Assembly (NCBI RefSeq): GCF_014191425.1
Contig: NZ_JACHWP010000001.1
Location: 744,001 to 808,000, forward strand
Origin: Helcobacillus massiliensis
GTDB taxonomy: Bacteria > Actinomycetota > Actinomycetes > Actinomycetales > Dermabacteraceae
Direction of reading: 5' to 3'
Length of the DNA: 64,000 bases
The stretch's first letter is position 1, and the number at the start of each line of letters is the position of its first letter. Position numbers and translations under genes: made by a program. A model generated the notes under the pieces. That model was not told the DNA's origin. It ran no database searches and worked only from the letters and a program-made list of their open reading frames with translations. Below are positions 1 to 64,000 of the stretch, piece by piece.

Positions 1-682
1 CCGGGATGACAGCACCGGAGATGTAGGCGGCGTCATCGGAGGCGAGGAACGCGGCGACCTTCGCCACCTCCTCCGGCTGGGCGAAGCGGCCCGCCGGGAT
101 CGCCTTCTGGTACTCCTTCTTCAGATCGTCGCTGAGCTGCTGGGTCATCTCCGTGTCGATGTAGCCGGGGGCGATGACATTCGCGGTGATTCCGCGGGAG
201 CCGAGCTCACGGGTGATGGAGCGCGCCATGCCGACCAGGCCGGACTTGGAGGCGGCGTAGTTGACCTGGCCCGGGGAGCCGTACAGGCCCACCACGGAGG
301 AGATCAGGATGATGCGGCCCTTCTTCTTTCGCATCATGCCTTTGATGGCGCGCTTCACGGAGCGGAACGCACCCGTGAGGTTGGTGCCGAGGACGTTCTC
401 GAAGGAGTCGTCGCTCATGCGCAGCAGCAGCTGGTCGTCGGTGATGCCGGCGTTGGCGACCAGCACCTCGATCGGGCCGTTCTTCTCCTCCGCCTCAGCG
501 AACGCGGCGTCCATGGAGGCGGAGTCGGTGACGTCCGCAGCCACGGTGAGCGCGCCGTCGGGGCCGCCCGTGCCGGAGCGGGAGGTGACGGCGACCTTGT
601 CGCCGAGGGACAGGAAGTGCTCTGCGAGGGCGTAGCCGATGCCTCGGTTGCCGCCGGTGATCAGGACGCTGCGTGCGGTCAC
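1..682 (-). CDS. fabG: 3-oxoacyl-ACP reductase FabG, 3' end cut by window edge
   Basis: This is a short-chain dehydrogenase/reductase that reduces 3-oxoacyl-ACP with NADPH in fatty acid elongation. The N-terminus has the nucleotide-binding motif TGGNRGIG, then the catalytic Ser region (ILISSVVG) and YAASK with the catalytic Tyr and Lys. About 227 residues are visible, ending in YISGAVIPG, so only a short C-terminal tail is missing. I chose the GTG at 682 because AAGGAG lies 6 bases upstream of it; an in-frame ATG at 706 has no such site. A -10-like TAGGGT lies at 726-721. An SDR paralogue with another substrate cannot be fully excluded. Confidence 0.9.
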   Translation of the reverse strand, partial: MTARSVLITGGNRGIGYALAEHFLSLGDKVAVTSRSGTGGPDGALTVAADVTDSASMDAAFAEAEEKNGPIEVLVANAGITDDQLLLRMSDDSFENVLGTNLTGAFRSVKRAIKGMMRKKKGRIILISSVVGLYGSPGQVNYAASKSGLVGMARSITRELGSRGITANVIAPGYIDTEMTQQLSDDLKKEYQKAIPAGRFAQPEEVAKVAAFLASDDAAYISGAVIP

Positions 683-720
683 CGCGTTCTCCTTCGATGG
701 GGTCATGAATGGGCCCCGCT

Positions 721-726
721 ACCCTA
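721..726 (-). promoter_or_regulatory. Putative -10 element for fabG
   Basis: On the minus strand the hexamer reads TAGGGT, matching the actinobacterial TANNNT pattern, about 40 bases before the fabG GTG. No clear -35 element is visible. Confidence 0.35.
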
Positions 727-774
727 TCGCGGCCGCCTGGTGCGCTGATCGCCCCCGCGAACCCGGCACGGTCG

Positions 775-780
775 TACACT
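775..780 (+). promoter_or_regulatory. Putative -10 element for the 838 operon
   Basis: TACACT lies 57 bases before the ATG at 838. It is the best candidate promoter for the five-gene operon that follows. Confidence 0.4.
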
Positions 781-837
781 GGTGGCCGCACCCACTGACC
801 GATGCATCCCTGCAGCAGGGGAAGGGACACGACCACT

Positions 838-1806
838 ATGGCACTGCGCTTCAACCCACCGCCCAACTGGCCGCCGGCAGAACCGGGCTGGACACCGCCC
901 GAAGGCTGGCAGCCGGACCCCGCGTGGGGCGAAGCGCCCGCCGACTGGCAGTACTGGGTGGAGGACGACGCGGACGACTCCGCCTCCCACGCCGGTGCCG
1001 CAGGCTCCGCGTCCGAAACAGGTTCGTCCGCGACGGGCTCCTCCGCGGCGAGCGCCGCCCCCGCCCCGATGTTCGGCGCCGGTGACAGTGAGCCCTCCGG
1101 CGCGACCACGCAGAACTGGACACCGATCCAGGCGCAGGGCGTGCCGGAGAAGAAGGGCTTCTTCGCCCGGTTCTGGTGGCTGACCTGCCTGGTGCTGCCG
1201 CTGCTGCTCGCGATCCTTGCCGCAATCGCCCTGTCCTTCTACTTCTTCAAGGGCGACGACGAGGCGACAGCTGACCCGTCGCCCAGCCCCAGCTCCAGCT
1301 CCAGCGCACCGGCTGACCCGACCACCACGTCTGAGGCCCCGTCACCCACTGAGACTGCTGAGCCCACGCCGAAGGAACCGCTGGTCAAGCCGGACAAGAA
1401 CGCTGAGAAGAAATCTGTGGTCACCTTCTCCGGCTCCGGTGAGGTGGTCCTCTCCACCCGCTGGTCCGACGGCAGCGACATCAAGACGAGCGACGGCGAA
1501 CCGGTGGACAAGCCCACCAACGGCACCTACCTCGTGGTGACGGTTCAGACCACCTCGAAGTCCGGAAAGATCCACCAGAACCCGCTGAACGTCCGGGTCA
1601 ACACCCCGTACGGCGGTGTGGTGGATGTCGCGCGCACCTCCTACAGCCAGTCCGATGAAGCGGGCCTGAACACGTTGGACTACGACCTCGAAGAGGGCGA
1701 GTCCGGCACCATGCGCATCCTGTACGACATCAAGAAGGTCCCGGACCTCACCATCACCTGGAACGGTGACAAGTCCGGCGCCAAGTGGGCAGTCCCCGAG
1801 AAGTGA
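838..1806 (+). CDS. Trp/Pro-repeat membrane protein with DUF4352-like extracellular domain
   Basis: This protein of 322 residues has an unusual N-terminus of short repeated Trp-Pro units (residues 4-40; NWPP, GWTPPEGW, DWQYW), then a Ser/Ala-rich linker. A single membrane helix (about 112-138) is flanked by aromatic residues. A Ser/Pro/Thr-rich stalk follows, then a C-terminal domain of about 120 residues resembling DUF4352-type immunoglobulin-like domains of secreted actinobacterial proteins. The predicted topology is N-in, C-out. ATG 838 is preferred over 802 because an AGGGGAAGGGA site lies 10 bases upstream. It is first in an operon with a second Trp/Pro-repeat protein, DUF3099, SURF1 and a phosphodiesterase. 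Function unknown. Confidence 0.75.
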   Translation: MALRFNPPPNWPPAEPGWTPPEGWQPDPAWGEAPADWQYWVEDDADDSASHAGAAGSASETGSSATGSSAASAAPAPMFGAGDSEPSGATTQNWTPIQAQGVPEKKGFFARFWWLTCLVLPLLLAILAAIALSFYFFKGDDEATADPSPSPSSSSSAPADPTTTSEAPSPTETAEPTPKEPLVKPDKNAEKKSVVTFSGSGEVVLSTRWSDGSDIKTSDGEPVDKPTNGTYLVVTVQTTSKSGKIHQNPLNVRVNTPYGGVVDVARTSYSQSDEAGLNTLDYDLEEGESGTMRILYDIKKVPDLTITWNGDKSGAKWAVPEK

Positions 1807-2210
1807 CCGTGTCCCGCTTCAACCCCGCCCCCGCCTGGCCGGAGCCGCCCAGTGCCGACTGGGAGCCTCCGGCCGGGTGGGTGCCTCCCGCTGACTGGCC
1901 CACCCCGCCGGCGGGGTGGCGCTGGAACGCGGAGGAGCTGCCGACGGATGCTCCCCTGGCGCCGAGCGGCTCGCTGCGCGCCAGCGGAGCCCGCCTCCAG
2001 CGCGGCACCGACCTCGACTATCCCCTGGCCGTGACCGCACCGGGCGTCCTCGCCGATTCCCCCACCGCCCAGGACATTCCCGAGGCTGAGATCCGCCGCC
2101 CATCCCGCCGCGTGGACGCGGTCATCGCGGTGATCAGCACCGGGATCGTGGGCGGCACCGTGTACCTGTTCCTGCGACTCCTCGACCACGCGGCCGTGCT
2201 GCCGCAATGA
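1803..2210 (+). CDS. Second Trp/Pro-repeat small membrane protein
   Basis: This protein of about 135 residues starts with the same kind of Trp/Pro repeats as its upstream neighbour (RFNPAPAWPEPP, DWEPPAGW, GWRWN). A hydrophilic middle and one C-terminal membrane helix (about 110-132) follow. Its GTG at 1803 overlaps the upstream stop codon (GTGA); a second GTG at 1809 with GAGAAG upstream is an equally possible start. It overlaps the next gene by 4 bases (ATGA), so translation is probably coupled. It lacks the extracellular domain of its neighbour, so it may be a tandem-duplicated cytoplasmic motif with a different tail. Function unknown. Confidence 0.65.
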   Translation: MTVSRFNPAPAWPEPPSADWEPPAGWVPPADWPTPPAGWRWNAEELPTDAPLAPSGSLRASGARLQRGTDLDYPLAVTAPGVLADSPTAQDIPEAEIRRPSRRVDAVIAVISTGIVGGTVYLFLRLLDHAAVLPQ

Positions 2211-2551
2211 CCGACCAGTTCGCCGCTCCCCCGCCTCCGGCTCCGAAGGCCCGCTCCGAGGACGTCTCGCACCGCCTGCGGATCTACTCCATCAACATGG
2301 CGATCCGCATGATCTGCTTCGTGCTGATCCTCATCGTGCCCGGCTGGTGGAAGCTCGTGATGCTGGTCGCTGCGGTCCTCATCCCCCTGTTCGCGGTGAT
2401 GTTCGCCAATGACCAGGACCGCGAGGGGCAGAGCTCCCCTCCGCCCGAGCCGTCGGGCGGACCTCTGCTCCTGGAGTCATCAGCGCCCGTGGTTATCATC
2501 GACTCCGACGGCCGCATCATCGACGAGGACAGCACGACCAGCGAAGAATGA
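2207..2551 (+). CDS. DUF3099 family membrane protein
   Basis: This 114-residue protein has two membrane helices (about residues 30-48 and 50-65) separated by PGWWK. An acidic C-terminal tail contains PVVIIDSDGRIID. The length, the double helix and the position directly before a SURF1 gene match the actinobacterial DUF3099 family. It overlaps its neighbours by 4 bases on both sides. The neighbourhood suggests a link to respiratory chain assembly, but no biochemical role is established for the family. Confidence 0.75.
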   Translation: MTDQFAAPPPPAPKARSEDVSHRLRIYSINMAIRMICFVLILIVPGWWKLVMLVAAVLIPLFAVMFANDQDREGQSSPPPEPSGGPLLLESSAPVVIIDSDGRIIDEDSTTSEE

Positions 2552-3444
2552 AGACCCTGCTCACACCCCGGTGGGCGCTCGCCCTCCTCCTCGTGCTCGC
2601 CGCCGTCACCGCGTGCATCCTGCTCGGCCGCTGGCAGTTCCACCGCTACGAAGCGAAGGCTGAGGCCGTCGCCACCATCGAACGCAACTACGACGCCGCA
2701 CCCGTCGACCCCGCCGGTCCACTCCCCTCCCCGACCTCTGCGCTGCGGGCTGAGGACGACTACACCCAGGTCACCATGACCGGGCAGTACCGGTCCGAGG
2801 ACACCCTGTTCGTGCGCAACCGCACCCGTGCCTCCCAGGTCGGGTTCCTGCAGCTCGTCCCCTTCACCGACGGCGAGCGCACCCTGCTGGTGGTGCGCGG
2901 CTGGGTACCCGCTGCGAAGGTCGAGTCGACACCGGCGGGCTCACCCCCGCTGCCGGACGGCACCGTCACCCTCACCGCCCACCTGAGGCCGACGGAGCCC
3001 CGCCTCGGCCGGGCGCAGACCGACGGCCAGGTGCAGTCGATCAACGTCCCCGATGTCCAGGGGCAGACCGGGCCGCTGCCCGGAGTCATGACGGGCGCCT
3101 ACGGCACGATGATCAGTGAGGACCCGTCGGCACCACCGGCCGATGCGTCCGCGCCGCTGATGCCGGTGGAGCGGCCCGAGACCGACACCGGACCACACCT
3201 GTCGTACGCGTTCCAGTGGTGGGTGTTCGCGGCGTTCTTCCCCGTCGGATTCGTGGTGGCGGCGCGCCGCGCCGTCCTGGATGAGCGCGATGCCCGCGCC
3301 GAGAGCGGTGACCCAGACGCGGAGGCGGCCGACGGATCTCGGACCGATGGCCCTTCCGCCCGCAGCGCCGGCGCGAAGCGGCCGCGGCGACGACTCAGCG
3401 ACGAAGACGAAGAGGACATGCTGGTGACAGGAGAAGGACTGTGA
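2548..3444 (+). CDS. SURF1 family cytochrome oxidase biogenesis protein
   Basis: SURF1 proteins help assemble haem-copper (aa3-type) cytochrome oxidase in the membrane. This 298-residue protein has the family layout: an N-terminal membrane helix (about 6-26, followed by LGRWQFHRYEAK), an extracytoplasmic domain containing VRNRT and LLVVRGWVP, and a second helix near the C-terminus (about 213-235, HLSYAFQWWVFA). The HLxYAxQWW pattern is diagnostic. A charged cytoplasmic tail of about 60 residues follows. Both ends overlap their neighbours by 4 bases, so the gene is in the middle of an operon. Confidence 0.9.
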   Translation: MKTLLTPRWALALLLVLAAVTACILLGRWQFHRYEAKAEAVATIERNYDAAPVDPAGPLPSPTSALRAEDDYTQVTMTGQYRSEDTLFVRNRTRASQVGFLQLVPFTDGERTLLVVRGWVPAAKVESTPAGSPPLPDGTVTLTAHLRPTEPRLGRAQTDGQVQSINVPDVQGQTGPLPGVMTGAYGTMISEDPSAPPADASAPLMPVERPETDTGPHLSYAFQWWVFAAFFPVGFVVAARRAVLDERDARAESGDPDAEAADGSRTDGPSARSAGAKRPRRRLSDEDEEDMLVTGEGL

Positions 3445-4217
3445 GAAGCGGGTTCATGCCCGGTGAGCTGCCGCGCGGCATCGCCCACCGCGGCTTCGCC
3501 CCGGACGGTGACGAGAACACGCTGGAGGCCTTCCACCGGGCCGTCGCAAACGGCGCGGACGTCATCGAAACCGACGTGCACGCCACCGCCGACGGCATCG
3601 CCCTCACCGTGCACGATCCGCAGATCCGCTGCGGCGCCACGGGCGACGAGCACACCGTCGCCGAGAGCCGCCTGCAGGACCTGCGCGGAGTGCGCGTGGG
3701 CGGCCTCAGCCCCATTCCCACCCTCGAGGACGTCCTCGGGGACCTGGACGTCCCGGTCAACATCGACATCAAAGCGGAGCAGGCGATCCTGCCGACCGCC
3801 CGAGCGATCGTCCGCGCCGGCGCGCAGGACAGGGTGTGCCTCGCGGGCTTCACCGGTGCCTATCCGCGGCGGGCGGCGGCGATGATCACCGGCATGACCG
3901 GGGTGCGGGTGAGGCGCAGCCCGTCACTCGCGCCGATGGCGGCGATCCGCCTGGCCGACGCGCTCGAACTGCCCGGCACGGATACCCTGCTGCGCCGCTG
4001 GGACGCACTGCAGGTGCCGGAGCAGGTGCGGGGTGTGCGGGTGGTGACCGAGCGCCTCATCGCGAAGGCGCACCGGGCAGGCTGCGAGGTGCACGTGTGG
4101 ACGGTGGATCACCCCGGGGACATGCGGCGCCTGCTGGAGATGGGGGCGGATGGTATTATCACTAACCGCATCGATCTGTGGAATACACAGGTCAGCCCGC
4201 GCGTTGACCGGGTGTGA
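3441..4217 (+). CDS. Glycerophosphodiester phosphodiesterase family protein
   Basis: The GDPD family hydrolyses glycerophosphodiesters to glycerol 3-phosphate and an alcohol. The 258-residue protein carries the expected active-site elements: AHRG near residue 15, ENTLEAF, VIETDVHATADG and the VHDP catalytic His. DIK follows in the middle, and a late VWTVDHPGDMRRLLEMGADGIITN block supplies the conserved C-terminal strand. The GTG start at 3441 overlaps the SURF1 stop (GTGA) and has GGAGAAGGA upstream. There is no signal peptide, so it is probably cytoplasmic. It is last in the operon; the -10-like TATTAT inside its 3' end may serve rbpA. Confidence 0.88.
   Translation: MRSGFMPGELPRGIAHRGFAPDGDENTLEAFHRAVANGADVIETDVHATADGIALTVHDPQIRCGATGDEHTVAESRLQDLRGVRVGGLSPIPTLEDVLGDLDVPVNIDIKAEQAILPTARAIVRAGAQDRVCLAGFTGAYPRRAAAMITGMTGVRVRRSPSLAPMAAIRLADALELPGTDTLLRRWDALQVPEQVRGVRVVTERLIAKAHRAGCEVHVWTVDHPGDMRRLLEMGADGIITNRIDLWNTQVSPRVDRV
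4154..4159 (+). promoter_or_regulatory. Possible -10 element for rbpA
   Basis: TATTAT lies inside the 3' end of the phosphodiesterase gene, about 105 bases before the rbpA ATG. It is AT-rich in a GC-rich setting. The assignment is tentative. Confidence 0.3.
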
Positions 4218-4263
4218 GCAGATCGCCACACGCACCGAATCAGTGGAAGAAGGCTGGAACTAG

Positions 4264-4617
4264 ATGAGCTCTCGCTCGCTGAGAGGAACCCGGCTGGGTT
4301 CGCTGTCCATGGAGACCGACGAGGGCGTCCTCGCGGCACCCCGCCAGGAGTCGCCGTACGACTGCCCCAACGGCCACACCACGATCCTCCCGTTCTCCGT
4401 GGAGGCGGATGTTCCGCTCGTGTGGGAGTGCCGCTGCGGCGCCACCGCCGTGCTGCGCGACCACGAGAAGCCCGATGAGAAGCCGGGTCGCCCCGTCCGC
4501 ACCCACTGGGACATGCTGCTGGAGCGCCGCTCCGAGGAAGAGCTGCAGGTCCTCCTGGACAAGCGCCTCGACCTGCTGCGCCGCGGCCGCCTCCACTCCA
4601 ACCGTCACTTCCTGTGA
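4264..4617 (+). CDS. rbpA: RNA polymerase-binding protein RbpA
   Basis: RbpA is an actinobacteria-specific essential factor. It binds the principal sigma factor and RNA polymerase beta subunit and stabilises open promoter complexes. The 117-residue protein has the family layout: a basic N-terminal tail (SSRSLRGTRLGS), a small zinc-ribbon-like core with Cys in YDCPNGH and ECRCGA, a linker with RPVRTHWDMLLERR, and the C-terminal sigma-interaction helix SEEELQVLLDKRLDLLRRGR. The length matches the family. The GAAGAAGG site lies about 10 bases upstream of the ATG. It is separate from the upstream operon by 46 bases. Confidence 0.95.
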   Translation: MSSRSLRGTRLGSLSMETDEGVLAAPRQESPYDCPNGHTTILPFSVEADVPLVWECRCGATAVLRDHEKPDEKPGRPVRTHWDMLLERRSEEELQVLLDKRLDLLRRGRLHSNRHFL

Positions 4618-4622
4618 CGCTG

Positions 4623-4667
4623 TGAGGCTCCGCGCACGCTGAGATGCGCACGCGGTCCGCAGCCTCA
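4623..4667. terminator. Possible bidirectional hairpin between rbpA and fxsA
   Basis: TGAGGCT (4623-4629) pairs with AGCCTCA (4661-4667), enclosing a smaller GCGCA/TGCGC hairpin. It lies between convergent genes. There is no T-run. Confidence 0.35.
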
Positions 4668-5207
4668 GGCGCGGGGGTCCTCCCCCTTCTCACGCACCAC
4701 GCCGCCCTCGATCATCGGGGGCGGCGTCTGCGTTGCCGCATGCGACCCAGTGGAGGACGCCCGGTCATCCGAGGTCACCACGATCTCCCCCTCGATCACC
4801 CCGCCGCGGCCCCGGAAGAACAGCTGCCGACGATTCGCGGACCCCAGGCCCGCCTTCTTCATTGCGGAGTCCTGCACCGGGGTCAACAGCAGAGCGAGGC
4901 CCGCCAGGTCCGTGAGGATACCGGGGAAGAAGAACAGCAGCGCCGCCATCAGAGTGAACACGGGACGGGACCGGCGCGAGGAGGAACGGGAGCCGTCGCG
5001 CAGCGTGCGGATCAGCGCACCGAGGCGACTCATCGACTGCTGCGTGGCCAGCACCAGCAGGGCGATGCCGATCAGCCAGCCGATCACCACGATGAGAACC
5101 GGCCACCAGAAGCTCGTGTTGACCCCGATCGCGATCAGGATCGCGAGCTCCGCCAGGCCGATCAGCAGAATCCACAGCGGCAGCAGGGACATCGCCTTCT
5201 CTTTCAC
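4665..5207 (-). CDS. FxsA family membrane protein
   Basis: This 180-residue protein has three to four membrane helices (LLPLWILLIGLAELAILIAIGV, WPVLIVVIGWLIGIALLVL, and a hydrophobic block around FTLMAALLFFFPGILTDLAGLALLLTP). The PGxxTDxxGLxLLxPxxR-like pattern is typical of FxsA/YtzA proteins, a cytoplasmic-membrane family named for suppression of phage F exclusion. The GTG at 5207 is chosen because AAGGAGT lies 5 bases upstream and the codon overlaps the ppm1 stop (GTGA). It is the last gene of the lnt-ppm1 operon. The molecular role is unknown. Confidence 0.85.
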   Translation of the reverse strand: MKEKAMSLLPLWILLIGLAELAILIAIGVNTSFWWPVLIVVIGWLIGIALLVLATQQSMSRLGALIRTLRDGSRSSSRRSRPVFTLMAALLFFFPGILTDLAGLALLLTPVQDSAMKKAGLGSANRRQLFFRGRGGVIEGEIVVTSDDRASSTGSHAATQTPPPMIEGGVVREKGEDPRA

Positions 5208-5998
5208 CGTCGACTCCTTCGGGCCTGGACGATACGGTCGGCCCATCCTCCCACCGTGGCCTGGAGGCGACGCCCATGATGGGCCGCGCCCCACTGAGTG
5301 ACCCGAACGAGCGCCTCGCGGACGATCGCGGAGCTCATCTTCGAAGCGCCCTCGGTGCGCTCATCGAAGTCGATCGGGACCTCCACGATGCGGGCCCCGG
5401 CACCGTCGGCACGACGCGTCATGTCGACCTGGAAGCAGTACCCCTGGGACGCGACCGCATCCCCGGCCAGGACAGTGCGCAGCAGGTCGGCGCGGAATGC
5501 TCGGAATCCCGCGGTGGCGTCGTGAACGGACAGGCCGAGCATGAGGCGTGCGTAGATATTGGCGCCGCGGGACAGCACCTCCCGGTGCGCCGGCCAGTTG
5601 TGCACGCGCCCGCCCGGCACCCACCGTGACCCGATGGCGAGGTCCGCGCCGGCGTCCACGGCATCGAGGAGCCGATGCAGCTGCTCGGGGCGGTGGGAGG
5701 CGTCTGCGTCCATTTCACCGATGACCTCGTAGCCGCGCTCCAGCGCCCACGCGAATCCCTCCAGGTAGGCGGGGCCCAGGCCCTGTTTGCTGGCCCGGTG
5801 CAGGACATGGATCCGTCGGCGGCCCTCGGCGGCCTCATCGCGCAGCGCTTCCTGTTCGGCCCAGGTGCCGGTTCCATCGGGTGAGCCGTCGTCCACGATG
5901 AGGGCGTCCACGTGCGGCAGCGCGGTCAGCAGGCGGCGCAGGGTGCCCGGCAGGGCCTCGCGTTCGTTGAATGTGGGGGTGACGATGATGGTCCTCAT
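5204..5998 (-). CDS. ppm1: Polyprenol monophosphomannose synthase
   Basis: This GT2-family enzyme transfers mannose from GDP-mannose to polyprenyl phosphate, making the donor for lipoglycan synthesis and protein O-mannosylation. The 264-residue protein begins with RTIIVTPTFNE, followed by VDDGSPDGT (nucleotide-binding Asp residues) and EMDADASHRPEQL (the DXD-like metal site with the dolichol-phosphate-mannose-synthase signature). No membrane domain is fused. The start at 5998 has AGGAGGA upstream and overlaps the lnt stop (ATGA). In mycobacteria Ppm1 is fused or coupled to Lnt; here they are separate but translationally coupled polypeptides. Confidence 0.92.
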   Translation of the reverse strand: MRTIIVTPTFNEREALPGTLRRLLTALPHVDALIVDDGSPDGTGTWAEQEALRDEAAEGRRRIHVLHRASKQGLGPAYLEGFAWALERGYEVIGEMDADASHRPEQLHRLLDAVDAGADLAIGSRWVPGGRVHNWPAHREVLSRGANIYARLMLGLSVHDATAGFRAFRADLLRTVLAGDAVASQGYCFQVDMTRRADGAGARIVEVPIDFDERTEGASKMSSAIVREALVRVTQWGAAHHGRRLQATVGGWADRIVQARRSRR

Positions 5999-7617
5999 CG
6001 GGTCTTCCTCCTGCGTGGGGGCATCGTGCGTGAGGGCTGTGCGGGGGCGGGGCTGCGCTCCGGAATAAGGGCGAGCAGCACGAGGACGGCGGCGGAGCCG
6101 ACCACGGGAGCCCACCGGATCAGGGTGCCGAACCGCATCGCCGGGGTGATGCCGGTGTGCAGGGGAACATCCGCCTGCATCGACCCGGCGACCCAATGGT
6201 CAAGGGAGGCGATGGTGCGGCCGTTCGGGGTGAACACGGCGGAGTGCCCCACGGTGGAGATGTGCACCACTGAGCGGCCGGAGACCACCGCCATCACCTT
6301 CGCTTCGGCGAGCTGCTGGATCGCTTCGTCGGAGTCGCCGAACAGCGCGTTGTTGGACTGCACCACGATCATCTGTGCATCATCGGCGACGACGTCCTGG
6401 ACAAGGTTCTCGTAGGCGATCTCGAAGCAGATGAGGACGCCGACGGGTGCCCCCGCAACCTGCATCACCCCGACTTCACTGCCGGCGACCATGTCGGTGG
6501 CGACGAGTTCGACCTTGTCGGTGATGCGGGAGAAGAACCCGCGCGCCGGAATGTACTCCCCGAAGGGCACGGGGTGGCGCTTCGCGTACTGCTGGGCGGT
6601 GGGGCCGTTCTCGTCCACGAGGATCGCCATGTTCCTGCGGTTGTCGCGGCCGTGCGGCACCTGCGCGCCGATGAGGATGGGTGCACCGGCCTGCCAGGAG
6701 AGGTCGGCGACCTGAGCCATGCGGGACGGCTGCGAAGGCGCGTTCCAGCCGGTGGAGTCCTCCGGCCACACCACGAGGTCCGGCTCATGCGCGGGCCGGG
6801 TCCCGGACGCTGCTGCTCCGCTGTTGGACAGCGCGGTCCGGGTCGCCGCGACATGGTTGTCGAACATCTCCTCCGGCAGGTAGTACGAGCCCGGTGGCGG
6901 CGGCTTCACATTGCCCTGCACCGCGGTGACCGCAAGGCTGCGCGGCTCGGTGGCCGACGGATTCCGCGGAAGCGGCACCACCACGGATGCCGCGATGACC
7001 AGAGCTGCCGTCAGCAGCGGCAGGAGAGCCCCGAGCCCGTCGAGGCGGTCACGGCGGCGACCGGCGAGCCCCAGCAGACAGGACGCGACCGCGGCCCCCA
7101 TCCAGCCGAGCACGACGGCGAGCCCCGGCACCCCGATCCACGGGCCGAGGTTCAGCAGCGGCGAATGGGCGAGGGAGAACGCCGACGCCGCCCACGGCAG
7201 GCCGCCCCACGGCACATGCGAGCGGACCGCTTCGGTGCCCGCCCACAGCACACCGATCGCAAGGGCGGGCAGCAGCCCGTGGCCCCAGCGGGCGAGGACC
7301 GCGCGGGAACCGAGGGCGAACAGCAGCAGGTAGCAGGCTTCGAAAACCGCCAGTGCCGCCCATGGTCCGAGCCCGGCGTAGATGTTCGCCCACGCGAACA
7401 GCGGGAGGAAGGCGCACACCCCGAACACGATGGCGACCACTGCAGCGATCGACCGGCGCTCCGTGTGGGAGGCGATGACGAGCAGACCGATCGCCACCGG
7501 CAGCAGGAACCACAGGTCCGCGGGTGGGAACGACTGGCTGAACAGGACCCCGCCGACGGCCGCGAGGATCACGGCGACGCCGCCGGGGGTGCGCAGCGAG
7601 GTGGGGCGGGAGGTCAC
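5995..7617 (-). CDS. lnt: Apolipoprotein N-acyltransferase
   Basis: Lnt adds the third acyl chain to the N-terminal Cys of lipoproteins at the outer face of the membrane. The 540-residue protein has an N-terminal membrane half with about seven helices (residues 10-210), then a nitrilase-like domain beginning near VTAVQGNV. The catalytic triad is visible: Glu in VVWPEDSTGW, Lys in KRHPVPFGEY and Cys in ICFEIAYENL. A last membrane helix lies near the C-terminus (VLVLLALIP). The GTG start overlaps the upstream gene's stop. Its presence implies triacylated lipoproteins, consistent with the FKBP lipoprotein and the island lipoprotein in this window. Confidence 0.93.
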   Translation of the reverse strand: MTSRPTSLRTPGGVAVILAAVGGVLFSQSFPPADLWFLLPVAIGLLVIASHTERRSIAAVVAIVFGVCAFLPLFAWANIYAGLGPWAALAVFEACYLLLFALGSRAVLARWGHGLLPALAIGVLWAGTEAVRSHVPWGGLPWAASAFSLAHSPLLNLGPWIGVPGLAVVLGWMGAAVASCLLGLAGRRRDRLDGLGALLPLLTAALVIAASVVVPLPRNPSATEPRSLAVTAVQGNVKPPPPGSYYLPEEMFDNHVAATRTALSNSGAAASGTRPAHEPDLVVWPEDSTGWNAPSQPSRMAQVADLSWQAGAPILIGAQVPHGRDNRRNMAILVDENGPTAQQYAKRHPVPFGEYIPARGFFSRITDKVELVATDMVAGSEVGVMQVAGAPVGVLICFEIAYENLVQDVVADDAQMIVVQSNNALFGDSDEAIQQLAEAKVMAVVSGRSVVHISTVGHSAVFTPNGRTIASLDHWVAGSMQADVPLHTGITPAMRFGTLIRWAPVVGSAAVLVLLALIPERSPAPAQPSRTMPPRRRKTR

Positions 7618-8417
7618 TCCCCCGGCTCCAGTGCCTGGGGGGCGTCGAGCTCCCCGGCATCGAACACGACCTCGCCGTCCTTCATGGTGAGCAGGGCGCG
7701 CGGTTCGCCGTCGGTGAGGTCCGGCAGCATCGGGGTGCGGGAGCGGGGGTCCGTGGACCAGGTCTGGATGCGTTCGTCATTGCCGCGGACCGTCAGGTCC
7801 CACGGCTCCCACACCACCAGGTCAGCGGGCGCGCCCGGGTTCAGGGACCCGGGATGGTGCTGCCCGAGGAGGCGGCGGCCGCCGCGGGTAGCGGCGAGGA
7901 ACGCGGCCCTTTCGGAGATGCGCTTGTCAGGGTCAGCGTCGATGCTGGCGGCGCGCACCCAGCGCCAGGGTGAGCCGTCCTCCCCTCCGGAGCCGAACGC
8001 GATGGCGGTGCCGCCGGAGGCCTCCGCGAGGTAGTCCACCGCGATGTCGATCATCGGCACGATGATGCGCACCCCGTCCTGCATGCCGCGGCCGGAGGCG
8101 GCGGGGCCCACATCGGTGATGCCGAGCGCGGCCCGCGGCGCGGCGTACCCGTCGCCGGCGGCGGGGACCGACGGGTCCTCGTGGCCCTCGGCGGAGGCGC
8201 CGGAACGACCGGCGATGGTGCGGCCCACCGGCAGGGCGTCCACGAACGACGGGGAGACCAGGCACCCGTCGGCCCGAATCGCGGGTGTGCCGGTGAACAG
8301 GGCGCGCGCCGTGGAAGCGGGGCCGGTCCAGGCGATAACGCCGTCGTCGATGAGGACGGCGCTCGCTTCGGGGTCGTCCGAGCTGTACAGAACGATGTCG
8401 AGCAGCAGAAGGGGCAT
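7614..8417 (-). CDS. Amidohydrolase-like protein lacking the metal-binding HxH motif
   Basis: This 267-residue protein keeps the outer parts of a metal-dependent amidohydrolase. The N-terminal beta-sandwich segment is present (LLLDIVLYSS, VLIDDGVIAWTGP), and so is the C-terminal GAPADLVVWEPWDLTV and GEVVFDAGEL closing strands. The usual PGFVDxHxH metal site reads SPSFVDALPVG, with no histidines. The central TIM-barrel is much shorter than the family norm of about 400 residues. It is probably catalytically dead or has a repurposed fold. It sits between helY and lnt, overlapping lnt by 4 bases. It is intact as a reading frame, so I call it a CDS, not a pseudogene. Confidence 0.65.
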   Translation of the reverse strand: MPLLLLDIVLYSSDDPEASAVLIDDGVIAWTGPASTARALFTGTPAIRADGCLVSPSFVDALPVGRTIAGRSGASAEGHEDPSVPAAGDGYAAPRAALGITDVGPAASGRGMQDGVRIIVPMIDIAVDYLAEASGGTAIAFGSGGEDGSPWRWVRAASIDADPDKRISERAAFLAATRGGRRLLGQHHPGSLNPGAPADLVVWEPWDLTVRGNDERIQTWSTDPRSRTPMLPDLTDGEPRALLTMKDGEVVFDAGELDAPQALEPGE

Positions 8418-8426
8418 GGGCTCTCC

Positions 8427-11159
8427 TCACATATCCTGGGCGACGATGCCGCGCTGCAGCAGCGAGCGCGCCTGGCGGGCGGTGACGGCAACGGTCAGGG
8501 CGTCATCGGAGCCTCCGATGTGCTCCATGTGCTCCAGCAGGTCGATCACCTGCCGCACGTGGCGCACGAAGTCGCCCGGCGCGGCGCCCATCTCCCCCAC
8601 CGATGACGCGAAGCCCTGGCCCAGTGCCCACCGATGCACCGCGCCGGCCATCGTGGCGCACGGCTCCTGGGTGACGTCGAGTCCGCGGGGCCGCTCCTGG
8701 GCGTTGATCTGGTCGGTCAGCACGCCGAGGGCGTGCAGAGCACGGCCGAATGCACGGTCGGCGATCTCCTCCGGCGCGGAGTCGTCCCGGCGCGGCTCGT
8801 AGCAGAGGGACGAGGCGACAGCGGCCAGCATCGGCGGCTTCAAGCCCGTGAACACCCCCTCGGTGATGCCCTCGCAGATCACGAGGTCGCGGTCGGAGAA
8901 GATCCGCTCCAGCAGATGCCCCTTGTCAGTGATCCGTGTGGAGCCGTTATCGGCGCGTTCCACATAGCCGAGGGCATGGAGCACCTCGAGCACCCGATCG
9001 AACTCCCGCGCCAGGTAGGAGGTGCGCTGCGTGATCGACCGCAGCGCCTTGTCGCGCTGGCGGGCGGCCTTGCGGTAGCGGGAGATCCACCGCATGTGCG
9101 CGTCGATGTCCTCGCAGGAATGGCAGGGGTGCTCCCGCAGGCGGGACCGCAGCTCCAGCAGCACCGTGTCCTCAGCGGCGGTGGACGGTTCGCGCTTCGG
9201 CGGGCGCGCTGCCGCACCGTGCCCGGCGAGCTGCTTCTTCAGCGCGGCGCCGGTGTCGCGCCGCACCTTCGCCGCCCGCAGACGGTCCGGGTCAGCGGTG
9301 CGCATCGTGCCGATCACCGCGGGCCGGGTGCGGAAGTCATCCGCCCGGTACTCGCGGAACTGACCGTCGGTGGTGACGGCGGTGATGTGGGGGCCGTCCA
9401 CGCGGCGCTCGTTCCAGATCACCACGCCGTAGCCCTGGCGGCGACCACCGGGCAGCTGCACGATGTCGCCGCGGCGCAGTTTCTTCACCGCCTGGCGCGC
9501 ACGGGTGCGCTCCCGCTCCGCGCGGTCCCGACCGAGCGCCTTCTCCCGTTCGGAGATCTGCTCCAGCAGGTCCGCGTACTCGACGATGTCGCCCTGCTCG
9601 CAGGTGATCGCCTGGCGGTACTGCTCCGCGGTCTCCTCCAGATCACGGGCACGGCGCGCCTGGGAGACGACGCTGCGGTCCGTCTGGAACTGCGCGAACG
9701 AACTGTCGAGGGTGTCGCGGGCATCCTCGAGGTTGAACCGGTCCAGCAGGTTCACCGTCATGTTGTACGTGGGGCGGAACGCCGACTTCAGCGGGTAGGT
9801 GCGCTTGGACGCCAGACCCGCCACCTCCTGCGCGGACGTGGAGTTCATGACGGCGACCACCGCGTGGCCCTCCGTGTCGATGCCGCGGCGACCCGCGCGG
9901 CCCGTCAGCTGCGTGTACTCCCCCGGGGTGATGGGGGCGTGCTCGGTGCCGTTGAACTTCTTCAACTGGTCCAGCACCACTGTGCGGGCCGGCATGTTGA
10001 TGCCGAGCGCCAGGGTCTCGGTGGCGAACACCAGCTTGATGAGGCCCTCGGCGAACAGGTCCTCCACGATCGTCTTCACCATCGGCAGCTGCCCGGCATG
10101 GTGGGAGGCGACACCGGCGAGGGCGGCTCGTTCGATGCGGTGCATGCCGAGGGCGTCGGCGTCAGGCCCGGCGAGGTCGGCGAAGCGGGCGCGGAAGGCG
10201 GCCCGGATGCGTCGGCGCTCCTCCGGCGTGGTCAGCTCCACGTTGGCGCGCATCAGCTGCCCCACCGCCTGATCGCAGCCCGCGCGGGAGAAGATGAAGA
10301 AGATCGCCGGCAGCAGGTCCGCTTCGGCGAGGGCGTGGACGATGTCCGCTCTGCTCATGCCTCGCGGACGCATCCGCTGCTCGTGGCGGCGCTCGCGGAA
10401 GGAGCCGCGGCCCTTCCGATTCCTTCCCCGGTACACGGGGCGCTCGTGTCCGCCGAGGCGCTGCAGCGCGGGGTTGATCTCCCGGTAGCGGGTGTTGACC
10501 TCGGGACCGTGGGCGGGTGTCGGATTGCCGTCGAGGTCGAGGAAGACGTCGACCAGGTCGTGGTCGAACAGGACGTGCTGCCACAGCGGCACGGGGCGAC
10601 GGTCCGACACGATCACTTCGGTGGTGCCGCGCACCTCATCGACCCAGGCCCCGAACTCCTCAATGTTGGACACGGTCGCGGACAGGGCGACCAGCGCCAC
10701 GGTGCGCGGCAGGTGGATGATCAGCTCCTCCCACACGGGGCCGCGGAACCGGTCGGCGAGGTAGTGGACCTCGTCCATCACGACGAACCCGAGGTCCATC
10801 AGCGCTGGGGAGTCGGCGTACATCATGTTGCGGAGGATCTCGGTGGTCATCACGACCACGTCCGCCATGGGGTTGATGGAGGTGTCGCCGGTGATGAGGC
10901 CGACCCGGTCGTGCCCGAGCCACTCCACCAGCTCCTGATGCTTCTGGTTCGACAGCGCCTTGATCGGCGCGGTGTAGAACACCTTCACGCCTTGGGAGAT
11001 GGCGCGGTGCACGGCGTATTCGCCGACGATGGTCTTGCCGGCACCCGTCGGCGCCGCCACCAGGACGGAGGAGCCGCGGTCGATGGCGTCCATGCCGTCG
11101 ATCTGGAACGGGTCGAGGTCGAAGCTGAAGCGGTCGAGGAATTCGCGGCGGGTGCTCAT
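8427..11159 (-). CDS. helY: DEAD/DEAH-box RNA helicase of the Ski2/Mtr4 (HelY) type
   Basis: This 910-residue superfamily 2 helicase resembles actinobacterial HelY. The motifs are in order: Walker A APTGAGKT (about 34-41), DEVH box (about 130), SATVSN, then in the second RecA domain ETLALGINMPARTVV and QLTGRAGRRGID (motif VI). A C-terminal winged-helix and helical-bundle region of about 450 residues (containing NLLDRFNLEDARDTL and RLREHPCHSCEDIDAHMRW) fits the Ski2-like layout. It probably acts in RNA processing or degradation. It lies directly after the lipid kinase gene (1-base TGATG overlap), in the tatA-tatC operon as is common in actinobacteria. Confidence 0.92.
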   Translation of the reverse strand: MSTRREFLDRFSFDLDPFQIDGMDAIDRGSSVLVAAPTGAGKTIVGEYAVHRAISQGVKVFYTAPIKALSNQKHQELVEWLGHDRVGLITGDTSINPMADVVVMTTEILRNMMYADSPALMDLGFVVMDEVHYLADRFRGPVWEELIIHLPRTVALVALSATVSNIEEFGAWVDEVRGTTEVIVSDRRPVPLWQHVLFDHDLVDVFLDLDGNPTPAHGPEVNTRYREINPALQRLGGHERPVYRGRNRKGRGSFRERRHEQRMRPRGMSRADIVHALAEADLLPAIFFIFSRAGCDQAVGQLMRANVELTTPEERRRIRAAFRARFADLAGPDADALGMHRIERAALAGVASHHAGQLPMVKTIVEDLFAEGLIKLVFATETLALGINMPARTVVLDQLKKFNGTEHAPITPGEYTQLTGRAGRRGIDTEGHAVVAVMNSTSAQEVAGLASKRTYPLKSAFRPTYNMTVNLLDRFNLEDARDTLDSSFAQFQTDRSVVSQARRARDLEETAEQYRQAITCEQGDIVEYADLLEQISEREKALGRDRAERERTRARQAVKKLRRGDIVQLPGGRRQGYGVVIWNERRVDGPHITAVTTDGQFREYRADDFRTRPAVIGTMRTADPDRLRAAKVRRDTGAALKKQLAGHGAAARPPKREPSTAAEDTVLLELRSRLREHPCHSCEDIDAHMRWISRYRKAARQRDKALRSITQRTSYLAREFDRVLEVLHALGYVERADNGSTRITDKGHLLERIFSDRDLVICEGITEGVFTGLKPPMLAAVASSLCYEPRRDDSAPEEIADRAFGRALHALGVLTDQINAQERPRGLDVTQEPCATMAGAVHRWALGQGFASSVGEMGAAPGDFVRHVRQVIDLLEHMEHIGGSDDALTVAVTARQARSLLQRGIVAQDM

Positions 11160-12097
11160 CAGGTCTCCTGCTCCACGAGGATCCGCACCGCGCCCTTCTT
11201 CAGCCGTGCGGTCATCGGCAGGAAGCAGCGGGGTTCGCCGTCGGAGAAGGCGCGCAGCACCGTCCCGCTGGCGGCAGCGGTGTCCTGCAGCCCGATGCGG
11301 AGTGACTCGGTGACGGGGATGGTGCGGAACTCAGGACGGTCGATGTGGGTTCCGCGGTACACGCGGGGCAGCAGCCGCAGCAGGCGCGCACGGCTGAGAG
11401 GCGAGACCACGGCGAGTTCGAGGCGGCCGTCGAACGGGTCGGACTGAGGGGAGAGACGCAGGCCGCCGCCCATGGCGCCGGAGTTGCACAGTGCGATCAG
11501 CGGGGAGGTGATCTCCTGCCGCTCCCCGCCGTCCACTTCGATCCAGTAGTCGACGGTGCCGTAGGTGAGCGCTTCGCGCAGCACCGCCGACGGGTACCGC
11601 AGAGCCCGGGGCGCTGCGGAGACGGCAGCGCGGGCGTTGACGCGGGCATCGAAGCCGAGGTTGACGTTGCCGACGGCGAGGGAGACCTGGTCGCACTCAT
11701 CGCAGGTCACCGCGACCGCGTCGATCGGAGTGACGGGGCGGGAGAGGGCGTGCAGGAGGATGCGGACCGCTTCGTCCGCATCGCCGATGGGAAGGCCGAG
11801 CGCGCGGGCGAGGTCGTTGCCGGATCCGGCGGGCACGATGCCGAGGCGGACGGGGGTGTCCGCGACGATGGAGGCGCCGAGGGCGACGGTGCCGTCACCG
11901 CCGACGACGACGAGGGCGGCGAGGTCGTGGGCGACGTCCTGCACGCGCAAGCGGGCGACCTCGGCGCTGGGGCCGGAGAGGTCCACGACGGACAGGCCCG
12001 CCATCGTCAGCAGGTGGTGGACTCGGCGGCCGATGCGGCCGGCGGAGCCGGAAGCGGCGGTGGGGTTCGTCAGCAGGCCGACGCGCAACCGGCTCAC
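11159..12097 (-). CDS. Diacylglycerol/lipid kinase family protein (YegS/DgkB-like)
   Basis: This 312-residue protein belongs to the soluble diacylglycerol kinase catalytic family, which phosphorylates diacylglycerol or related lipids with ATP. It has LLTNPTAASGSAGR at the N-terminus (nucleotide loop), VVVGGDGTVALGAS with the GGDGT signature, and VPAGSGNDLARALGLP. A beta-sandwich domain follows, with LIALCNSGAMGGGLRLSP. The GTG start overlaps the tatC stop (GTGA) and the stop overlaps the helY start. The actual lipid substrate cannot be told from the sequence. Confidence 0.88.
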   Translation of the reverse strand: MSRLRVGLLTNPTAASGSAGRIGRRVHHLLTMAGLSVVDLSGPSAEVARLRVQDVAHDLAALVVVGGDGTVALGASIVADTPVRLGIVPAGSGNDLARALGLPIGDADEAVRILLHALSRPVTPIDAVAVTCDECDQVSLAVGNVNLGFDARVNARAAVSAAPRALRYPSAVLREALTYGTVDYWIEVDGGERQEITSPLIALCNSGAMGGGLRLSPQSDPFDGRLELAVVSPLSRARLLRLLPRVYRGTHIDRPEFRTIPVTESLRIGLQDTAAASGTVLRAFSDGEPRCFLPMTARLKKGAVRILVEQET

Positions 12098-12987
12098 CGG
12101 TCCGACTCCCGGTAGGAGTCCTCCACGGACTCCGGGAGATCGATGGGAGCGGGGGCGTCCACAATGGTGGACGCGGTGCCGGCGTCCAGGTCCGCCTCCA
12201 GCGCGGCTTCGCGCTTGGCGCGGCGGCGGTCGTTGACGGCGGAGATGCCGACAGCGGCGAAGAACAGGATGATCAGCGGCACGGACATCGCGATCAGGGT
12301 GATCGGGTCCGGGGTCGGCACCAGGACGGCCACGAACACGAACGATAGGAAGATCGCCCAGCGCCAGCCCTTGATCATCGTGCGGGCCGGTAGGACCCCG
12401 ACCATGTTGAGGGCCACCAGAAGCACCGGATAGATGAACGCCAGCCCGAACGCGAGGACCACCTTGATGACGAGGTCCAGGTACATCCCGAACTCCACCA
12501 GCTGTGAGACCTCCGAATTGGGGCGGAAGCCCAGCAGCACGGGAACCAGCTTGGTGGTGGCGAAGTATCCGGCGGCGCAGCCGATCAGGAACAGCGGCGC
12601 GGAGGCGCCGACGAAGCCGATGGCGTACTTCTTCTCGTTCGTGTGCAGACCCGGCGTGATGAACCGCCAGATCTGGTACAGGACGATGGGGCTCGCCAGG
12701 CCCAGGCCGATGTAGACGGCCAGACGGATGTGCACCTCAAGAGTGGTGCCGATGCCGCCGAAGTTGAGGTTGACGTTGTACCCGTCCTTCGCGAGCTGCG
12801 CGAACGGGTGGTAGATGGCATCGAAGACCGGGTAGTAGATCCACCAGCCGGCGATGGCGCACACGAGGACCGCCGCGGCGCTGATGAGCAGTCGGTTGCG
12901 CAGCTCAAGGAGGTGCTCACCGAGCGTCATCCGCCCTTCGGGGTTCTTCGGTGTTCTCTGCTTCTTCGGCTTCGCGTTCTTCGCCAC
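12094..12987 (-). CDS. tatC: Twin-arginine translocase subunit TatC
   Basis: TatC is the receptor of the Tat pathway. It recognises twin-arginine signal peptides and exports folded proteins. The 297-residue protein has six membrane helices, the family start MTLGEHLLELRNRLL, and a well conserved periplasmic loop (FITPGLHTNEKKYA) before the third helix. The cytoplasmic C-terminal tail is charged and longer than the basal family. The start is GTG at 12987, preceded by only a weak GAGG. It follows tatA after a 77-base gap that contains a strong hairpin. Confidence 0.95.
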   Translation of the reverse strand: MAKNAKPKKQRTPKNPEGRMTLGEHLLELRNRLLISAAAVLVCAIAGWWIYYPVFDAIYHPFAQLAKDGYNVNLNFGGIGTTLEVHIRLAVYIGLGLASPIVLYQIWRFITPGLHTNEKKYAIGFVGASAPLFLIGCAAGYFATTKLVPVLLGFRPNSEVSQLVEFGMYLDLVIKVVLAFGLAFIYPVLLVALNMVGVLPARTMIKGWRWAIFLSFVFVAVLVPTPDPITLIAMSVPLIILFFAAVGISAVNDRRRAKREAALEADLDAGTASTIVDAPAPIDLPESVEDSYRESDR

Positions 12988-13011
12988 GCCTCAGGCCATC
13001 CTTCATCTCCT

Positions 13012-13041
13012 CTCGGGCCCGACCATGAGGCCGGGCCCGAG
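13012..13041 (-). terminator. Strong hairpin between tatA and tatC (attenuator or partial terminator)
   Basis: CTCGGGCCCG (13012-13021) pairs perfectly with CGGGCCCGAG (13032-13041), giving a 10-bp stem with a 10-base loop. No T-run follows on the minus strand. It may adjust the TatA:TatC ratio or protect the tatA mRNA 3' end. Confidence 0.5.
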
Positions 13042-13064
13042 AAGCATGTCAACAGTTGTGGGGT

Positions 13065-13373
13065 TCAGCGACGGAGGTCGTCGTCCTCCCGACGCGTCTG
13101 AACCCGCTCGGTCTCCACGGTGCGCTCGGAGCGGGGATCGTACTCGCGGGTGCGCTCACGCTCCACGACCTGGTCGCCGTCGCGGACGGCGTCGTCCTTG
13201 GCGGCGTTGGGGCCGCGGCGCTCATCGTCGTTGCGCAGCTCCTCGACCTCACTCTTGAAGATGCGCATGGACTGACCCAGGTTGCGCGCGAGGCTCGGCA
13301 GCTTGCCGGCACCGAACAGCAGGATGGCCAGGACGATCAGACCGCCGATGATCCACGGACTCTTGGGACCCAT
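13065..13373 (-). CDS. tatA: Twin-arginine translocase subunit TatA
   Basis: TatA forms the protein-conducting component of the Tat translocase. The 102-residue protein has the N-terminal membrane helix (PWIIGGLIVLAILLFGAGKLP) with the conserved FG hinge, followed by an amphipathic helix (LARNLGQSMRIFKSEVEEL). The C-terminal tail is highly charged, rich in Arg and Glu, and probably disordered. GGAGA lies upstream of the ATG at 13373. It is downstream of pafBC and upstream of tatC. The order pafBC-tatA-tatC-helY is common in actinobacteria. Confidence 0.95.
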   Translation of the reverse strand: MGPKSPWIIGGLIVLAILLFGAGKLPSLARNLGQSMRIFKSEVEELRNDDERRGPNAAKDDAVRDGDQVVERERTREYDPRSERTVETERVQTRREDDDLRR

Positions 13374-13457
13374 GATTGATTCTCCACTTGTTGTCGAGCA
13401 GGTGTTGCAGTGCCCCTATGCTCGCACACGCGAGGAGAAGGGACTGCGGCTGTCAGC

Positions 13458-15452
13458 TTACAGCGTCGCGGCACCGATCACGCTCTCGGAAACCCGGCGG
13501 ATGCGCTCCCTCAGCTCCGGCGGGTGCAGCGCTTCGGCTGCCCCGGCCGCTTCCAGCACCGCGGTGACGATCGCCTGCTGCGAGGACGAGGTGATCCGCG
13601 CGATCACCTCCTGCTCGCCCGGCGCCTGCCGCTGATCACGGACGGTGAACGCCTCGAGGATCCACTGCGCTGCGGGATCCAGGCGCAGCCAGATCGGTGC
13701 GGCCTTCTCCCACGGGCGCAGCCCCGCCTCGATAGCGGCATCGGTGCCGTCGTCTTCGCGGGCGCCGCTGCCGATCGCGGTGGGTTCGGGTGAGGCGTCG
13801 GCGTCGGCCCACGCCTCCACGATTCGGTCGGTGCGGAAGCGCCGTTCGGCCCCCGCGGACTCACAGAAGGCGGTGACGTAGGCGGCGCCGTTCGCGACTG
13901 TCACCCCGCGCGGACGGATGCGCCGCACCGATGTGCCGCGCGCGTCCGGCGGCGAGTATCGGATCACCACGGGGCGCTGCCGTGACTGGGCGTCGGTCAG
14001 CATCTCAGCGATGCGCCGACGGTCATCGCTGGGTGCCGTCGGCCCCGCCCCCGCCTCTGCGGCAGGCACCGACCCCTCCCCCGCCACCGAGGCGAGGACC
14101 TTCCGCGTGGAGGCCACGGCCGACGGGGCCAGGCCGAGCGCGTCTGCGTCCACGAGGTCGAGGCCGAGAAGAAGAGCTGACGCATCCAGCGGCGTCAGCG
14201 TCAGCGGACGCTGCAGGGCGTCGGCCCGCTCCACATGGACGCCGTCCTCACTGCTGGTGACGATGAGGTCGCTGTACCCGGCGGAGTAGTCGCCCACGAA
14301 CATCAGAGCGGTGAGATCCTCCTGCAGCTGCGCCTCAGTGATCCCGAAGTGCGCCGCCATGTCCTCAACAGCGGCACCGGGATTGCGCTGGGCGTACTGC
14401 GCCTCGGCGGCGAGCCGCGCCGCCTCGGTGGCGCCGGTGGCGAGGCTGCGCTGCTTGGGCAGTGTCCGTTTCGGCAGCGTCCTGATCTGAGAGGGAGTGA
14501 GGTCGGCCTCGCCCTCGTGCAGCGTGTGCACGAGGGCCACCATGGCGCGGATGTCCTCGACCGCCGCAGGCCCGCCCGCCGGCAGGTGCACCCAGGGTGC
14601 GGCGGCGAGGACGGCGCGGCGCAGCTCCGTAGGGCGGATCATCCCGGTGATGGTGGGCTCGTGAGCGGACGCGTGGAAGCGGTCGCGCAGGGTGAGCGCC
14701 TTGAACGGCTCCACTTCGAGGAGGACCGTGACCGGTGCGTCGTCACCGCGGGTGCCTGCGAGCACCTCCTCCAGAGTGATCGCCGCGGGGCGCGGCTCAT
14801 CCGCGGCCCGCCCGAGCTTCGGTGTGCTGGTGATGCGGGACAGGCGGAACAGGCGCGGTGCTCGGCGGACGAGGTCGAACCCGTACACGTAGGTGGCCGG
14901 GCCTGCGGCGCCGACCAGCCACGGTTCGATGATGCGGCGCTGCGGGGACGCGGACCCGGGAGTCCGGTAGGCGAACTCAGCGGTGCGGCGCTCCAGCACT
15001 GCCTCCAGCAGGGCGGTGGCGGCGGGGGCGGAGCGCAGATCGGTGCGGCCGAGGAGGGATGTGGCGGGCTCAATGCCGTGGGACAGCAGCTTCGCGCGGA
15101 TCCGTGAACCGATGCCGCCGGTGCTGCTGGAGTCCCAGGCGGAGAGCGCCGCGGCGATGACGGGCTTCTGCGCCGCTGTGAAGGTGACTGCGGTGGTGGC
15201 GCTGTCCGTGTCCGCGGCGGGAGCTGAGTACCGGACGGTGGCCGGGTCGAACGGCTCAGAGCCCTGCTGGACGGCGAACCCGGCGGCACGCAGCTGCTGC
15301 AGGTCCCGTTCGAACTGGCGCGCCACCGTCCGGGGCGCACCGTCATAGCCGGGAATGAGGTCGAACAGTTCGGCACGGGTGAAGCCGCGGCGGCGGGAGG
15401 CGAGAGTCATCATCAGCGACAGGACGCGCTCAACATTGCTCGTGGGCGGCAT
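13458..15452 (-). CDS. pafBC: PafBC fusion: DNA-damage transcription activator with two HTH-WYL units
   Basis: PafB and PafC are WYL-domain regulators that together activate LexA-independent DNA-damage genes in mycobacteria. Here they form one 664-residue protein, as known from Arthrobacter. The order is winged-helix (NVERVLSLMMTLASRRRGFTR), WYL region 1 (RTAEFAYRTPG, RIIEPWLV), a C-terminal cap, a second HTH (NPGAAVEDMAAHFGITEAQLQEDLTALMFVG), and WYL region 2 (RPVVIRYSPP, RRIRPRGVTVANG). ATG 15452 is chosen because upstream in-frame sequence is antisense to DUF3866 and shows no homology. A TAGATT hexamer lies 11 bases before it. The gene lies about 10 kb from pafA. Confidence 0.92.
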   Translation of the reverse strand: MPPTSNVERVLSLMMTLASRRRGFTRAELFDLIPGYDGAPRTVARQFERDLQQLRAAGFAVQQGSEPFDPATVRYSAPAADTDSATTAVTFTAAQKPVIAAALSAWDSSSTGGIGSRIRAKLLSHGIEPATSLLGRTDLRSAPAATALLEAVLERRTAEFAYRTPGSASPQRRIIEPWLVGAAGPATYVYGFDLVRRAPRLFRLSRITSTPKLGRAADEPRPAAITLEEVLAGTRGDDAPVTVLLEVEPFKALTLRDRFHASAHEPTITGMIRPTELRRAVLAAAPWVHLPAGGPAAVEDIRAMVALVHTLHEGEADLTPSQIRTLPKRTLPKQRSLATGATEAARLAAEAQYAQRNPGAAVEDMAAHFGITEAQLQEDLTALMFVGDYSAGYSDLIVTSSEDGVHVERADALQRPLTLTPLDASALLLGLDLVDADALGLAPSAVASTRKVLASVAGEGSVPAAEAGAGPTAPSDDRRRIAEMLTDAQSRQRPVVIRYSPPDARGTSVRRIRPRGVTVANGAAYVTAFCESAGAERRFRTDRIVEAWADADASPEPTAIGSGAREDDGTDAAIEAGLRPWEKAAPIWLRLDPAAQWILEAFTVRDQRQAPGEQEVIARITSSSQQAIVTAVLEAAGAAEALHPPELRERIRRVSESVIGAATL

Positions 15453-15462
15453 ACCCCCAGCG

Positions 15463-15469
15463 TAATCTA
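15463..15469. promoter_or_regulatory. Overlapping divergent -10 elements for pafBC and the DUF3866 gene
   Basis: Only 27 bases separate the two divergent start codons. TAATCT (15463-15468, plus) lies 11 bases before the ATG at 15480. TAGATT (15469-15464, minus) lies 11 bases before the pafBC ATG. The hexamers overlap, so transcription in the two directions probably competes, with very short leaders. Confidence 0.5.
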
Positions 15470-15479
15470 GGCTGGGTCC

Positions 15480-16589
15480 ATGATCCGATGGGAGACGGGG
15501 CGCGTCCTCGAGGAACGGACGCGCTGGCCCGGTGTGCAGCAGCTGATCGTGGACGTCGACGGCGAGCACGTGCGTGCCCTCGTCTACACCGACATGCTGG
15601 GCGAGGTCTCCCCCGGGGAGCACCTGGCTCTCAACACGAACGCGCTGCGGCGCGGCCTCGGCACCGGCGGCGACGCCTTCGCTGTGGCCCGGCTCGATGA
15701 TTCGCCCGGCGTTGGCGGCGCCGCTGACAGTGCACCGCAGCAGGACGATCCGCCGCTGGGCGGGCACATGATGAAGGCCCGCTACACCCCGATGCAGATG
15801 ATGGTGGATGCGATCGACGACCCCGAGAGCCCCCATGCGACCGTGATCGATGCCGCCGACTCCCTGCACGGGACCCCCGTGGTGGTGGCGGACCTGCACT
15901 CGAGCCTGCCCGCGATCATCGCCGGCATCCGGGCCGAGGCCCCTGCCGCGCGCATCGTCGCGATCCACACCGACTGGGCGGCTCTGCCGGCGCAGTTCTC
16001 CCGCGCCGCTGCTGAGCTGCGCGCCGCGGGCCACCTCGCCTCCGTCATCTCCACCGGGCAGGCGTTCGGCGGGGACTGGGAGGCGGTCTCGCTGCCGTCA
16101 GCGCTCATCGCCGCGGTGCACGTCCTGGAGGCCGACGCTGTCATCGCGGTGCAGGGCCCCGGCAACCTCGGCACGGGCACCCGTTGGGGCTTCTCCGGCA
16201 TCCACGCCGCCGAAGCGATCAACATGGCCCACGCGCTGCACGGCCGGGCGATCCACGCCCTGCGCGTCAGCGAAGCCGATCAGCGGCCCCGACACCGCGG
16301 GCTCTCTCACCATTCCCTCACGGTGCTGGAGCGGTTCACGCACGTTCCCGTCGGCCTGCCGGTGCTCGCGGCCGACGACGCCCTCGCCGCCCCGATCGAC
16401 CAGGAGGTGCGGGAGGCGCTCGCGCCGCTCGGGCGGGAGGTCATCGCGGTGCGGGCCGACGGGCTCCTCGATCAGCTGCGCTCGAGCCCCGTGCGCCTGT
16501 CCACGATGGGACGCGGGTTCGCCGAGGACTTGCGGGCGTTCCTGTACCCGGCGCTCGCGGGTCGCTACGCCGGGTCGCTCTTCTCGTAG
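15480..16589 (+). CDS. DUF3866 family protein
   Basis: This 369-residue protein matches the actinobacterial DUF3866 family. It opens with WETGRVLEERTRWPGVQQLIVDVDG, has the LGTGGDAFAVARL segment, and carries a conserved GPGNLGTGTRWGFSGIHAAEAINMAHALHGRAIHALRVS block near residue 225. It has no signal peptide or membrane helices. It is divergent from pafBC with a 27-base shared promoter region, which suggests co-regulation, possibly with DNA damage. Its 3' end overlaps the convergent PH-domain gene by 25 bases. Function unknown. Confidence 0.82.
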   Translation: MIRWETGRVLEERTRWPGVQQLIVDVDGEHVRALVYTDMLGEVSPGEHLALNTNALRRGLGTGGDAFAVARLDDSPGVGGAADSAPQQDDPPLGGHMMKARYTPMQMMVDAIDDPESPHATVIDAADSLHGTPVVVADLHSSLPAIIAGIRAEAPAARIVAIHTDWAALPAQFSRAAAELRAAGHLASVISTGQAFGGDWEAVSLPSALIAAVHVLEADAVIAVQGPGNLGTGTRWGFSGIHAAEAINMAHALHGRAIHALRVSEADQRPRHRGLSHHSLTVLERFTHVPVGLPVLAADDALAAPIDQEVREALAPLGREVIAVRADGLLDQLRSSPVRLSTMGRGFAEDLRAFLYPALAGRYAGSLFS

Positions 16590-17002
16590 AGCAGCGCCTG
16601 GAACTCCTTCGCTTCGGCGATGCCGCGGGCACCGTCGGTGCGCTGGAACGCCATCAGGCTGAGGGTGTCGCCGGTGTTGAGGTTCGCGGTCGCCCACGGT
16701 GCGCCCTCCATGAACGTGAGATCAACGATCTGCGCCCATTCCAGGCGGGTGGTGCTGAACAGGTTCCGCACCGTCACCCGGTCCGGTTCCGCCTTCACGC
16801 ACACACTGGCCTGACGCCAGCAGAACCAGGAGATGATGGCACCGAGGATGAGGAAGCCGACCCGGTCCGAGATCGCGAACTGCGGGTACGGCAGGATGAT
16901 CGCCATCACGGTCATCGCCAGCATCATGACCGAGCCGATCGCAAGCGCGTAGATGCGGGCGATGCGGGGGCGGAAGATGCGGATGGGCGACGGGGTGGGC
17001 AT
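16565..17002 (-). CDS. PH domain-containing membrane protein
   Basis: This 145-residue protein has two N-terminal membrane helices (about 15-36 and 47-62; IARIYALAIGSVMMLAMTVM, VGFLILGAIISWFCW). A small bacterial PH-like domain follows, with VKAEPDRVTVRNLFSTTRLEWAQIVDLTF, the typical start of the bPH fold in actinobacterial membrane proteins. It is directly downstream of hisG (the stop of hisG abuts its ATG). Its role is unknown; it may be a membrane-anchored scaffold. Confidence 0.8.
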   Translation of the reverse strand: MPTPSPIRIFRPRIARIYALAIGSVMMLAMTVMAIILPYPQFAISDRVGFLILGAIISWFCWRQASVCVKAEPDRVTVRNLFSTTRLEWAQIVDLTFMEGAPWATANLNTGDTLSLMAFQRTDGARGIAEAKEFQALLYEKSDPA

Positions 17003-17887
17003 TCAGATCCTGCAGGCCTGGATGTCGGTGACGAGGATGGCGCGGGCGCCGGCCTCGTAGAGCTCATCCATCATAGCGTTCAGGCCCCTGCGCGACACCA
17101 TGGACCTCACGGCGTACCAGTCGCGTCCGTGCAGCGGCGACACGGTCGGGGATTCGAACCCCGGGGTGATCTCCACTGCCCGGTCGAGGTTCTCCGCGGC
17201 GATGTCGAAGTCCAGCAGCACGTACTCGCGGGCCACGAGGACACCGCGGATGCGGCGCCGGAGCACTTCGAGGGTGTGGGCGCGGGCAGGATCGAGGTCG
17301 AGCCCCGGGCGGGAGAAGAGCACCGCTTCGCTGCGGACGATCGGGTCGCCGAAGGTGGCGAGGCCGGCTGCGCGCAGGGTGGAGCCGGTTTCGACCACGT
17401 CGGCGATGACGTCGGCGATGCCGAGCTGGATGGAGCTCTCCACAGCGCCGTCCAGGTGCACCACCTCGGCGCTGATCCCAGCGGCCTGCAGGTGGTCGGT
17501 GACGAGTCGGTCGTAGCTGGTGGCGATGCGCGCACCCTCCAGCTGGGGGTCCTGGACGTCGCGGGGAGCGGCGAACCGGAACGTGGACACGGCGAAGCCG
17601 AGGCGCATGAGGACATCTGCCGGGGTGCCGGAGTCCATCAGCATGTCCTCACCGGTGATGCCGACATCGACCGTGCCGGTGCCGACGTACACTGCGATGT
17701 CGCGGGGGCGAAGGAAGAAGAACTCGACCTCGTTCGCCTCATCGACCAGCACCAGTTCCTTCGAGCTGGAGCGCTGCACGTACCCGGATTCGGCGAAGAG
17801 TGCGCTGGCGGGTTCATGCAGGGCGCCCTTGTTCGGCAGGGCGATGCGCAGCAGGCGCTTCGGCTCAGAGCTTCCGGTAGACGTCAT
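17003..17887 (-). CDS. hisG: ATP phosphoribosyltransferase, long form
   Basis: HisG catalyses the first step of histidine synthesis, joining ATP and PRPP. The 294-residue length matches the long hexameric form with a C-terminal regulatory domain that senses histidine. Visible signatures are [14 protein letters not shown] at the N-terminus, [10 protein letters not shown] (PRPP-binding neighbourhood), [19 protein letters not shown], and a C-terminal ferredoxin-like domain containing [36 protein letters not shown]. The ATG at 17887 lies inside the 3' end of hisE (23-base overlap), so translation is probably coupled. Confidence 0.95.
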
Positions 17888-18128
17888 CGAGACTGATCCC
17901 CTTCTTCACCATCATGACCTGGACGTGGTACAGCAGCTGCGAGATCTCCAGGGCGGCATCGTCATCGGTCTCGTATTCGCAGGCCATCCACACTTCGGCG
18001 GCCTCCTCCACGATCTTCTTGCCGATGCCGTGCACACCGGAGTCGAGCTCCCGAACGGTGCCGGAGCCCTCCGGGCGTTCGGCGGCTTTGCGCTGCAGTT
18101 CCTCGAACAGGGTCTCGAAATTCTTCAC
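17865..18128 (-). CDS. hisE: Phosphoribosyl-ATP diphosphatase
   Basis: HisE hydrolyses phosphoribosyl-ATP to phosphoribosyl-AMP, the second step of histidine synthesis. The 87-residue protein is a single MazG-like helical domain with [25 protein letters not shown] (metal-binding EEAxE) and the closing [22 protein letters not shown]. The GTG at 18128 overlaps the pnuC stop (GTGA). HisE and HisG are adjacent as in other actinobacteria; the rest of the his pathway is not in this window. Confidence 0.93.
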
Positions 18129-18793
18129 GTGGACAGCGTATCGACCCGGTCCCGGCGGTGGCGGATGCGCCACCATACGAAAAAGCCGACCAGGGTGAAC
18201 GCCCCGTAGAACACGTACATGAACGCGCTGGCGAAGTAGCCGGCGGACCACAGCAGGGGCACGCCGACCACGTCGACCGCCACCCAGATCAGCCAGAACT
18301 CGACCCATCCCTTCGCCATCCCGTAGGTGGCGAGCAGGGAGCCCATGAAGATGTAGGCGTCCGCCCACACGGGCTCGTAGGAGCCGAGCGCACGGAAGAC
18401 GGGGGTGAGCACGGCGACGCCGGCGGCCCAGGTGAGGACCAGGGCGAGGCGGGTGCGCCAGGAGGCCCAATCGGGGGCGACCGCTTCACCGTGCGCGATC
18501 TTGGTGGCGCGCCACTGGCTCCACCCGTAGATCGCGGCGATGAGGAACATCGCCTGCCGGCACGCCTGCCCGAGCAGATTGACGGGGTTCGGGGAGCCGA
18601 ACACGGCGCCGAGGAACACGGTCAGCAGCAGCATGTTGCCGGCGATGCCGACGGGCCACGCCCACACCCGTCGGCGCATGCCGGCGAACGCGGACAGCAG
18701 CCCGAAGGCGTTGCCGATGACTTCGCGGAACAGGATGAACTGTCCGCCGGGGAAGGTGATCTGGGCGTCGAAGAGCCAGCGCAGAAGATCCAT
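18125..18793 (-). CDS. pnuC: Nicotinamide riboside transporter PnuC
   Basis: PnuC imports nicotinamide riboside for NAD salvage by facilitated diffusion. The 222-residue membrane protein has about seven helices and family patterns such as [33 protein letters not shown] near the start, then [24 protein letters not shown] and [20 protein letters not shown] chose the ATG at 18793 because homology begins at [11 protein letters not shown]. No riboswitch-like leader is visible because the start overlaps the tail of rpe. It is coupled to hisE by a GTGA overlap, an unusual pairing of vitamin uptake and histidine genes. Confidence 0.9.
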
Positions 18794-18803
18794 GCGCCGG
18801 CCG

Positions 18804-19502
18804 TCAGCAGCCGGCGCCGCGGTGCGCGGCGGTGTGGTCGCGAGCCAGGGAGCGCAGCGTGGCGATCTCATCGGCGGCGTCGGCCGCGCTGTAGATCGCG
18901 GAGCCGGCGACGAACACGTTGGCGCCGGCGTCAGCGGCCTGTTCGATGGTGGACCTCGAGACCCCGCCGTCCACCTGGATCGAGACGTTGAGGTGGCTCT
19001 CGCTGATCGCCTGCCGGGCCCGACGGATCTTCGGCAGCATCGAGTCGATGAACGACTGGCCGCCGAAGCCGGGCTCCACCGTCATGATCAGCAGCATGTC
19101 GAACTCGCCGATGAAGTCGAGGATCGATTCGACCGGGGTGGCGGGGCGCAGCGCCACGCCGACCGCGGCGTTCTTGCGGCGCAGTTCGCGGGCGAGGCGG
19201 ATCGGCGCGGATGCCGCCTCCAGGTGGAACGTCACCGACTGGGCGCCCGCTTCGGCGAACTCGGGGGCGGTGCGGTCCGCGTCCTCGATCATCAGGTGGG
19301 CGTCCACGGGGATGGGGCTGCGGCGCACGATCTGCTCCACCATGGACGGGCCGAACGTCAGGTTCGGCACGAAGTGGTTGTCCATGACGTCGACATGGGC
19401 GGCGTCGGCGGTGGCGATGCGGTCGAGCTCCTGCCCGATCGCCATGAAGTCACTGTTGAGGATGGACGGGTGGATCAGCGAGGTGTCGGTGCTGTACTGC
19501 AT
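18804..19502 (-). CDS. rpe: Ribulose-phosphate 3-epimerase
   Basis: Rpe interconverts ribulose 5-phosphate and xylulose 5-phosphate in the pentose phosphate pathway. The 232-residue TIM-barrel has all key blocks: HPSILNSDF (catalytic Ser region), VDVMDNHFVPNLTFG with the metal-binding Asp and His, VDAHLMIE, MTVEPGFGGQSFI and VDGGVSRSTI with the second catalytic Asp. It is preceded by rsmB with a 4-base gap. Confidence 0.95.
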   Translation of the reverse strand: MQYSTDTSLIHPSILNSDFMAIGQELDRIATADAAHVDVMDNHFVPNLTFGPSMVEQIVRRSPIPVDAHLMIEDADRTAPEFAEAGAQSVTFHLEAASAPIRLARELRRKNAAVGVALRPATPVESILDFIGEFDMLLIMTVEPGFGGQSFIDSMLPKIRRARQAISESHLNVSIQVDGGVSRSTIEQAADAGANVFVAGSAIYSAADAADEIATLRSLARDHTAAHRGAGC

Positions 19503-19506
19503 GGCG

Positions 19507-21087
19507 TCAGGCCTTCTTCTTGATCAGGGCGAGGAACATGGCATCGGTGCCGTGGATGTGGGGCCACAGCTGCACGAACGGGCCGTCGCCGAGGTGCGCA
19601 TCGCCTACGTCGGCGCGCAGGCCCGCCTGGACGGCGTCGCGGGCATCGACGACCTCCGCGTCGTCGCGGCGGCGCAGCACGTCCTTGACGATGAGGACCG
19701 TTTCGGCGGCGTGCGGTGAGCAGGTGACGTAGGCGATGACTCCGCCGGGGGCGGCGGCGTCCAGGGCGCTGGCCAGCAGGCTGCGCTGCAGGCGGCCCAG
19801 CTGGGCGAGGTCACCGGGCTGTCGGCGCCACCGGGATTCGGGGCGGCGCCGCAGAGCGCCGAGGCCGGAGCAGGGGACGTCGGCGAGGATGCGGGAGAAC
19901 TCGCCGGGGCGGTCCGTGCCGATGGTGGTGCCGTCGGCGGTGATGCAGTCCACCTCGGCGCCCGCGTCCACCAGGGTGGCCACGGACTTCTCCACCAGGC
20001 CGGTGCGGTGCTCCTGCACTTCCACGGCGAGGACCTCGGCGCCCTGCTCCACGGAGAGGCCGGCGAGCAGGGCGGTCTTGCCGCCGGGCCCGGCGCACAA
20101 GTCGAGCCAGCGGCCGGTGTCGCCCTCCACGAGGGAGTCAGCACCGAGGGCGAGGGCGAGCGCCACCATCTGCGAGCCTTCGTCCTGGACGGCGGCGCGC
20201 CCCTCGTTGACGGCGGGAATGCGGCCCGGGTCGCCGCCGGGCCACCCCATGCCGAAGACGGACCAGCGGCCCTTCTCGGCCCCCGCGTCGGCGAGTTCGT
20301 CCTCGTCGGTGAGGCCCGGTCGCATCACGAGGTCGATCTGCGGGGCGGTGTTGTGGGCGGTGAGCAGGTCGTCGATCTCGGCGGCGCTGCGGCCGTGGAT
20401 GCGCAGTGCGTCGGTGAGGGCGCGCACGATCCACTCGGGGTGGGAGTGGACGACGGCGAGGTGCGCCGCTTCGTTCTCCTCCCGGGTGGGTGCGACCTCC
20501 TGGATCCACTCCTGCGCGCTCTTCTCACTGATGCGGCGCAGCACGGCGTTGACGAAGCCGGCGGCGCCGGCACCGGTGACATCCCGGGCGAGGCCGACGG
20601 TCTCCGACGCGGCGGCGTGCGGCGCCACGTTCATGTCGAGCATCTGGTACGCGCCGAGGCGCAGCACGTTCAGCACCGCGGTCTCGATCTGGTCCAGTGG
20701 GCGGTCCACGCACGCGGCGATGACGGTATCGAGGCGGCCCTGGGCGCGCAGCGCGCCGTAGAACAGTTCGGTGGTGAAGGCGGCATCGCGGGCATCTACC
20801 CGGTGGCGCCGCAGAATGCTCGGCAGGACCAGGTTCGCGTACGCGTCATCGAGGGCCACGGCCTGCATCGCTTCGAACGCGGCGCGGCGCGACGGCGTGG
20901 ACTCCCGACGCCGCTCCCCCGGCCGCTGCCGGGAGAAGCCCCGACGGGGCCCGCCACGGCCGCGGCTGCCGCTGCGTTCGCGGCCCTTGGCGTTGCGGTG
21001 CCGCTGGGGACCGCCGCGCGTCTCGCGGCGGTCGCCGTGCTGGTCGCGGCGACTGCCGCCGCCGCGGTCCTGACGGTATCGGTTCAT
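19507..21087 (-). CDS. rsmB: 16S rRNA m5C methyltransferase RsmB with Arg/Gly-rich N-terminal tail
   Basis: RsmB methylates C967 (E. coli numbering) of 16S rRNA with SAM. The 526-residue protein has a NusB-like N-terminal domain (SRRAAFEAMQAVALDDAYAN onward) and a Rossmann methyltransferase domain. That domain shows LDLCAGPGGKTALLAG (SAM binding), ILADVPCSGLGALRRRPE (motif IV Cys) and YVTCSPHAAE (motif VI catalytic Cys). About 65 extra N-terminal residues are almost only Arg, Gly, Asn, Gln and Asp, disordered and probably RNA-binding. The ATG at 21087 overlaps the fmt stop (ATGA). Confidence 0.93.
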   Translation of the reverse strand: MNRYRQDRGGGSRRDQHGDRRETRGGPQRHRNAKGRERSGSRGRGGPRRGFSRQRPGERRRESTPSRRAAFEAMQAVALDDAYANLVLPSILRRHRVDARDAAFTTELFYGALRAQGRLDTVIAACVDRPLDQIETAVLNVLRLGAYQMLDMNVAPHAAASETVGLARDVTGAGAAGFVNAVLRRISEKSAQEWIQEVAPTREENEAAHLAVVHSHPEWIVRALTDALRIHGRSAAEIDDLLTAHNTAPQIDLVMRPGLTDEDELADAGAEKGRWSVFGMGWPGGDPGRIPAVNEGRAAVQDEGSQMVALALALGADSLVEGDTGRWLDLCAGPGGKTALLAGLSVEQGAEVLAVEVQEHRTGLVEKSVATLVDAGAEVDCITADGTTIGTDRPGEFSRILADVPCSGLGALRRRPESRWRRQPGDLAQLGRLQRSLLASALDAAAPGGVIAYVTCSPHAAETVLIVKDVLRRRDDAEVVDARDAVQAGLRADVGDAHLGDGPFVQLWPHIHGTDAMFLALIKKKA

Positions 21088-22040
21088 GCCTGCTCTCCGC
21101 TCGCTTCGGGGGTGGTGGTCAGTCGGGATGCGTCATCGAGGCGGGCGCCCCGCGCCCAGTCGGCGGCGTTCATCGCCTGCTTCCCGGGCGGACCGATCCG
21201 CGTCAGGTGGATCGGCCCGGTGCCGGTGCCGACGAACACGGCGCGCTTCGTCGCGCCGATGCCGCCCGGCTCCAAGCGCATCCCGTCGGGGGCGATGTCG
21301 GTGCCCACGCCGAGCAGTTTGTGCCGCTGCCCGCCGAGGTAGGCGAACGCGCCCGGTTTCGGGGCGACGGCGCGGATCCGCGCCGACACTGCGGCGGCGT
21401 CGGCGGTGAAGTCGATGGCCTGGTCCTCGGCGGTGAGCTTCGCCGCGTGGCTGACGCCGTCGGCCGCCTGGGGCGTGAGCGTGAGGTGACCCGCGGCGAT
21501 CTCGTCCATGACGCGGACAAGTGCGGCACCGCCGTCGACGGCGATGCGGTCCAGCAGGTCGCCGGCGGTCTCATCGGGCGCGATGGAGCACTCGGCGGTG
21601 AGGGCCACATCGCCGGTGTCGAGACCCTCATCGAGGCGGAAGATGCTCAGACCCGTCGTGGTGAGGCCGTCCTGGACGGCGCGCTGCACGGGGGCGGCGC
21701 CGCGGTAGGCGGGCAGGAGGGAGAAGTGCAGGTTGAACCAGCCGTGGCGGGGAATCTCCAGCACCTCGCGACGCAGCAGCTGCCCGTAGGCGACGACCAC
21801 TGCGGCATCGATCTCAAGGGCGCGGAGGTCATCAGCGGCGTCCGCGATCCGCTCCGGCTTCAGCACGGGGATCCCGGCCTCCTTGGCGGCCTGCGCAACC
21901 GCCGACGGGCGCAGTCGTCGGCCCCGGCCCGTCGGTGCGTCGGGCTGGGTGAGGACCGCGACCACCTCGTGCGGTGAGTCGATCAGGGCCTGCAGGGAGG
22001 GAACGGCGACATCCGGGGTTCCGGCGAAGAGAAGACGCAT
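21084..22040 (-). CDS. fmt: Methionyl-tRNA formyltransferase
   Basis: Fmt formylates initiator Met-tRNA with 10-formyltetrahydrofolate. The 318-residue protein begins LLFAGTPDVAVPSLQAL, carries the formyltransferase signature region HGWFNLHFSLLPAYRGAAPVQRAV (catalytic Asn/His) followed by the Asp in LDTGDVAL, and has the C-terminal OB-fold domain (RAVAPKPGAFAYLGGQRHKLL). It is first in the fmt-rsmB-rpe run and follows priA after a 71-base gap. Confidence 0.95.
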   Translation of the reverse strand: MRLLFAGTPDVAVPSLQALIDSPHEVVAVLTQPDAPTGRGRRLRPSAVAQAAKEAGIPVLKPERIADAADDLRALEIDAAVVVAYGQLLRREVLEIPRHGWFNLHFSLLPAYRGAAPVQRAVQDGLTTTGLSIFRLDEGLDTGDVALTAECSIAPDETAGDLLDRIAVDGGAALVRVMDEIAAGHLTLTPQAADGVSHAAKLTAEDQAIDFTADAAAVSARIRAVAPKPGAFAYLGGQRHKLLGVGTDIAPDGMRLEPGGIGATKRAVFVGTGTGPIHLTRIGPPGKQAMNAADWARGARLDDASRLTTTPEASGEQA

Positions 22041-22111
22041 GGTGCCTCGATTCTATGCGGTGGACGGGGGGCGAGCGGGCAGTGCGGATGTGGGCGCAGC
22101 GGTGGCGGGTG

Positions 22112-24052
22112 TCAGAAGATGTGCGGCGGGTCCACCTGGACCCGCAGCTGACCGGGCAGCTTCTTCGCACTGCGGACCATCAGCGCCGCCCGGACCGCTT
22201 CCACGAGCTGCTGGGCGCCGGGCGCGGCGATCCGCAGCACCGCGCGCGTCACGGGCTTCTCCCCGTCCCACACATCGTCCAGGGGGCCGAGGACACCCGC
22301 CATCCCCGGCAGCTCCAGCACGTCGAGGAATCCGGCGACAGCGGCCTTGTCACCGCGCGCCTCCACCACCTTCGACAGCGGCGGGAACAGCAGTTCGGCG
22401 CGCTGCTCGAGCACGGTGTCGATGAACGCGCGGCCTCGCGGCACCACGAGCGACCGGATCGCGGGGGCATGAGCGGTGCCGACCACGAGGACCTGGCCGC
22501 CGTCGGAGAAGGGCCTGGTGGCGGCGATCGCATGGGACCAGCGGCGCACCGCCTCCACATCAGCGTCGAACGCGGCGCGGGCGAGGGTGCCGTCGGCGTC
22601 CAGGACTGCGCAGGCGGCGTACCCACCCGCTGGGAGCGGCTCCGCGCCCGGGGTGGCGACCACCACGCAGGGCCCGTCCACGTCCTCGTCCGGCACGATG
22701 CCGCCGGCGCCGCCGGAGACGTGGAACTCGACATCGCCGAAGGCGCGCTTGAGGTCATCGGCGGTGCGGGCACTGCCGGAGACCACCGGCCGCACCTGCG
22801 TGCGGTCGCATTCGGCGCAGCGGAACGCCCCGTGGGTGAGTCCGCAGACGGGGCACACGAGCGCCAGTCCCCTCCCCCGCACCACAAGGGCGGCGTGGCA
22901 GGCGGTACAGGTGGCGCGAGTCCCGCAGAACGTGCACACCAGCGCCGGAACGTACCCGGAGCGCGGCACCTGCACGAGCACCGGGCCGCGGGTCAGCCCC
23001 TCCCGGATGAGGCGGTAGGCGCGCTGCGGCAGGCGGGAATACCCGGAGGCTCCTTCCCGCTCCCGCAGGTGCTCATCCATCAGTTCGATCCGCGGGTGCG
23101 TGAGGGCGTGCGGCGCAGGCGCCGGCTCGAGCTCCACCAGGACGCCGTCCCGGGCCCACTGGGTGAGCTGCACGGACCGCGACGGGGTCAGGAACAGCAC
23201 GGGGACCCGCTCGATGTGGGAGCGGGCGAGCACCACTGTTCGGGCGTGGGGGTACGGTGCGCGCGGCTCCTCGAACAGGTCGTCGGCTTCGTCCCACATG
23301 AGGATCAGGCCGAGGTTCGCGACGGGAGCGAACGCGGCACTGCGGGTGCCGACGACGACGCGGTGCTCACCGCTGAGGATGCGCAGGAACGTCCGGTAGC
23401 GCTTCTCCGGTCCTTCGCTGCTGGTGAGCTGCGCACATGAGATCCCGTCGCCCTGCAGGGCGGCGCTGACGCGAGCCGCGTCGCGGGCGTCGGGGGCGAG
23501 GATGAGGGCGCCCTGGTCGTCGTCGAGGGAATGGACGGCTTCGACGGCGGCGTCCAGCCAGCTCTCGGCGGGGTCGAGGGTGATGGCGGCGCGGGGCGAT
23601 CCGCCCTCACGGGCGTGGGAATAGAACGCGGCGAGTCCGCGGTAGCGGGCGGTGAGGAAGCCGACGGGTTCAGCGGCGTCGTCCGCGTCCGCTGATTCGG
23701 CGCGGCGCGCGAGGAATTCTTCGCGGTCGGCATGGGCGCGCTTCTCCGCGCGGGCGTGTCGCGCCGGGACGGCCAGGCGCAGCACATCGGTCAGGCTGCC
23801 GGCGGTGCGTTCGGCGACCATCGCGCACACCCGGAAGGTGTCCTCACTGATGACGCGGTCGGTGGAGACGAGCTTCCTGATCGGAGCGAGCGGCCGGTCC
23901 GTGTCGGGAGCGGCGACGCGCTCTCGGACGAGTGCTTCGCTGTCGCGGCCGGCGAAGGCGACGCGGACGCGCTGCCCGGGGGCGAGCTCGTCCATGTCGG
24001 CGGGGATCGCGTACTCGAAGGCGCGGTCCAGATGCGGCAGGGCCCCCATCAC
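22112..24052 (-). CDS. priA: Probable primosomal protein N' (PriA), actinobacterial form without Walker A
   Basis: PriA restarts stalled replication forks. The coding part shown has 646 residues from the first GTG. The zinc-binding region is clear, with eight Cys (CTFCGTRATCTACH, CPVCGLTHGAFRCAEC). A DEAD-like WDEADDLFEE is present, but no GxxGxGKT Walker A occurs where PriA normally has it. This is known for actinobacterial PriA and implies loss of ATPase activity. Conserved N-terminal sequence (PVARVHV) continues upstream of 24052 into codons up to about 24178 with no ATG, GTG or TTG, so the true start is probably non-standard (see findings). It follows an FKBP gene and precedes fmt. Confidence 0.85.
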   Translation of the reverse strand: MMGALPHLDRAFEYAIPADMDELAPGQRVRVAFAGRDSEALVRERVAAPDTDRPLAPIRKLVSTDRVISEDTFRVCAMVAERTAGSLTDVLRLAVPARHARAEKRAHADREEFLARRAESADADDAAEPVGFLTARYRGLAAFYSHAREGGSPRAAITLDPAESWLDAAVEAVHSLDDDQGALILAPDARDAARVSAALQGDGISCAQLTSSEGPEKRYRTFLRILSGEHRVVVGTRSAAFAPVANLGLILMWDEADDLFEEPRAPYPHARTVVLARSHIERVPVLFLTPSRSVQLTQWARDGVLVELEPAPAPHALTHPRIELMDEHLREREGASGYSRLPQRAYRLIREGLTRGPVLVQVPRSGYVPALVCTFCGTRATCTACHAALVVRGRGLALVCPVCGLTHGAFRCAECDRTQVRPVVSGSARTADDLKRAFGDVEFHVSGGAGGIVPDEDVDGPCVVVATPGAEPLPAGGYAACAVLDADGTLARAAFDADVEAVRRWSHAIAATRPFSDGGQVLVVGTAHAPAIRSLVVPRGRAFIDTVLEQRAELLFPPLSKVVEARGDKAAVAGFLDVLELPGMAGVLGPLDDVWDGEKPVTRAVLRIAAPGAQQLVEAVRAALMVRSAKKLPGQLRVQVDPPHIF

Positions 24053-24174
24053 GTGGACGCGGGCGACCGGGTCGGTGTCGACGAGGTCGAAGCCGGCGGT
24101 GGTGCGCAGGCGCGCAGGAGCGGCCTCTCCCTCCGGCTGTGGGAAGAGGCCGCCCTGGGTGCTGCTGGGGTCGG

Positions 24175-24564
24175 TCAGTTGGACCGCACCCCGACGAGGT
24201 CGCAGACGAAGATGAGGGTCTCGCCGCCCTTGATGACGCCGGGGATGCCGCGCGGGCCGTAGGCGAGGTCCGCGGGGATCTCCAGGCGGCGCCGGCCGCC
24301 GACCTTCATGCCCTGGACGCCCTGGTCCCAGCCGGGGATGACCTGGCCGACGCCGAGCGGGAACGTCAGCGGTTCACCGCGGTCCCAGGAGGCGTCGAAC
24401 TGCTTGCCGTCGCTGAGGCCGACGCCGACGTAGTGGACGTCCACGACATCGCCCTTCTTCGCGACGTCGCCGTCGCCCTCCCACTCGTCGATGATCACGA
24501 GCTCGGTAGGCTCTTCGGTGCCGTCCACGGACACCTGCGGCTTGGTGGGGTTCTGCTGGTTCAT
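24175..24564 (-). CDS. FKBP-type peptidyl-prolyl cis-trans isomerase, cytoplasmic
   Basis: This 129-residue single-domain FKBP catalyses proline isomerisation. Family blocks are VDVHYVGVGLSDGKQFDASWDRGEPLTFPLGVGQVIPGWDQGVQGMKVGGRRRLEIPADLAYG and a C-terminal LIFVCDLVGV. The active-site Tyr, Asp, Val, Ile and Trp are in place. It has no signal peptide. I chose ATG 24564 because AAAGGAA lies 6 bases upstream. It follows the lipoprotein FKBP gene, so two FKBPs are made together; both lie downstream of pafA. Confidence 0.92.
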   Translation of the reverse strand: MNQQNPTKPQVSVDGTEEPTELVIIDEWEGDGDVAKKGDVVDVHYVGVGLSDGKQFDASWDRGEPLTFPLGVGQVIPGWDQGVQGMKVGGRRRLEIPADLAYGPRGIPGVIKGGETLIFVCDLVGVRSN

Positions 24565-24596
24565 GAGGGATTCCTTTCGGGTCGGGTGAACGGATC

Positions 24597-25550
24597 TCAT
24601 GCCTTGGCGACGTACAGGACGTCCGCCGCGAAGATGAGGGTCTTGCCGCCGAGTTCGTGCTGGGCGGGGTCATCGCCGTAGCCGTCCTTCGGCGGGATCA
24701 CGAGCAGGTACTGGCTGCCGGCGGCGGCGCCCTCCAGGCCGTTGTCCCAGCCGGGGATGACGCGGCCGGCGCCGAGGGGGAACACGAACGGCTCGCCCCG
24801 GTCCCAGGAGGAGTCGAACTTCTCGCCGGTCTCCCAGTCCCATCCGGTGTAGTGCATGACGAGGGTGTCCCCCTTGGCGGCCTTCTCCCCCGTGCCGACG
24901 ATCGTCGGTTCGGCGACGAGTTCGGTCGGGGCCTTCCCGGAGGGCTTGCCCTTCAGTTCGGGGGCGCCGTTGTCTCCGAGGGTGAACTCGGGCATACCGG
25001 AGGGGACGGGCTTCTGTGTGCCCTCGGCGCGCTTCAGGGCGATGCCCTCGAGGTCGCCGACCTGCAGGATCGGCTGCTGGCCCTGCCCGGACTGGTCGGC
25101 GGTGAAGCCGGCCTGGGCGAAGCGGGTGCCGACGGCCATGCCGGAGAAGAACTCCGCGGCGCTCTTGCCGATGGTCTTCTCAACGACGGGCAGTGCGGTC
25201 GCGCTCTTCTCCTTGAACTCCGAGAACAGTGTGTCGCCGGAGGCCGGGTCGATGAACACCGACCGGGTGATGATCGTGTCGCCCTGCTTGACGGCTGCAC
25301 CGTCGCCCTTGACGACCACCGTGTTCTCCTGCTCCTTGTACTCGAGCGGGGCGTCGAAGGTGACCTTCGGCTCCTTGCCGACGTTGTCGCTGATCGTGAG
25401 CTTGTCGAGGACAGCTCCGCCCTTCTCGGCGGGGGCGGAGGGGTTGGCCGACGGCTTCTGGGTCGTCGACTTGTCGCCACCGCAGGCGGCGAGGGTTCCT
25501 CCCGCCGCGGCGGCGGTGAGGGCGGTGACGAGGGTGCGTCGGCTGATCAC
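24597..25550 (-). CDS. FKBP-type peptidyl-prolyl isomerase lipoprotein
   Basis: This 317-residue protein begins with a lipoprotein signal peptide (MISRRTLVTALTAAAAGGTLAAC) with Cys 23 as the lipidated residue. A twin-arginine pair (SRRTLV) raises the possibility of Tat export. The C-terminal domain (about 200-317) is a full FKBP: GDTLVMHYTGWDWETGEKFDSSWDRGEPFVFPLGAGRVIPGWDNGL. The middle (about 45-190) looks like a diverged, non-catalytic FKBP-like domain. The GTG at 25550 overlaps the pafA stop (GTGA) and has AGGAGGAA upstream. It probably works outside the membrane on exported proteins. Confidence 0.9.
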   Translation of the reverse strand: MISRRTLVTALTAAAAGGTLAACGGDKSTTQKPSANPSAPAEKGGAVLDKLTISDNVGKEPKVTFDAPLEYKEQENTVVVKGDGAAVKQGDTIITRSVFIDPASGDTLFSEFKEKSATALPVVEKTIGKSAAEFFSGMAVGTRFAQAGFTADQSGQGQQPILQVGDLEGIALKRAEGTQKPVPSGMPEFTLGDNGAPELKGKPSGKAPTELVAEPTIVGTGEKAAKGDTLVMHYTGWDWETGEKFDSSWDRGEPFVFPLGAGRVIPGWDNGLEGAAAGSQYLLVIPPKDGYGDDPAQHELGGKTLIFAADVLYVAKA

Positions 25551-26941
25551 GGGTTTCCTCCTGGGGAAGCGGGGTCCGCGGCCTCTGAGCGGCTGCGGAT
25601 GTCGTCGATGAGGGCGTCGATCTCGGCGCTCTCGGTCTGGAAGGGGTCGAGCATGGAGATGGGGCGCTGACCGGGCGCGTTGAGGCGCACACTGGTCCAG
25701 TCCACGGCGACGTCGGTGCCGGCGTCGCGGGCGGCGTGCAGCACTCGGCCGCGCAGGTGCGCACGGGTCGTGGTGGGTGCCTGTGTCCGCGCCTGCTCGA
25801 TGCGCTCATCGGACAGGATCTGCGGGGCGAGGCCGCGGCGCTGCAGCGCCCAGAACACGCCCTTCGTGCGGTCGATGTCGTGGTAGGCGAATTCGAGGCG
25901 CTGGATCTGCGGATCGTCGAGGGCGAGGCCGCGCCGCTCAGCAACAGCGTGGAACAGGTCGTGCTTGATCGCCCAGTCCAGTTCGCGGGACACCAGGGAG
26001 AAGTCCTGCGTCTCCACGGCGCGCAGCGCGCGGTCCCACAGGTCGAGCATGCGCTCGTCGAGGTCGTCGAACGCGGCGGTGACGGCCTCGAGGAAGCGCC
26101 GCTGGATCTGCAGAGCGGTGATGGTGCCGCCGTCGGCCAGTTCGAGGGGCGCGGTGCCGGTGAGGTCGCGGGCGACCACGCGGATCGCTGCGATCGGGTC
26201 CTTCAGGGCGATGGTGCCGACGGGGCGGCCCGCCTCGATGAGGCGCAGAACAGCGTTCGTCATCTCGATGCGCATCCACGTGGACAGTTCGCTCATGGTG
26301 GAGTCGCCGACGATGACGTGCAGGCGCCGGAACTTCGTGGGGTCGCCGTGCGGTTCGTCGCGCGTGTTGATGATGGGGCGGGCGCGGGTGGTGGCGCTGG
26401 AGACGGTCTCCCACATGTGGTCGCTGCGCAGAGAGAAACCGAAGCGGGCGCCGTCCTCGTCGTGGATGACGCCGCCGGCGCCGGTGACGATCTGGCGGGT
26501 GATGAGGAAGGGCACGAGCATCTGCGGCAGGCGGGTGAACTCGCCGCGCCGTTCGATCATGAAGTTCTCGTGGCTGCCGAAGGAGTTGCCTTCGGAGTCG
26601 GAGTTGTTCTTCAGCAGGTGGATGCGGGCATCCACGCCCTTCTCCTGGTAGGCGGCGTTCGCCTGCGCCACGAGCTGTTCGAATTCGCGTTCGCCGGCGC
26701 GGTCCTGGGCGACCAGATCCCAGATGTCGTCGCATTCGGCGGTGGCGTACTCGGGGTGGGACCCGACGTCCAGGTAGAGCCGCGCCCCGTTGGTCAGGAA
26801 CACGTTGGATGAGCGGCCCCAGGCCACGACGGGCCGGAACAGGTCGCGAGCGGCCTGCTCCACTTCGTGGGCGCGGCGGCCGTCACTGGTGACGACGGTG
26901 AGGCCGAACTCCGTTTCGATGCCGGCGACGCGTCGCTTCAC
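25547..26941 (-). CDS. pafA: Pup-protein ligase PafA
   Basis: PafA joins the C-terminal glutamate of Pup to substrate lysines with ATP. The 464-residue protein is related to glutamine synthetase and gamma-glutamyl-cysteine ligase. It opens RRVAGIETEFGLT with the metal-binding Glu, then has RLYLDVGSHPEYAT, LLKNNSDSEGNSFGSHEN, and INTRDEPHGDPTKFRRLHVIVGDST; these are shared with Dop. The C-terminal domain follows to GGNP. Its GTG start overlaps the pup stop codon (GTGA). In proteasome-bearing actinobacteria prcB and prcA usually lie between pup and pafA; here nothing does. Confidence 0.97.
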   Translation of the reverse strand: MKRRVAGIETEFGLTVVTSDGRRAHEVEQAARDLFRPVVAWGRSSNVFLTNGARLYLDVGSHPEYATAECDDIWDLVAQDRAGEREFEQLVAQANAAYQEKGVDARIHLLKNNSDSEGNSFGSHENFMIERRGEFTRLPQMLVPFLITRQIVTGAGGVIHDEDGARFGFSLRSDHMWETVSSATTRARPIINTRDEPHGDPTKFRRLHVIVGDSTMSELSTWMRIEMTNAVLRLIEAGRPVGTIALKDPIAAIRVVARDLTGTAPLELADGGTITALQIQRRFLEAVTAAFDDLDERMLDLWDRALRAVETQDFSLVSRELDWAIKHDLFHAVAERRGLALDDPQIQRLEFAYHDIDRTKGVFWALQRRGLAPQILSDERIEQARTQAPTTTRAHLRGRVLHAARDAGTDVAVDWTSVRLNAPGQRPISMLDPFQTESAEIDALIDDIRSRSEAADPASPGGNP

Positions 26942-27132
26942 TGGCCGCCCTTCTGCACGAAGGACTTCACGAAGCTCTCCGCGTTCTCCTCGAGAACGAG
27001 GTCGATCTCGTCAAGGAGGTCGTCGCTGGTCGAGATGGACTGCTGCACCTGGCCGCCGCCGGTGGTGTCGGGGCCGAGGTCGTCGGCATCGTCCTCATTG
27101 CGGCCGGGGCCGTGGATCTGTGACTGGCTCAT
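26938..27132 (-). CDS. pup: Prokaryotic ubiquitin-like protein Pup
   Basis: Pup is the small disordered modifier attached to lysines of target proteins. This 64-residue protein is rich in Asp, Gln and Ser, has the conserved helix-forming segment DDLLDEIDLVLEENAESFVKSFV, and ends in Gly-Gly-Gln. The terminal Gln means Dop must deamidate it to Glu before ligation. GAAGGAGGAG lies just upstream of the ATG. It overlaps dop on one side (ATGA) and pafA on the other (GTGA), giving a fixed dop-pup-pafA coupling. Confidence 0.96.
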   Translation of the reverse strand: MSQSQIHGPGRNEDDADDLGPDTTGGGQVQQSISTSDDLLDEIDLVLEENAESFVKSFVQKGGQ

Positions 27133-28868
27133 TGCTCCTCCTTCGCACCCGCGGGGCGGGTGGGCGGTTCGTTGTGGCTGGTTGGGGTCTCGGCGGTGGC
27201 CGGCTGGGTCTCGATGGCGCGGGCGGCGGCGATGATCGCCTCCACGGGGGCCGACGGGTCCACCCCATTGTCGGCGCACCATGCCTGAGAGCCGAAGCGG
27301 GGGTCGCTGAACCGCAGGCGCAGCGCGGCCCCGTCGTCCTTGATCGTGACGGCGTCCCACCCGGCGGAGTCGAGCTCCGAGCGGTGGTGGGTGACGAGAG
27401 CACCGCGCAAGTACGCGCGGGTGGAGGTGGGGGCTTCCACCATGGCTCGGCGCACTTCATCGTCGCTGACGAGGGTGCGGGCGCGACCGGCGCCCCGCAG
27501 CTTCAGGTACAGCGACTTCGCGGGTCGCAGGTCCGTGAACTGGATGTCGAGGGCGGTGAGCCGCGGGTCGTCCCACTCGAGGCCGTGGCGTGCCCGGAAC
27601 GACTCCAGCAGGGTGTGCTTGCCGAGCCATTCGATGCGGTCCGCTGCGGCGGCACGGTCATCCGATTCGAGGATGTCGAGCAGCTCGCGCCACTGGCCGA
27701 TGACGTCGGCGGTCTCCGCATCGCCCACGTCTGCGTGGGCGGCGACGGCGTCGAGGTAGGCGCGCTGGATGCCGAGAGCGGTGATGGCGGAGCCGTCGGC
27801 GCACTCGAGGTCCTCACGAAGCGTGAGGTCGTGGGAGACGCGGTGCAGCGCAGCGACCGGGTCGGCGAGGCGGATGTCCGGCAGGATCGCCTCACCGGTC
27901 GCCTGCTCCGCTTCGGCGGCGGCCAGGACGAGGGAGGTCATGCCGGTCTTGAGGTAGTTCGGGGTCTCGAACAGGTTCGCGTCCCCGATGATGACGTGGA
28001 GGCGGCGGAATCGGGAGGCGTCCGAGTGCGGCTCGTCGCGGGAGTTGACGATGGGCCGGTTCAGGGTGGTCTCCAGCGCCACCTCGGATTCGAAGAAGTC
28101 GGCGCGGCTGGACAGCTGGAAGCCCGGCTCCTGTCCGCGGGTGCCGAGGCCGACCCGCCCGGAGCCGACGAGGACCTGCCGGGTGGTGAAGAACGGCAGG
28201 AGGACCTCGACGAGGCGGTCGAACGGCACGGCGCGGTCCACGAGGTAGTTCTCGTGGGTCCCGTAGGACTGGCCTTTGCCGTCGGTGTTGTTCTTGTACA
28301 GCGCGATCGAGGGGACCGTGTCGGCGCCGTCGATGCGGGCCATGGCGGCACGGGCGATCTCTTCGCCGGCGCGGTCCCACACGAGGCATTCGCGGGCGGT
28401 CATGGTCTCCGGCGCGGAGTACTCCGGGTGGGCGTGGTCCACATAGAGGCGGGCGCCGTTCCTGAGGACGGCGTTGCCGATGGCGCGGCGCTGCGCGAAG
28501 TGCAGGACGGCGGAGTCATCGAGGTCGCGCGGAATCGATTCGTGGGCGGCCAGCGGCAGGTCCATGTCGACGCTGGGGACGTGCGCGTCCTGCCCCTGGT
28601 CGGTGAGCTGGGTGGGGTGGGCGGCGGCGCGGGTGAGTTCGAATCCGCGGGCGTCCCGCAGCGGGGTCTCATCGCCGTAGTCCCAGCGCACCCGTTCCCG
28701 ATCGGAGTCCTCGAGCAGGGCGTACGCGCCGACGGTGAAGTGCGACAGCTGGATCGAGGCGTTCGCGCCGGCGCGGGCGCGCTGGGCTTCCTCAGCGTGG
28801 GTGACGCCGAACTCGATCTCCTGCCCCATCACGCGGCGGGTGCGCAGGCGGATGGGTGCCTCAGGCAT
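27129..28868 (-). CDS. dop: Depupylase/deamidase Dop
   Basis: Dop deamidates the C-terminal Gln of Pup and also removes Pup from proteins. It shares the PafA fold: [10 protein letters not shown] at the start, [37 protein letters not shown], and [23 protein letters not shown]. The Dop-specific insertion after the first strand (about residues 18-75, with [14 protein letters not shown]) is present, which separates it from PafA. At 579 residues it is longer than most Dop proteins (about 500), with a Thr/Pro-rich C-terminal tail. The ATG at 28868 overlaps the arc 3' end by 8 bases. Confidence 0.95.
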
Positions 28869-30408
28869 GGGCGGCCTCCGATGCTCGGCGCGGATGCATC
28901 TGGACGATGCGCTGACCTCGCCGGCCGGCGACGCGCGCCCAGTCGTCCGGGTCGGCATTGGAGGGCAGGTCCTCGTTCTCGCGAAGCTCCGCGAAGACCG
29001 CATCCTCCAGGTGGTCCATGGTGATGCCGCGCTCGGCGCTGGCGAGGAAGTCCTTGACGGCCGCCTTCTTCGCGCGGTCCACGATGTTGCGCAGCATGGC
29101 GCCGGACATGAAGTCTCCGAAGAACAGCGTCTCCTCGGAGCCGTCGGCGTATTCGACGTCGACGAACGCGAGGTCCTCCGTGCGGCGGTAGATCAGGGCG
29201 GCGGTCTGCTCCACGAGGCGGGTGCGGTCCTCCTGCACGGGGACGTCCTCGTTGAGGTAGAGAGCGAGGATCTCGCGGGCGGCGGCTTCGTCGGGCCGCT
29301 GGATGCGGATCTTGACGTCGAGGCGACCGGGCCGCACGATCGCGGGGTCGATCATGTCCTCGCGGTTGGAGGCGCCGATGACGATGACGTTCTCCAGGGA
29401 CTCCACGCCGTCGATCTCGCTGAGCAACTGCGGCACGATCGTGGACTCCACATCGGAGGAGACGCCGGTGCCGCGGGTGCGGAACAGGGAGTCCATCTCA
29501 TCGAAGAACACCACCACCGGGTGGCCGTCGCTGGCCTTCTCACGGGCGCGTTCGAACACGAGGCGGATGGACCGCTCGGTCTCGCCGACGTACTTGTTGA
29601 GGATCTCCGGGCCCTTGACGTTGATGAACCAGGTGCGGCCGAGGGCGGAGTCGGCGTCCTCCCCGCGCATCTGCGCAGCCTTCAGCGCCAGTTCGTGCGC
29701 CACGGCCTTCGCGATCATGGTCTTGCCGCAGCCGGGAGGGCCGTACAGCAGCACACCCTTGGGCGGCCGCAGGCCGTACTCGCGGTACAGGTCCTGGTGG
29801 AGGAACGGCAGCTCCACGGCGTCGCGGATCGCTTCGATCTGGCCCTGGAGTCCTCCGATGTCGCCGTAGGAGGTGTCCGGGACGTGCTCGAGGACGAGGT
29901 CGGTGATCTCCTTGCGCTCCAGGCGCTCCAGGACGATCCCGGCCTTGAGGTCGACCATCAGGTGGTCGCCCGGGCTCAGAGCGGTGCCGGCGAGGGCGGA
30001 GGAGGCGTGCATAACGCGCTGCTCATCGGCGTGGACCTGCACGAGGATGCGGCCGTCGGGCAGCTGTTCAACAGCGCTGGCCACGTTGCCGAGGTCGCTG
30101 GTGGGCATGGCCTCCACGGCGACGAGCGCTTCGTTCATCCGCAGCTCCTGGCCGCGGGTCAGAGTCGCCGGATCCACCTCCGGGGAGGTTGCGATTCGCA
30201 GTTTGCGACCGTTGTGGAGGACGTCCACGGTGGTGCCGTCGGCGACCTGGAGGAACGTGGCATACGGGTTCGGCGGGTCCGCCATGCGCTCGAGGTCGGA
30301 GCGCAGGTCGAGGATCTGCTCGCGCGCCTTCGTGAGGGAGGCGACGAGCCGCTCGTTCTGCTTCGCGAGGCCGTTGAGCTCGGTGCTGAGCTCCTGGTAC
30401 GTCTTCAT
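28861..30408 (-). CDS. arc: ARC (Mpa-type) AAA ATPase lacking the proteasome-docking tail
   Basis: ARC/Mpa is a hexameric AAA ATPase that recognises pupylated proteins through an N-terminal coiled coil. This 515-residue protein has the coiled coil (residues 5-42), two OB domains (about 45-195), and one AAA module: Walker [10 protein letters not shown], Walker [12 protein letters not shown], sensor and arginine-finger segments ([20 protein letters not shown]). Mpa that feeds a 20S proteasome ends in GQYL. This protein ends RRASEAAHA, so the motif is absent. Together with the missing prcBA genes this indicates unfolding or remodelling without degradation. I chose ATG 30408 with GGAAGGA upstream. 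Confidence 0.95.
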
Positions 30409-31427
30409 CGTGTCCTTCCCTGGCGGATGTCCCGCAGGGCACGGCGGGACTTCTTCTCGGCAATGCCGCGCTCCCCGAGGTCCTGCGCGGACCATTCGGA
30501 GTCGGAACCGCCGAAGCCGTCGTTGTCGGGGTGGTTGAGTTCGGCTTCGTCCCGGGAGCCGGGGGCCGGGCGCTGCTTGCGCCGCAGGGCGAGGCTTCCG
30601 CGGGCGGTGCGGCGGGCGGTCAGCAGGAAGCCGGTGTGGGAGTTCATGCGGTGCACGGGTCTCACGGCGAGGCCGTCCAGGTGCCAGGGACGCATCATCG
30701 TCTCCCACGCGTCCGGTTCGGTGAACTCGCCGTGGTCGCGCAGCGCCTCCACGGTGCGGGACATCTGGGTGACGGTCGCGATGTACGCGAGGAACACGCC
30801 GCCGTCCTCGAGAACGTCCGCGGCCTGATCCACGCACTCCCACGGGGCGAGCATGTCCAGCACCACGCGGTCGGCCCGCTCCCCCTGCTCGGCGAGGGCG
30901 ACGGCGCCGTCCTGGAAGTCGCCGACGCTCAGGTCCCACCACGCCGGTTCCTCACCGAAGAACGCCCGGACGTTCTCCCGTGCCACCTCGGCGAAGTCGG
31001 AGCGGCGCTCGATGGAGCGCAGAGAACCCGTCGGCCCGATGGCGCGCAGCAGCGCGATGCTCAGCCCCGCCGAGCCGACGCCGGCTTCGATGACACGCGC
31101 GCCGGGGAAGACGTCCCCGTACATGAGGATCTGTGCACTGTCCTTCGGGTAGATGATGGCGGCGCCGCGGGGCATCGCCATCATGTAGTCGTTGTACAGC
31201 GGTCGGAAGGCCTGCAGCTGCTGGCCGGCGCTGTTGGTGATGACGGTGCCGTCGGGCCTGCCGATCAGGTCATCATGGCGGATGAATCCGCGGTGGGAGT
31301 GGAACAGCGTGTCCGCTTTGAGGGTGATGGTGTTCATCCGTCCCTTGGAGTCGGACACCTGCACCTTGTCGCCCTCGACGAACGGACCGGTTCGGTCCAG
31401 ACGCGGGGTCATCGCTTCTTCCTGCAT
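30405..31427 (-). CDS. trmI: tRNA (adenine-N1)-methyltransferase TrmI
   Basis: TrmI methylates A58 (and often A57) in the T-loop of tRNA with SAM. The 340-residue protein has an N-terminal domain ([20 protein letters not shown]) followed by the Rossmann core with the signature [52 protein letters not shown] (motif for the catalytic Asp) follows. A C-terminal tail of about 80 charged residues is atypical. I chose ATG 31427: a -10-like TAGACT lies 7 bases before it, suggesting a leaderless mRNA. In actinobacteria it commonly sits directly upstream of arc, as here (ATGA overlap). Confidence 0.92.
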
Positions 31428-31434
31428 GCTCACC

Positions 31435-31440
31435 AGTCTA
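31435..31440 (-). promoter_or_regulatory. Leaderless promoter -10 for the trmI-arc-dop-pup-pafA run
   Basis: TAGACT (minus) ends 7 bases before the trmI ATG at 31427 and overlaps the stop codon of the M50 protease gene. The spacing is that of leaderless actinobacterial mRNAs. It may drive the whole pupylation operon. Confidence 0.5.
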
Positions 31441-32565
31441 GTGATCCAGGCCCAGCGCAGTGTTCACGCTCGTGGCGCGGATGGCGCCGATGATGCGCCC
31501 GTCACTGCGCTGCACCAGGAACACGGCCGCATCGGCCGCCACCATCGCCTCCAGCAGATCCGGACCGCTGAGGTCCGCCCTGATGGCCGGCGCCGTCCCC
31601 AGCGACAGGGCGACTGCGGACGCGGGGACGCTGCCGCGCTGCTGCGGCGGAACCGAGGCGACGGCGTCGGGGTCGAGCAGGACCACGGTCCCGTCGGCCC
31701 CGACGAGGAGGCCCTTCCTCTGCGGGCCGGCGGCGGCGAGTGCGGTCTCGAGGCTCGCGGCGGGCTCCCAGGGGCCGACGGGCTCCATCAGCGCCTCGGT
31801 GCTGAGGCCCTGGCTGCGGCGGAGGAGGCGCGATTCGCGCAGCGCCTCACCGGCGCCGCGGAACAGGAACGAGGCGATCAGCAGCGCCCAGATCATGACC
31901 AGCAGATCCGGCATCTGTCCGGCGACCAGGCCCCGCAGCAGCGGGATCACCACGATCGCGACGGCGACCACGCGGCCCACCCACGCGGTGACGGTGGTCG
32001 CCGTCCACGCGGGTGTCCCGAGCGCGGTGAGCAGTGACTCCACGGCGCGGCCGCCGTCCATCGGAAGGCCGGGCAGGAGGTTGAACAGGGCGAGTGCCCA
32101 GTTGAGGATCGAGGCGTAGGCGATGAGGGCGAGCGCCGCGACTGCAAAAGGACTGACCACGACCTGGCCGCTGTGCAGGCCCTCTCGGAGAAGCGATGCC
32201 GCGCCGGAGAAGAGGAGGGCGAGCACGATGTTGGCGGCCGGGCCGGAGAGGGAGATCAGCATGGAGGCGACCGGCCGGATCGTCCCCGAACGGTAGGTGG
32301 TGTGCCCGCCCCAGAGCGTCAGGGCGATCTCCTGGACGTCCCCGCCGAAGGCGCGGGCGGTCAGGGCGTGGGCGAGCTCGTGGATGAGCACGCACAGCAC
32401 CATCACGAGGGCGAGGAGCACCGCAGTGGCGATGGCGAGGGAGCTGTCCTGGACGCTGCGGGCGAGCGCCGGGTAGACGATCGCCGCCATCACGATGACG
32501 GTGAGGATCGTGGCGGGCGCCACGCGCAGGCGGAACCCGGCGATGCGGGGACCGGTGGGCGTCAT
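31438..32565 (-). CDS. M50 family (site-2 protease) metallopeptidase with CBS domains
   Basis: This 375-residue membrane protein is a site-2 protease that cleaves membrane proteins within the bilayer. It has about six helices. The zinc motif is HELAH within VLIHELAHALTARAFGG, the second zinc-binding Asp lies in LPGLPMDGGRAVESLL, and NLLPGLP precedes it. The C-terminal third (about 255-375) looks like a pair of CBS domains (ALMEPVGPW, VFLVQRSDGRIIGAI). There is no PDZ domain. It is upstream of trmI and the pupylation genes, 4-5 bases away, as seen in other actinobacteria. Substrates are unknown. Confidence 0.88.
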   Translation of the reverse strand: MTPTGPRIAGFRLRVAPATILTVIVMAAIVYPALARSVQDSSLAIATAVLLALVMVLCVLIHELAHALTARAFGGDVQEIALTLWGGHTTYRSGTIRPVASMLISLSGPAANIVLALLFSGAASLLREGLHSGQVVVSPFAVAALALIAYASILNWALALFNLLPGLPMDGGRAVESLLTALGTPAWTATTVTAWVGRVVAVAIVVIPLLRGLVAGQMPDLLVMIWALLIASFLFRGAGEALRESRLLRRSQGLSTEALMEPVGPWEPAASLETALAAAGPQRKGLLVGADGTVVLLDPDAVASVPPQQRGSVPASAVALSLGTAPAIRADLSGPDLLEAMVAADAAVFLVQRSDGRIIGAIRATSVNTALGLDH

Positions 32566-32605
32566 CGATTGCTCTCCTCAGTGCAGGCCTTGATCACGGC
32601 CTGCC

Positions 32606-32611
32606 TATACT
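32606..32611 (+). promoter_or_regulatory. Putative -10 element for the PAC2 gene
   Basis: TATACT lies 37 bases before the ATG at 32649. It is close to the sigma-70 consensus; a 17-base-spaced -35 is not obvious. Confidence 0.5.
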
Positions 32612-32648
32612 GGCACGTCGAACTGGCGCTGACGTGAGAGGGAGAACC

Positions 32649-33575
32649 ATGGGTGAGATGAACCGCTCCGCAGCCGCAGGAGAACCCGCAGACTCAGGTC
32701 AGGACCTGCGCCGCCGCAGTGCGGCACTGGCCGCGTTCACCGGCTGGAACGACGCCGGCGGCGCCGCCTCCGAAGCGCTCTGCCACATCGAAGAGGAGTG
32801 GGGCGCCCGTATGGTCGCATCCCTCCCGGCCGACGACTACGTCGACTTCCAGATGAATCGCCCCACCCTCTCCCCCGTTCTCGACATCAGTGATGACGCG
32901 GCGCCGGTGGCGCCGGCCGGTATGTCGACCATGGACTCCCGCAGTGAGATCGTCTGGCCGGACACCCTCATCAATCATCTCGGCCTTGACGAGGACCGGC
33001 CCCTGTTCACCGTGCAGGGCCCCGAACCGTCCCTGAAGTGGCGCGCCTTCTGCACTGAGCTGCTCGATGAGCTGCAGCAGCAGGGCGTTGAGGTGCTGGT
33101 GGTGCTGGGGGCGCTGCTGGCGGATGCACCCCACACGCGGCCACTGCCGATCTCCGCGACCTGGCGCGCCTGCGATCTGCAGCCCCTGACCGCCACGGAG
33201 ACCTCCGCCTATGAGGGCCCGATCGGCATCCCGACCGTGCTCGCCGACATGGCCGTGCAGCGCGGCATCCCCACTCTGTCCCTGTGGGTGCAGGTGCCGA
33301 ACTACGTCGGTCAGGCGCCGGCGCCGAAGGCCGTACTGGGCCTGGTGAAGGCGGTGGAGCGGGAGCTGCAGCTGCGGATCCCCCTCGGCGACCTCGAGGA
33401 CGATGCGAAGGCGTGGGAGCTGGGACTCAACGAGCTGGCACAGAGCGAAGAGGACATCGGCGAGTACGTCCAGCAGCTGGAGCAGGCGCGGGACGCCGCG
33501 GACCTGCCGGAAGCATCCGGCGAGGCGATCGCTGACGAGTTCGAGCAGTTCCTCCGCCGGCGCGGCGACGACTAG
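32649..33575 (+). CDS. PAC2 family protein
   Basis: PAC2 proteins are related to the eukaryotic proteasome assembly chaperone 2; the bacterial ones have no established role. This 308-residue protein shows the family pattern: LAAFTGWNDAGGAASEALCHI, the DYVDFQMNRPTL and LFTVQGPEPSLKWRAF segments, VLGALLADAPHTRPLPISATW and GIPTVLADMAVQRGIPTLSLWVQVPNYV. No membrane segments. GAGAGGGAGAA lies upstream of ATG 32649. It is divergent from the M50 protease and convergent with mshC, whose stop codon overlaps its own. It is retained here although no proteasome core is visible. Confidence 0.88.
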   Translation: MGEMNRSAAAGEPADSGQDLRRRSAALAAFTGWNDAGGAASEALCHIEEEWGARMVASLPADDYVDFQMNRPTLSPVLDISDDAAPVAPAGMSTMDSRSEIVWPDTLINHLGLDEDRPLFTVQGPEPSLKWRAFCTELLDELQQQGVEVLVVLGALLADAPHTRPLPISATWRACDLQPLTATETSAYEGPIGIPTVLADMAVQRGIPTLSLWVQVPNYVGQAPAPKAVLGLVKAVERELQLRIPLGDLEDDAKAWELGLNELAQSEEDIGEYVQQLEQARDAADLPEASGEAIADEFEQFLRRRGDD

Positions 33576-34816
33576 AGGCGGACCCCGAGCAGGGCGTCGA
33601 CGGCGTCGGCGATCCTGATGCTCCCGGCACCAGGGGTGGCGGCTGCGGATCCGCCCATGCCGTCGGCCCACCGGTCGAGGACCTCGAGGGCCCGCGGCGT
33701 ATCGAGGTCATCGCGCAGTGCGCGGCGCAGGTCCTCGACGACGGCGGCATCCGTCGGCCGCTGCTGGGAGGCCTCCCGGTAGGCGCGCAGACGTTGCTCG
33801 GCCTCGCGGAGCTGGTCGTCGCTCCATTCCCAATCCGTGCGGTAGTGGTGGGCGAGCAGAGCGAGCCGGATCGCGGCGGGGTCTACGCCGTCAGCGGTGA
33901 GTCGACTGATGAAGACGAGATTCCCGAGGGACTTCGACATCTTCTCGCCCTGGTAGGCGACCATGCCGACATGCGCCCACAGGGTCGCGAACGTGTCCAG
34001 ACCCAGACCGAGGGCGTGGACGTGCCCCATTTCGTGGTGGGGGAAGACGAGGTCGTTGCCGCCGATCTCCAGGTCGATCGGCATGCCGAGGCCCCGTTCC
34101 GCGATGCACAGGCACTCCACGTGCCAACCGGGCCGACCGGGGCCGAGGGCGCGGCTATCGAAGCTGGGCTCGCCCGGCCGGTGCGCCTGCCACACCAGCG
34201 GATCCAGGGGGTCCTTCTTCCCCTCCCGCTGCGGGTCGCCGCCGCGTTCGGCGAAGATCGCCAGCGCCTCTTCGCGGTCCATCTGCTCCACGAGCCCGGT
34301 GCCGCCTGTCAGGGCGTACTCCTGGTACCAGTCGCTGGAGCCGTCCTCATTGGCGACGGGGTAGAGCATGCCGCGCTCCAGCAGCTGGTTGGCGGCATCG
34401 GCGATCGCATCGACCGCTTCGGAGACGGACTCGAAGTGGTGCGGAGGGATGATCCGCAGCGCTTCCATGTCACCGACGAACTTCGCGACCTCCCGGTCCG
34501 CCAGCTCCCGCCAGTCGATGTCGTCGCGCTGGGCGCGTTCGAACAGGGGGTCATCGACATCGGTGACGTTCTCCGCGAAGCGCACATCCAGGCCGGCGTC
34601 CAGGAGGATCCGGCGCATCAGGTCCGCACTGTGGTACGTCATGGCGTGGCCCATGTGGGTGGAGTCGTACGGGGTGATGCCGCAGACGTACAGGGTCGCA
34701 ACGCCTTCCACGCGCGGAGCGAACTGCTCCCTGCGGCCCGTGAGCGTGCTGTGGAAGGTGGGCAGGACGCCGCTGGGTTCGATGGTCGGCACAGTGGGCG
34801 CGGGCCAGGTCTTCAC
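33572..34816 (-). CDS. mshC: Cys:GlcN-Ins ligase MshC (mycothiol synthesis)
   Basis: MshC ligates cysteine to glucosaminyl-inositol with ATP, the third step of mycothiol synthesis. The 414-residue protein is a paralogue of cysteinyl-tRNA synthetase. It has the zinc-binding Cys and HIGH-like motif in CGITPYDSTHMGHAMTYHS, the DPLVWQAHRPGEPSFDS segment specific to MshC, the VFPHHEMGH histidines, and the KMSKS loop (GEKMSKSLGN). It lacks the anticodon-binding C-terminus of CysS. GTG 34816 has AAAGGA upstream. Its presence confirms an actinobacterial host. Confidence 0.95.
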   Translation of the reverse strand: MKTWPAPTVPTIEPSGVLPTFHSTLTGRREQFAPRVEGVATLYVCGITPYDSTHMGHAMTYHSADLMRRILLDAGLDVRFAENVTDVDDPLFERAQRDDIDWRELADREVAKFVGDMEALRIIPPHHFESVSEAVDAIADAANQLLERGMLYPVANEDGSSDWYQEYALTGGTGLVEQMDREEALAIFAERGGDPQREGKKDPLDPLVWQAHRPGEPSFDSRALGPGRPGWHVECLCIAERGLGMPIDLEIGGNDLVFPHHEMGHVHALGLGLDTFATLWAHVGMVAYQGEKMSKSLGNLVFISRLTADGVDPAAIRLALLAHHYRTDWEWSDDQLREAEQRLRAYREASQQRPTDAAVVEDLRRALRDDLDTPRALEVLDRWADGMGGSAAATPGAGSIRIADAVDALLGVRL

Positions 34817-34883
34817 AGGGGGTCCTTTCGGGAAACGGGAACGGGCATCGGCCGGACGGCCGGTCCGGAGCAGAGGCGGTGGG

Positions 34884-35762
34884 TCAGGACGCTGCCGGCG
34901 GCAGCGGGGAGACCACACCGAAGATCAGCAGGAGGAGCAGGGCCGCGCCGGCGAACAGGCGGTACCAGACGAACACGGAGTAGGACCGGTTCTCGATCAT
35001 CTTCATGAACCAGACGATGACGGCGAAGCCGACCCCGAACGCGACGAGGGTCGCGATGATCATGGCGAGCAGGCTCGGCTCACCGGCGGCGGCTGCGGCG
35101 GCGCGCCCGTCGGCGGTCAGCAGCGGCGGGATCTCCTTCGCCGCCTTGTACAGACCGGAGGCGAACACAGCCGGCAGCGCCAGCAGGAACGAGTAGCGGG
35201 CGGCGGAGCGGCGCGTGTAGCCGAGCAGCAGGCCCATGGTGATGGTGCCGCCGGAGCGGGACACACCGGGGATGAGGGCGAGAGCCTGGGCGAAGCCGTA
35301 GAGGATGCCGTCGCGCAGGGTGAGGTTCTCCAGTTCCTTCTTCTGCGGGGCGCGGGCGTCGGCGAACGCGAGGATCACGGCGAACACGATGAGCATCGTT
35401 GCGGTGATGTAGAGGTTGCGCAGGCTGTGGTCGATCTGCGTTTCGAACAGCAGGCCGAGCACACCGATGGGGATGGAGCCGAGGATGACGAACCAGCCCA
35501 TGCGCACGTCCGGGTCGGACTGCGGGACCTTCTTCACCAGCGCTTTGAACCACTGGGAGAGGATGCGCGTGATGTCCTTCCAGAAGTAGATGAGGACCGC
35601 GAGTTCGGTGCCGAGCTGGATGATGGCGGTGAAAGCCGCGCCGGGTTCGCGGCCCGGCATCAGCAGCTCGCCTGTGACGCGCAGGTGAGCGGAGGAGGAG
35701 ACGGGAAGGAACTCCGTCAGGCCCTGGACGATGCCCAGGATGATCGCGGTCAGGATGGTCAT
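34884..35762 (-). CDS. uppP: Undecaprenyl-diphosphatase
   Basis: UppP (BacA) dephosphorylates undecaprenyl diphosphate to recycle the cell-wall lipid carrier and confers bacitracin tolerance. The 292-residue protein has about eight helices. It has the two catalytic motifs, LTEFLPVSSSAHL near the N-terminus (with the preceding Glu) and PGVSRSGGTITMGLLLG in the second half. ATG 35762 is preferred because the family begins at TILTAIILGIVQG. It is directly upstream of mshC in the same direction. Confidence 0.95.
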   Translation of the reverse strand: MTILTAIILGIVQGLTEFLPVSSSAHLRVTGELLMPGREPGAAFTAIIQLGTELAVLIYFWKDITRILSQWFKALVKKVPQSDPDVRMGWFVILGSIPIGVLGLLFETQIDHSLRNLYITATMLIVFAVILAFADARAPQKKELENLTLRDGILYGFAQALALIPGVSRSGGTITMGLLLGYTRRSAARYSFLLALPAVFASGLYKAAKEIPPLLTADGRAAAAAAGEPSLLAMIIATLVAFGVGFAVIVWFMKMIENRSYSVFVWYRLFAGAALLLLLIFGVVSPLPPAAS

Positions 35763-35807
35763 GTGGCCTCGCTCATCGGGGTGCTGGTTGTGCTCGCACA
35801 ACGGTAC

Positions 35808-35836
35808 GCGGCGCCAGCTGATTCAGCTGACGCCGC
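35808..35836 (-). terminator. Hairpin terminator candidate downstream of the acidic-protein gene
   Basis: GCGGCGCCAGCTG (35808-35820) pairs with CAGCTGACGCCGC (35824-35836) with one mismatch and a 3-base loop. It lies between the stop of the acidic-protein gene and uppP. Confidence 0.5.
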
Positions 35837-35869
35837 GCCGAAGGGTGATGCAGAAGTCACCGTTCGCGG

Positions 35870-36238
35870 TCAGTGACGCGAGTCGTCCTCGTCGTCATCG
35901 TCCGCGTCATCGGCGTCATCATCGAACTCGTCGTCATCGAGGTCGTCGAAGTCCTCGAAGTCCTCATCGAGGTCGTCATCCTCGTCATCCTCGTAGTCAT
36001 CATCGTCGTCGTCGAAGTCATCGAAGTCGTCCTCGTCATCGAACACGACGAGCGGGGTGGCGGTGCCGACGGCGTCGAACAGAGCACCGTCATAGATGTC
36101 GAACGCCTCGGCGAGGCGATCGTTGGCGCGGTCGAGCGCCGGATCATCCTGGCCGCTGGAGTCGACGGCGGCCGTGTAGTGGCGCTCGAGGGCATCGATC
36201 AGGGCGGTGAGTGCGGCGCGAGGATCTGTGGTGCTCAT
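35870..36238 (-). CDS. Small protein with extreme Asp/Glu-rich C-terminal tail
   Basis: This 122-residue protein has a helical N-terminal part (STTDPRAALTALIDALERHYTAAVD, LAEAFDIYDGALFDAVGTATPLVVFDDEDD). A C-terminal tail of about 50 residues is nearly all Asp and Glu with a few Phe, Leu and Tyr. The N-terminal part is conserved among actinobacteria, where relatives are sometimes labelled as primosomal or primase-like without evidence. A -10 hexamer TAGATT lies 6 bases before the ATG, so the mRNA is probably leaderless. Function unknown; the tail could mimic nucleic acid or bind basic proteins or metal. Confidence 0.7.
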   Translation of the reverse strand: MSTTDPRAALTALIDALERHYTAAVDSSGQDDPALDRANDRLAEAFDIYDGALFDAVGTATPLVVFDDEDDFDDFDDDDDDYEDDEDDDLDEDFEDFDDLDDDEFDDDADDADDDDEDDSRH

Positions 36239-36244
36239 GCCTCG

Positions 36245-36250
36245 AATCTA
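36245..36250 (-). promoter_or_regulatory. Leaderless -10 element for the acidic-protein gene
   Basis: TAGATT is followed by six bases (CGAGGC) and then the ATG at 36238. The spacing places the transcription start at the A of ATG. Confidence 0.55.
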
Positions 36251-36324
36251 CCCCGTTCGCCCCGGATGCGACACCCCGTTATCCTGGTCGCCACCATTGG
36301 CCCCGTCCCCCTTCAGGAGCGGTG

Positions 36325-36666
36325 ATGACCCGCATTGTGAACCGCCAGACCGAGTCGATGCTGCCGCCCACGTGGAGCCGCCGCAGAATCCCGGGAATCG
36401 AGGGCGCTTCGGTAAGCACGATCCCGTCGGCCGGGGGTCGCCGGCGCGGCGAGATGGAGTTCCAGGTGGTGACGGTTCCTCGCGGCTTCACTCTGGGCGA
36501 GGTGCGGCAGGCGCTGCAGGATGAGGCGGAGTACGGACGCTGGGAGCTGGCGCGCACGCAGCTGCTGATCGGCGGCGGTAAGCGCGTGTTCCTGCGCCGA
36601 CGGATCATCCGCGTGCCCTCTGCACAGGACCAGTTGTCCCCGTTCGGCCCGAACAGCGCCCTGTGA
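36325..36666 (+). CDS. DUF5703 family protein
   Basis: This 113-residue protein carries the DUF5703 core EMEFQVVTVPRGFTLGEVRQALQDEAEYGRWELARTQLLIGGGKRVFLRRRIIRV, a compact alpha-beta unit found in actinobacteria. About 45 basic, Ser-rich residues precede it. AGGAG lies 5 bases before ATG 36325, so that start is preferred to upstream codons. It is divergent from the acidic-protein gene. Function unknown. Confidence 0.8.
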   Translation: MTRIVNRQTESMLPPTWSRRRIPGIEGASVSTIPSAGGRRRGEMEFQVVTVPRGFTLGEVRQALQDEAEYGRWELARTQLLIGGGKRVFLRRRIIRVPSAQDQLSPFGPNSAL

Positions 36667-36692
36667 CGCTCGCGGTGTGATGCAGTAGGGGC

Positions 36693-37184
36693 ATGCCCCT
36701 GCTGCTGACCGTCGCTCTGCTCGCCGCGCACCTGCCGTTCGCTGCTGCACTGACGGTGTTCGATGTGCGCGAGCACCGCCTGCCCAATCGCCTGGTGCTG
36801 TGGCAGAGCACCTGCGTGGCAGCGGTGTCCTTGGTGGCTGCGGCGCTTTTGCCTGCAGTTCGGGCGGCTCTGCCGGCGTCGATCCTGGTTGCATTCGTGC
36901 TCGGTGGGGGCGCTGTGTGCCTGGCGCTGCTGGTGCCGTCGGCGCTCGGAATGGGAGACGCGAAGGTCGTGTTCGCGACCGCGCTGGTCACCTGCCTGCT
37001 CGGCGGTGCAGTGATCGTGAGCGCGCTGCTGTGGTTCTGTGCGGCGTCGGCGGTCGGCGCCGTGGTGGCGCTGGTGCGCTCGCGCGGGGACTTCTCATCC
37101 CGGTTCGCGTTCGGCCCGGTGATCCTCAGCGTTCCCTACGGCGGTCTGCTCGTCGCGGCGCTGCTCGCCGGCACGCTGCCCTGA
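36693..37184 (+). CDS. A24 family prepilin peptidase-like protein
   Basis: This 163-residue membrane protein has five or six helices and both catalytic Asp motifs of type IV prepilin peptidases: TVFDVREHRLPNRL (about residue 24) and ALGMGDAKVVF (about residue 85). It lacks the N-terminal methyltransferase domain and so is the short, peptidase-only type. No pilin or Flp/Tad secretion genes lie nearby, so the substrate is elsewhere in the genome. The gene follows the DUF5703 gene after 26 bases; GGGGC precedes the ATG. Confidence 0.85.
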   Translation: MPLLLTVALLAAHLPFAAALTVFDVREHRLPNRLVLWQSTCVAAVSLVAAALLPAVRAALPASILVAFVLGGGAVCLALLVPSALGMGDAKVVFATALVTCLLGGAVIVSALLWFCAASAVGAVVALVRSRGDFSSRFAFGPVILSVPYGGLLVAALLAGTLP

Positions 37185-37194
37185 TCCCGGTGCT

Positions 37195-37214
37195 CCCCCG
37201 GCCGCTCTCGGGGG
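37195..37214. terminator. Hairpin between prepilin peptidase and trmL genes
   Basis: CCCCCG (37195-37200) pairs with CGGGGG (37209-37214) around an 8-base loop. It lies between convergent genes and may serve both directions. No T-run. Confidence 0.35.
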
Positions 37215-37242
37215 CCGACGGGGCCCGCACCCCCAGAACAGG

Positions 37243-37707
37243 TCAGACGCCGCCTGAGAATCCGCGCTGACGCCATGCCTCGTACACCGCAATGGAGGCG
37301 GAGTTCGCGAGGTTGAGGGACCGGCGCGCGGGAAGCATCGGAATGCGGACCTGCTGGGTGATCCGCGGGTGGTTCAGGACGCTGTCGGGAAGGCCGGTGT
37401 CTTCACGTCCGAAGAGCAGAACGTCTTCCTCGCGGTACTCGATGTCGGCGAAGGATCCGTCGGCCTTGCCGGTGAACGCGAAGACGCGGCTGTCGGGGAC
37501 GGCGGCGAGGGCGGCGTCGATGTCGGGGTGCACGGTGGTGTCGGCGAGGTCGTGGTAGTCGAGGCCAGCGCGGCGCAGGTTGGCGTCTTCGAAGTTGAAG
37601 CCGAGCGGCTCCACGAGGTGGAGGTGGCAGCCGGTGACGGCGGCGAGGCGGATGGCATTGCCGGTGTTGCCGGGGATCAGCGGCTCAACGAACATGATGT
37701 GGGGCAT
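37243..37707 (-). CDS. trmL: tRNA (cytidine/uridine-34-2'-O)-methyltransferase TrmL
   Basis: TrmL 2'-O-methylates the wobble base of certain leucine tRNAs. The 154-residue protein is a minimal SPOUT methyltransferase, with EPLIPGNTGNAIRLAAVTGCHLHLVEPLGF at the start, LFGREDTGLPDSVL in the middle and the knot segment RIPMLPARRSLNLANSASIAVYEAWRQ. It lies divergently beside tRNA-Leu(GAG). TAGATT lies 7 bases before ATG 37707, a leaderless pattern; an in-frame GTG at 37731 is less likely. Confidence 0.93.
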   Translation of the reverse strand: MPHIMFVEPLIPGNTGNAIRLAAVTGCHLHLVEPLGFNFEDANLRRAGLDYHDLADTTVHPDIDAALAAVPDSRVFAFTGKADGSFADIEYREEDVLLFGREDTGLPDSVLNHPRITQQVRIPMLPARRSLNLANSASIAVYEAWRQRGFSGGV

Positions 37708-37714
37708 GGGGACC

Positions 37715-37720
37715 AATCTA
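37715..37720 (-). promoter_or_regulatory. Leaderless -10 element for trmL
   Basis: TAGATT followed by seven bases (GGTCCCC) and the ATG at 37707. Confidence 0.5.
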
Positions 37721-37859
37721 TCGGCACGCACGCGCCCCGGAGCTCACCAGCTGCCGGCAGCGCACAGTCATCGATCCGGGATGCAGCGCACCCCTGCGTG
37801 ATTCCGTTCACTCGGGGGCGGCTTGGGGGCCTCTCGGTTCGCGCGGCGGGTTTGAGCCG

Positions 37860-37868
37860 TGCTAGATT
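37860..37868 (+). promoter_or_regulatory. Extended -10 promoter for tRNA-Leu
   Basis: TGCTAGATT combines the TGN extension and a TAGATT hexamer about 30 bases before the tRNA 5' end. The 190 bases between trmL and the tRNA otherwise show no coding feature. Confidence 0.4.
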
Positions 37869-37898
37869 CTTATTCGTTGCCGACGAGGCAGTCACCTA

Positions 37899-37984
37899 GT
37901 CCGGGTGGCGGAATTGGTAGACGCGCTAGCTTGAGGTGCTAGTGCCCGCTTAAGGGCGTGGGGGTTCAAGTCCCCCCTCGGACA
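37899..37984 (+). tRNA. tRNA-Leu (anticodon GAG)
   Basis: An 86-base gene with a full cloverleaf and the long variable arm of leucine tRNAs. The acceptor stem pairs GTCCGGG with CTCGGAC (one G-U pair). The anticodon stem CTAGC/GCTAG encloses the loop TTGAGGT, giving anticodon GAG for CUC codons. The T-arm contains GTTCAAG. CCA is only partly encoded (ACC then G). The 3' end (37972-37988) is repeated at 45405-45421, marking the edges of an inserted island. Confidence 0.96.
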
Positions 37985-37988
37985 CCGA
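37965..37988 (+). repeat. Left direct repeat of the island (attL-like, tRNA-Leu 3' end)
   Basis: The segment CCCCCCTCGGACACCGA (37972-37988) recurs exactly at 45405-45421. TTCAAG precedes both copies, with one extra T in the left copy. This is the classic layout of integration into the 3' end of a tRNA gene. Confidence 0.8.
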
Positions 37989-37989
37989 C

Positions 37990-38042
37990 GGAGCACCCCT
38001 CCTGACCTGCGAAAACGCATGGTTCGGAGGGGTGCTCCTTTT
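37990..38042 (+). terminator. Strong rho-independent terminator after tRNA-Leu
   Basis: GGAGCACCCCTCC (37990-38002) pairs perfectly with GGAGGGGTGCTCC (38026-38038) and is followed by TTTT. It lies just inside the left end of the island. Confidence 0.9.
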
Positions 38043-38183
38043 GCTGTCCCCGAAGGCTGCGGCTGGTCCGACATCCACACCACCGTGGTCAACGTCGGGG
38101 TGTCCTTCGACACCGCTTGCCTGGAACCTGCGGTGCGCGTTCTTGAGCACGCTGTACTCACCGATTCGGTTCGAGTCCTGTCT

Positions 38184-39362
38184 CTACGCCGGAGCATCCG
38201 GACTCGGCAGCGTCACGGTGATGCACAGGCCACCGCCCTCGTTCGCAGCAATGTCGAGCGTGCCGTTCGAACGGTCGACAATTGCCGACACGATCGACAA
38301 CCCGAGTCCGCTGTTGGTGCCGCCGGTGCGACCCTTGGTGGTCTTGAACGGTTCGGTGAGTTGGCTCAACTGCGCCCCATCAATCAGTTCACCGGTATTG
38401 CGCACGGTGAGTTCGGCCATCGAGTCATCACCGGCCACCATCCGGGTACTCACCGTCAGGCTGCCGCCATCGGTATTGTGTTGAATCGCGTTTTGGATGA
38501 GGTTCTGTGCCAGCTGGTGAAACAGCCGCTCATCCCCAAACGCAGTGGCCGGGCCGAACTCGCTCGTGACCGCAAGGTCACGTTCGGCCAGCAGCGGCTG
38601 CGACTCACGCAGCACCGTCGACACGATCTCGGTCATGTCGCAGCTGGTCGGCTTCACCTTTCCCCCCTCGAGTTCGGCAAGATCAAGCAGCGACTCGACG
38701 GTGCGGATGCTGCGCTCATTCACCTGCAGCAGCTTGCGCAGCACATCCCGATCAACCTCTCCTGGCTTCGAGAGCGCCACATCGAGGATGGTTCGGGTGG
38801 TGGCAAGCGGCGTGCGAAGCTCGTGCGAAGCGTTAGCGGCAAACCGTCGCCGTGCCGCGGTCGAGTGCTCAATGCTCTCAAGCATTTGGTCGAACGTCTG
38901 CGCCAACTCGGAGATCTCGTCGTGAGGGCCGGTGAGTCCAATGCGGTGGTCGAGCCGACCATCCGCAGCCAGCTTCGCAGCCTGGTTGACCGCCGCGAGT
39001 GGCTTCAGCATCCGCCCCGCCAGCAACCAGGCAGCAACCGAACTCAGCACCACCAGCACGGCCAACGCAATCGCCGAAACCTGCAGCAGCAGAGTGATGA
39101 AATCGGCCTGGCTCTGCACCGCAATCTTGATGTTGTCCGGCGGAACTGCGGGGTCGTCCACGGCAATCACCAGCGGCTCCTGGCTCGGCTGAGCATCAAC
39201 CGACTCAAACCCGTAATCAGGCACAAAACCAATGAACAGCGTCACCAGGGTGAGCAGCAGCCCACCGCACAGGAACATCAGCAGCGCGTACGAAAACGCG
39301 AGCCGAGTGCGCGCCGTGAAACGATGCTTCCGGCGAAGAAGCGTGGGCAGGTGCTTAACCAT
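38184..39362 (-). CDS. Two-component sensor histidine kinase (island)
   Basis: This 392-residue membrane kinase senses a signal and phosphorylates the neighbouring regulator. Two membrane helices (about 22-45 and 93-118) flank an extracytoplasmic loop of about 45 residues. A HAMP segment follows (AGRMLKPLAAVNQAAKLAADGRLDHRI), then the H-box FAANASHELRTPLATTR with the phospho-accepting His. N-box (HQLAQNLIQNAIQHN) and G-box (GLGLSIVSAIVDR) ATP-binding motifs complete the catalytic domain. ATG 39362 overlaps the regulator stop by 8 bases. The short loop suggests sensing at or within the membrane, as for kinases that control antimicrobial-peptide efflux. Confidence 0.93.
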   Translation of the reverse strand: MVKHLPTLLRRKHRFTARTRLAFSYALLMFLCGGLLLTLVTLFIGFVPDYGFESVDAQPSQEPLVIAVDDPAVPPDNIKIAVQSQADFITLLLQVSAIALAVLVVLSSVAAWLLAGRMLKPLAAVNQAAKLAADGRLDHRIGLTGPHDEISELAQTFDQMLESIEHSTAARRRFAANASHELRTPLATTRTILDVALSKPGEVDRDVLRKLLQVNERSIRTVESLLDLAELEGGKVKPTSCDMTEIVSTVLRESQPLLAERDLAVTSEFGPATAFGDERLFHQLAQNLIQNAIQHNTDGGSLTVSTRMVAGDDSMAELTVRNTGELIDGAQLSQLTEPFKTTKGRTGGTNSGLGLSIVSAIVDRSNGTLDIAANEGGGLCITVTLPSPDAPA

Positions 39363-40026
39363 TGAGCGTCCGGTCGATCGTGTAACCAACACCGTGTTCG
39401 GTACGAATCACCCACGGCTCACCAAGCTTGCGCCGCAGCGAACTGATCGTCACCTTCACCGACTGTGTGAACGGATTAGCGTTCTCGTCCCAGGCCTCCT
39501 CGAGCAGCGTCTCGGCGCTCACCACCCGCCCGGGCTCGCGCATCAATGACTCAAGCACCGCAAACTCCTTGCGGCTGAGCCGGATATACCGGCCGTCACG
39601 GGTGACTTCGTGGCGGAACGGGTCGAGCGTGACCCCGGCCGCTTCATATCGGGTGGGTCGCGTCGTGAACTGACGCCGACCCAGCGCCCGCACGCGAGCC
39701 ACCAGCTCCGCAAACTCAAACGGTTTCGCCAAATAGTCATCGGCACCCAGCTGGAAACCATCCACCTTCTCTTGGATGCGCCGCGCCGCGGTCACCATCA
39801 GAATCGTTGGACGATCCTCGCGCAGGTTGAGTTGCCGACACACCTCGTCGCCACTCACGCCGGGGATATCGCGATCAAGCAGCACGACCTCGTAGTCGTT
39901 CATCTCAATGGCTGCCAGCGCATCCCGACCATCAGCCACCGTGTCGGCGGGAATCGAGTGGAGCGCGAGCCCGTCCTGAATCGCTTCGGCGAGATACGGC
40001 TCGTCTTCAACGATGAGTACGCGCAT
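39355..40026 (-). CDS. OmpR-family response regulator (island)
   Basis: This 223-residue regulator has a receiver domain (RVLIVEDEPYLAEAIQ with the acidic pair, VVLLDRDIPG with the phospho-accepting Asp, TAARR, DYLAKPFEFAELVARVRAL with the conserved Lys). A C-terminal winged-helix of OmpR/PhoB type follows (IRLSRKEFAVLESLMREPGRVVS, TISSLRRKLGE, RTEHGVGYTI). AGGAGGA lies before ATG 40026. It is transcribed away from the transporter genes; tandem 11-bp spaced repeats at 40133-40149 in the shared intergenic region are likely binding sites. Confidence 0.94.
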   Translation of the reverse strand: MRVLIVEDEPYLAEAIQDGLALHSIPADTVADGRDALAAIEMNDYEVVLLDRDIPGVSGDEVCRQLNLREDRPTILMVTAARRIQEKVDGFQLGADDYLAKPFEFAELVARVRALGRRQFTTRPTRYEAAGVTLDPFRHEVTRDGRYIRLSRKEFAVLESLMREPGRVVSAETLLEEAWDENANPFTQSVKVTISSLRRKLGEPWVIRTEHGVGYTIDRTLNG

Positions 40027-40132
40027 GACTCCTCCTGAGAACCGCGGCGCCGCCCAGAAAGCGGCGAAAAGCAACGATGCGGCCGCTCGGACTATGACCA
40101 GTGGTCGCCAACCTCAGTCTGGCACGCGACAG

Positions 40133-40149
40133 GTAAGAGAAACGTAAGC
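40133..40149. promoter_or_regulatory. Possible response-regulator binding repeats
   Basis: GTAAGA (40133-40138) and GTAAGC (40144-40149) are direct repeats 11 bases apart, one helical turn, as OmpR-family regulators prefer. They lie in the 237-base gap between the divergent regulator and lipoprotein genes. The same gap holds AT-rich TTTTCTTTTAC, unusual for this GC-rich window. Confidence 0.45.
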
Positions 40150-40263
40150 ATTTTCTTTTACGCTGCCGCAACCCGCACCCGCGTGAACTGGGACATGTCC
40201 TGATCGGCGCCGCCGCAAAGGTGACGCCGGATACATCTCTAAGAAAGTGAATTGTAACCCTCC

Positions 40264-40767
40264 ATGTTCCGTACACGCACCTCACGTACTGCCACAGCAG
40301 CACTCCTCGTTGGAGCTGGCGCAATGCTGGCGCTGACCGGATGCTCGGCGAACGATCAGCCCGAACTGCAGCAGAATCACGCAGCCAGCGCCGAACAGTG
40401 GCAGCACGACTTCGAGCGCTGCCTCAAAGAAGAGGGCGTCGAGAACGCCGGCATCCCCGTCAACCCCGACGGCTCACCCATCGAGGGTGACGAAGGTGAA
40501 GCTGACCTCGAAGCCGCACTGCAGACCTGTTCCGACAAGGTGGGCCCGGCTCCCGAGGCTGCTAACCCGGTAACCGACGAACAGCTCAACGAACAGCTGC
40601 TCACCTACGCGAAGTGCATGCGTGAAGCCGGCTACGACGTGCCCGACCCCAAGCCGAACGGTGAGGGCATCACCGTGCAGCAGAACGGTGGCCCAGAAGC
40701 CGACCCGGCAGACGTGCAGCGCTGCACCGAAGAAGCTGGCCTCGAGATCCAGGGAGAGCAGCAGTAG
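40264..40767 (+). CDS. Secreted lipoprotein of the island efflux operon
   Basis: This 167-residue protein has a lipoprotein signal peptide (TATAALLVGAGAMLALTGC) with the lipidated Cys at about residue 28. The mature part is acidic and contains four conserved-looking Cys in two CxxExG-type repeats (FERCLKEEGVENAGI and YAKCMREAGYDVPD), plus two single Cys. It resembles small actinobacterial lipoproteins encoded next to MacAB-type transporters. It probably sits outside the membrane as a sensor or a binding partner of the adaptor. It starts the transporter operon; the adaptor gene follows directly. Confidence 0.82.
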   Translation: MFRTRTSRTATAALLVGAGAMLALTGCSANDQPELQQNHAASAEQWQHDFERCLKEEGVENAGIPVNPDGSPIEGDEGEADLEAALQTCSDKVGPAPEAANPVTDEQLNEQLLTYAKCMREAGYDVPDPKPNGEGITVQQNGGPEADPADVQRCTEEAGLEIQGEQQ

Positions 40768-40770
40768 TTG

Positions 40771-41826
40771 ATGCGCAAGAAGCGAATCGCAGTCATTTCG
40801 GCCGCAGGGGTGCTCGCCATCGCTGCTGGCGCCACCGGATTCTCGCTCATGGACGGTACGAGCGCCGAAGAGACCACCAAGGCGGTGTCATCATCGGTTG
40901 AAACCGCGACCGTGACCAAGACCGACCTGGTTGAGCGCGTCGAAGCGAAGGGCACACTCAACCACGGCAAGCCGGCAACCTACGGCACGCAGCTCACCGG
41001 AACGCTCACCTCGGTGGCCGCTCCCGGAACCAGACTCACCATCGGCACCGAGATGATGCGCGTCAACGAACGTCCCGTGTTCGCGATGCGGGGTGAAGTG
41101 CCGGCCTGGCGCAATTTTGAGGAGGGGATGTCGAACGGTCAAGATGTGATGCAGCTCGAACAGAACCTCAAGGCGCTCGGCTATTTCGAAGACGAGCCCG
41201 ACAAGCACTTCGGCCGGGGAACCGCATCCGCGATCGCCCGGTGGAAGAAGGACCACGGCTTTGAATGGAGCACCACGCTCGAACTCGGACGCGTCGTATT
41301 CATTCCGAGCGATGTGCAGGTGAGCTCGCAGAAGGCAAGGGCAGGGGATGCGGCGAGCACCTCGGTGCTTGACGTCACCGGCACTTCGAAGGTCGTCACC
41401 GCCGAGGTGCCGCCGAGTATGCGCAGCCTGCTGCCGGTGGGTGCGAAGGCAGACATCAAACTGCCCGACGGGAAGACCACCGAGGGCGTTGTTGAAGCAG
41501 TCGACCCGTCCGTAGAGAAGGAGGACGAATCGGGACAGAAATCGGTCAAGGTGCCGGTGCGTCTGTCGCTCACCGATCCTGCCGCCGCTGAGGCCTATGC
41601 CGACGTGACCGTGAGCGTGGTCACCACTCGCACCACCGCCAAGGGTGTGCTGGCGGTGCCAGTGCGTGCCCTGCTCGCCGAGCCCGGCGGCAAGTACGCC
41701 GTGGAAGTCATCAAGAACGGCGAAGCCACCCGCGTGCCTGTTGAAATCGGTGCATTCGCCGATGACCTGGTGGAGATCAAGGGCGGCGACGTGCACGAGG
41801 GCGACGAAGTGGCGGTGGGCGAATGA
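40771..41826 (+). CDS. MacA-like periplasmic adaptor with peptidoglycan-binding domain
   Basis: This 351-residue protein links an ABC exporter to the cell envelope. An N-terminal anchor helix (residues 5-25) is followed by a lipoyl/beta-barrel adaptor core (TVTKTDLVERVEAKGTLNHGKPA, and later PSMRSLLPVGAKADIKLPDGKTTEG). An inserted peptidoglycan-binding-1 type domain lies at about 108-150 (NGQDVMQLEQNLKALGYFEDEPDKHFGRGTASAIARWKKDHG). The same layout is common in Gram-positive efflux adaptors. ATG 40771 is preferred to the TTG directly before it. It overlaps the ATPase gene by 4 bases (ATGA). Confidence 0.88.
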   Translation: MRKKRIAVISAAGVLAIAAGATGFSLMDGTSAEETTKAVSSSVETATVTKTDLVERVEAKGTLNHGKPATYGTQLTGTLTSVAAPGTRLTIGTEMMRVNERPVFAMRGEVPAWRNFEEGMSNGQDVMQLEQNLKALGYFEDEPDKHFGRGTASAIARWKKDHGFEWSTTLELGRVVFIPSDVQVSSQKARAGDAASTSVLDVTGTSKVVTAEVPPSMRSLLPVGAKADIKLPDGKTTEGVVEAVDPSVEKEDESGQKSVKVPVRLSLTDPAAAEAYADVTVSVVTTRTTAKGVLAVPVRALLAEPGGKYAVEVIKNGEATRVPVEIGAFADDLVEIKGGDVHEGDEVAVGE

Positions 41827-42509
41827 CCCCCGACCTGCCACTGCTGACACTCAACAGCGTGTCGCGACAATACGGTTCGCCACCAACAACTGCTCTCGAT
41901 GACGTCAGCTTCACCGTGAATTCGGGCGAAATGGTGGCCATTACCGGACCGAGTGGCTCGGGAAAGTCGACGCTGCTCAACCTCGTAGGCACGCTCGACC
42001 GGGCAAGTGACGGCGAGATCACCATCGCCGGCCACCGCGTCTCGGCAGCGAGCGACGCGAAGCTCTCGGCGCTGCGAGCACACCTCATCGGGTTCGTGTT
42101 CCAGCAGTACCACCTTGAGGATGCGCAGACCGCTGCCGACAACGTCGCCACGGGACTGCTCTACACCGGTATGCCGCTCAGGGAGCGGCGGGCACGCGCC
42201 CGCGAAGCGCTCGATCGCGTGGGCCTGGGAGATCGAGCCCATCACACGCCACGCCAGCTCTCGGGCGGGCAGCGGCAGCGCGTGGCGATTGCGCGAGCCG
42301 TTGTCGGCGACCCGCCGCTGCTGCTCGCCGACGAACCCACCGGTGCGCTCGACACTCGCTCGGGGGCGCAGGTAGTCGACATCCTGAAGGATCTCAACCG
42401 CACCGGCACCACGGTGCTGGTGATCACGCACGACCGTGAACTCGCAGCGGGATTCCCGCGACAGATCAGCATCCGTGACGGTGTGCTCGAATCTGACACC
42501 CAGCAATAG
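41823..42509 (+). CDS. MacB-type ABC transporter ATPase
   Basis: This 228-residue ATPase powers the neighbouring permease. Walker A is GPSGSGKST, the ABC signature LSGGQRQRVAIARA, Walker B LLLADEPTGALD and the switch His lies in VITHD. Sequence around the Q-loop (GFVFQQYHLEDAQTAADNV) fits the MacB/LolD/FtsE-like export family that works by mechanotransmission. The gene is coupled to the adaptor upstream and the permease downstream (15-base gap with GGAGGAGGG). Confidence 0.94.
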   Translation: MTPDLPLLTLNSVSRQYGSPPTTALDDVSFTVNSGEMVAITGPSGSGKSTLLNLVGTLDRASDGEITIAGHRVSAASDAKLSALRAHLIGFVFQQYHLEDAQTAADNVATGLLYTGMPLRERRARAREALDRVGLGDRAHHTPRQLSGGQRQRVAIARAVVGDPPLLLADEPTGALDTRSGAQVVDILKDLNRTGTTVLVITHDRELAAGFPRQISIRDGVLESDTQQ

Positions 42510-42524
42510 CGGAGGAGGGAAAGC

Positions 42525-43724
42525 ATGACACTCGATCCAGAAGAATCACGCTCGCACCTTCGCCAAGAAGACCTGCTGCGTTTGGGCTGGCAGGGCCTGC
42601 GTGCGCACCCCGTGCGGGCCACGCTCTCGGCACTGGGAATTGCCATTGGCATCGCCGCGATGATTGCCGTGATCGGCATCTCGCTGTCGAGCCAGGCAAA
42701 GATTCAGGAGCGGCTCGCATCGCTCGGCACCAACCTGCTCACGGTGTCGGCCGGTAAATCATTCAGTGGCGACTCGGCCGAGCTGCCGGTCGACTCCCCC
42801 GAACGACTGCAACGCATCGAAGGCATCGAACAGGTGGGCTGGGTGGGTGACCTGCCTGAGGTGGCGGCCTACCGCAGCAGCTATATCGATCCAGGTTCGA
42901 CCAACGGCCTCAACGTGGCCGCAACCGACACCGGGCTGCTGTCGGCAACTTCCAGTGAGCTGCACAGCGGCAGCTGGTTCAACGACGCCAACAAGCAGTA
43001 CCCCACAACCGTGCTGGGGACAACCGCGGCCAAACGACTGGGCGTCGTCTCGCCCGGCTCAATGGTGAATATTGGTGGCCAGAATCACACGGTGCTGGGC
43101 ATCCTTAAGCCGTCAGCGCTCGCACCCGAACTCGACACTTCGGTGCTGGTAGGCGCGCCGCACGCCGCCGAGCGACTTGGTTTCACCGGTTCGCCCACCA
43201 CGCTCTATGAGCGTTCGACTGACGCCTCAGTGGAGTCGGTGCGCGAACTCATCCCAGCCACAATCAACCCGAAATCGCCCAATGAGGTGAGCGTGAGCCG
43301 GCCGTCCGACTCGCTGGCCGCACAACACGCCATCGACACCGCCTTGACGGGCATGCTCGTCGGTGTGGGCTCGATCGCACTGCTCGTGGGTGGTATCGGC
43401 GTGGCGAACACCATGGTCATCACGGTGCTCGAGCGTCAGCGTGAAATCGGTCTGCGCCGTGCCCTGGGAGCCACGCGTGCGCATGTGCGCAAGCAGTTCT
43501 TGATGGAAGCCGTGATGCTCGCCACATACGGTGGTACAGCCGGGCTCGTGCTGGGTGTGGGCTGTACCGTCGCCGTTTCACTGATCAACGGTTGGACGCC
43601 CACGGTGCCTCCGCTGATTGCCGCACTCGGTGTTGCGGTCACCATCCTGGTTGGCGCCATCGCAGGCATGCTGCCCGCCATGAAGGCGGCCAAGGTGTCG
43701 CCCACCGAGGCACTCGCGGCCTAG
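42525..43724 (+). CDS. MacB/FtsX-type ABC transporter permease
   Basis: This 399-residue permease has one N-terminal helix (LSALGIAIGIAAMIAVIGI), a large extracytoplasmic MacB-type domain (about 65-260) and three C-terminal helices (GMLVGVGSIALLVGGIGVANTMVITVLERQREIGLRRALGATRAHV being the FtsX signature). With the ATPase and adaptor it forms a complete MacAB-like pump, most likely for peptides, lipids or antibiotics. The stop TAG (43722-43724) lies just before the LPXTG remnant and IS110 element. Confidence 0.93.
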   Translation: MTLDPEESRSHLRQEDLLRLGWQGLRAHPVRATLSALGIAIGIAAMIAVIGISLSSQAKIQERLASLGTNLLTVSAGKSFSGDSAELPVDSPERLQRIEGIEQVGWVGDLPEVAAYRSSYIDPGSTNGLNVAATDTGLLSATSSELHSGSWFNDANKQYPTTVLGTTAAKRLGVVSPGSMVNIGGQNHTVLGILKPSALAPELDTSVLVGAPHAAERLGFTGSPTTLYERSTDASVESVRELIPATINPKSPNEVSVSRPSDSLAAQHAIDTALTGMLVGVGSIALLVGGIGVANTMVITVLERQREIGLRRALGATRAHVRKQFLMEAVMLATYGGTAGLVLGVGCTVAVSLINGWTPTVPPLIAALGVAVTILVGAIAGMLPAMKAAKVSPTEALAA

Positions 43725-43727
43725 CGC

Positions 43728-43831
43728 CAGGTGCTTCGCGCTCCAGCAGGCTCGCGGTGGTGAGCATCGCCGCGATCACAATCGCGAATGACTGGAACGC
43801 CATATCGCTGCCGGTTGCAGGCAGCCCCCCT
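43728..43831 (-). pseudogene. Remnant of an LPXTG sorting signal
   Basis: On the minus strand the sequence reads TGGLPATGSDMAFQSFAIVI and then AAMLTTASLLERE. This is a sortase LPXTG motif, a hydrophobic helix and a charged end, the C-terminus of a surface-anchored protein. Upstream it runs straight into the right edge of the IS110 element (TGG lies in the AGGGGGGCT repeat), with a stop in frame a few codons before. The rest of the gene is gone. No sortase is encoded in the window. It is probably a leftover of the source genome's neighbourhood, cut by the IS insertion. Confidence 0.6.
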
Positions 43832-43904
43832 GTGCGACGGCATCCTCACCATAGGCGTGAGTGCTCACATCGCCCCTTTCGGGGGGGTGTCCCTATGTTT
43901 CGAG

Positions 43905-45128
43905 TCAAGCCGCGAGAGCGGTCGGCTCGGGGGTAGGGGCGGTTGTCGGTGGCTGGTAGTAGGTGCCGTCGCGGAGCATGGCGTAGATGACGTTGCAGCG
44001 GCGGCGGGCTAGGCAGATCACGGCGGCGTTGTGCCGTTTGCCTTCGGCGCGTTTGCGATCGTAGTAGGCCTTGGAGATGGGGTCGTGGTTGGAGGCGACC
44101 CAGGCGGAGTAGAACAGGGCGTTCTTCAGGCGTTTGTTCCCTGACCGGGCGGGGAACTCTCCGCGGATCGAGGTGCCTGATCTGCGGGTGACCGGCGCGA
44201 TCCCGGCATAGGCCGCGAGGTGGCTGGCGGACTCAAACGCGGAGCCATCACCGATCGCGAGGAGGATCTGGGCGGCGGTCTTGATGCCGATCCCCGGCAT
44301 GCTCATCAAGACCGAGGCGAGAGGGAAGTCCTCCAGCATGCCCTCCACTTCGTGGGCCACGGTCGCGCGCTGTTCTTTCAGCTCTTTAACCTGGCCAGCG
44401 ACTCGGGGGATCACCAGCTCAACCGCTGCGGTGGCGGGCACGATGACGGTCTGCTCGCTAAGGGCTGTGAAGATCTGCTCGACCAGCGTCTCGGGGTCGC
44501 GGCGTGAATGCGCGCGGGCGAACCGCAGCACCTTCCCTCGGCCGGCACTTCGGAGGCCGGTGGGTCCGCCAAACTTCTCCAGCAGGTCCAGCACGAGCCC
44601 AGTGGAAAGCTTCCCGCCTGCGAAGACGCGCTCGAGCGCGGGGTGGATCTGGGTGAGCAGGGACCGGATCCGGTTCAGCGCCCTTGTGGTCTCGTGAGCG
44701 AGGTCCTCATCGAACCCGGCCAGAACCTTCAGCGCGGAGAGGACCTCGCTGTCACGATCGACCTGCCGGAGGGTGTGAGGCATGGTGCGGGCCGTGTCGG
44801 CGATGATGAAAGCATCCCGCGCATCAGTCTTTGACCTGCCCGGATACAGATCCGCGGCCTTCCGCATCGCCAATCCGGGAAGGTAGGCGACTGTGCAGCC
44901 GGTATCCCGGGCCACCGCGATCGGCAACGCTCCGATGGTGTTCGGCTGATCGACGACCAGCAGAACTTCGCCGTGGTTCTGCAGCTGGGTGAACAGCTCG
45001 CGAAGTTTGGTCTCGTCCTGCGGGAGGGGCTTGTCGAACAGCTTGTTCCCCTCCGGGTCGAGTGCGCACGCGTGGTGAGCTGTCTTCCCGACGTCCAGGC
45101 CGATCACGACCGCGAACCCTGTGTTCAT
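43905..45128 (-). CDS. IS110-family DEDD transposase
   Basis: This 407-residue protein is an IS110-family recombinase that inserts its element using a bridge RNA guide. The N-terminal RuvC-like DEDD domain has IGLDVGKTAHHACALD (first Asp), LLVVDQPNTIGALP and RSKTDARDAFIIAD (DxxD). The C-terminal transposase-20 domain has LMSMPGIGIKTAAQILLAIGD and APVTRRSGTSIRGEFPARSGNKRLKNALFYSAW, including the Ser region of the second catalytic site. ATG 45128 has AGGAGGA 7 bases upstream; the frame is open to an earlier ATG at 45182, but that part is probably leader. The gene appears intact. Confidence 0.95.
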   Translation of the reverse strand: MNTGFAVVIGLDVGKTAHHACALDPEGNKLFDKPLPQDETKLRELFTQLQNHGEVLLVVDQPNTIGALPIAVARDTGCTVAYLPGLAMRKAADLYPGRSKTDARDAFIIADTARTMPHTLRQVDRDSEVLSALKVLAGFDEDLAHETTRALNRIRSLLTQIHPALERVFAGGKLSTGLVLDLLEKFGGPTGLRSAGRGKVLRFARAHSRRDPETLVEQIFTALSEQTVIVPATAAVELVIPRVAGQVKELKEQRATVAHEVEGMLEDFPLASVLMSMPGIGIKTAAQILLAIGDGSAFESASHLAAYAGIAPVTRRSGTSIRGEFPARSGNKRLKNALFYSAWVASNHDPISKAYYDRKRAEGKRHNAAVICLARRRCNVIYAMLRDGTYYQPPTTAPTPEPTALAA

Positions 45129-45217
45129 GACGCTGTCCTCCTCATCACTGCTGGCCGCAGTCTCGACACCCGATGCCGGCACCCACGTTACGAAGAGACC
45201 TCAGACAGAGCTGGGCC

Positions 45218-45398
45218 GTGTCCCTATCAGCGGTCAACGCGTGTCTCTCGACCGGGCGGCAACACCCCCCGGACCATCAATGGCAGGGCAACAAAGCCAT
45301 ACCCGGCCGAGCGACCAGACCCCGTCCATCGGGGTGCTCACAAGGTAACGGGTGCTTTCCGGGCTCACGAGCGGCCTGATCGTTGCCTGAGGAAGGAG
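45218..45398 (-). ncRNA. Candidate IS110 bridge RNA
   Basis: This non-coding leader before the transposase (minus strand) folds into several small hairpins: ACCCCG/CGGGGT (45319-45335, 5-base loop), ATGGC/GCCAT (45280-45300, 11-base loop), and CCGGG/CCCGG (45252-45272, 11-base loop). Two stems with 11-base loops fit the guide loops of bridge RNAs. It also contains the motifs GTGCTCACA and GTGTCCCTAT that recur at the other end of the element. Position and architecture match the IS110 group; transcript ends and pairing are inferred. Confidence 0.5.
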
Positions 45399-45421
45399 TT
45401 CAAGCCCCCCTCGGACACCGA
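45399..45421 (+). repeat. Right direct repeat of the island (attR-like tRNA-Leu fragment)
   Basis: TTCAAG followed by CCCCCCTCGGACACCGA repeats the tRNA-Leu 3' end from 37965-37988 with one T missing. Only the 3' quarter of the tRNA is present, so it cannot form a tRNA. It overlaps the outer edge of the IS110 element. Confidence 0.8.
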
Positions 45422-45424
45422 AGG

Positions 45425-45468
45425 AAACCCCTTCTGATCAGCAGAGATGCGGATCGGGAGGGGTTTTC
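45425..45468 (+). terminator. Rho-independent terminator, probably the ancestral one of tRNA-Leu
   Basis: AAACCCCTTCTGATC (45425-45439) pairs with GATCGGGAGGGGTTT (45452-45466) with two G-U pairs, followed by TTTTC. It directly follows the tRNA fragment, as expected if this was the original downstream sequence before the island arrived. Confidence 0.8.
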
Positions 45469-45513
45469 GCATGCGCCCTGGCAGCATGCCCAGCACCATG
45501 GCGGCTCATGCGT

Positions 45514-46161
45514 TCAGGGAAGGACCCACGTGCCCTGCAGCGCCTTGGCAAGAGCACGCAGACGGTTCGTCACGATGCGCTGACTGATCGCGGATGCGGA
45601 CACTCCGTCCGCTTCAGCGAGAGCCGCTACGTCCTTCCCCTCCAGGAGGCCGAGGAGCGTCCTCTGCGCGCCCCCGCGCAGATCGCTGATGGAGATGTCC
45701 AGCCACTGCAGCAGCGACTCCAGCTCTGCGGCTTCTTCTCGGCCCGCGCGCGCTTCCCGGACACCGGTGCGCACGCCGTCGAATCCAGCGGCGTCCGACA
45801 GCGTCCGCACCGCTTCGATCGCCTCGCGGGCACCCCACCAGGCACTGCCGTCCTGGATGCCGGTCTCCTCATCGATGATGCGGACCTCTCCCCCACCAAG
45901 ACCGAAGCGGACATCGGCTGATCCGAGCATGTGGAGGCGCAGCAGGTGCGCGGCGCGCAGTGCGGCGCCGAGCGTCGAATAGACTCCCTGGAACTCGTCC
46001 CCCACCGTGGGACGCAGCGGATCCAGCGCGTCGACCGCCTCGTTGACGGCGTGAGCCGCTGTGGTAGCTTGCTTCTGGCTCTCAGCTCGGGCTCCGTCGC
46101 GGGAGCGGACGATGTCCACGAGCACCGCCACACATGAAGCTTGAGCCTTCATTTTTGCCAT
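45514..46161 (-). CDS. SatD family protein with C-terminal HTH
   Basis: This 215-residue protein matches the SatD family, named from a streptococcal acid-tolerance operon. The N-terminal part (VAVLVDIVRSRDGARAESQ, then VGDEFQGVYSTLGAALRAAHLLRL and RFGLGGGEV) has a nucleotidyl-cyclase-like look, with DIVxS and GDEFQ. The C-terminal segment is a sigma-4-like helix-turn-helix (LLEGKDVAALAEADGVSASAISQRIVTNRLRALAKAL). TAATCT lies exactly 6 bases before the ATG, a leaderless pattern. It is divergent from a small membrane gene 17 bases away. Function unknown; it may bind a nucleotide and DNA. Confidence 0.75.
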   Translation of the reverse strand: MAKMKAQASCVAVLVDIVRSRDGARAESQKQATTAAHAVNEAVDALDPLRPTVGDEFQGVYSTLGAALRAAHLLRLHMLGSADVRFGLGGGEVRIIDEETGIQDGSAWWGAREAIEAVRTLSDAAGFDGVRTGVREARAGREEAAELESLLQWLDISISDLRGGAQRTLLGLLEGKDVAALAEADGVSASAISQRIVTNRLRALAKALQGTWVLP

Positions 46162-46173
46162 AGTACGAGATTA
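46159..46173. promoter_or_regulatory. Overlapping divergent promoters of satD and the membrane gene
   Basis: On the minus strand TAATCT (46173-46168) plus six bases precedes the satD ATG (46161). On the plus strand CATAGT (46159-46164) lies 14 bases before the ATG at 46179. Only 17 bases separate the start codons. Confidence 0.45.
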
Positions 46174-46178
46174 CCTTC

Positions 46179-46595
46179 ATGGACGGTGAGATGTCAGCCC
46201 TCATCCACGCGCTGCTGATCGCCGCGTTCGGCGCGGCCACCCTCCTCGGCAACCTCATCGTCCGCCGGCTGCTCTCCCGCATCACCACCAGCACTCCCCC
46301 GTCGGCCCCACGGGATCTCCTGAGCCGCGAACGGGACCTGCCCGGCGGCCGCTGGATCGGCACCCTGGAGCGCCTCGGCATCTACGCCTGCATCGTCGCC
46401 GGCTTCCCCGTGGGCATCGGATTCGTCCTCGCCATCAAGGGCCTCGGCCGCTACCCCGAACTGCGAGCCCAGGACGAACCCGCGATCGGCGAACTGTTCA
46501 TCATCGGCACCCTCGCCAGTGCCCTCTGGGCATGTGCGTGCGCCGGCGCCGCACTCGGGCTCAGCGCACTGCTGCGAACACTGCTGCTTCCATAG
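46179..46595 (+). CDS. Small membrane protein, partner of SatD
   Basis: This 138-residue protein has three helices (about 5-27, 66-86, 105-132). The central pattern GRWIGTLERLGIYACIVAGFPVGIGFVLAIKGLGRYPEL closely resembles the C-terminal part of DUF3307 membrane proteins that accompany SatD elsewhere. It looks like a short, diverged version of that partner. It shares a 17-base divergent promoter with satD and its 3' end overlaps aroE by 35 bases. Function unknown. Confidence 0.65.
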   Translation: MDGEMSALIHALLIAAFGAATLLGNLIVRRLLSRITTSTPPSAPRDLLSRERDLPGGRWIGTLERLGIYACIVAGFPVGIGFVLAIKGLGRYPELRAQDEPAIGELFIIGTLASALWACACAGAALGLSALLRTLLLP

Positions 46596-47403
46596 CCTCC
46601 GCCGGCGCCTGCTCCACCCCGAGCATCAGCTCCACCTGCCGCATCGCCTGCCTCGCCAGCATCGCCCGGCCGTCCATGGTGACGTCCGCCGGGACCAGAC
46701 CGTCGAGGACCGTCGGCAGCGGGTGGTAGAGGACGTCGAGGAACGCCCCGGCGCGCTGAGGGGCCGACGGGGCAGCCTCCAGCACCGACGCCAATGCCCG
46801 CGCTCCCGGCTCCGCCAGCGCGCTGATCACTGCGTCCGCGCCGAGGAGACGCGGCGCATCCGCAAGCGTCCCGGTGCGCACGGTCAATCCGCGCGCGTCA
46901 GCGAACTCCACGAGCGGCACCAGCTTCTGCGCACTCCGCGCCAGCAGCGTGACGTCCTCCGCGCCGAGCTCGTGCATCGCCGCGAGGGCAGAAAGGGCGG
47001 TCGCGCCGGAGCCGAGGATCGCCGCGCTGGCCGGATCCCCAACACCGGCGTCGCGGAACGACTGGGCGATGCCGTGCACATCGGTGTTGAATGCGGCCCA
47101 CCGCCGCTCAGCACCCGGCGACGTGGGCAACGAGATCAGCGTGTTGGCGATGCCCAGATCCTGGGAGGCGCGATCATGGGCGAGTGCTGCAAGGAACGCC
47201 GACCGCTTGTGCGGCATGGTCACCGAAATGCCGGTGAACGCCTGCAGGCCGGTGCTCAGCGCATGCTCGAACCCGTCGGCGGGCACCCTCACCTTCTCGT
47301 ACCGCGCATCCTGCACACCGAGAGCCGCATAGGCGGCGGTGTGCAGAGCCGGGGAGAGCGAGTGATCGATCGGATCACCGATCACGCAGAAGCGCCGCGT
47401 CAC
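46561..47403 (-). CDS. aroE: Shikimate dehydrogenase
   Basis: AroE reduces 3-dehydroshikimate to shikimate with NADPH. The 280-residue protein has FCVIGDPIDHSLSPALHTAAY (shikimate-binding Ser pair), GISVTMPHKRSAF with the catalytic Lys, ANTLIS, FNTDVHGI with the catalytic Asp, and the nucleotide-binding ILGSGATALSALAAM (GSGxT replaces the usual GAGG). The GTG at 47403 overlaps the mltG stop (GTGA). The order ruvX-mltG-aroE is conserved in actinobacteria. Confidence 0.93.
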   Translation of the reverse strand: MTRRFCVIGDPIDHSLSPALHTAAYAALGVQDARYEKVRVPADGFEHALSTGLQAFTGISVTMPHKRSAFLAALAHDRASQDLGIANTLISLPTSPGAERRWAAFNTDVHGIAQSFRDAGVGDPASAAILGSGATALSALAAMHELGAEDVTLLARSAQKLVPLVEFADARGLTVRTGTLADAPRLLGADAVISALAEPGARALASVLEAAPSAPQRAGAFLDVLYHPLPTVLDGLVPADVTMDGRAMLARQAMRQVELMLGVEQAPAEAMEAAVFAAVR

Positions 47404-48566
47404 TTGTTCTTGGCCCACTCCCGCCATTCCTTCACGTACTTCTCGTGCTCGGCATTGGTGGTGGCGAACTTCGTCTCACCCGTATCGGTGTTGACGGTCA
47501 CCCAGTACAGCCAGTCGCCCTTCGGAGGATTCAGCACAGCGTCGATGGACCTGTCGCCAGGGTTGGAGATCGGTCCGATCGGCAGCCCCTTGTGCTTGTA
47601 CGTGTTGTACGGGGAGTCGATCGCGCGCTCCTTCGGCGTGGTCGAGTAGCCCTTGCGCACATCGCCCACCGCGTAAGCGACCGTGGAGTCCACCTGCAGC
47701 GCCATCGGAGTGCCGCCGGCTTCGCCGACTCCCTTGAGGCGGTTGTCGATGGTGCGGGCCACCTTGCCGAAGTCCTCGTCGCTGCGCGCTTCGCGCTCCA
47801 CGATGGAGGCGCGGGTGAGGACGTCGTGCTGCTTCTTGGCCGGGATGCCCTTCTCCTCCATCTTCGACTGCATGCGCCCGGCCATCTCCGTGAGGATCTC
47901 CTTCGCATCAGCGTCGTCGGAGAAGGTGTAAGTGCCGGGCCACAGGTAGCCTTCGGCGCTCTTCGCCTTGTTCTCAGGAATGCCGAGGGCGGTGTAGTCC
48001 TTCGCCGCCTTCTCGAACTCCGCCACGGGGATGCCGGTCTGCTTCGAGAGGGTCTTGAACACCACCTTGTTCGGCGAGCCTTCCGGAATGGTGACGCGCA
48101 CCCCGGCGGCGCTCTGCGGATCCAGCAGCGCATCCAGCGCCGCCGAGGAGGACATCTGCTTCTTCAGCTTGTACTGGCCCGGGTGGATCGAAGCGGCCTT
48201 CGGTTCGTTGGCGAACAGGGTGACGAACGGGCCCGTGGACTTGATGACGTCCTTCTCAACCATCTTCTTGGCGATGTCGGTGCCGGTGTCGCCATCCTCC
48301 ACCGTGATGACGGCTTCGCCGCTGCCGGAACCGGTGTAGTCGTCCGCTTCCTGTTCGATGCGGTGACCGGTCACCCACTTGTAGCCCTCGTAGGCGCCGA
48401 GGCCGAGGCCGGCGAGCACCAGCACCACCAGCAGCAGGGGGAGACAGCGCTGGATGCCGGATGGCTTGTCGTTGCCCCGACGAGCAGCGCGGCGGCCGCG
48501 GGGCCCGCCGTCGTTGCCGGGTTCGTCTGGGGATTCGAACAGGTCGTCGAAGCTGTCGTGGGCCAC
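47400..48566 (-). CDS. mltG: Endolytic peptidoglycan transglycosylase MltG
   Basis: MltG cuts nascent glycan strands at the membrane and sets their length. The 388-residue protein has a charged cytoplasmic N-terminus (about 35 residues), one membrane helix (about 40-60, LPLLLVVLVLAGLGLG), a LysM-like region, and the YceG fold. Catalytic Glu lies in ASIVEREARSDEDFGKVARTIDNRL. The later RKGYSTTPKERAIDSPYNTYKHKGLPIGPISNPGDRSIDAVLNP block is diagnostic. It is preceded by ruvX with a 22-base gap. Confidence 0.94.
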   Translation of the reverse strand: MAHDSFDDLFESPDEPGNDGGPRGRRAARRGNDKPSGIQRCLPLLLVVLVLAGLGLGAYEGYKWVTGHRIEQEADDYTGSGSGEAVITVEDGDTGTDIAKKMVEKDVIKSTGPFVTLFANEPKAASIHPGQYKLKKQMSSSAALDALLDPQSAAGVRVTIPEGSPNKVVFKTLSKQTGIPVAEFEKAAKDYTALGIPENKAKSAEGYLWPGTYTFSDDADAKEILTEMAGRMQSKMEEKGIPAKKQHDVLTRASIVEREARSDEDFGKVARTIDNRLKGVGEAGGTPMALQVDSTVAYAVGDVRKGYSTTPKERAIDSPYNTYKHKGLPIGPISNPGDRSIDAVLNPPKGDWLYWVTVNTDTGETKFATTNAEHEKYVKEWREWAKNK

Positions 48567-48588
48567 TGGGCGCCTCCTTGGGACAGGG

Positions 48589-49053
48589 TCAGTTCAGGGG
48601 GATGCCGGCCGCGCGACCGGTGGAGCGCTCCTGATCCAGAGCGGTCTGCAGAATCATCACTGCGGCCACCTGGTCCACTACGGAGCGGTGCTGCTTCGTC
48701 TTCCGGCCCGAGGAGCGCAGCGCCTGGTGCGCACTGACGGTGGTCAGTCGCTCGTCGATGAACCGGATGTCGACGCTCTCGGCTGTGTCGCCGAGGGCTG
48801 AGTGGAGCTCGTCGGCGAACCGGCGGGCCTTGTCAGCGGCAGCCCCCTCGCTGCCGTTGAGGGATCGCGGCAGGCCGATCATGACCCGTCGCGCCTCATC
48901 CCGGATGCAGAGCTCGGCGATCTTCGCCGCCGCCGTGGGACGCTGGAACGTCTCGACGGGGGTGGCGATGAGGCCGTCGAGGTCGCTGCGGGCGCAGCCG
49001 ACCCGGACGTCGCCGACGTCGATTCCGATGCGGATGAATCGCTCGGAGGTCAT
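48589..49053 (-). CDS. ruvX: Holliday junction resolvase RuvX (YqgF)
   Basis: RuvX is an RNase H-fold nuclease that acts on Holliday junctions or in 16S rRNA maturation. The 154-residue protein has GIDVGDVRVGCARSD (first metal Asp), IGLPRSLNGSEGAAADKARRFADEL and FIDERLTTVSAHQAL (catalytic Glu) and DQVAAVMILQTALD (last Asp). I chose ATG 49053: it lies two bases before the alaS stop on the minus strand (TGACATG) and matches the family start. Confidence 0.93.
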   Translation of the reverse strand: MTSERFIRIGIDVGDVRVGCARSDLDGLIATPVETFQRPTAAAKIAELCIRDEARRVMIGLPRSLNGSEGAAADKARRFADELHSALGDTAESVDIRFIDERLTTVSAHQALRSSGRKTKQHRSVVDQVAAVMILQTALDQERSTGRAAGIPLN

Positions 49054-49054
49054 G

Positions 49055-51751
<2,697 letters not shown>

Positions 51752-51820
51752 CTGTCGGTCCTTTCATGGGGCGTCAGCCCGGTGTGTCGGGGCGGCGGGA
51801 AGGATGGGGGCGGAATGCGA

Positions 51821-51869
51821 GAAGCGGCCCCGGCCCAGTGTACGTGCAGTGCCCGGGCGGGGCCGCTTC
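51821..51869 (-). terminator. Hairpin terminator between rpsD and alaS
   Basis: GAAGCGGCCCCG (51821-51832) pairs perfectly with CGGGGCCGCTTC (51858-51869). It lies in the 157-base gap downstream of rpsD. There is no T-run on the minus strand. Nothing else is seen in the gap. Confidence 0.65.
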
Positions 51870-51908
51870 AGGTTGCCTATGCACCGTGACGGTGCCAGCA
51901 CAGATTGA

Positions 51909-52532
51909 TCAGCGAGCGTAGTACTCGACGACGAGAGCGACGTCGCAGGTCACGGGAACGTCAGCACGCTTGGGGCGCGAGACGAGCTTCGCCTTCAGCT
52001 CCTCGAGCTCCACCGACAGGTACGACGGCACCGAAGCGGCGACATCGCTGTTCCCGCCTTCGGCGGCAGCCTGATAGGTCTCGTAGGTCTGAGCCTTGGG
52101 GGCGATCTGGATCGTCTGGCCCGGCTTCACGCGGAAGGACGGGCGGTCGACGAGCTGACCGTCCACGAGGACGTGGCGGTGGGTGACGGCCTGACGGGCC
52201 TGGAGGATGGTGCGGGCGAAGCCTGCACGCAGCACGAGAGCGTCCAGACGCATCTCGAGCAGCTCCACCATCGACTCACCGGTCAGACCGGGGAGCTTCT
52301 TGGCCTCGACATATGCGCGGTGCAGCTGCTTCTCACGAAGCTGGTACTGCGCGCGCAGACGCTGCTTCTCGGTCAGACGCACTGCGTAGTCCGAGTTGGA
52401 ACGACGAGCACGACCGTGCTGGCCCGGCGGGTACGGGCGCTTCTCGAAGTACTTCACGGCCTTCGGGGTCAGAGCGAGCCCGAGAGCACGGGAAAGTCGC
52501 GCGGTACGACGCGCCTTGGTGACACTGGTCAC
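51909..52532 (-). CDS. rpsD: 30S ribosomal protein S4
   Basis: S4 is a primary binder of 16S rRNA. The 207-residue protein has the N-terminal helical region (RLSRALGLALTPKAVKYFEKRPYPPGQHGRAR, with no zinc Cys) and the S4 RNA-binding domain (LEMRLDALVLRAGFARTILQARQAVTHRHVLVDGQLVDRPSFRVKPGQTIQI). GAGGTAA lies before the GTG at 52532. A -10 hexamer TAGGAT is at 52596-52591. In actinobacteria it lies upstream of alaS as here, rather than in the main ribosomal operon. Confidence 0.97.
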   Translation of the reverse strand: MTSVTKARRTARLSRALGLALTPKAVKYFEKRPYPPGQHGRARRSNSDYAVRLTEKQRLRAQYQLREKQLHRAYVEAKKLPGLTGESMVELLEMRLDALVLRAGFARTILQARQAVTHRHVLVDGQLVDRPSFRVKPGQTIQIAPKAQTYETYQAAAEGGNSDVAASVPSYLSVELEELKAKLVSRPKRADVPVTCDVALVVEYYAR

Positions 52533-52590
52533 AGAGTTACCTCAATTTCGATGCGATGAATCCATTAGGCAGCCGCGGATTCAAGAGTCG

Positions 52591-52596
52591 ATCCTA
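52591..52596 (-). promoter_or_regulatory. Putative -10 element for rpsD
   Basis: TAGGAT on the minus strand lies 58 bases before the rpsD GTG, giving a leader of about 50 bases. Confidence 0.45.
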
Positions 52597-52658
52597 CGCG
52601 GCCCACCCCCTGCCGTTCAACGGTTTCGGCGCGCCTCACGCCGGTTTCGCCTGTGCGT

Positions 52659-54041
52659 TCAGTCACCGTGGGGGCGGTGGCCGCGGGTGATCTGCCGCAG
52701 CACATGGAGGGAACGGCCGACGGAGGCCTCCCTCCCCCGGTCCGTGGGCTCGTAGTAGTCCACGCCCACGAGGTCATCGGGCGCGTACTGCTGTGCGGCG
52801 ACGCCCCGCGGCTCACTGTGGGCGTAGACGTAGTCCTCACCGTGGCCGAGGTCTTCGGCCCCTTTGTAGTGGGAGTCGCGCAGGTGCGCAGGGACGCCGC
52901 GCCCCTTGCCGGCGCGGACATCGGCGATCGCCTTGTTGATCGCAGCGTAGGAGGCGTTGGACTTCGGCGCGGTCGCAATGTGGACCACGGCCTGCGCGAG
53001 CGGGATGCGGCCCTCGGGCATGCCGATCATCTGCACCGCCTGCATGGCGGCGACAGCCACCTGCAGGGCACTGGGGTCCGCCATCCCCACCTCTTCACTG
53101 GCGGCGATGACCACGCGGCGGGCGATGAACCGGGGGTCCTCACCGGATTCGATCATGCGCGCCAGGTAGTGCAGGGAGGCGTCCACGTCGCTGCCGCGCA
53201 TCGACTTGATGAACGCGGAGGCGACGTCGTAGTGCTGATCCCCGGTCTTGTCGTAGGACAGCATCGCCTGGTTGATCGCCTGGGACAGCACGTCGGGGGT
53301 GATGGTGCGGTCCGTGGAGCGCAGTGCGCTGGAGGCGGCGGCTTCGAGGGAGGTGAGGGCCTTGCGCGCGTCGCCGCCGGCGAGCCGCAGCAGCTGAGCG
53401 CGGGCCTCATCGCTGAGCTCGACCTCGCCGCCGAGGCCGCGCTCATCGCTCAGGGCGCGGTCGATCAGCTGGTCCACGTGTGCGGGTGTCAGCGAGCTGA
53501 GGGTGAGCACGATGGAGCGGCTGAGCAGCGGGGAGATGATCGAGAAGTACGGGTTCTCGGTGGTGGCGGCGATCAGGGTGACCCAGCGGTTCTCCACCGA
53601 CGGCAGCAGCGCGTCCTGCTGGGATTTGGAGAAGCGGTGCACCTCGTCCACGAAGAGGACGGTTTCGCGCCCGGTGGTGCGCAGCCGACTGCGGGCGGCG
53701 TCGACGACGGTGCGGATGTCCTTGACCCCCGCGAGGACGGCTGAGACCTCCACGAATTCACGGTCGCCGGACTGGGCGACGGCGTAGGCGATGGTCGTCT
53801 TCCCCGTGCCGGGCGGCCCCCAGAGGATGAGGGAGGAGGGCGCGGTGCGCGAGTCGTCGTCGCTGAGCAGCCGGTGCAGAGGTGAGCCCTCGCTGAGCGC
53901 TTCCTCCTGCCCCACGATCTCATCGATGCTGCGGGGACGCATGCGCGCGGCGAGCGGCGCCCGATGGTCGGTGTTGCGGTCCCCGAGGGTCTTCGGGGCG
54001 GGCGCGTCACCGGCCAGGGAGAACAGATCGTCGTCACTCAC
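52659..54041 (-). CDS. rarA: Replication-associated recombination protein RarA (MgsA)
   Basis: RarA is an AAA ATPase of the clamp-loader family that acts at stalled forks. The 460-residue protein has LAARMRPRSIDEIVGQEEAL at the start, Walker A GPPGTGKTT, Walker B LFVDEVHRF, sensor 1 (AATTENPYFSI), arginine-finger region (SRSIVLTLSSLTP), and the C-terminal MgsA domain (SAFIKSMRGSDVDASLHYLARMIESGEDPRFIARR, HLRDSHYKGA). The GTG start overlaps the pyrD 3' end by 8 bases. Confidence 0.95.
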   Translation of the reverse strand: MSDDDLFSLAGDAPAPKTLGDRNTDHRAPLAARMRPRSIDEIVGQEEALSEGSPLHRLLSDDDSRTAPSSLILWGPPGTGKTTIAYAVAQSGDREFVEVSAVLAGVKDIRTVVDAARSRLRTTGRETVLFVDEVHRFSKSQQDALLPSVENRWVTLIAATTENPYFSIISPLLSRSIVLTLSSLTPAHVDQLIDRALSDERGLGGEVELSDEARAQLLRLAGGDARKALTSLEAAASSALRSTDRTITPDVLSQAINQAMLSYDKTGDQHYDVASAFIKSMRGSDVDASLHYLARMIESGEDPRFIARRVVIAASEEVGMADPSALQVAVAAMQAVQMIGMPEGRIPLAQAVVHIATAPKSNASYAAINKAIADVRAGKGRGVPAHLRDSHYKGAEDLGHGEDYVYAHSEPRGVAAQQYAPDDLVGVDYYEPTDRGREASVGRSLHVLRQITRGHRPHGD

Positions 54042-55128
54042 GGCGGCGCGCCACCTCAGCGGCGATGCGGCCCGGCCACGACGGGCCCTCGTAGATCATG
54101 GAGGTGAAGCCCTGCACGAGGTCGGCGCCGCGCTCGAGCCGTTCGATGACGTCCTCGGCGGTGCGGACGCCGCCGGCGGAGATCAGCGCCAGGCTGCGCT
54201 GGGCCCCGTCGGCCCCCACCCCCGTGCGGTTCGCGACCAGCAGGTCCAGCACCTCCAGGGAGCGGGTGCGGAGGATCGGGCCGGAGAGTCCGCCCGCACC
54301 GATCTGCTCGATGCGCGAGCGCGGTTCGGCGAGGGCATCGGGGCGCTCGATGGTGGTGTTCGTGGCGATGATGCCGTCGAGGCCGAGCTCCAGGGCGAGG
54401 CGGGCCACCGCGACGACGTCGTCGTCGTGGAGATCCGGGGCGATCTTGACGAACAGCGGAACCCGTCGGCCGTTGACAGCGGTGTTCTCCGTGTGCTCCC
54501 GGACGGAGGAGAGGATCGGCCGCAGTTCGTCCACGGCCTGCAGAGCGCGCAGGTTCGGAGTGTTCGGGGAGGAGACGTTGATCGTCAGATAGCTGGCGTA
54601 GGGGGACAGCAGGCGCGCGCTCATGGCGTAGTCAGCGGCGGCGTCCTCCAGTGCGGTGGTCTTGTTCTTGCCGATGTTGACGCCGATGACGGCGCGGCGG
54701 CCCGCGTCGGTGGAACGGATGCGGCGCAGACGGTCGGCGACGGCGACGGCGCCCTCATTGTTGAACCCCATCCGGTTGATGACGGCGCGGTCCTTCACGA
54801 GGCGGAACAGGCGCGGCGTGTCGTTGCCGTCCTGGGGGCGCGCGGTGACGGTGCCGATCTCCACATGGGTGAACCCGAGATCGAGCAGTGCGAGCGGGAC
54901 CTGAGCGTTCTTGTCGAACCCGGCGGCGAGGCCGAACGCGCCGGGGAAGTCGATGCCGGCGACCGTGCGGCTCTTCTCGGCTCCGCGGGCGCTGAACAGG
55001 CGGCGCAGGACCGCGGGGCCGCCTGGGAGGCGGTGCGCGAGGCCGAGGGCGCTGATCGTCAGATGGTGGACCCGCTCGGGGTCGAAGCGGCTGAGGACCT
55101 GGGAGAAGACAAGGGGGTAGATGCTCAC
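54034..55128 (-). CDS. pyrD: Dihydroorotate dehydrogenase, quinone type
   Basis: PyrD oxidises dihydroorotate to orotate in pyrimidine synthesis, passing electrons to quinone. The 364-residue length and the N-terminal membrane-associated helices (SIYPLVFSQVLSRFDPERVHHLTISAL) mark class 2. Active-site blocks: GFTHVEIGTVTARPQDGNDTPRLFRL, INRMGFNNEG, INVSSPNTPNLRALQ, VKIAPDL, TNTTIERPD, GGLSGPILRTRSLEVL and LISAGGVRTAEDVIERLERGADLVQGFTSMIYEGP. The start is GTG at 55128. Confidence 0.95.
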   Translation of the reverse strand: MSIYPLVFSQVLSRFDPERVHHLTISALGLAHRLPGGPAVLRRLFSARGAEKSRTVAGIDFPGAFGLAAGFDKNAQVPLALLDLGFTHVEIGTVTARPQDGNDTPRLFRLVKDRAVINRMGFNNEGAVAVADRLRRIRSTDAGRRAVIGVNIGKNKTTALEDAAADYAMSARLLSPYASYLTINVSSPNTPNLRALQAVDELRPILSSVREHTENTAVNGRRVPLFVKIAPDLHDDDVVAVARLALELGLDGIIATNTTIERPDALAEPRSRIEQIGAGGLSGPILRTRSLEVLDLLVANRTGVGADGAQRSLALISAGGVRTAEDVIERLERGADLVQGFTSMIYEGPSWPGRIAAEVARRRE

Positions 55129-55137
55129 CCCTCAAGT

Positions 55138-55593
55138 CTACGCGGCGTGCTTGACTCCTCGCCGGCGCTGGTGCAGCAGGTAGATCCCGGCGATGATCGG
55201 CAGCACGAGCGGCACATAGCCGTAGCCGGATCCGAAGTGGGACCAGACCGAGGGGCGCGGGAACAGGGCGGGCACCGCAATGCTGAGCAGTCCGACGCCG
55301 ATGACGCCCGCCAGTTCGATCCCGACCACCGTGAGGGCGGCGGTGATGGGCACGCGGGGGCGCGAGACGAGGACGGCGAGGACGATGTAGGTGACGGCGG
55401 CGAGCAGGGAGAGCACGAACGCGACAGGCGCCTGGTCGAATTCGGTGAGGATCTGCACGAGGGACCGGGCGGTCGCGGAGATCGCGAAGATGAAGTAGGC
55501 GAGCATGATGACCACGCGGAAGCCGCGGCCCTGCTCGGCACCTGTGCGATCCGTGTGCTCGGCATCGCGGCGGATCCCGGTGCGGCCGCTCAT
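55138..55593 (-). CDS. Four-helix integral membrane protein of unknown function
   Basis: This 151-residue protein has four predicted helices (about residues 26-46, 54-75, 82-105 and 123-140), ending in a short basic tail (LLHQRRRGVKHAA). The N-terminus is polar. It resembles actinobacterial hypothetical membrane proteins found next to pyrD. It overlaps the next gene upstream by 4 bases (ATGA) and has a 9-base gap to pyrD. No catalytic motif is visible. Confidence 0.65.
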   Translation of the reverse strand: MSGRTGIRRDAEHTDRTGAEQGRGFRVVIMLAYFIFAISATARSLVQILTEFDQAPVAFVLSLLAAVTYIVLAVLVSRPRVPITAALTVVGIELAGVIGVGLLSIAVPALFPRPSVWSHFGSGYGYVPLVLPIIAGIYLLHQRRRGVKHAA

Positions 55594-55952
55594 GCGAACC
55601 CTCCGGCCCAGATCTGCGGAAGGCGGGCGGCGAGCACCGTCATCGTCAGCGACGCGATCGCGATCGTGAGCGCCCCCCAGCGTGAGCGCTCCAGGAACCC
55701 GAGGTAGAGCCCGGCGATGGGGAGGGTGAGGCCGGTGAGGGCGTAGCCCCAGAAGGTGATGGCATCGGTGGGGCCGCCGACGGATGCCGCCTTCAGCAGG
55801 GCCCCCACCACGAGGGCGATCCACACCAGCAGCACGAGCAGCTGGGCGCCGAGGAGGATGAGGTCCGCGGCGAGGTCCTTGACCACGTAGAGAAGGCCGA
55901 GCGCTCCGACTCCGACGCCGATGATGTACGTCGCGATGATCAGTGCGCTCAT
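55590..55952 (-). CDS. Small integral membrane protein of unknown function
   Basis: This 120-residue protein consists almost entirely of four hydrophobic segments (SALIIATYIIGVGVGALGLLYVV, ADLILLGAQLLVLLVWIALVVGALL, ITFWGYALTGLTLPIAGLYLGF, ALTIAIASLTMTVLAARLPQIW). The ATG 55952 fits the hydrophobic start. It is translationally coupled to the following membrane gene, so the two may form a complex. Function unknown. Confidence 0.65.
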   Translation of the reverse strand: MSALIIATYIIGVGVGALGLLYVVKDLAADLILLGAQLLVLLVWIALVVGALLKAASVGGPTDAITFWGYALTGLTLPIAGLYLGFLERSRWGALTIAIASLTMTVLAARLPQIWAGGFA

Positions 55953-56041
55953 CGTGTCCCTTCTGCTGCAAATCGGTACGGCCATGCGGCGGCGGTGGAT
56001 TCTGCTCGCATGTTCTGCGGGCGGCGGCGTGCCGGCTGGCC

Positions 56042-56047
56042 TACGAT
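56042..56047 (+). promoter_or_regulatory. Leaderless -10 element for pepA
   Basis: TACGAT ends 6 bases before the ATG at 56054, which places the transcript start at the start codon. Confidence 0.55.
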
Positions 56048-56053
56048 GAGGAT

Positions 56054-57520
56054 ATGACAGATATGAAAATCACTGCCACTAAGGTTGAGTCCGTCACTGC
56101 CGAGGTTCTGGTCCTCCCCCTTCTCGCCGGCGAGAAGGATGCGGATGCGACCCCCGTCGGCCTCCCGAAGCTGAGCTCCGCGGTCAGCGCTGTCCGCGCT
56201 TCCGGCGCCAAGGGCGCCACCACCCGCCTGCCCGCCGTCAATGGTCTGAAGGCCCAGTCCGTGCTCCTCGTGGGCCTGGGCTCCTCCGATCTCGCCGATG
56301 TCACCGATGAGCACATCCGCGAGGCCTTCGGTTCCGCCGCCCGCGCCCTCACCGGCGTGAAGTCCGCCGCCATCGCATTCCCCGGCGGCTCCGACGATCA
56401 GGTCGTCGCCGCTGCTGAGGGCTTCGCCCTCGGCTCCTACAACTACATCGAGCACAAGACCGCTGAGTCCGCGAAGAAGTCGACCCCGGTCGAGTCGTTC
56501 GAAGTCGTCACCGTCTCGAAGCCGTCCACGGAGCTGTCCGCGCGTCTGGACCGCGCGATGACCGTCGCCGAGCACGTGCACGCGGTGCGCGATCTGGTGA
56601 ACACCCCGCCGAATCTGCTGTTCCCGGAGGCGTTCGCGGACATCGCCGCGAAGGCCGCGAAGAAGGTCGGCGTCGGCGTGGAGATCCTGGATGAGAAGAA
56701 GCTCCTCGCCGGCGGCTACGGCGGCATCATGGGCGTGGGTCAGGGCTCCACCCGCAAGCCCCGTCTCGTGAAGCTGACCTACGTGCCGAAGAAGGCCACC
56801 CGTCACGTCTCGATCGTCGGCAAGGGCATCACGTTCGACACCGGCGGCATCTCTCTGAAGCCGGGCGCCAGCATGGACGAGATGACCTCGGACATGGCGG
56901 GTGCAGCCACCACGCTGCACACCGTTCTGACCGCGGCGAAGCTGGAGCTGCCGATCGCCGTGACCGGCTTCCTCGCCCTCGCCGAGAACATGCCGGGCGG
57001 CGGCGCTCAGCGCCCCGGCGACGTGGTCACCATGCGCAACGGCATGACCGTCGAGGTGCTGAACACGGACGCTGAGGGCCGCATGGTCATGGCCGACGCG
57101 CTCGTGGACGCCGCTGCTGAGAAGCCGGATCTGCTGATCGACGTCGCCACCCTGACCGGTGCGGCCGTGGTCGCCCTCGGCTCCCGCACCGCTGCCGTCA
57201 TGGGCACCGAGGATGCGCGTGACGAACTGTGGGCCGCGTCCAAGCGCGCCGGCGAAGCGTTCTGGCCGCTGCCGTTCCCGGAGGAGCTGCGCGAGACCCT
57301 GAACGGCCGCGTCGCCGACCTCTCCAACATCGGTGAGCGCCCGGGCGGCACGCTGAGCGCCGGAGTGTTCCTGCAGGAGTTCACCGACGGTCTGCCGTGG
57401 GCGCACCTGGACATCGCCCCGACCGGCTTCACCCAGAAGCCGTACGGCTACACCACCCGCGGCGGCACCGGCCAGAGCCTGCGCACCATGCTCGCCGTGC
57501 TGGAGGACACCAGCCGCTGA
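56054..57520 (+). CDS. pepA: Leucyl aminopeptidase, M17 family
   Basis: PepA removes N-terminal residues from peptides with two divalent metals. The 488-residue protein has an N-terminal macro-like domain and the catalytic domain with KGITFDTGGISLKPG (metal Asp and Lys), MTSDMAGAATTLHT and the family signature NTDAEGRMVMADALVDAA. ATG 56054 is chosen for the leaderless promoter spacing; ATG 56063 is an alternative. It is followed by a strong terminator. Confidence 0.95.
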   Translation: MTDMKITATKVESVTAEVLVLPLLAGEKDADATPVGLPKLSSAVSAVRASGAKGATTRLPAVNGLKAQSVLLVGLGSSDLADVTDEHIREAFGSAARALTGVKSAAIAFPGGSDDQVVAAAEGFALGSYNYIEHKTAESAKKSTPVESFEVVTVSKPSTELSARLDRAMTVAEHVHAVRDLVNTPPNLLFPEAFADIAAKAAKKVGVGVEILDEKKLLAGGYGGIMGVGQGSTRKPRLVKLTYVPKKATRHVSIVGKGITFDTGGISLKPGASMDEMTSDMAGAATTLHTVLTAAKLELPIAVTGFLALAENMPGGGAQRPGDVVTMRNGMTVEVLNTDAEGRMVMADALVDAAAEKPDLLIDVATLTGAAVVALGSRTAAVMGTEDARDELWAASKRAGEAFWPLPFPEELRETLNGRVADLSNIGERPGGTLSAGVFLQEFTDGLPWAHLDIAPTGFTQKPYGYTTRGGTGQSLRTMLAVLEDTSR

Positions 57521-57570
57521 GCAGCGCTGCACTCCACCAGGCGCAGCCGTGAGCTGACCTGACTGACCGG

Positions 57571-57613
57571 GAAGGCCGACGGGACCCTCGCACGAACGGG
57601 CCCGTCGGCCTTC
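57571..57613 (+). terminator. Strong terminator after pepA
   Basis: GAAGGCCGACGGG (57571-57583) pairs perfectly with CCCGTCGGCCTTC (57601-57613), followed by TTCG. The remaining 235 bases up to lpdA hold no clear gene; possible -10 hexamers such as TAGCAT (57737-57742) may start the lpdA transcript. Confidence 0.8.
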
Positions 57614-57848
57614 TTCGTGCCCGCGGGCCTATGCTCTGCATGCCCACGGGCCCGTGCCGTCCATGATCCCGGCCACCCGCCGGGCCCTCAGTTCCCGCCG
57701 GGCGGCGAGCTGGAGGAATGTTGCGCCGCAGTGCAATAGCATGGGAGGCATCATCGCTGAGCGCGAGCGCGCTCGGCGTGAGCATCGCCGCCCGGCCATT
57801 TCCGGTCGGCGCCGAGCACGACCATCGAGTGAGCTAGGGAGCTTGAAC

Positions 57849-59255
57849 GTGGCTGATAACTCCACTGACCAGAAGTTCGACATTGTGATTGTGGGAGGCG
57901 GCAGCGGCGGCTACTCCGCAGCTCTGCGCGCCGCTCAGCTGGGCAAGTCCGTTGCCCTCGTCGAGAAGGACAAGCTGGGCGGCACCTGCCTGCACCGCGG
58001 CTGTGTCCCCACCAAGACGCTTCTGCACGTGGCCGAGATGGCCGAGGCGCCCGCCGATGCCCGAGCCCTGGGCATCGACCTCACCCTCAACAACATCGAC
58101 GTTGACAAGATGCTGTCCTTCAAGGACCGCACCATCAGCCGCCTGTACAAGGGTCTGCAGGGCCTGGTCGGCTCCGGCGACATCGAGTACGTCGAAGGCT
58201 TCGGCCGCCTCACCGGCAAGAACACCGTCGAGGTGACCGGCGAGAACGGCACCACCATCCTGACCGGCGAGAACATCGTCCTCGCCTCCGGCTCCTTCTC
58301 GAAGACCCTCCCGGGCCTCGAGCTCGGCGGCCGCATCATCGACTCCGAGATGGCGCTCCAGCTGCCCGAGGTTCCGAAGAACCCGATCATCCTCGGCGGC
58401 GGCGTCATCGGCGTCGAGTTCGCCTCCGTGTGGAAGTCCCTCGGCGCTGAGAGCGTCACGATCGTGGAGGGCCTGCCGAACCTGGTCGCCAACGAGGACG
58501 AGGCCCTCTCCAAGGGTCTGGAGCGCGCCTTCAAGCGCCGCAAGATCAAGTACTCACTCGGCATCTTCTTCGAGAAGGCCGAGCAGACCGAGGACGGCGT
58601 CAAGGTCACCCTCGCCGACGGCACCGAGTTCGAGGGCGACTACCTCCTCGTTGCAGTGGGCCGCGGCCCGAACACCAAGGACATGGGCTACGAGGAGCAG
58701 GGCATCGAGATGGATCGCGGCTTCGTGCTCGCGAACAAGGAGACCCTGGAGACCAACGTCAAGGGCATCTACGCCGTCGGCGACATCGTCCCGGGCCTGC
58801 AGCTCGCCCACCGCGGCTTCCAGCAGGGCATCTTCGTGGCCGAGCAGATCGCCGGCCTGAACCCGGAGCCGATCAACGAGGCGCACATCCCGCGCGTCAC
58901 CTACTGCGAGCCGAACGTCGGTTCCGTCGGCCTCACCGAGAAGCAGGCGAAGGAGAAGTTCGGCGAGGACAAGGTCGAGAGCTACGAGTACAACCTCGGC
59001 GGCAACGGCAAGTCCCAGATCCTCGGCACGCAGGGCTTCGTGAAGCTCGTGCGCGAGAAGGACGGCCCGATCGTCGGCGTCCACATGCTCGGCGCCCGCA
59101 TGTCCGAGCAGATCGGTGAGGCTCAGCTCATCGTGTCCTGGGAGGCCATGCCGGAGGATGTCGCCTCCCTCATCCACGCCCACCCGACCCAGAACGAGTC
59201 GCTCGGCGAGGCTGCGCTGGCACTGGCCGGCAAGCCGCTGCACTCCCACGCCTGA
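57849..59255 (+). CDS. lpdA: Dihydrolipoyl dehydrogenase
   Basis: Lpd re-oxidises the dihydrolipoyl groups of 2-oxoacid dehydrogenase complexes with NAD. The 468-residue flavoprotein has FDIVIVGGGSGGYSAALRAAQLG (FAD site), GGTCLHRGCVPTKTL with the redox-active Cys pair, the NAD site IILGGGVIGVEFASVW, IYAVGDIVPG and the catalytic His-Glu in HAHPTQNE. GTG 57849 has AGGGAG 8 bases upstream. It is followed by sucB 29 bases later. Confidence 0.95.
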   Translation: MADNSTDQKFDIVIVGGGSGGYSAALRAAQLGKSVALVEKDKLGGTCLHRGCVPTKTLLHVAEMAEAPADARALGIDLTLNNIDVDKMLSFKDRTISRLYKGLQGLVGSGDIEYVEGFGRLTGKNTVEVTGENGTTILTGENIVLASGSFSKTLPGLELGGRIIDSEMALQLPEVPKNPIILGGGVIGVEFASVWKSLGAESVTIVEGLPNLVANEDEALSKGLERAFKRRKIKYSLGIFFEKAEQTEDGVKVTLADGTEFEGDYLLVAVGRGPNTKDMGYEEQGIEMDRGFVLANKETLETNVKGIYAVGDIVPGLQLAHRGFQQGIFVAEQIAGLNPEPINEAHIPRVTYCEPNVGSVGLTEKQAKEKFGEDKVESYEYNLGGNGKSQILGTQGFVKLVREKDGPIVGVHMLGARMSEQIGEAQLIVSWEAMPEDVASLIHAHPTQNESLGEAALALAGKPLHSHA

Positions 59256-59284
59256 TCCACCAGTCGACAGCAGAGGAACTGACA

Positions 59285-61063
59285 ATGTCAGAAAAAGTAC
59301 AGATGCCGGCTCTCGGTGAATCCGTCACTGAGGGCACCGTCACCCGCTGGCTGAAGGACGTCGGCGACACCGTCGAGGTCGACGAGCCGCTCCTCGAAGT
59401 CTCCACCGACAAGGTCGACACCGAGATCCCGTCACCGGTCGCCGGCGTGCTCGAAGAGATCCTCGTTGCTGAGGACGAGGACGCCGAGGTCGGCGCCGAT
59501 CTCGCTGTCATCGGCAGCGGCGACGGTGCATCCTCCGACGCGGAGAAGTCCGAGGACGACTCCGCCGCGGATGAGGCCTCGCAGGAGCCCGCAGCCGACG
59601 ACGCTGACGACAGCGCCGATGATGTGGACGACGACGCCGCGTCCGAGGACGATGCACCCGCAGAGTCCTCCGGCGGCTCCGGTGAGGGCGAAGAGGTCAC
59701 CATGCCGGCCCTCGGCGAGTCCGTCACCGAAGGCACCGTCACCCGCTGGCTGAAGGACGTCGGCGATGAGGTCGAGGTCGACGAACCGCTCCTCGAGGTC
59801 TCCACCGACAAGGTCGATACCGAGATCCCCTCCCCCGTGGCGGGTGTTCTCCAGGAGATCCGCGTGAAGGAGGATGAAGAGGCCGAGATCGGCGCCGTCA
59901 TCGCCGTCATCGGGTCCGGTGCCGCATCCGGTGGTTCCTCTGAGAAGCCCGCACCGGCGAAGCAGGAGGAGAAGTCCGCTGACGCCTCCGACAAGGGCGA
60001 CGCCCAGAAGGCGGCCTCCGAGCCGGCTGCTGAGGAGAAGCCCGCGAAGGACGAGAAGCAGGAGCAGAAGGCTGAGGCCTCCGCCACTGCTGACTCGTCG
60101 CTCACCGGCTCCTCCAACGCGACGGCGTACGTCACCCCGATCGTTCGCAAGCTCGCCAAAGATTCCGGTGTTGACCTCTCCCAGGTCACCGGCACCGGCG
60201 TGGGTGGCCGCATCCGCAAGCAGGATGTGAAGGACGCCGCCGAGAAGCAGAAGCAGGCCGCTGAGGCGCCCTCGGCTCCGTCCGCAGGTCAGCAGCACGC
60301 TGCCCCCGCTGCTGCGAAGCCGTCCGCCCCGGTCGAGGTGTCGCCGCTGCGCGGCACCGAGCAGAAGATGACGCGTCTGCGCAAGATCGTCGCTGAGCGC
60401 ATGGTGGAGTCCCTGCACACGCAGGCGCAGCTCACCACCGCGGTCGAGGTTGACATGACCCGCATCGCCGCTCTGCGCAGCCAGGCGAAGGACCAGTTCG
60501 CTGCCCGCGAGGGTGCGAAGCTGACCTTCCTGCCGTTCATCATGCAGGCCGCTGTCGAAGCGCTGAAGACCTACCCGGTCATCAACGCCGAGATCCAGGA
60601 CGGCATGATCAAGTACCACGGCAGCGAGAACATCGGCATGGCTGCGGACACCGAGCGCGGTCTCGTGGTCCCCGTCATCAAGAACGCCGGTGACCTCAAC
60701 CTCGCCGGTCTCGCACGCCAGATCGGTGAGCTCGGCGGCAAGGCGAAGAACAACAAGCTCGGCCCGGACGACCTCCAGGGCGCGACCTTCACCATCACCA
60801 ACACGGGATCCGGCGGCGCCCTCTGGGACACCCCGATCGTCCCGAACCCGCAGGTCGGCATCCTCGGCTGCGGCACGATCGTGAAGCGTCCCGCCGTGGT
60901 CAAGGACCAGGACGGCAACGACACCATCGCGATCCGTTCGATGATGTACCTGTTCCTCTCCTACGACCACCGCCTCGTGGACGGTGCGGACGCTGCACGC
61001 TTCCTCACCCACATGAAGGCGCGACTGGAAGAAGGCGCGTTCGGCAGCGAGCTCGGACTCTGA
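59285..61063 (+). CDS. sucB: 2-oxoacid dehydrogenase E2 component (dihydrolipoamide succinyltransferase) with two lipoyl domains
   Basis: This E2 acyltransferase of 592 residues has two nearly identical lipoyl domains (about 2-76 and 138-213; both contain DKVDTEIPSPVAGV with the lipoylated Lys), separated by acidic Ala/Asp/Ser linkers. A peripheral-subunit-binding domain follows (about 280-315, VTPIVRKLAKDSGVDLSQVTGTGVGGRIRKQDV), then the catalytic domain with YDHRLVDGADAARF (His and Asp). Pyruvate- versus 2-oxoglutarate-type cannot be fixed by sequence alone; actinobacterial E2 in this position is commonly sucB. It neighbours lpdA, lipB and lipA. Confidence 0.92.
   Translation: MSEKVQMPALGESVTEGTVTRWLKDVGDTVEVDEPLLEVSTDKVDTEIPSPVAGVLEEILVAEDEDAEVGADLAVIGSGDGASSDAEKSEDDSAADEASQEPAADDADDSADDVDDDAASEDDAPAESSGGSGEGEEVTMPALGESVTEGTVTRWLKDVGDEVEVDEPLLEVSTDKVDTEIPSPVAGVLQEIRVKEDEEAEIGAVIAVIGSGAASGGSSEKPAPAKQEEKSADASDKGDAQKAASEPAAEEKPAKDEKQEQKAEASATADSSLTGSSNATAYVTPIVRKLAKDSGVDLSQVTGTGVGGRIRKQDVKDAAEKQKQAAEAPSAPSAGQQHAAPAAAKPSAPVEVSPLRGTEQKMTRLRKIVAERMVESLHTQAQLTTAVEVDMTRIAALRSQAKDQFAAREGAKLTFLPFIMQAAVEALKTYPVINAEIQDGMIKYHGSENIGMAADTERGLVVPVIKNAGDLNLAGLARQIGELGGKAKNNKLGPDDLQGATFTITNTGSGGALWDTPIVPNPQVGILGCGTIVKRPAVVKDQDGNDTIAIRSMMYLFLSYDHRLVDGADAARFLTHMKARLEEGAFGSELGL
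59291..59907 (+). repeat. Tandem repeat encoding the two lipoyl domains of sucB
   Basis: The stretches beginning at about 59303 and 59702 are highly similar over roughly 160 bases, differing mostly at third codon positions. They arose by internal duplication of one domain. Confidence 0.75.
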
Positions 61064-61091
61064 TCCACGCCCGCTGACCCAGCAGTGCAAC

Positions 61092-61131
61092 GGGGCGGTC
61101 CCTCACCCACCGGGTGAGCGGCCGCCCCTTT
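61092..61131. terminator. Double-stem terminator after sucB
   Basis: GGGGCGG (61092-61098) pairs with CCGCCCC (61122-61128), and inside it CTCACCC pairs with GGGTGAG. TTTCCC follows on the plus strand. It separates convergent genes. Confidence 0.8.
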
Positions 61132-61149
61132 CCCTGTCCCTTGCTGGAT

Positions 61150-62457
61150 TCAGCGTCTGCCGGTTGCGGAGCGAGCCGCGACAGTATCCCCGGCGGCCGC
61201 GCTGCTCTCCTGCTCATCGGCGCGGACGCTGACGATCCGCCACCCGTCGGGCTCCCGTGCCAGCTCCATCACGACGGTCCGCTCCGCCCCCGCCGGCACC
61301 TGCCGCTGACGGCCCTTCTCATCGGTCAGCGTCATCGGGCTGTCACTGATCCGCGCCCGGATCCGGCACCGCTGATCATCGCGCTCCAGAACCTGCACCT
61401 CGTGCACCGTGGTGACCCCGCCATCCACACGGAACACTGCGAACCGCTGCCGCAGGCGGGCATCGTCCACCGCGGCCGGTGATCCCTCGACCACGGCCGC
61501 GTTCTCCCCCGCTGCACCGATCACGTAGTCACGGCGGGCATCGGCCAGCGCACTGACGGCCTGCACCGGGTCACCGCTCATCTGCTGGGCCCCGCTGGGC
61601 GCCGTGTCAGCCCCGGGCCCGCTCCGCGAATCCGGCGACGTCGCTCCCGCCCCGTTGTCCGCCTGCAGCGGCACCGCCACGCCGGACCCTGCCTTTTCGG
61701 CACCGTCCGAGGCATCGTGGCGCCCCGCTCCCGCGGACAGATCAGCGCCCGTCTGCTGGAGCACACCGGCGATGGGAACGCCGCCGCCCGTCAGCACACC
61801 GCCCGCGACGACAGCGGCGAGCACCACGGTCGCGGCAGCCGATGAGAGGGCGATCCTCACTGCGGGACGGGCACGGCGCGGAGTCTGCACCAGGGTCGCC
61901 TTCGCCTGGCGGCGCATGATCGAGGCCGGCACCTCCCCGCCGCCCATCACCGACTCGATCCATCGCACATCCGCCCGGTGCGCCGCGAACGTCGCCTCCC
62001 GCAGGGATGAGAAGTCAGTGACGAGCGCGGACCCGTCGGACCGCAGCAGCAGGCCCGCACCCGGACGGTGCCCCAGGGCCAGCTCCCGCGCGTTCAGCGC
62101 TTCGCACAGCTGCTCGAGGTCCCGCCGGACCGCTGCCTCTGCCTCCGCGGCCCGGGGCGCACCCGCGGCGCGGCTCTGGGTCCGCCGTCCCCGGGAGCGG
62201 CGCAGCACCTCCCCCGTCTCCACCGCATAGTGGAGCACTCCGCCGCTCAGCAGCTCAGGCGCGGCACGGACCCCGTCGGCCTTCAGCGAGCGGATCAGTG
62301 CCCGCTCCCGACGCACCCGCAGCGCGGCCCGCAGAGTGCGGGCGCGCACCACGGTCACCTCCTGGCCGACGGCTGTGCGAGCGGCCCAGACCTCGCGTCC
62401 GTCATCGATCTCGGTCAGTGTGTGCGGGTCCAGGCCCGCGGCAGATAGACGTCCCAT
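61150..62457 (-). CDS. Kinase-like membrane protein lacking catalytic residues
   Basis: This 435-residue protein has an N-terminal half like a degenerate Ser/Thr kinase (LTEIDDGREVWAARTAVGQEVTVVRART, ALIRSLKADGVRAAPELLSGG, LALGHRPGAGLLLRSDGSALVTDFSSL). HRD reads GHRPG and DFG reads DFS, so catalytic Asp is missing. One membrane helix (about 226-248) is followed by an extracellular part with a Ser/Gly/Asp-rich stalk. A C-terminal ARISDSPMTLTDEKGRQRQVPAGAERTVVMELAREPDGWRIVSV module resembles nuclear transport factor 2-like domains. ATG 62457 is preferred over an upstream start at 62535. It is divergent from lipB. Confidence 0.65.
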   Translation of the reverse strand: MGRLSAAGLDPHTLTEIDDGREVWAARTAVGQEVTVVRARTLRAALRVRRERALIRSLKADGVRAAPELLSGGVLHYAVETGEVLRRSRGRRTQSRAAGAPRAAEAEAAVRRDLEQLCEALNARELALGHRPGAGLLLRSDGSALVTDFSSLREATFAAHRADVRWIESVMGGGEVPASIMRRQAKATLVQTPRRARPAVRIALSSAAATVVLAAVVAGGVLTGGGVPIAGVLQQTGADLSAGAGRHDASDGAEKAGSGVAVPLQADNGAGATSPDSRSGPGADTAPSGAQQMSGDPVQAVSALADARRDYVIGAAGENAAVVEGSPAAVDDARLRQRFAVFRVDGGVTTVHEVQVLERDDQRCRIRARISDSPMTLTDEKGRQRQVPAGAERTVVMELAREPDGWRIVSVRADEQESSAAAGDTVAARSATGRR

Positions 62458-62547
62458 GAGCCCATCGCACACCCCAGACGGCCCCTGTGGCGCGAGGACC
62501 ACTACATTGTGGATAACCGGGAGGCGGCGGCCCACCCGCGGTGGCGT

Positions 62548-62553
62548 AGGGTG
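62548..62553 (+). promoter_or_regulatory. Leaderless -10 element for lipB
   Basis: TAGGGT ends 6 bases before the GTG at 62560. Confidence 0.45.
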
Positions 62554-62559
62554 GAGGGC

Positions 62560-63249
62560 GTGCTTGAGATCATTCGCGTCGGCTTCTCCGAGGATTCAGG
62601 ACTGGACTCCACCCACGAGCAGTGGGGGCTGCCGCCCGGTCCCGTCGAATACCGAGCCGCGTGGGATCTGCAGCGCCGCATCCACGCCGAAGTCGTCGGC
62701 GGTGAGCGCCCCAACACGCTGCTGCTGCTGGAGCACCAGCCGGTGTACACCGCCGGCAAGCGCACCATCGACGAGGAGCGCCCCCAGGACGGAGCGCCCG
62801 TGGTGGATGTGGACCGCGGCGGCAAGATCACGTGGCACGGACCCGAGCAGCTCGTCGGCTACCCCATCGTGAAGCTGCCCCCGCCGATCGATGTGGTCGG
62901 ATTCGTCCGCGGCATCGAAGAGGCGATCATGGCGGTGTGCGACCAGGTCGGTGTGAACACCGTGCCCATCGAGGGCCGTTCCGGTGTGTGGGTGCCCGAC
63001 CCGCTCGGCATGGACCGCAAGGTGTGCGCCATCGGGCTGCGCGTGTCCAAGCGCGCCACCATGCACGGGTTCGCCCTGAACTGCGCGAACGACCTCTCCT
63101 GGTCCCACAACGTCATCCCCTGCGGGATCGACGACGCCGGGGTGACGAGCCTCAGCGTGGAGACCGGGTGCACCATCCGACCAGCTGACGTGATCCACGC
63201 GGTCGAGGAGCAGATGCGTCAGCTCGAAGCGAACAAGGGCCTGGACTGA
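62560..63249 (+). CDS. lipB: Lipoyl(octanoyl) transferase LipB
   Basis: LipB moves octanoyl from ACP to lipoyl domains, the first step of lipoate synthesis. The 229-residue protein has LLLLEHQPVYTAGKRT, DRGGKITWHGPEQLVGYPIVKL, DRKVCAIGLRVSKRATMHGFALNC (catalytic Lys) and NVIPCGIDDAGVTSL (catalytic Cys). The GTG at 62560 is chosen because it fits leaderless spacing and the family start (VLEIIRVG); upstream codons would add non-conserved residues. It acts on the lipoyl domains of sucB nearby. Confidence 0.94.
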   Translation: MLEIIRVGFSEDSGLDSTHEQWGLPPGPVEYRAAWDLQRRIHAEVVGGERPNTLLLLEHQPVYTAGKRTIDEERPQDGAPVVDVDRGGKITWHGPEQLVGYPIVKLPPPIDVVGFVRGIEEAIMAVCDQVGVNTVPIEGRSGVWVPDPLGMDRKVCAIGLRVSKRATMHGFALNCANDLSWSHNVIPCGIDDAGVTSLSVETGCTIRPADVIHAVEEQMRQLEANKGLD

Positions 63250-63293
63250 GTTCCCTGCATCACCCCGTTCCGGGCAAACGCGGGGCCCCTCGA

Positions 63294-63299
63294 TAGACT
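63294..63299 (+). promoter_or_regulatory. Putative -10 element for lipA
   Basis: TAGACT lies 30 bases before the lipA GTG, leaving room for the AAGGAGG ribosome site at 63316-63322. Confidence 0.5.
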
Positions 63300-63329
63300 G
63301 GGCCGAACCCAATTCAAGGAGGCTGAGGC

Positions 63330-64000
63330 GTGACGGTCGCATCTGAAGGACGGAAGCTGCGTCGAGTGGAAGCTCGCAATGCGGAAACTCCGATCGAGCG
63401 CAAACCGAGCTGGATCAAGACCACCGCGAAGATGGGCCCCGAGTACGCTGCGATGAAGCAGCGGGTGCACGGCCAGGGTCTGCACACGGTCTGCGAAGAA
63501 GCGGGCTGCCCGAACATCTTCGAATGCTGGGAGGACCGCGAGGCGACCTTCCTCATCGGCGGTGACACCTGCACGCGCCGCTGCGACTTCTGCGACATCG
63601 CCACCGGCAAGCCGATGCCCGTGGACCCCGCGGAGCCGTTCAAGGTCGCGATGCAGGTCAAGGACATGGGCCTGCGCTACTCCACCATCACCGGTGTGGC
63701 GCGCGACGACCTCTCCGACGGCGCCGCCGGGCTGTTCGCCGAGACCTGCAAGCAGATCCACAAGCTCAACCCCGGCACGGGCGTTGAGCTGCTGATCGAC
63801 GACATCAAGGGTGACGCCGGGGCACTGCAGAAGGTCTTCGAGGCCAAGCCCGAAGTGTTCGCCCACAACCTCGAGACCGTGCCGCGGATCTTCAAGCAGA
63901 TCCGCCCCGCGTTCCGCTACGAGCGCAGCCTCGATGTGCTGCGGCAGGGCAAGGACGCCGGCATGATCACCAAGTCCAACCTGATCCTCGGCATGGGCGA
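63330..64000 (+). CDS. lipA: Lipoyl synthase, 3' end cut by window edge
   Basis: LipA is a radical SAM enzyme that inserts two sulfurs into the octanoyl group bound to lipoyl domains. About 223 residues are visible: [21 protein letters not shown], the auxiliary cluster motif [13 protein letters not shown], and the radical SAM motif [59 protein letters not shown] follows. GTG 63330 has AAGGAGG 7 bases upstream. The window ends at NLILGMGE. Confidence 0.96.

Follow-up and report, generated by a model that had tools for sequence, protein, structure and literature searches.

At which codon does translation of priA begin in Helcobacillus massiliensis? In the window, the 64,000-nucleotide stretch of DNA analysed here, the gene for the actinobacterial primosomal protein N' lies on the minus strand (22112..24178, 688 codons if started at a CTG). 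Its open frame follows a TGA at 24376, and the first ATG, GTG or TTG in it is the GTG at 24052 (24050..24052), which corresponds to residue 43 counted from the CTG and falls six residues inside the canonical PriA fold. The original prediction, that priA has no standard start codon before its conserved N-terminus, is confirmed, with PVARVHV lying upstream of this GTG; the open frame, first described as running back through 24178, reaches even farther upstream, to TGA 24376. Four CTG codons occur in it, at 24331, 24205, 24178 and 24109. As also predicted, the CTG at 24178 (24176..24178) overlaps the stop codon of the upstream gene, an FKBP-type peptidyl-prolyl isomerase (24175..24600, minus strand, PF00254): in the junction sequence the FKBP gene ends with TCC AAC TGA, and the CTG shares two bases with the TGA (24175..24177) to form CTGA (24178-24175). 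The FKBP gene itself may start at ATG 24564, preceded by AAAGGAA, and not at ATG 24600 (24561-24600 of the window, minus strand); the latter codon overlaps the stop of the preceding gene, and the apparent ATGA overlap there may be incidental.

The N-terminus of the priA product carries the 3'DNA-binding domain (PF17764, E 2.6e-14, above the gathering score), the sole Pfam domain reported for this PriA, with a match that begins only at residue 46. The NCBIfam PRK14873 models match it nearly end to end, with a best score of 502 bits against a cut-off of 980, which leaves it below the equivalog cut-off. As no curated NCBIfam cut-off is reached, the PriA name rests on fold and profile similarity. 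The AlphaFold2 model, generated from 64 aligned PriA sequences, has a mean pLDDT of 92.1, with values of 49-58 at residues 1-20 and 97 at residues 31-40, and order from about residue 21. Eight cysteines, which we take to be zinc-binding, are invariant among the 64 aligned sequences. Foldseek matches the model best to chains of E. coli PriA (E down to 4.2e-35), and VIA-align superposes it on E. coli PriA with Z of 24.9-26.8 over 546-607 residues, the P of PVARVHV (residue 37 from the CTG) aligning with E. coli PriA residue 2 (4nl4, 8fak_H). The overall fold is the same as that of E. coli PriA (PDB 4nl4, 8fak, 6dgd), including the eight cysteines invariant in the aligned set, but identity is about 20% and the actinobacterial protein has an additional N-terminal tail of about 36 residues.

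The coding signal of this upstream region was scored with a codon-usage model of 464 kb of the same genome (the window and 20 further 20-kb stretches), in which 375 of 395 gene calls were usable. No other of these 375 genes has as much coding signal ahead of its first standard start as priA, which scores 16.9 over 42 codons; the runner-up scores 9.2 over 13 codons. The priA signal peaks at offset 0 from CTG 24178. In-frame NTGA junctions in the 464-kb sample comprise 45 with ATG, 35 with GTG, 25 with CTG and 3 with TTG, and in 24 of the 25 CTGA junctions a standard start follows within 81 bases downstream, priA being the exception. Among the other genes flagged by upstream coding signal, L090:13346 (FolD-like, by eye) has a good SD and an ATG and L094 (lipoprotein-like) has its own ATG; the remainder lie at 62509 and 46179 of the window and at 7524 of L099. 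A short, broken-looking frame at L105:18150-18450 (flag at 18275), near a gene fragment, shows coding signal without a start and is possibly a frameshifted gene. In the three Dermabacter pairs, the segment from the CTG to PVA shows the constraint of coding sequence, with dN/dS of 0.13-0.28 (0.13-0.17 for the body; synonymous sites near saturation), and it does so more weakly in seven pairs summed (pN/pS 0.64, chi-square p 0.0006). Tail dN/dS in Brachybacterium pairs ranges from 0.27 to 1.12, exceeding 0.8 in some.

A contig search with a single PriA protein as query returned no relative, and alignment A1 was used for the contig search, of which the best 80 of 574 matches were taken. Within the family, priA was found in 45 of 47 genomes, of which G027 and G031 lack the N-terminus on the contig and were dropped, leaving a readable junction in 43 rows (the window and 42 others). 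Two rows were set aside, L044 with a different junction and L032, in which an FKBP-like sequence ahead of priA (G014:C3:313100-316500) appears to run the other way, which may reflect an inverted copy or a faulty assembly; 41 of 43 rows are usable. In 31 of the 43, priA shares its frame with the CTG of CTGA; 8 have the junction in other frames and 2 have TAA as the stop. The conserved xxxLF motif (in the window QGGLF, residues 8-12, 24143..24157, minus strand) follows the start in all 41 usable rows, with Q first in 37. The 8 out-of-frame relatives, all Brachybacterium, have an ATG or GTG at +8 to +25, just past the FKBP stop and before the motif, and the 2 TAA rows have a TTG at +6. The original prediction called for comparing the start in relatives: they do not start at the equivalent of 24052, the 8 out-of-frame relatives all starting upstream of that place.

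The 31 in-frame rows divide according to the standard codons that they carry. Seven have no ATG, GTG or TTG before the motif, in 4 a standard start follows the CTG but still precedes the motif, and the remaining 20 have only a GTG or ATG at -30, so that for 24 of the 31 the CTG is not forced. The seven belong to three genera (the window; L004, L005 and L007; L015, L036 and L043), and five of them (the window, L004, L005, L007 and L015) also have no standard start up to PVA. In L004 and L005 (Dermabacter), a GTG at -30 is followed immediately by an in-frame TGA, which leaves the CTG as the sole NTG codon before the motif. L036 gives weak support, since its priA frame is broken: at G028:C1:1806800-1810200 two matches lie in different frames, with one TGA. 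A PriA tree places the window together with the four rows of Dermabacter type (SH-aLRT 100). On it, being in frame requires three changes, and lacking any standard start requires four. Because all 8 out-of-frame relatives also have a C before the TGA, no excess conservation of the CTG, and no selection on the base itself, is detectable.

An SD-like GGGGTG (24187..24192, minus strand) lies within the 3' end of the FKBP gene, 8 bases before the CTG. Its predicted anti-SD pairing is -8.7 kcal/mol for CTG 24178 versus -3.5 for CTG 24205, and the means over the 31 in-frame rows are -8.3 kcal/mol at the CTG and -4.4 at the -30 site. The 8 out-of-frame rows have -4.4 kcal/mol at the equivalent place and show little pairing (-0.55) at the starts that they use themselves; SD strength alone therefore does not mark starts here. 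Against a null of synonymous codons, the site reaches 0.117 in the window, 0.04-0.07 in Dermabacter and 0.07-0.09 in the other CTG-only rows, with 0.21 in L003 and 0.921 in L024; the excess over synonymous chance is marginal and suggestive. By frame class, the site is present in 26 of 29 in-frame and 0 of 8 out-of-frame rows, an association that involves 1 to 3 independent changes on the tree and is too thin for a test because these changes are few. In the window the site is part of a predicted 10-bp hairpin around the CTG. A conserved RNA hairpin at the junction was rejected as evidence, with z of -0.53 and -0.63 and predicted structures that differ between clades.

Taken together, these comparisons make CTG 24178 very probably the start of priA. 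It is preferred because it is the only candidate that fits the coding signal, the SD-like site, the stops in L004 and L005 and the N-terminus of the relatives with ordinary starts, and the same four observations support the CTG start or re-initiation put forward in the original prediction. The closest competitor is the near-cognate CTG at 24205 (24203..24205, minus strand), at the -30 position, which would give a tail 9 residues longer that overlaps FKBP. Many Brachybacterium have a GTG at this place and one has an ATG, and in L024 and L033 anti-SD pairing is stronger at -30 than at the CTG. However, the adjacent codon is a stop in L004 and L005, the window itself has a CTG there with the weak pairing given above, and a GTG at -30 is no commoner where it is usable (24 of 31) than where it is not (7 of 8). 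Being equally common in frame and out of frame, this GTG is attributed to the Val-Cys codons of FKBP. A start at 24205 is accordingly unlikely, and the -30 GTG as a general start is rejected for the clade of the window, while in the 20 Brachybacterium-type rows carrying GTG or ATG it may still serve.

A start at GTG 24052 would have the advantage of being the first standard start codon, and the Pfam match begins at residue 46, so little of PF17764 would be lost; for that reason Pfam alone would miss the damage to the fold. The shorter PriA would nevertheless lack the first beta strand (residues 38-43, VARVHV, 24050..24067, minus strand) and the ordered stretch from about residue 21, and with them canonical PriA residues 2-7 and the xxxLF motif. 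The coding signal, moreover, continues 42 codons upstream of this GTG, and the out-of-frame relatives begin upstream of its equivalent. We consider this start even less probable than that at 24205. The remaining two explanations are both very improbable. One, anticipated in the original prediction, is that a base error or a species-specific mutation hides an ordinary start; the genome is indeed a draft of 28 contigs and the only one of its genus in the comparison, but 30 other genomes of the family have this CTG in frame as well, and 6 of those, from two other genera, also have no standard start before the motif (L036 being the weak case). The other is an FKBP-PriA fusion made by a -1 frameshift near the FKBP stop. 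priA does occupy the -1 frame, which stays open through the junction, yet no slippery heptamer is seen in the junction sequence and 8 relatives have separate ATG or GTG starts in other frames. The missing standard start is thus probably real, and easily misplaced by annotation.

For the preferred start at CTG 24178, we infer CTG use and a termination-reinitiation mechanism from the frame, the absence of standard starts, conservation and the coding signal. Ribosomes terminating on FKBP would stop at TGA 24177-24175 and remain on the message, then restart at the overlapping CTG with initiator tRNA, where the SD-like GGGGTG eight bases before it would hold them. This would yield the full-length PriA of 688 residues, with a mostly disordered tail that includes QGGLF, and the weak CTG codon would keep PriA low.

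A comparable junction was found in a second lineage. Among 39 loci from other families of the order, L059 and L063 likewise lack a standard start ahead of PVA. Searching their genus (g19 of f14) gave matches in 10 of 11 genomes, and 6 of the 10 loci (L059, L063, L107, L108, L109 and L112) have an in-frame CTG with no standard start in the 30 codons before it or the 12 after it. The gene upstream of priA is here metK, recognised by its C-terminus, and in 5 of the 6 loci the CTG and the metK stop overlap to form CTGA; the CTG of L063 comes 11 bases past that stop, with an in-frame TAG directly before it, and a TAG also directly precedes the CTG of L108. Standard codons occur far upstream in L107 and L112 and nearer PVA in L108, L109 and L112, which is why only L059 and L063 are strict cases in this genus. 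Ordinary priA starts are present as well, with a GTG in L058, a TTG in L062 and a GTG 16 codons upstream in L110 and L111. The pattern points to an independent adoption of CTG by priA in this lineage.

Counted strictly, with no ATG, GTG or TTG from the upstream stop to PVA, 9 of 167 rows qualify: the window, L004, L005, L007, L015 with its duplicate L117, L059, L063 and L179. Standard codons, either closer to PVA or a long way upstream, keep L036, L043, L107, L108, L109 and L112 out of this set. Rows L113-L121 were removed as duplicates, and L122 had no N-terminal match. L179 is a Gordonia priA in which 15 codons separate PVA from an in-frame stop; these contain no ATG, GTG or TTG, and no CTGA occurs there.

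The tail recovered by the CTG start hints at a possible link between PriA and the sliding clamp. Clamp-binding motifs have a consensus of the QL[SD]LF type, and QGGLF resembles such a pentapeptide; it sits conserved in the predicted disordered tail (residues 1-20), with L11 at least 90% conserved among the 64 PriA. The pattern Q..L[FL] occurs in 27 of the 32 family rows with a defined region (shuffle mean 0.4). In the N-terminal tails of 113 other rows, which retain a few near-duplicates (for example L124/L051, L190/L048 and L187/L055), Q..L[FL] is found in 38 (shuffle mean 1.1) and Q[LP].L. in 58 (shuffle mean 1.8). Across the order (L048-L086, L123-L192), one or other of the peptides Q-[LP]-x-L-x and Q-x-x-L-[FL] turns up repeatedly close to the N-terminal end of PriA. 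We propose that the tail peptide may bind DnaN. A PriA-clamp motif may already have been published, the literature on PriA and the clamp being covered in part (PMC13220808, PMC3290774). A wider and more tentative idea, which we regard as rather doubtful, is that in Actinomycetales an N-terminal clamp-binding peptide of PriA tethers restart to the clamp, and that a CTG start tied to an upstream stop was adopted independently in at least two lineages (behind FKBP in Dermabacteraceae and behind metK in another family), keeping a dose-sensitive PriA scarce.

With a conserved CTG start in a core gene, annotation pipelines that allow only ATG, GTG and TTG would shorten or extend PriA in several genera, and a misplaced start removes the first strand of the DNA-binding domain together with the conserved peptide. 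The priA junction would also provide a natural, conserved test of CTG tolerance in actinobacterial re-initiation, given that reporter selections found CTG to be poor (PMC4633059). CTG starts are known as a rare kind; our literature searches turned up no priA that starts at CTG, nor any account of such a start being conserved or recurring there.

How rare such starts are is illustrated by a count of 20 among nearly 85,000 annotated genes (PMC11983097). The same source describes the RepFIB rep gene, which starts at a CTG with a good SD, is usually annotated from a GTG 14 codons downstream, and loses replication when the CTG is changed to CTC. Like priA, it encodes a replication protein with a CTG start and a downstream GTG misannotation; it is, however, an E. 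coli plasmid gene, established by mutation and earlier N-terminal analysis, whereas priA is chromosomal, overlaps a stop and is argued from comparative evidence. Closer in lineage is the polyprenyl synthetase of M. smegmatis, for which N-terminomics reported a CTG start where a downstream GTG is annotated (PMC9597629). As for priA, the gene is actinobacterial and chromosomal, with a CTG followed by Ser and an annotated start at a downstream GTG, but its CTG was shown by N-terminal peptides and that of priA is supported by comparison. In a selection in the same species, CTG was not enriched as a leadered start (0.03%) and was ineffective when leaderless (PMC4633059); coupling to an upstream stop could reconcile the CTG start seen by N-terminomics with this poor performance. 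The junction as a whole resembles the NTGA (-4 nt) overlaps, the commonest close spacing of genes, which have been linked to termination-reinitiation (PMC12548453, PMC10666635, PMC6728339). In these, as at the FKBP-priA junction, stop and start share bases and the SD motif usually lies inside the upstream gene, and translation of the upstream gene feeds the downstream one (PMC6728339, PMC10666635, PMC12548453). One of these studies (PMC10666635) describes the -4 overlap as ATGA or GTGA and does not mention CTG in its main text, whereas the overlap at priA is CTGA.
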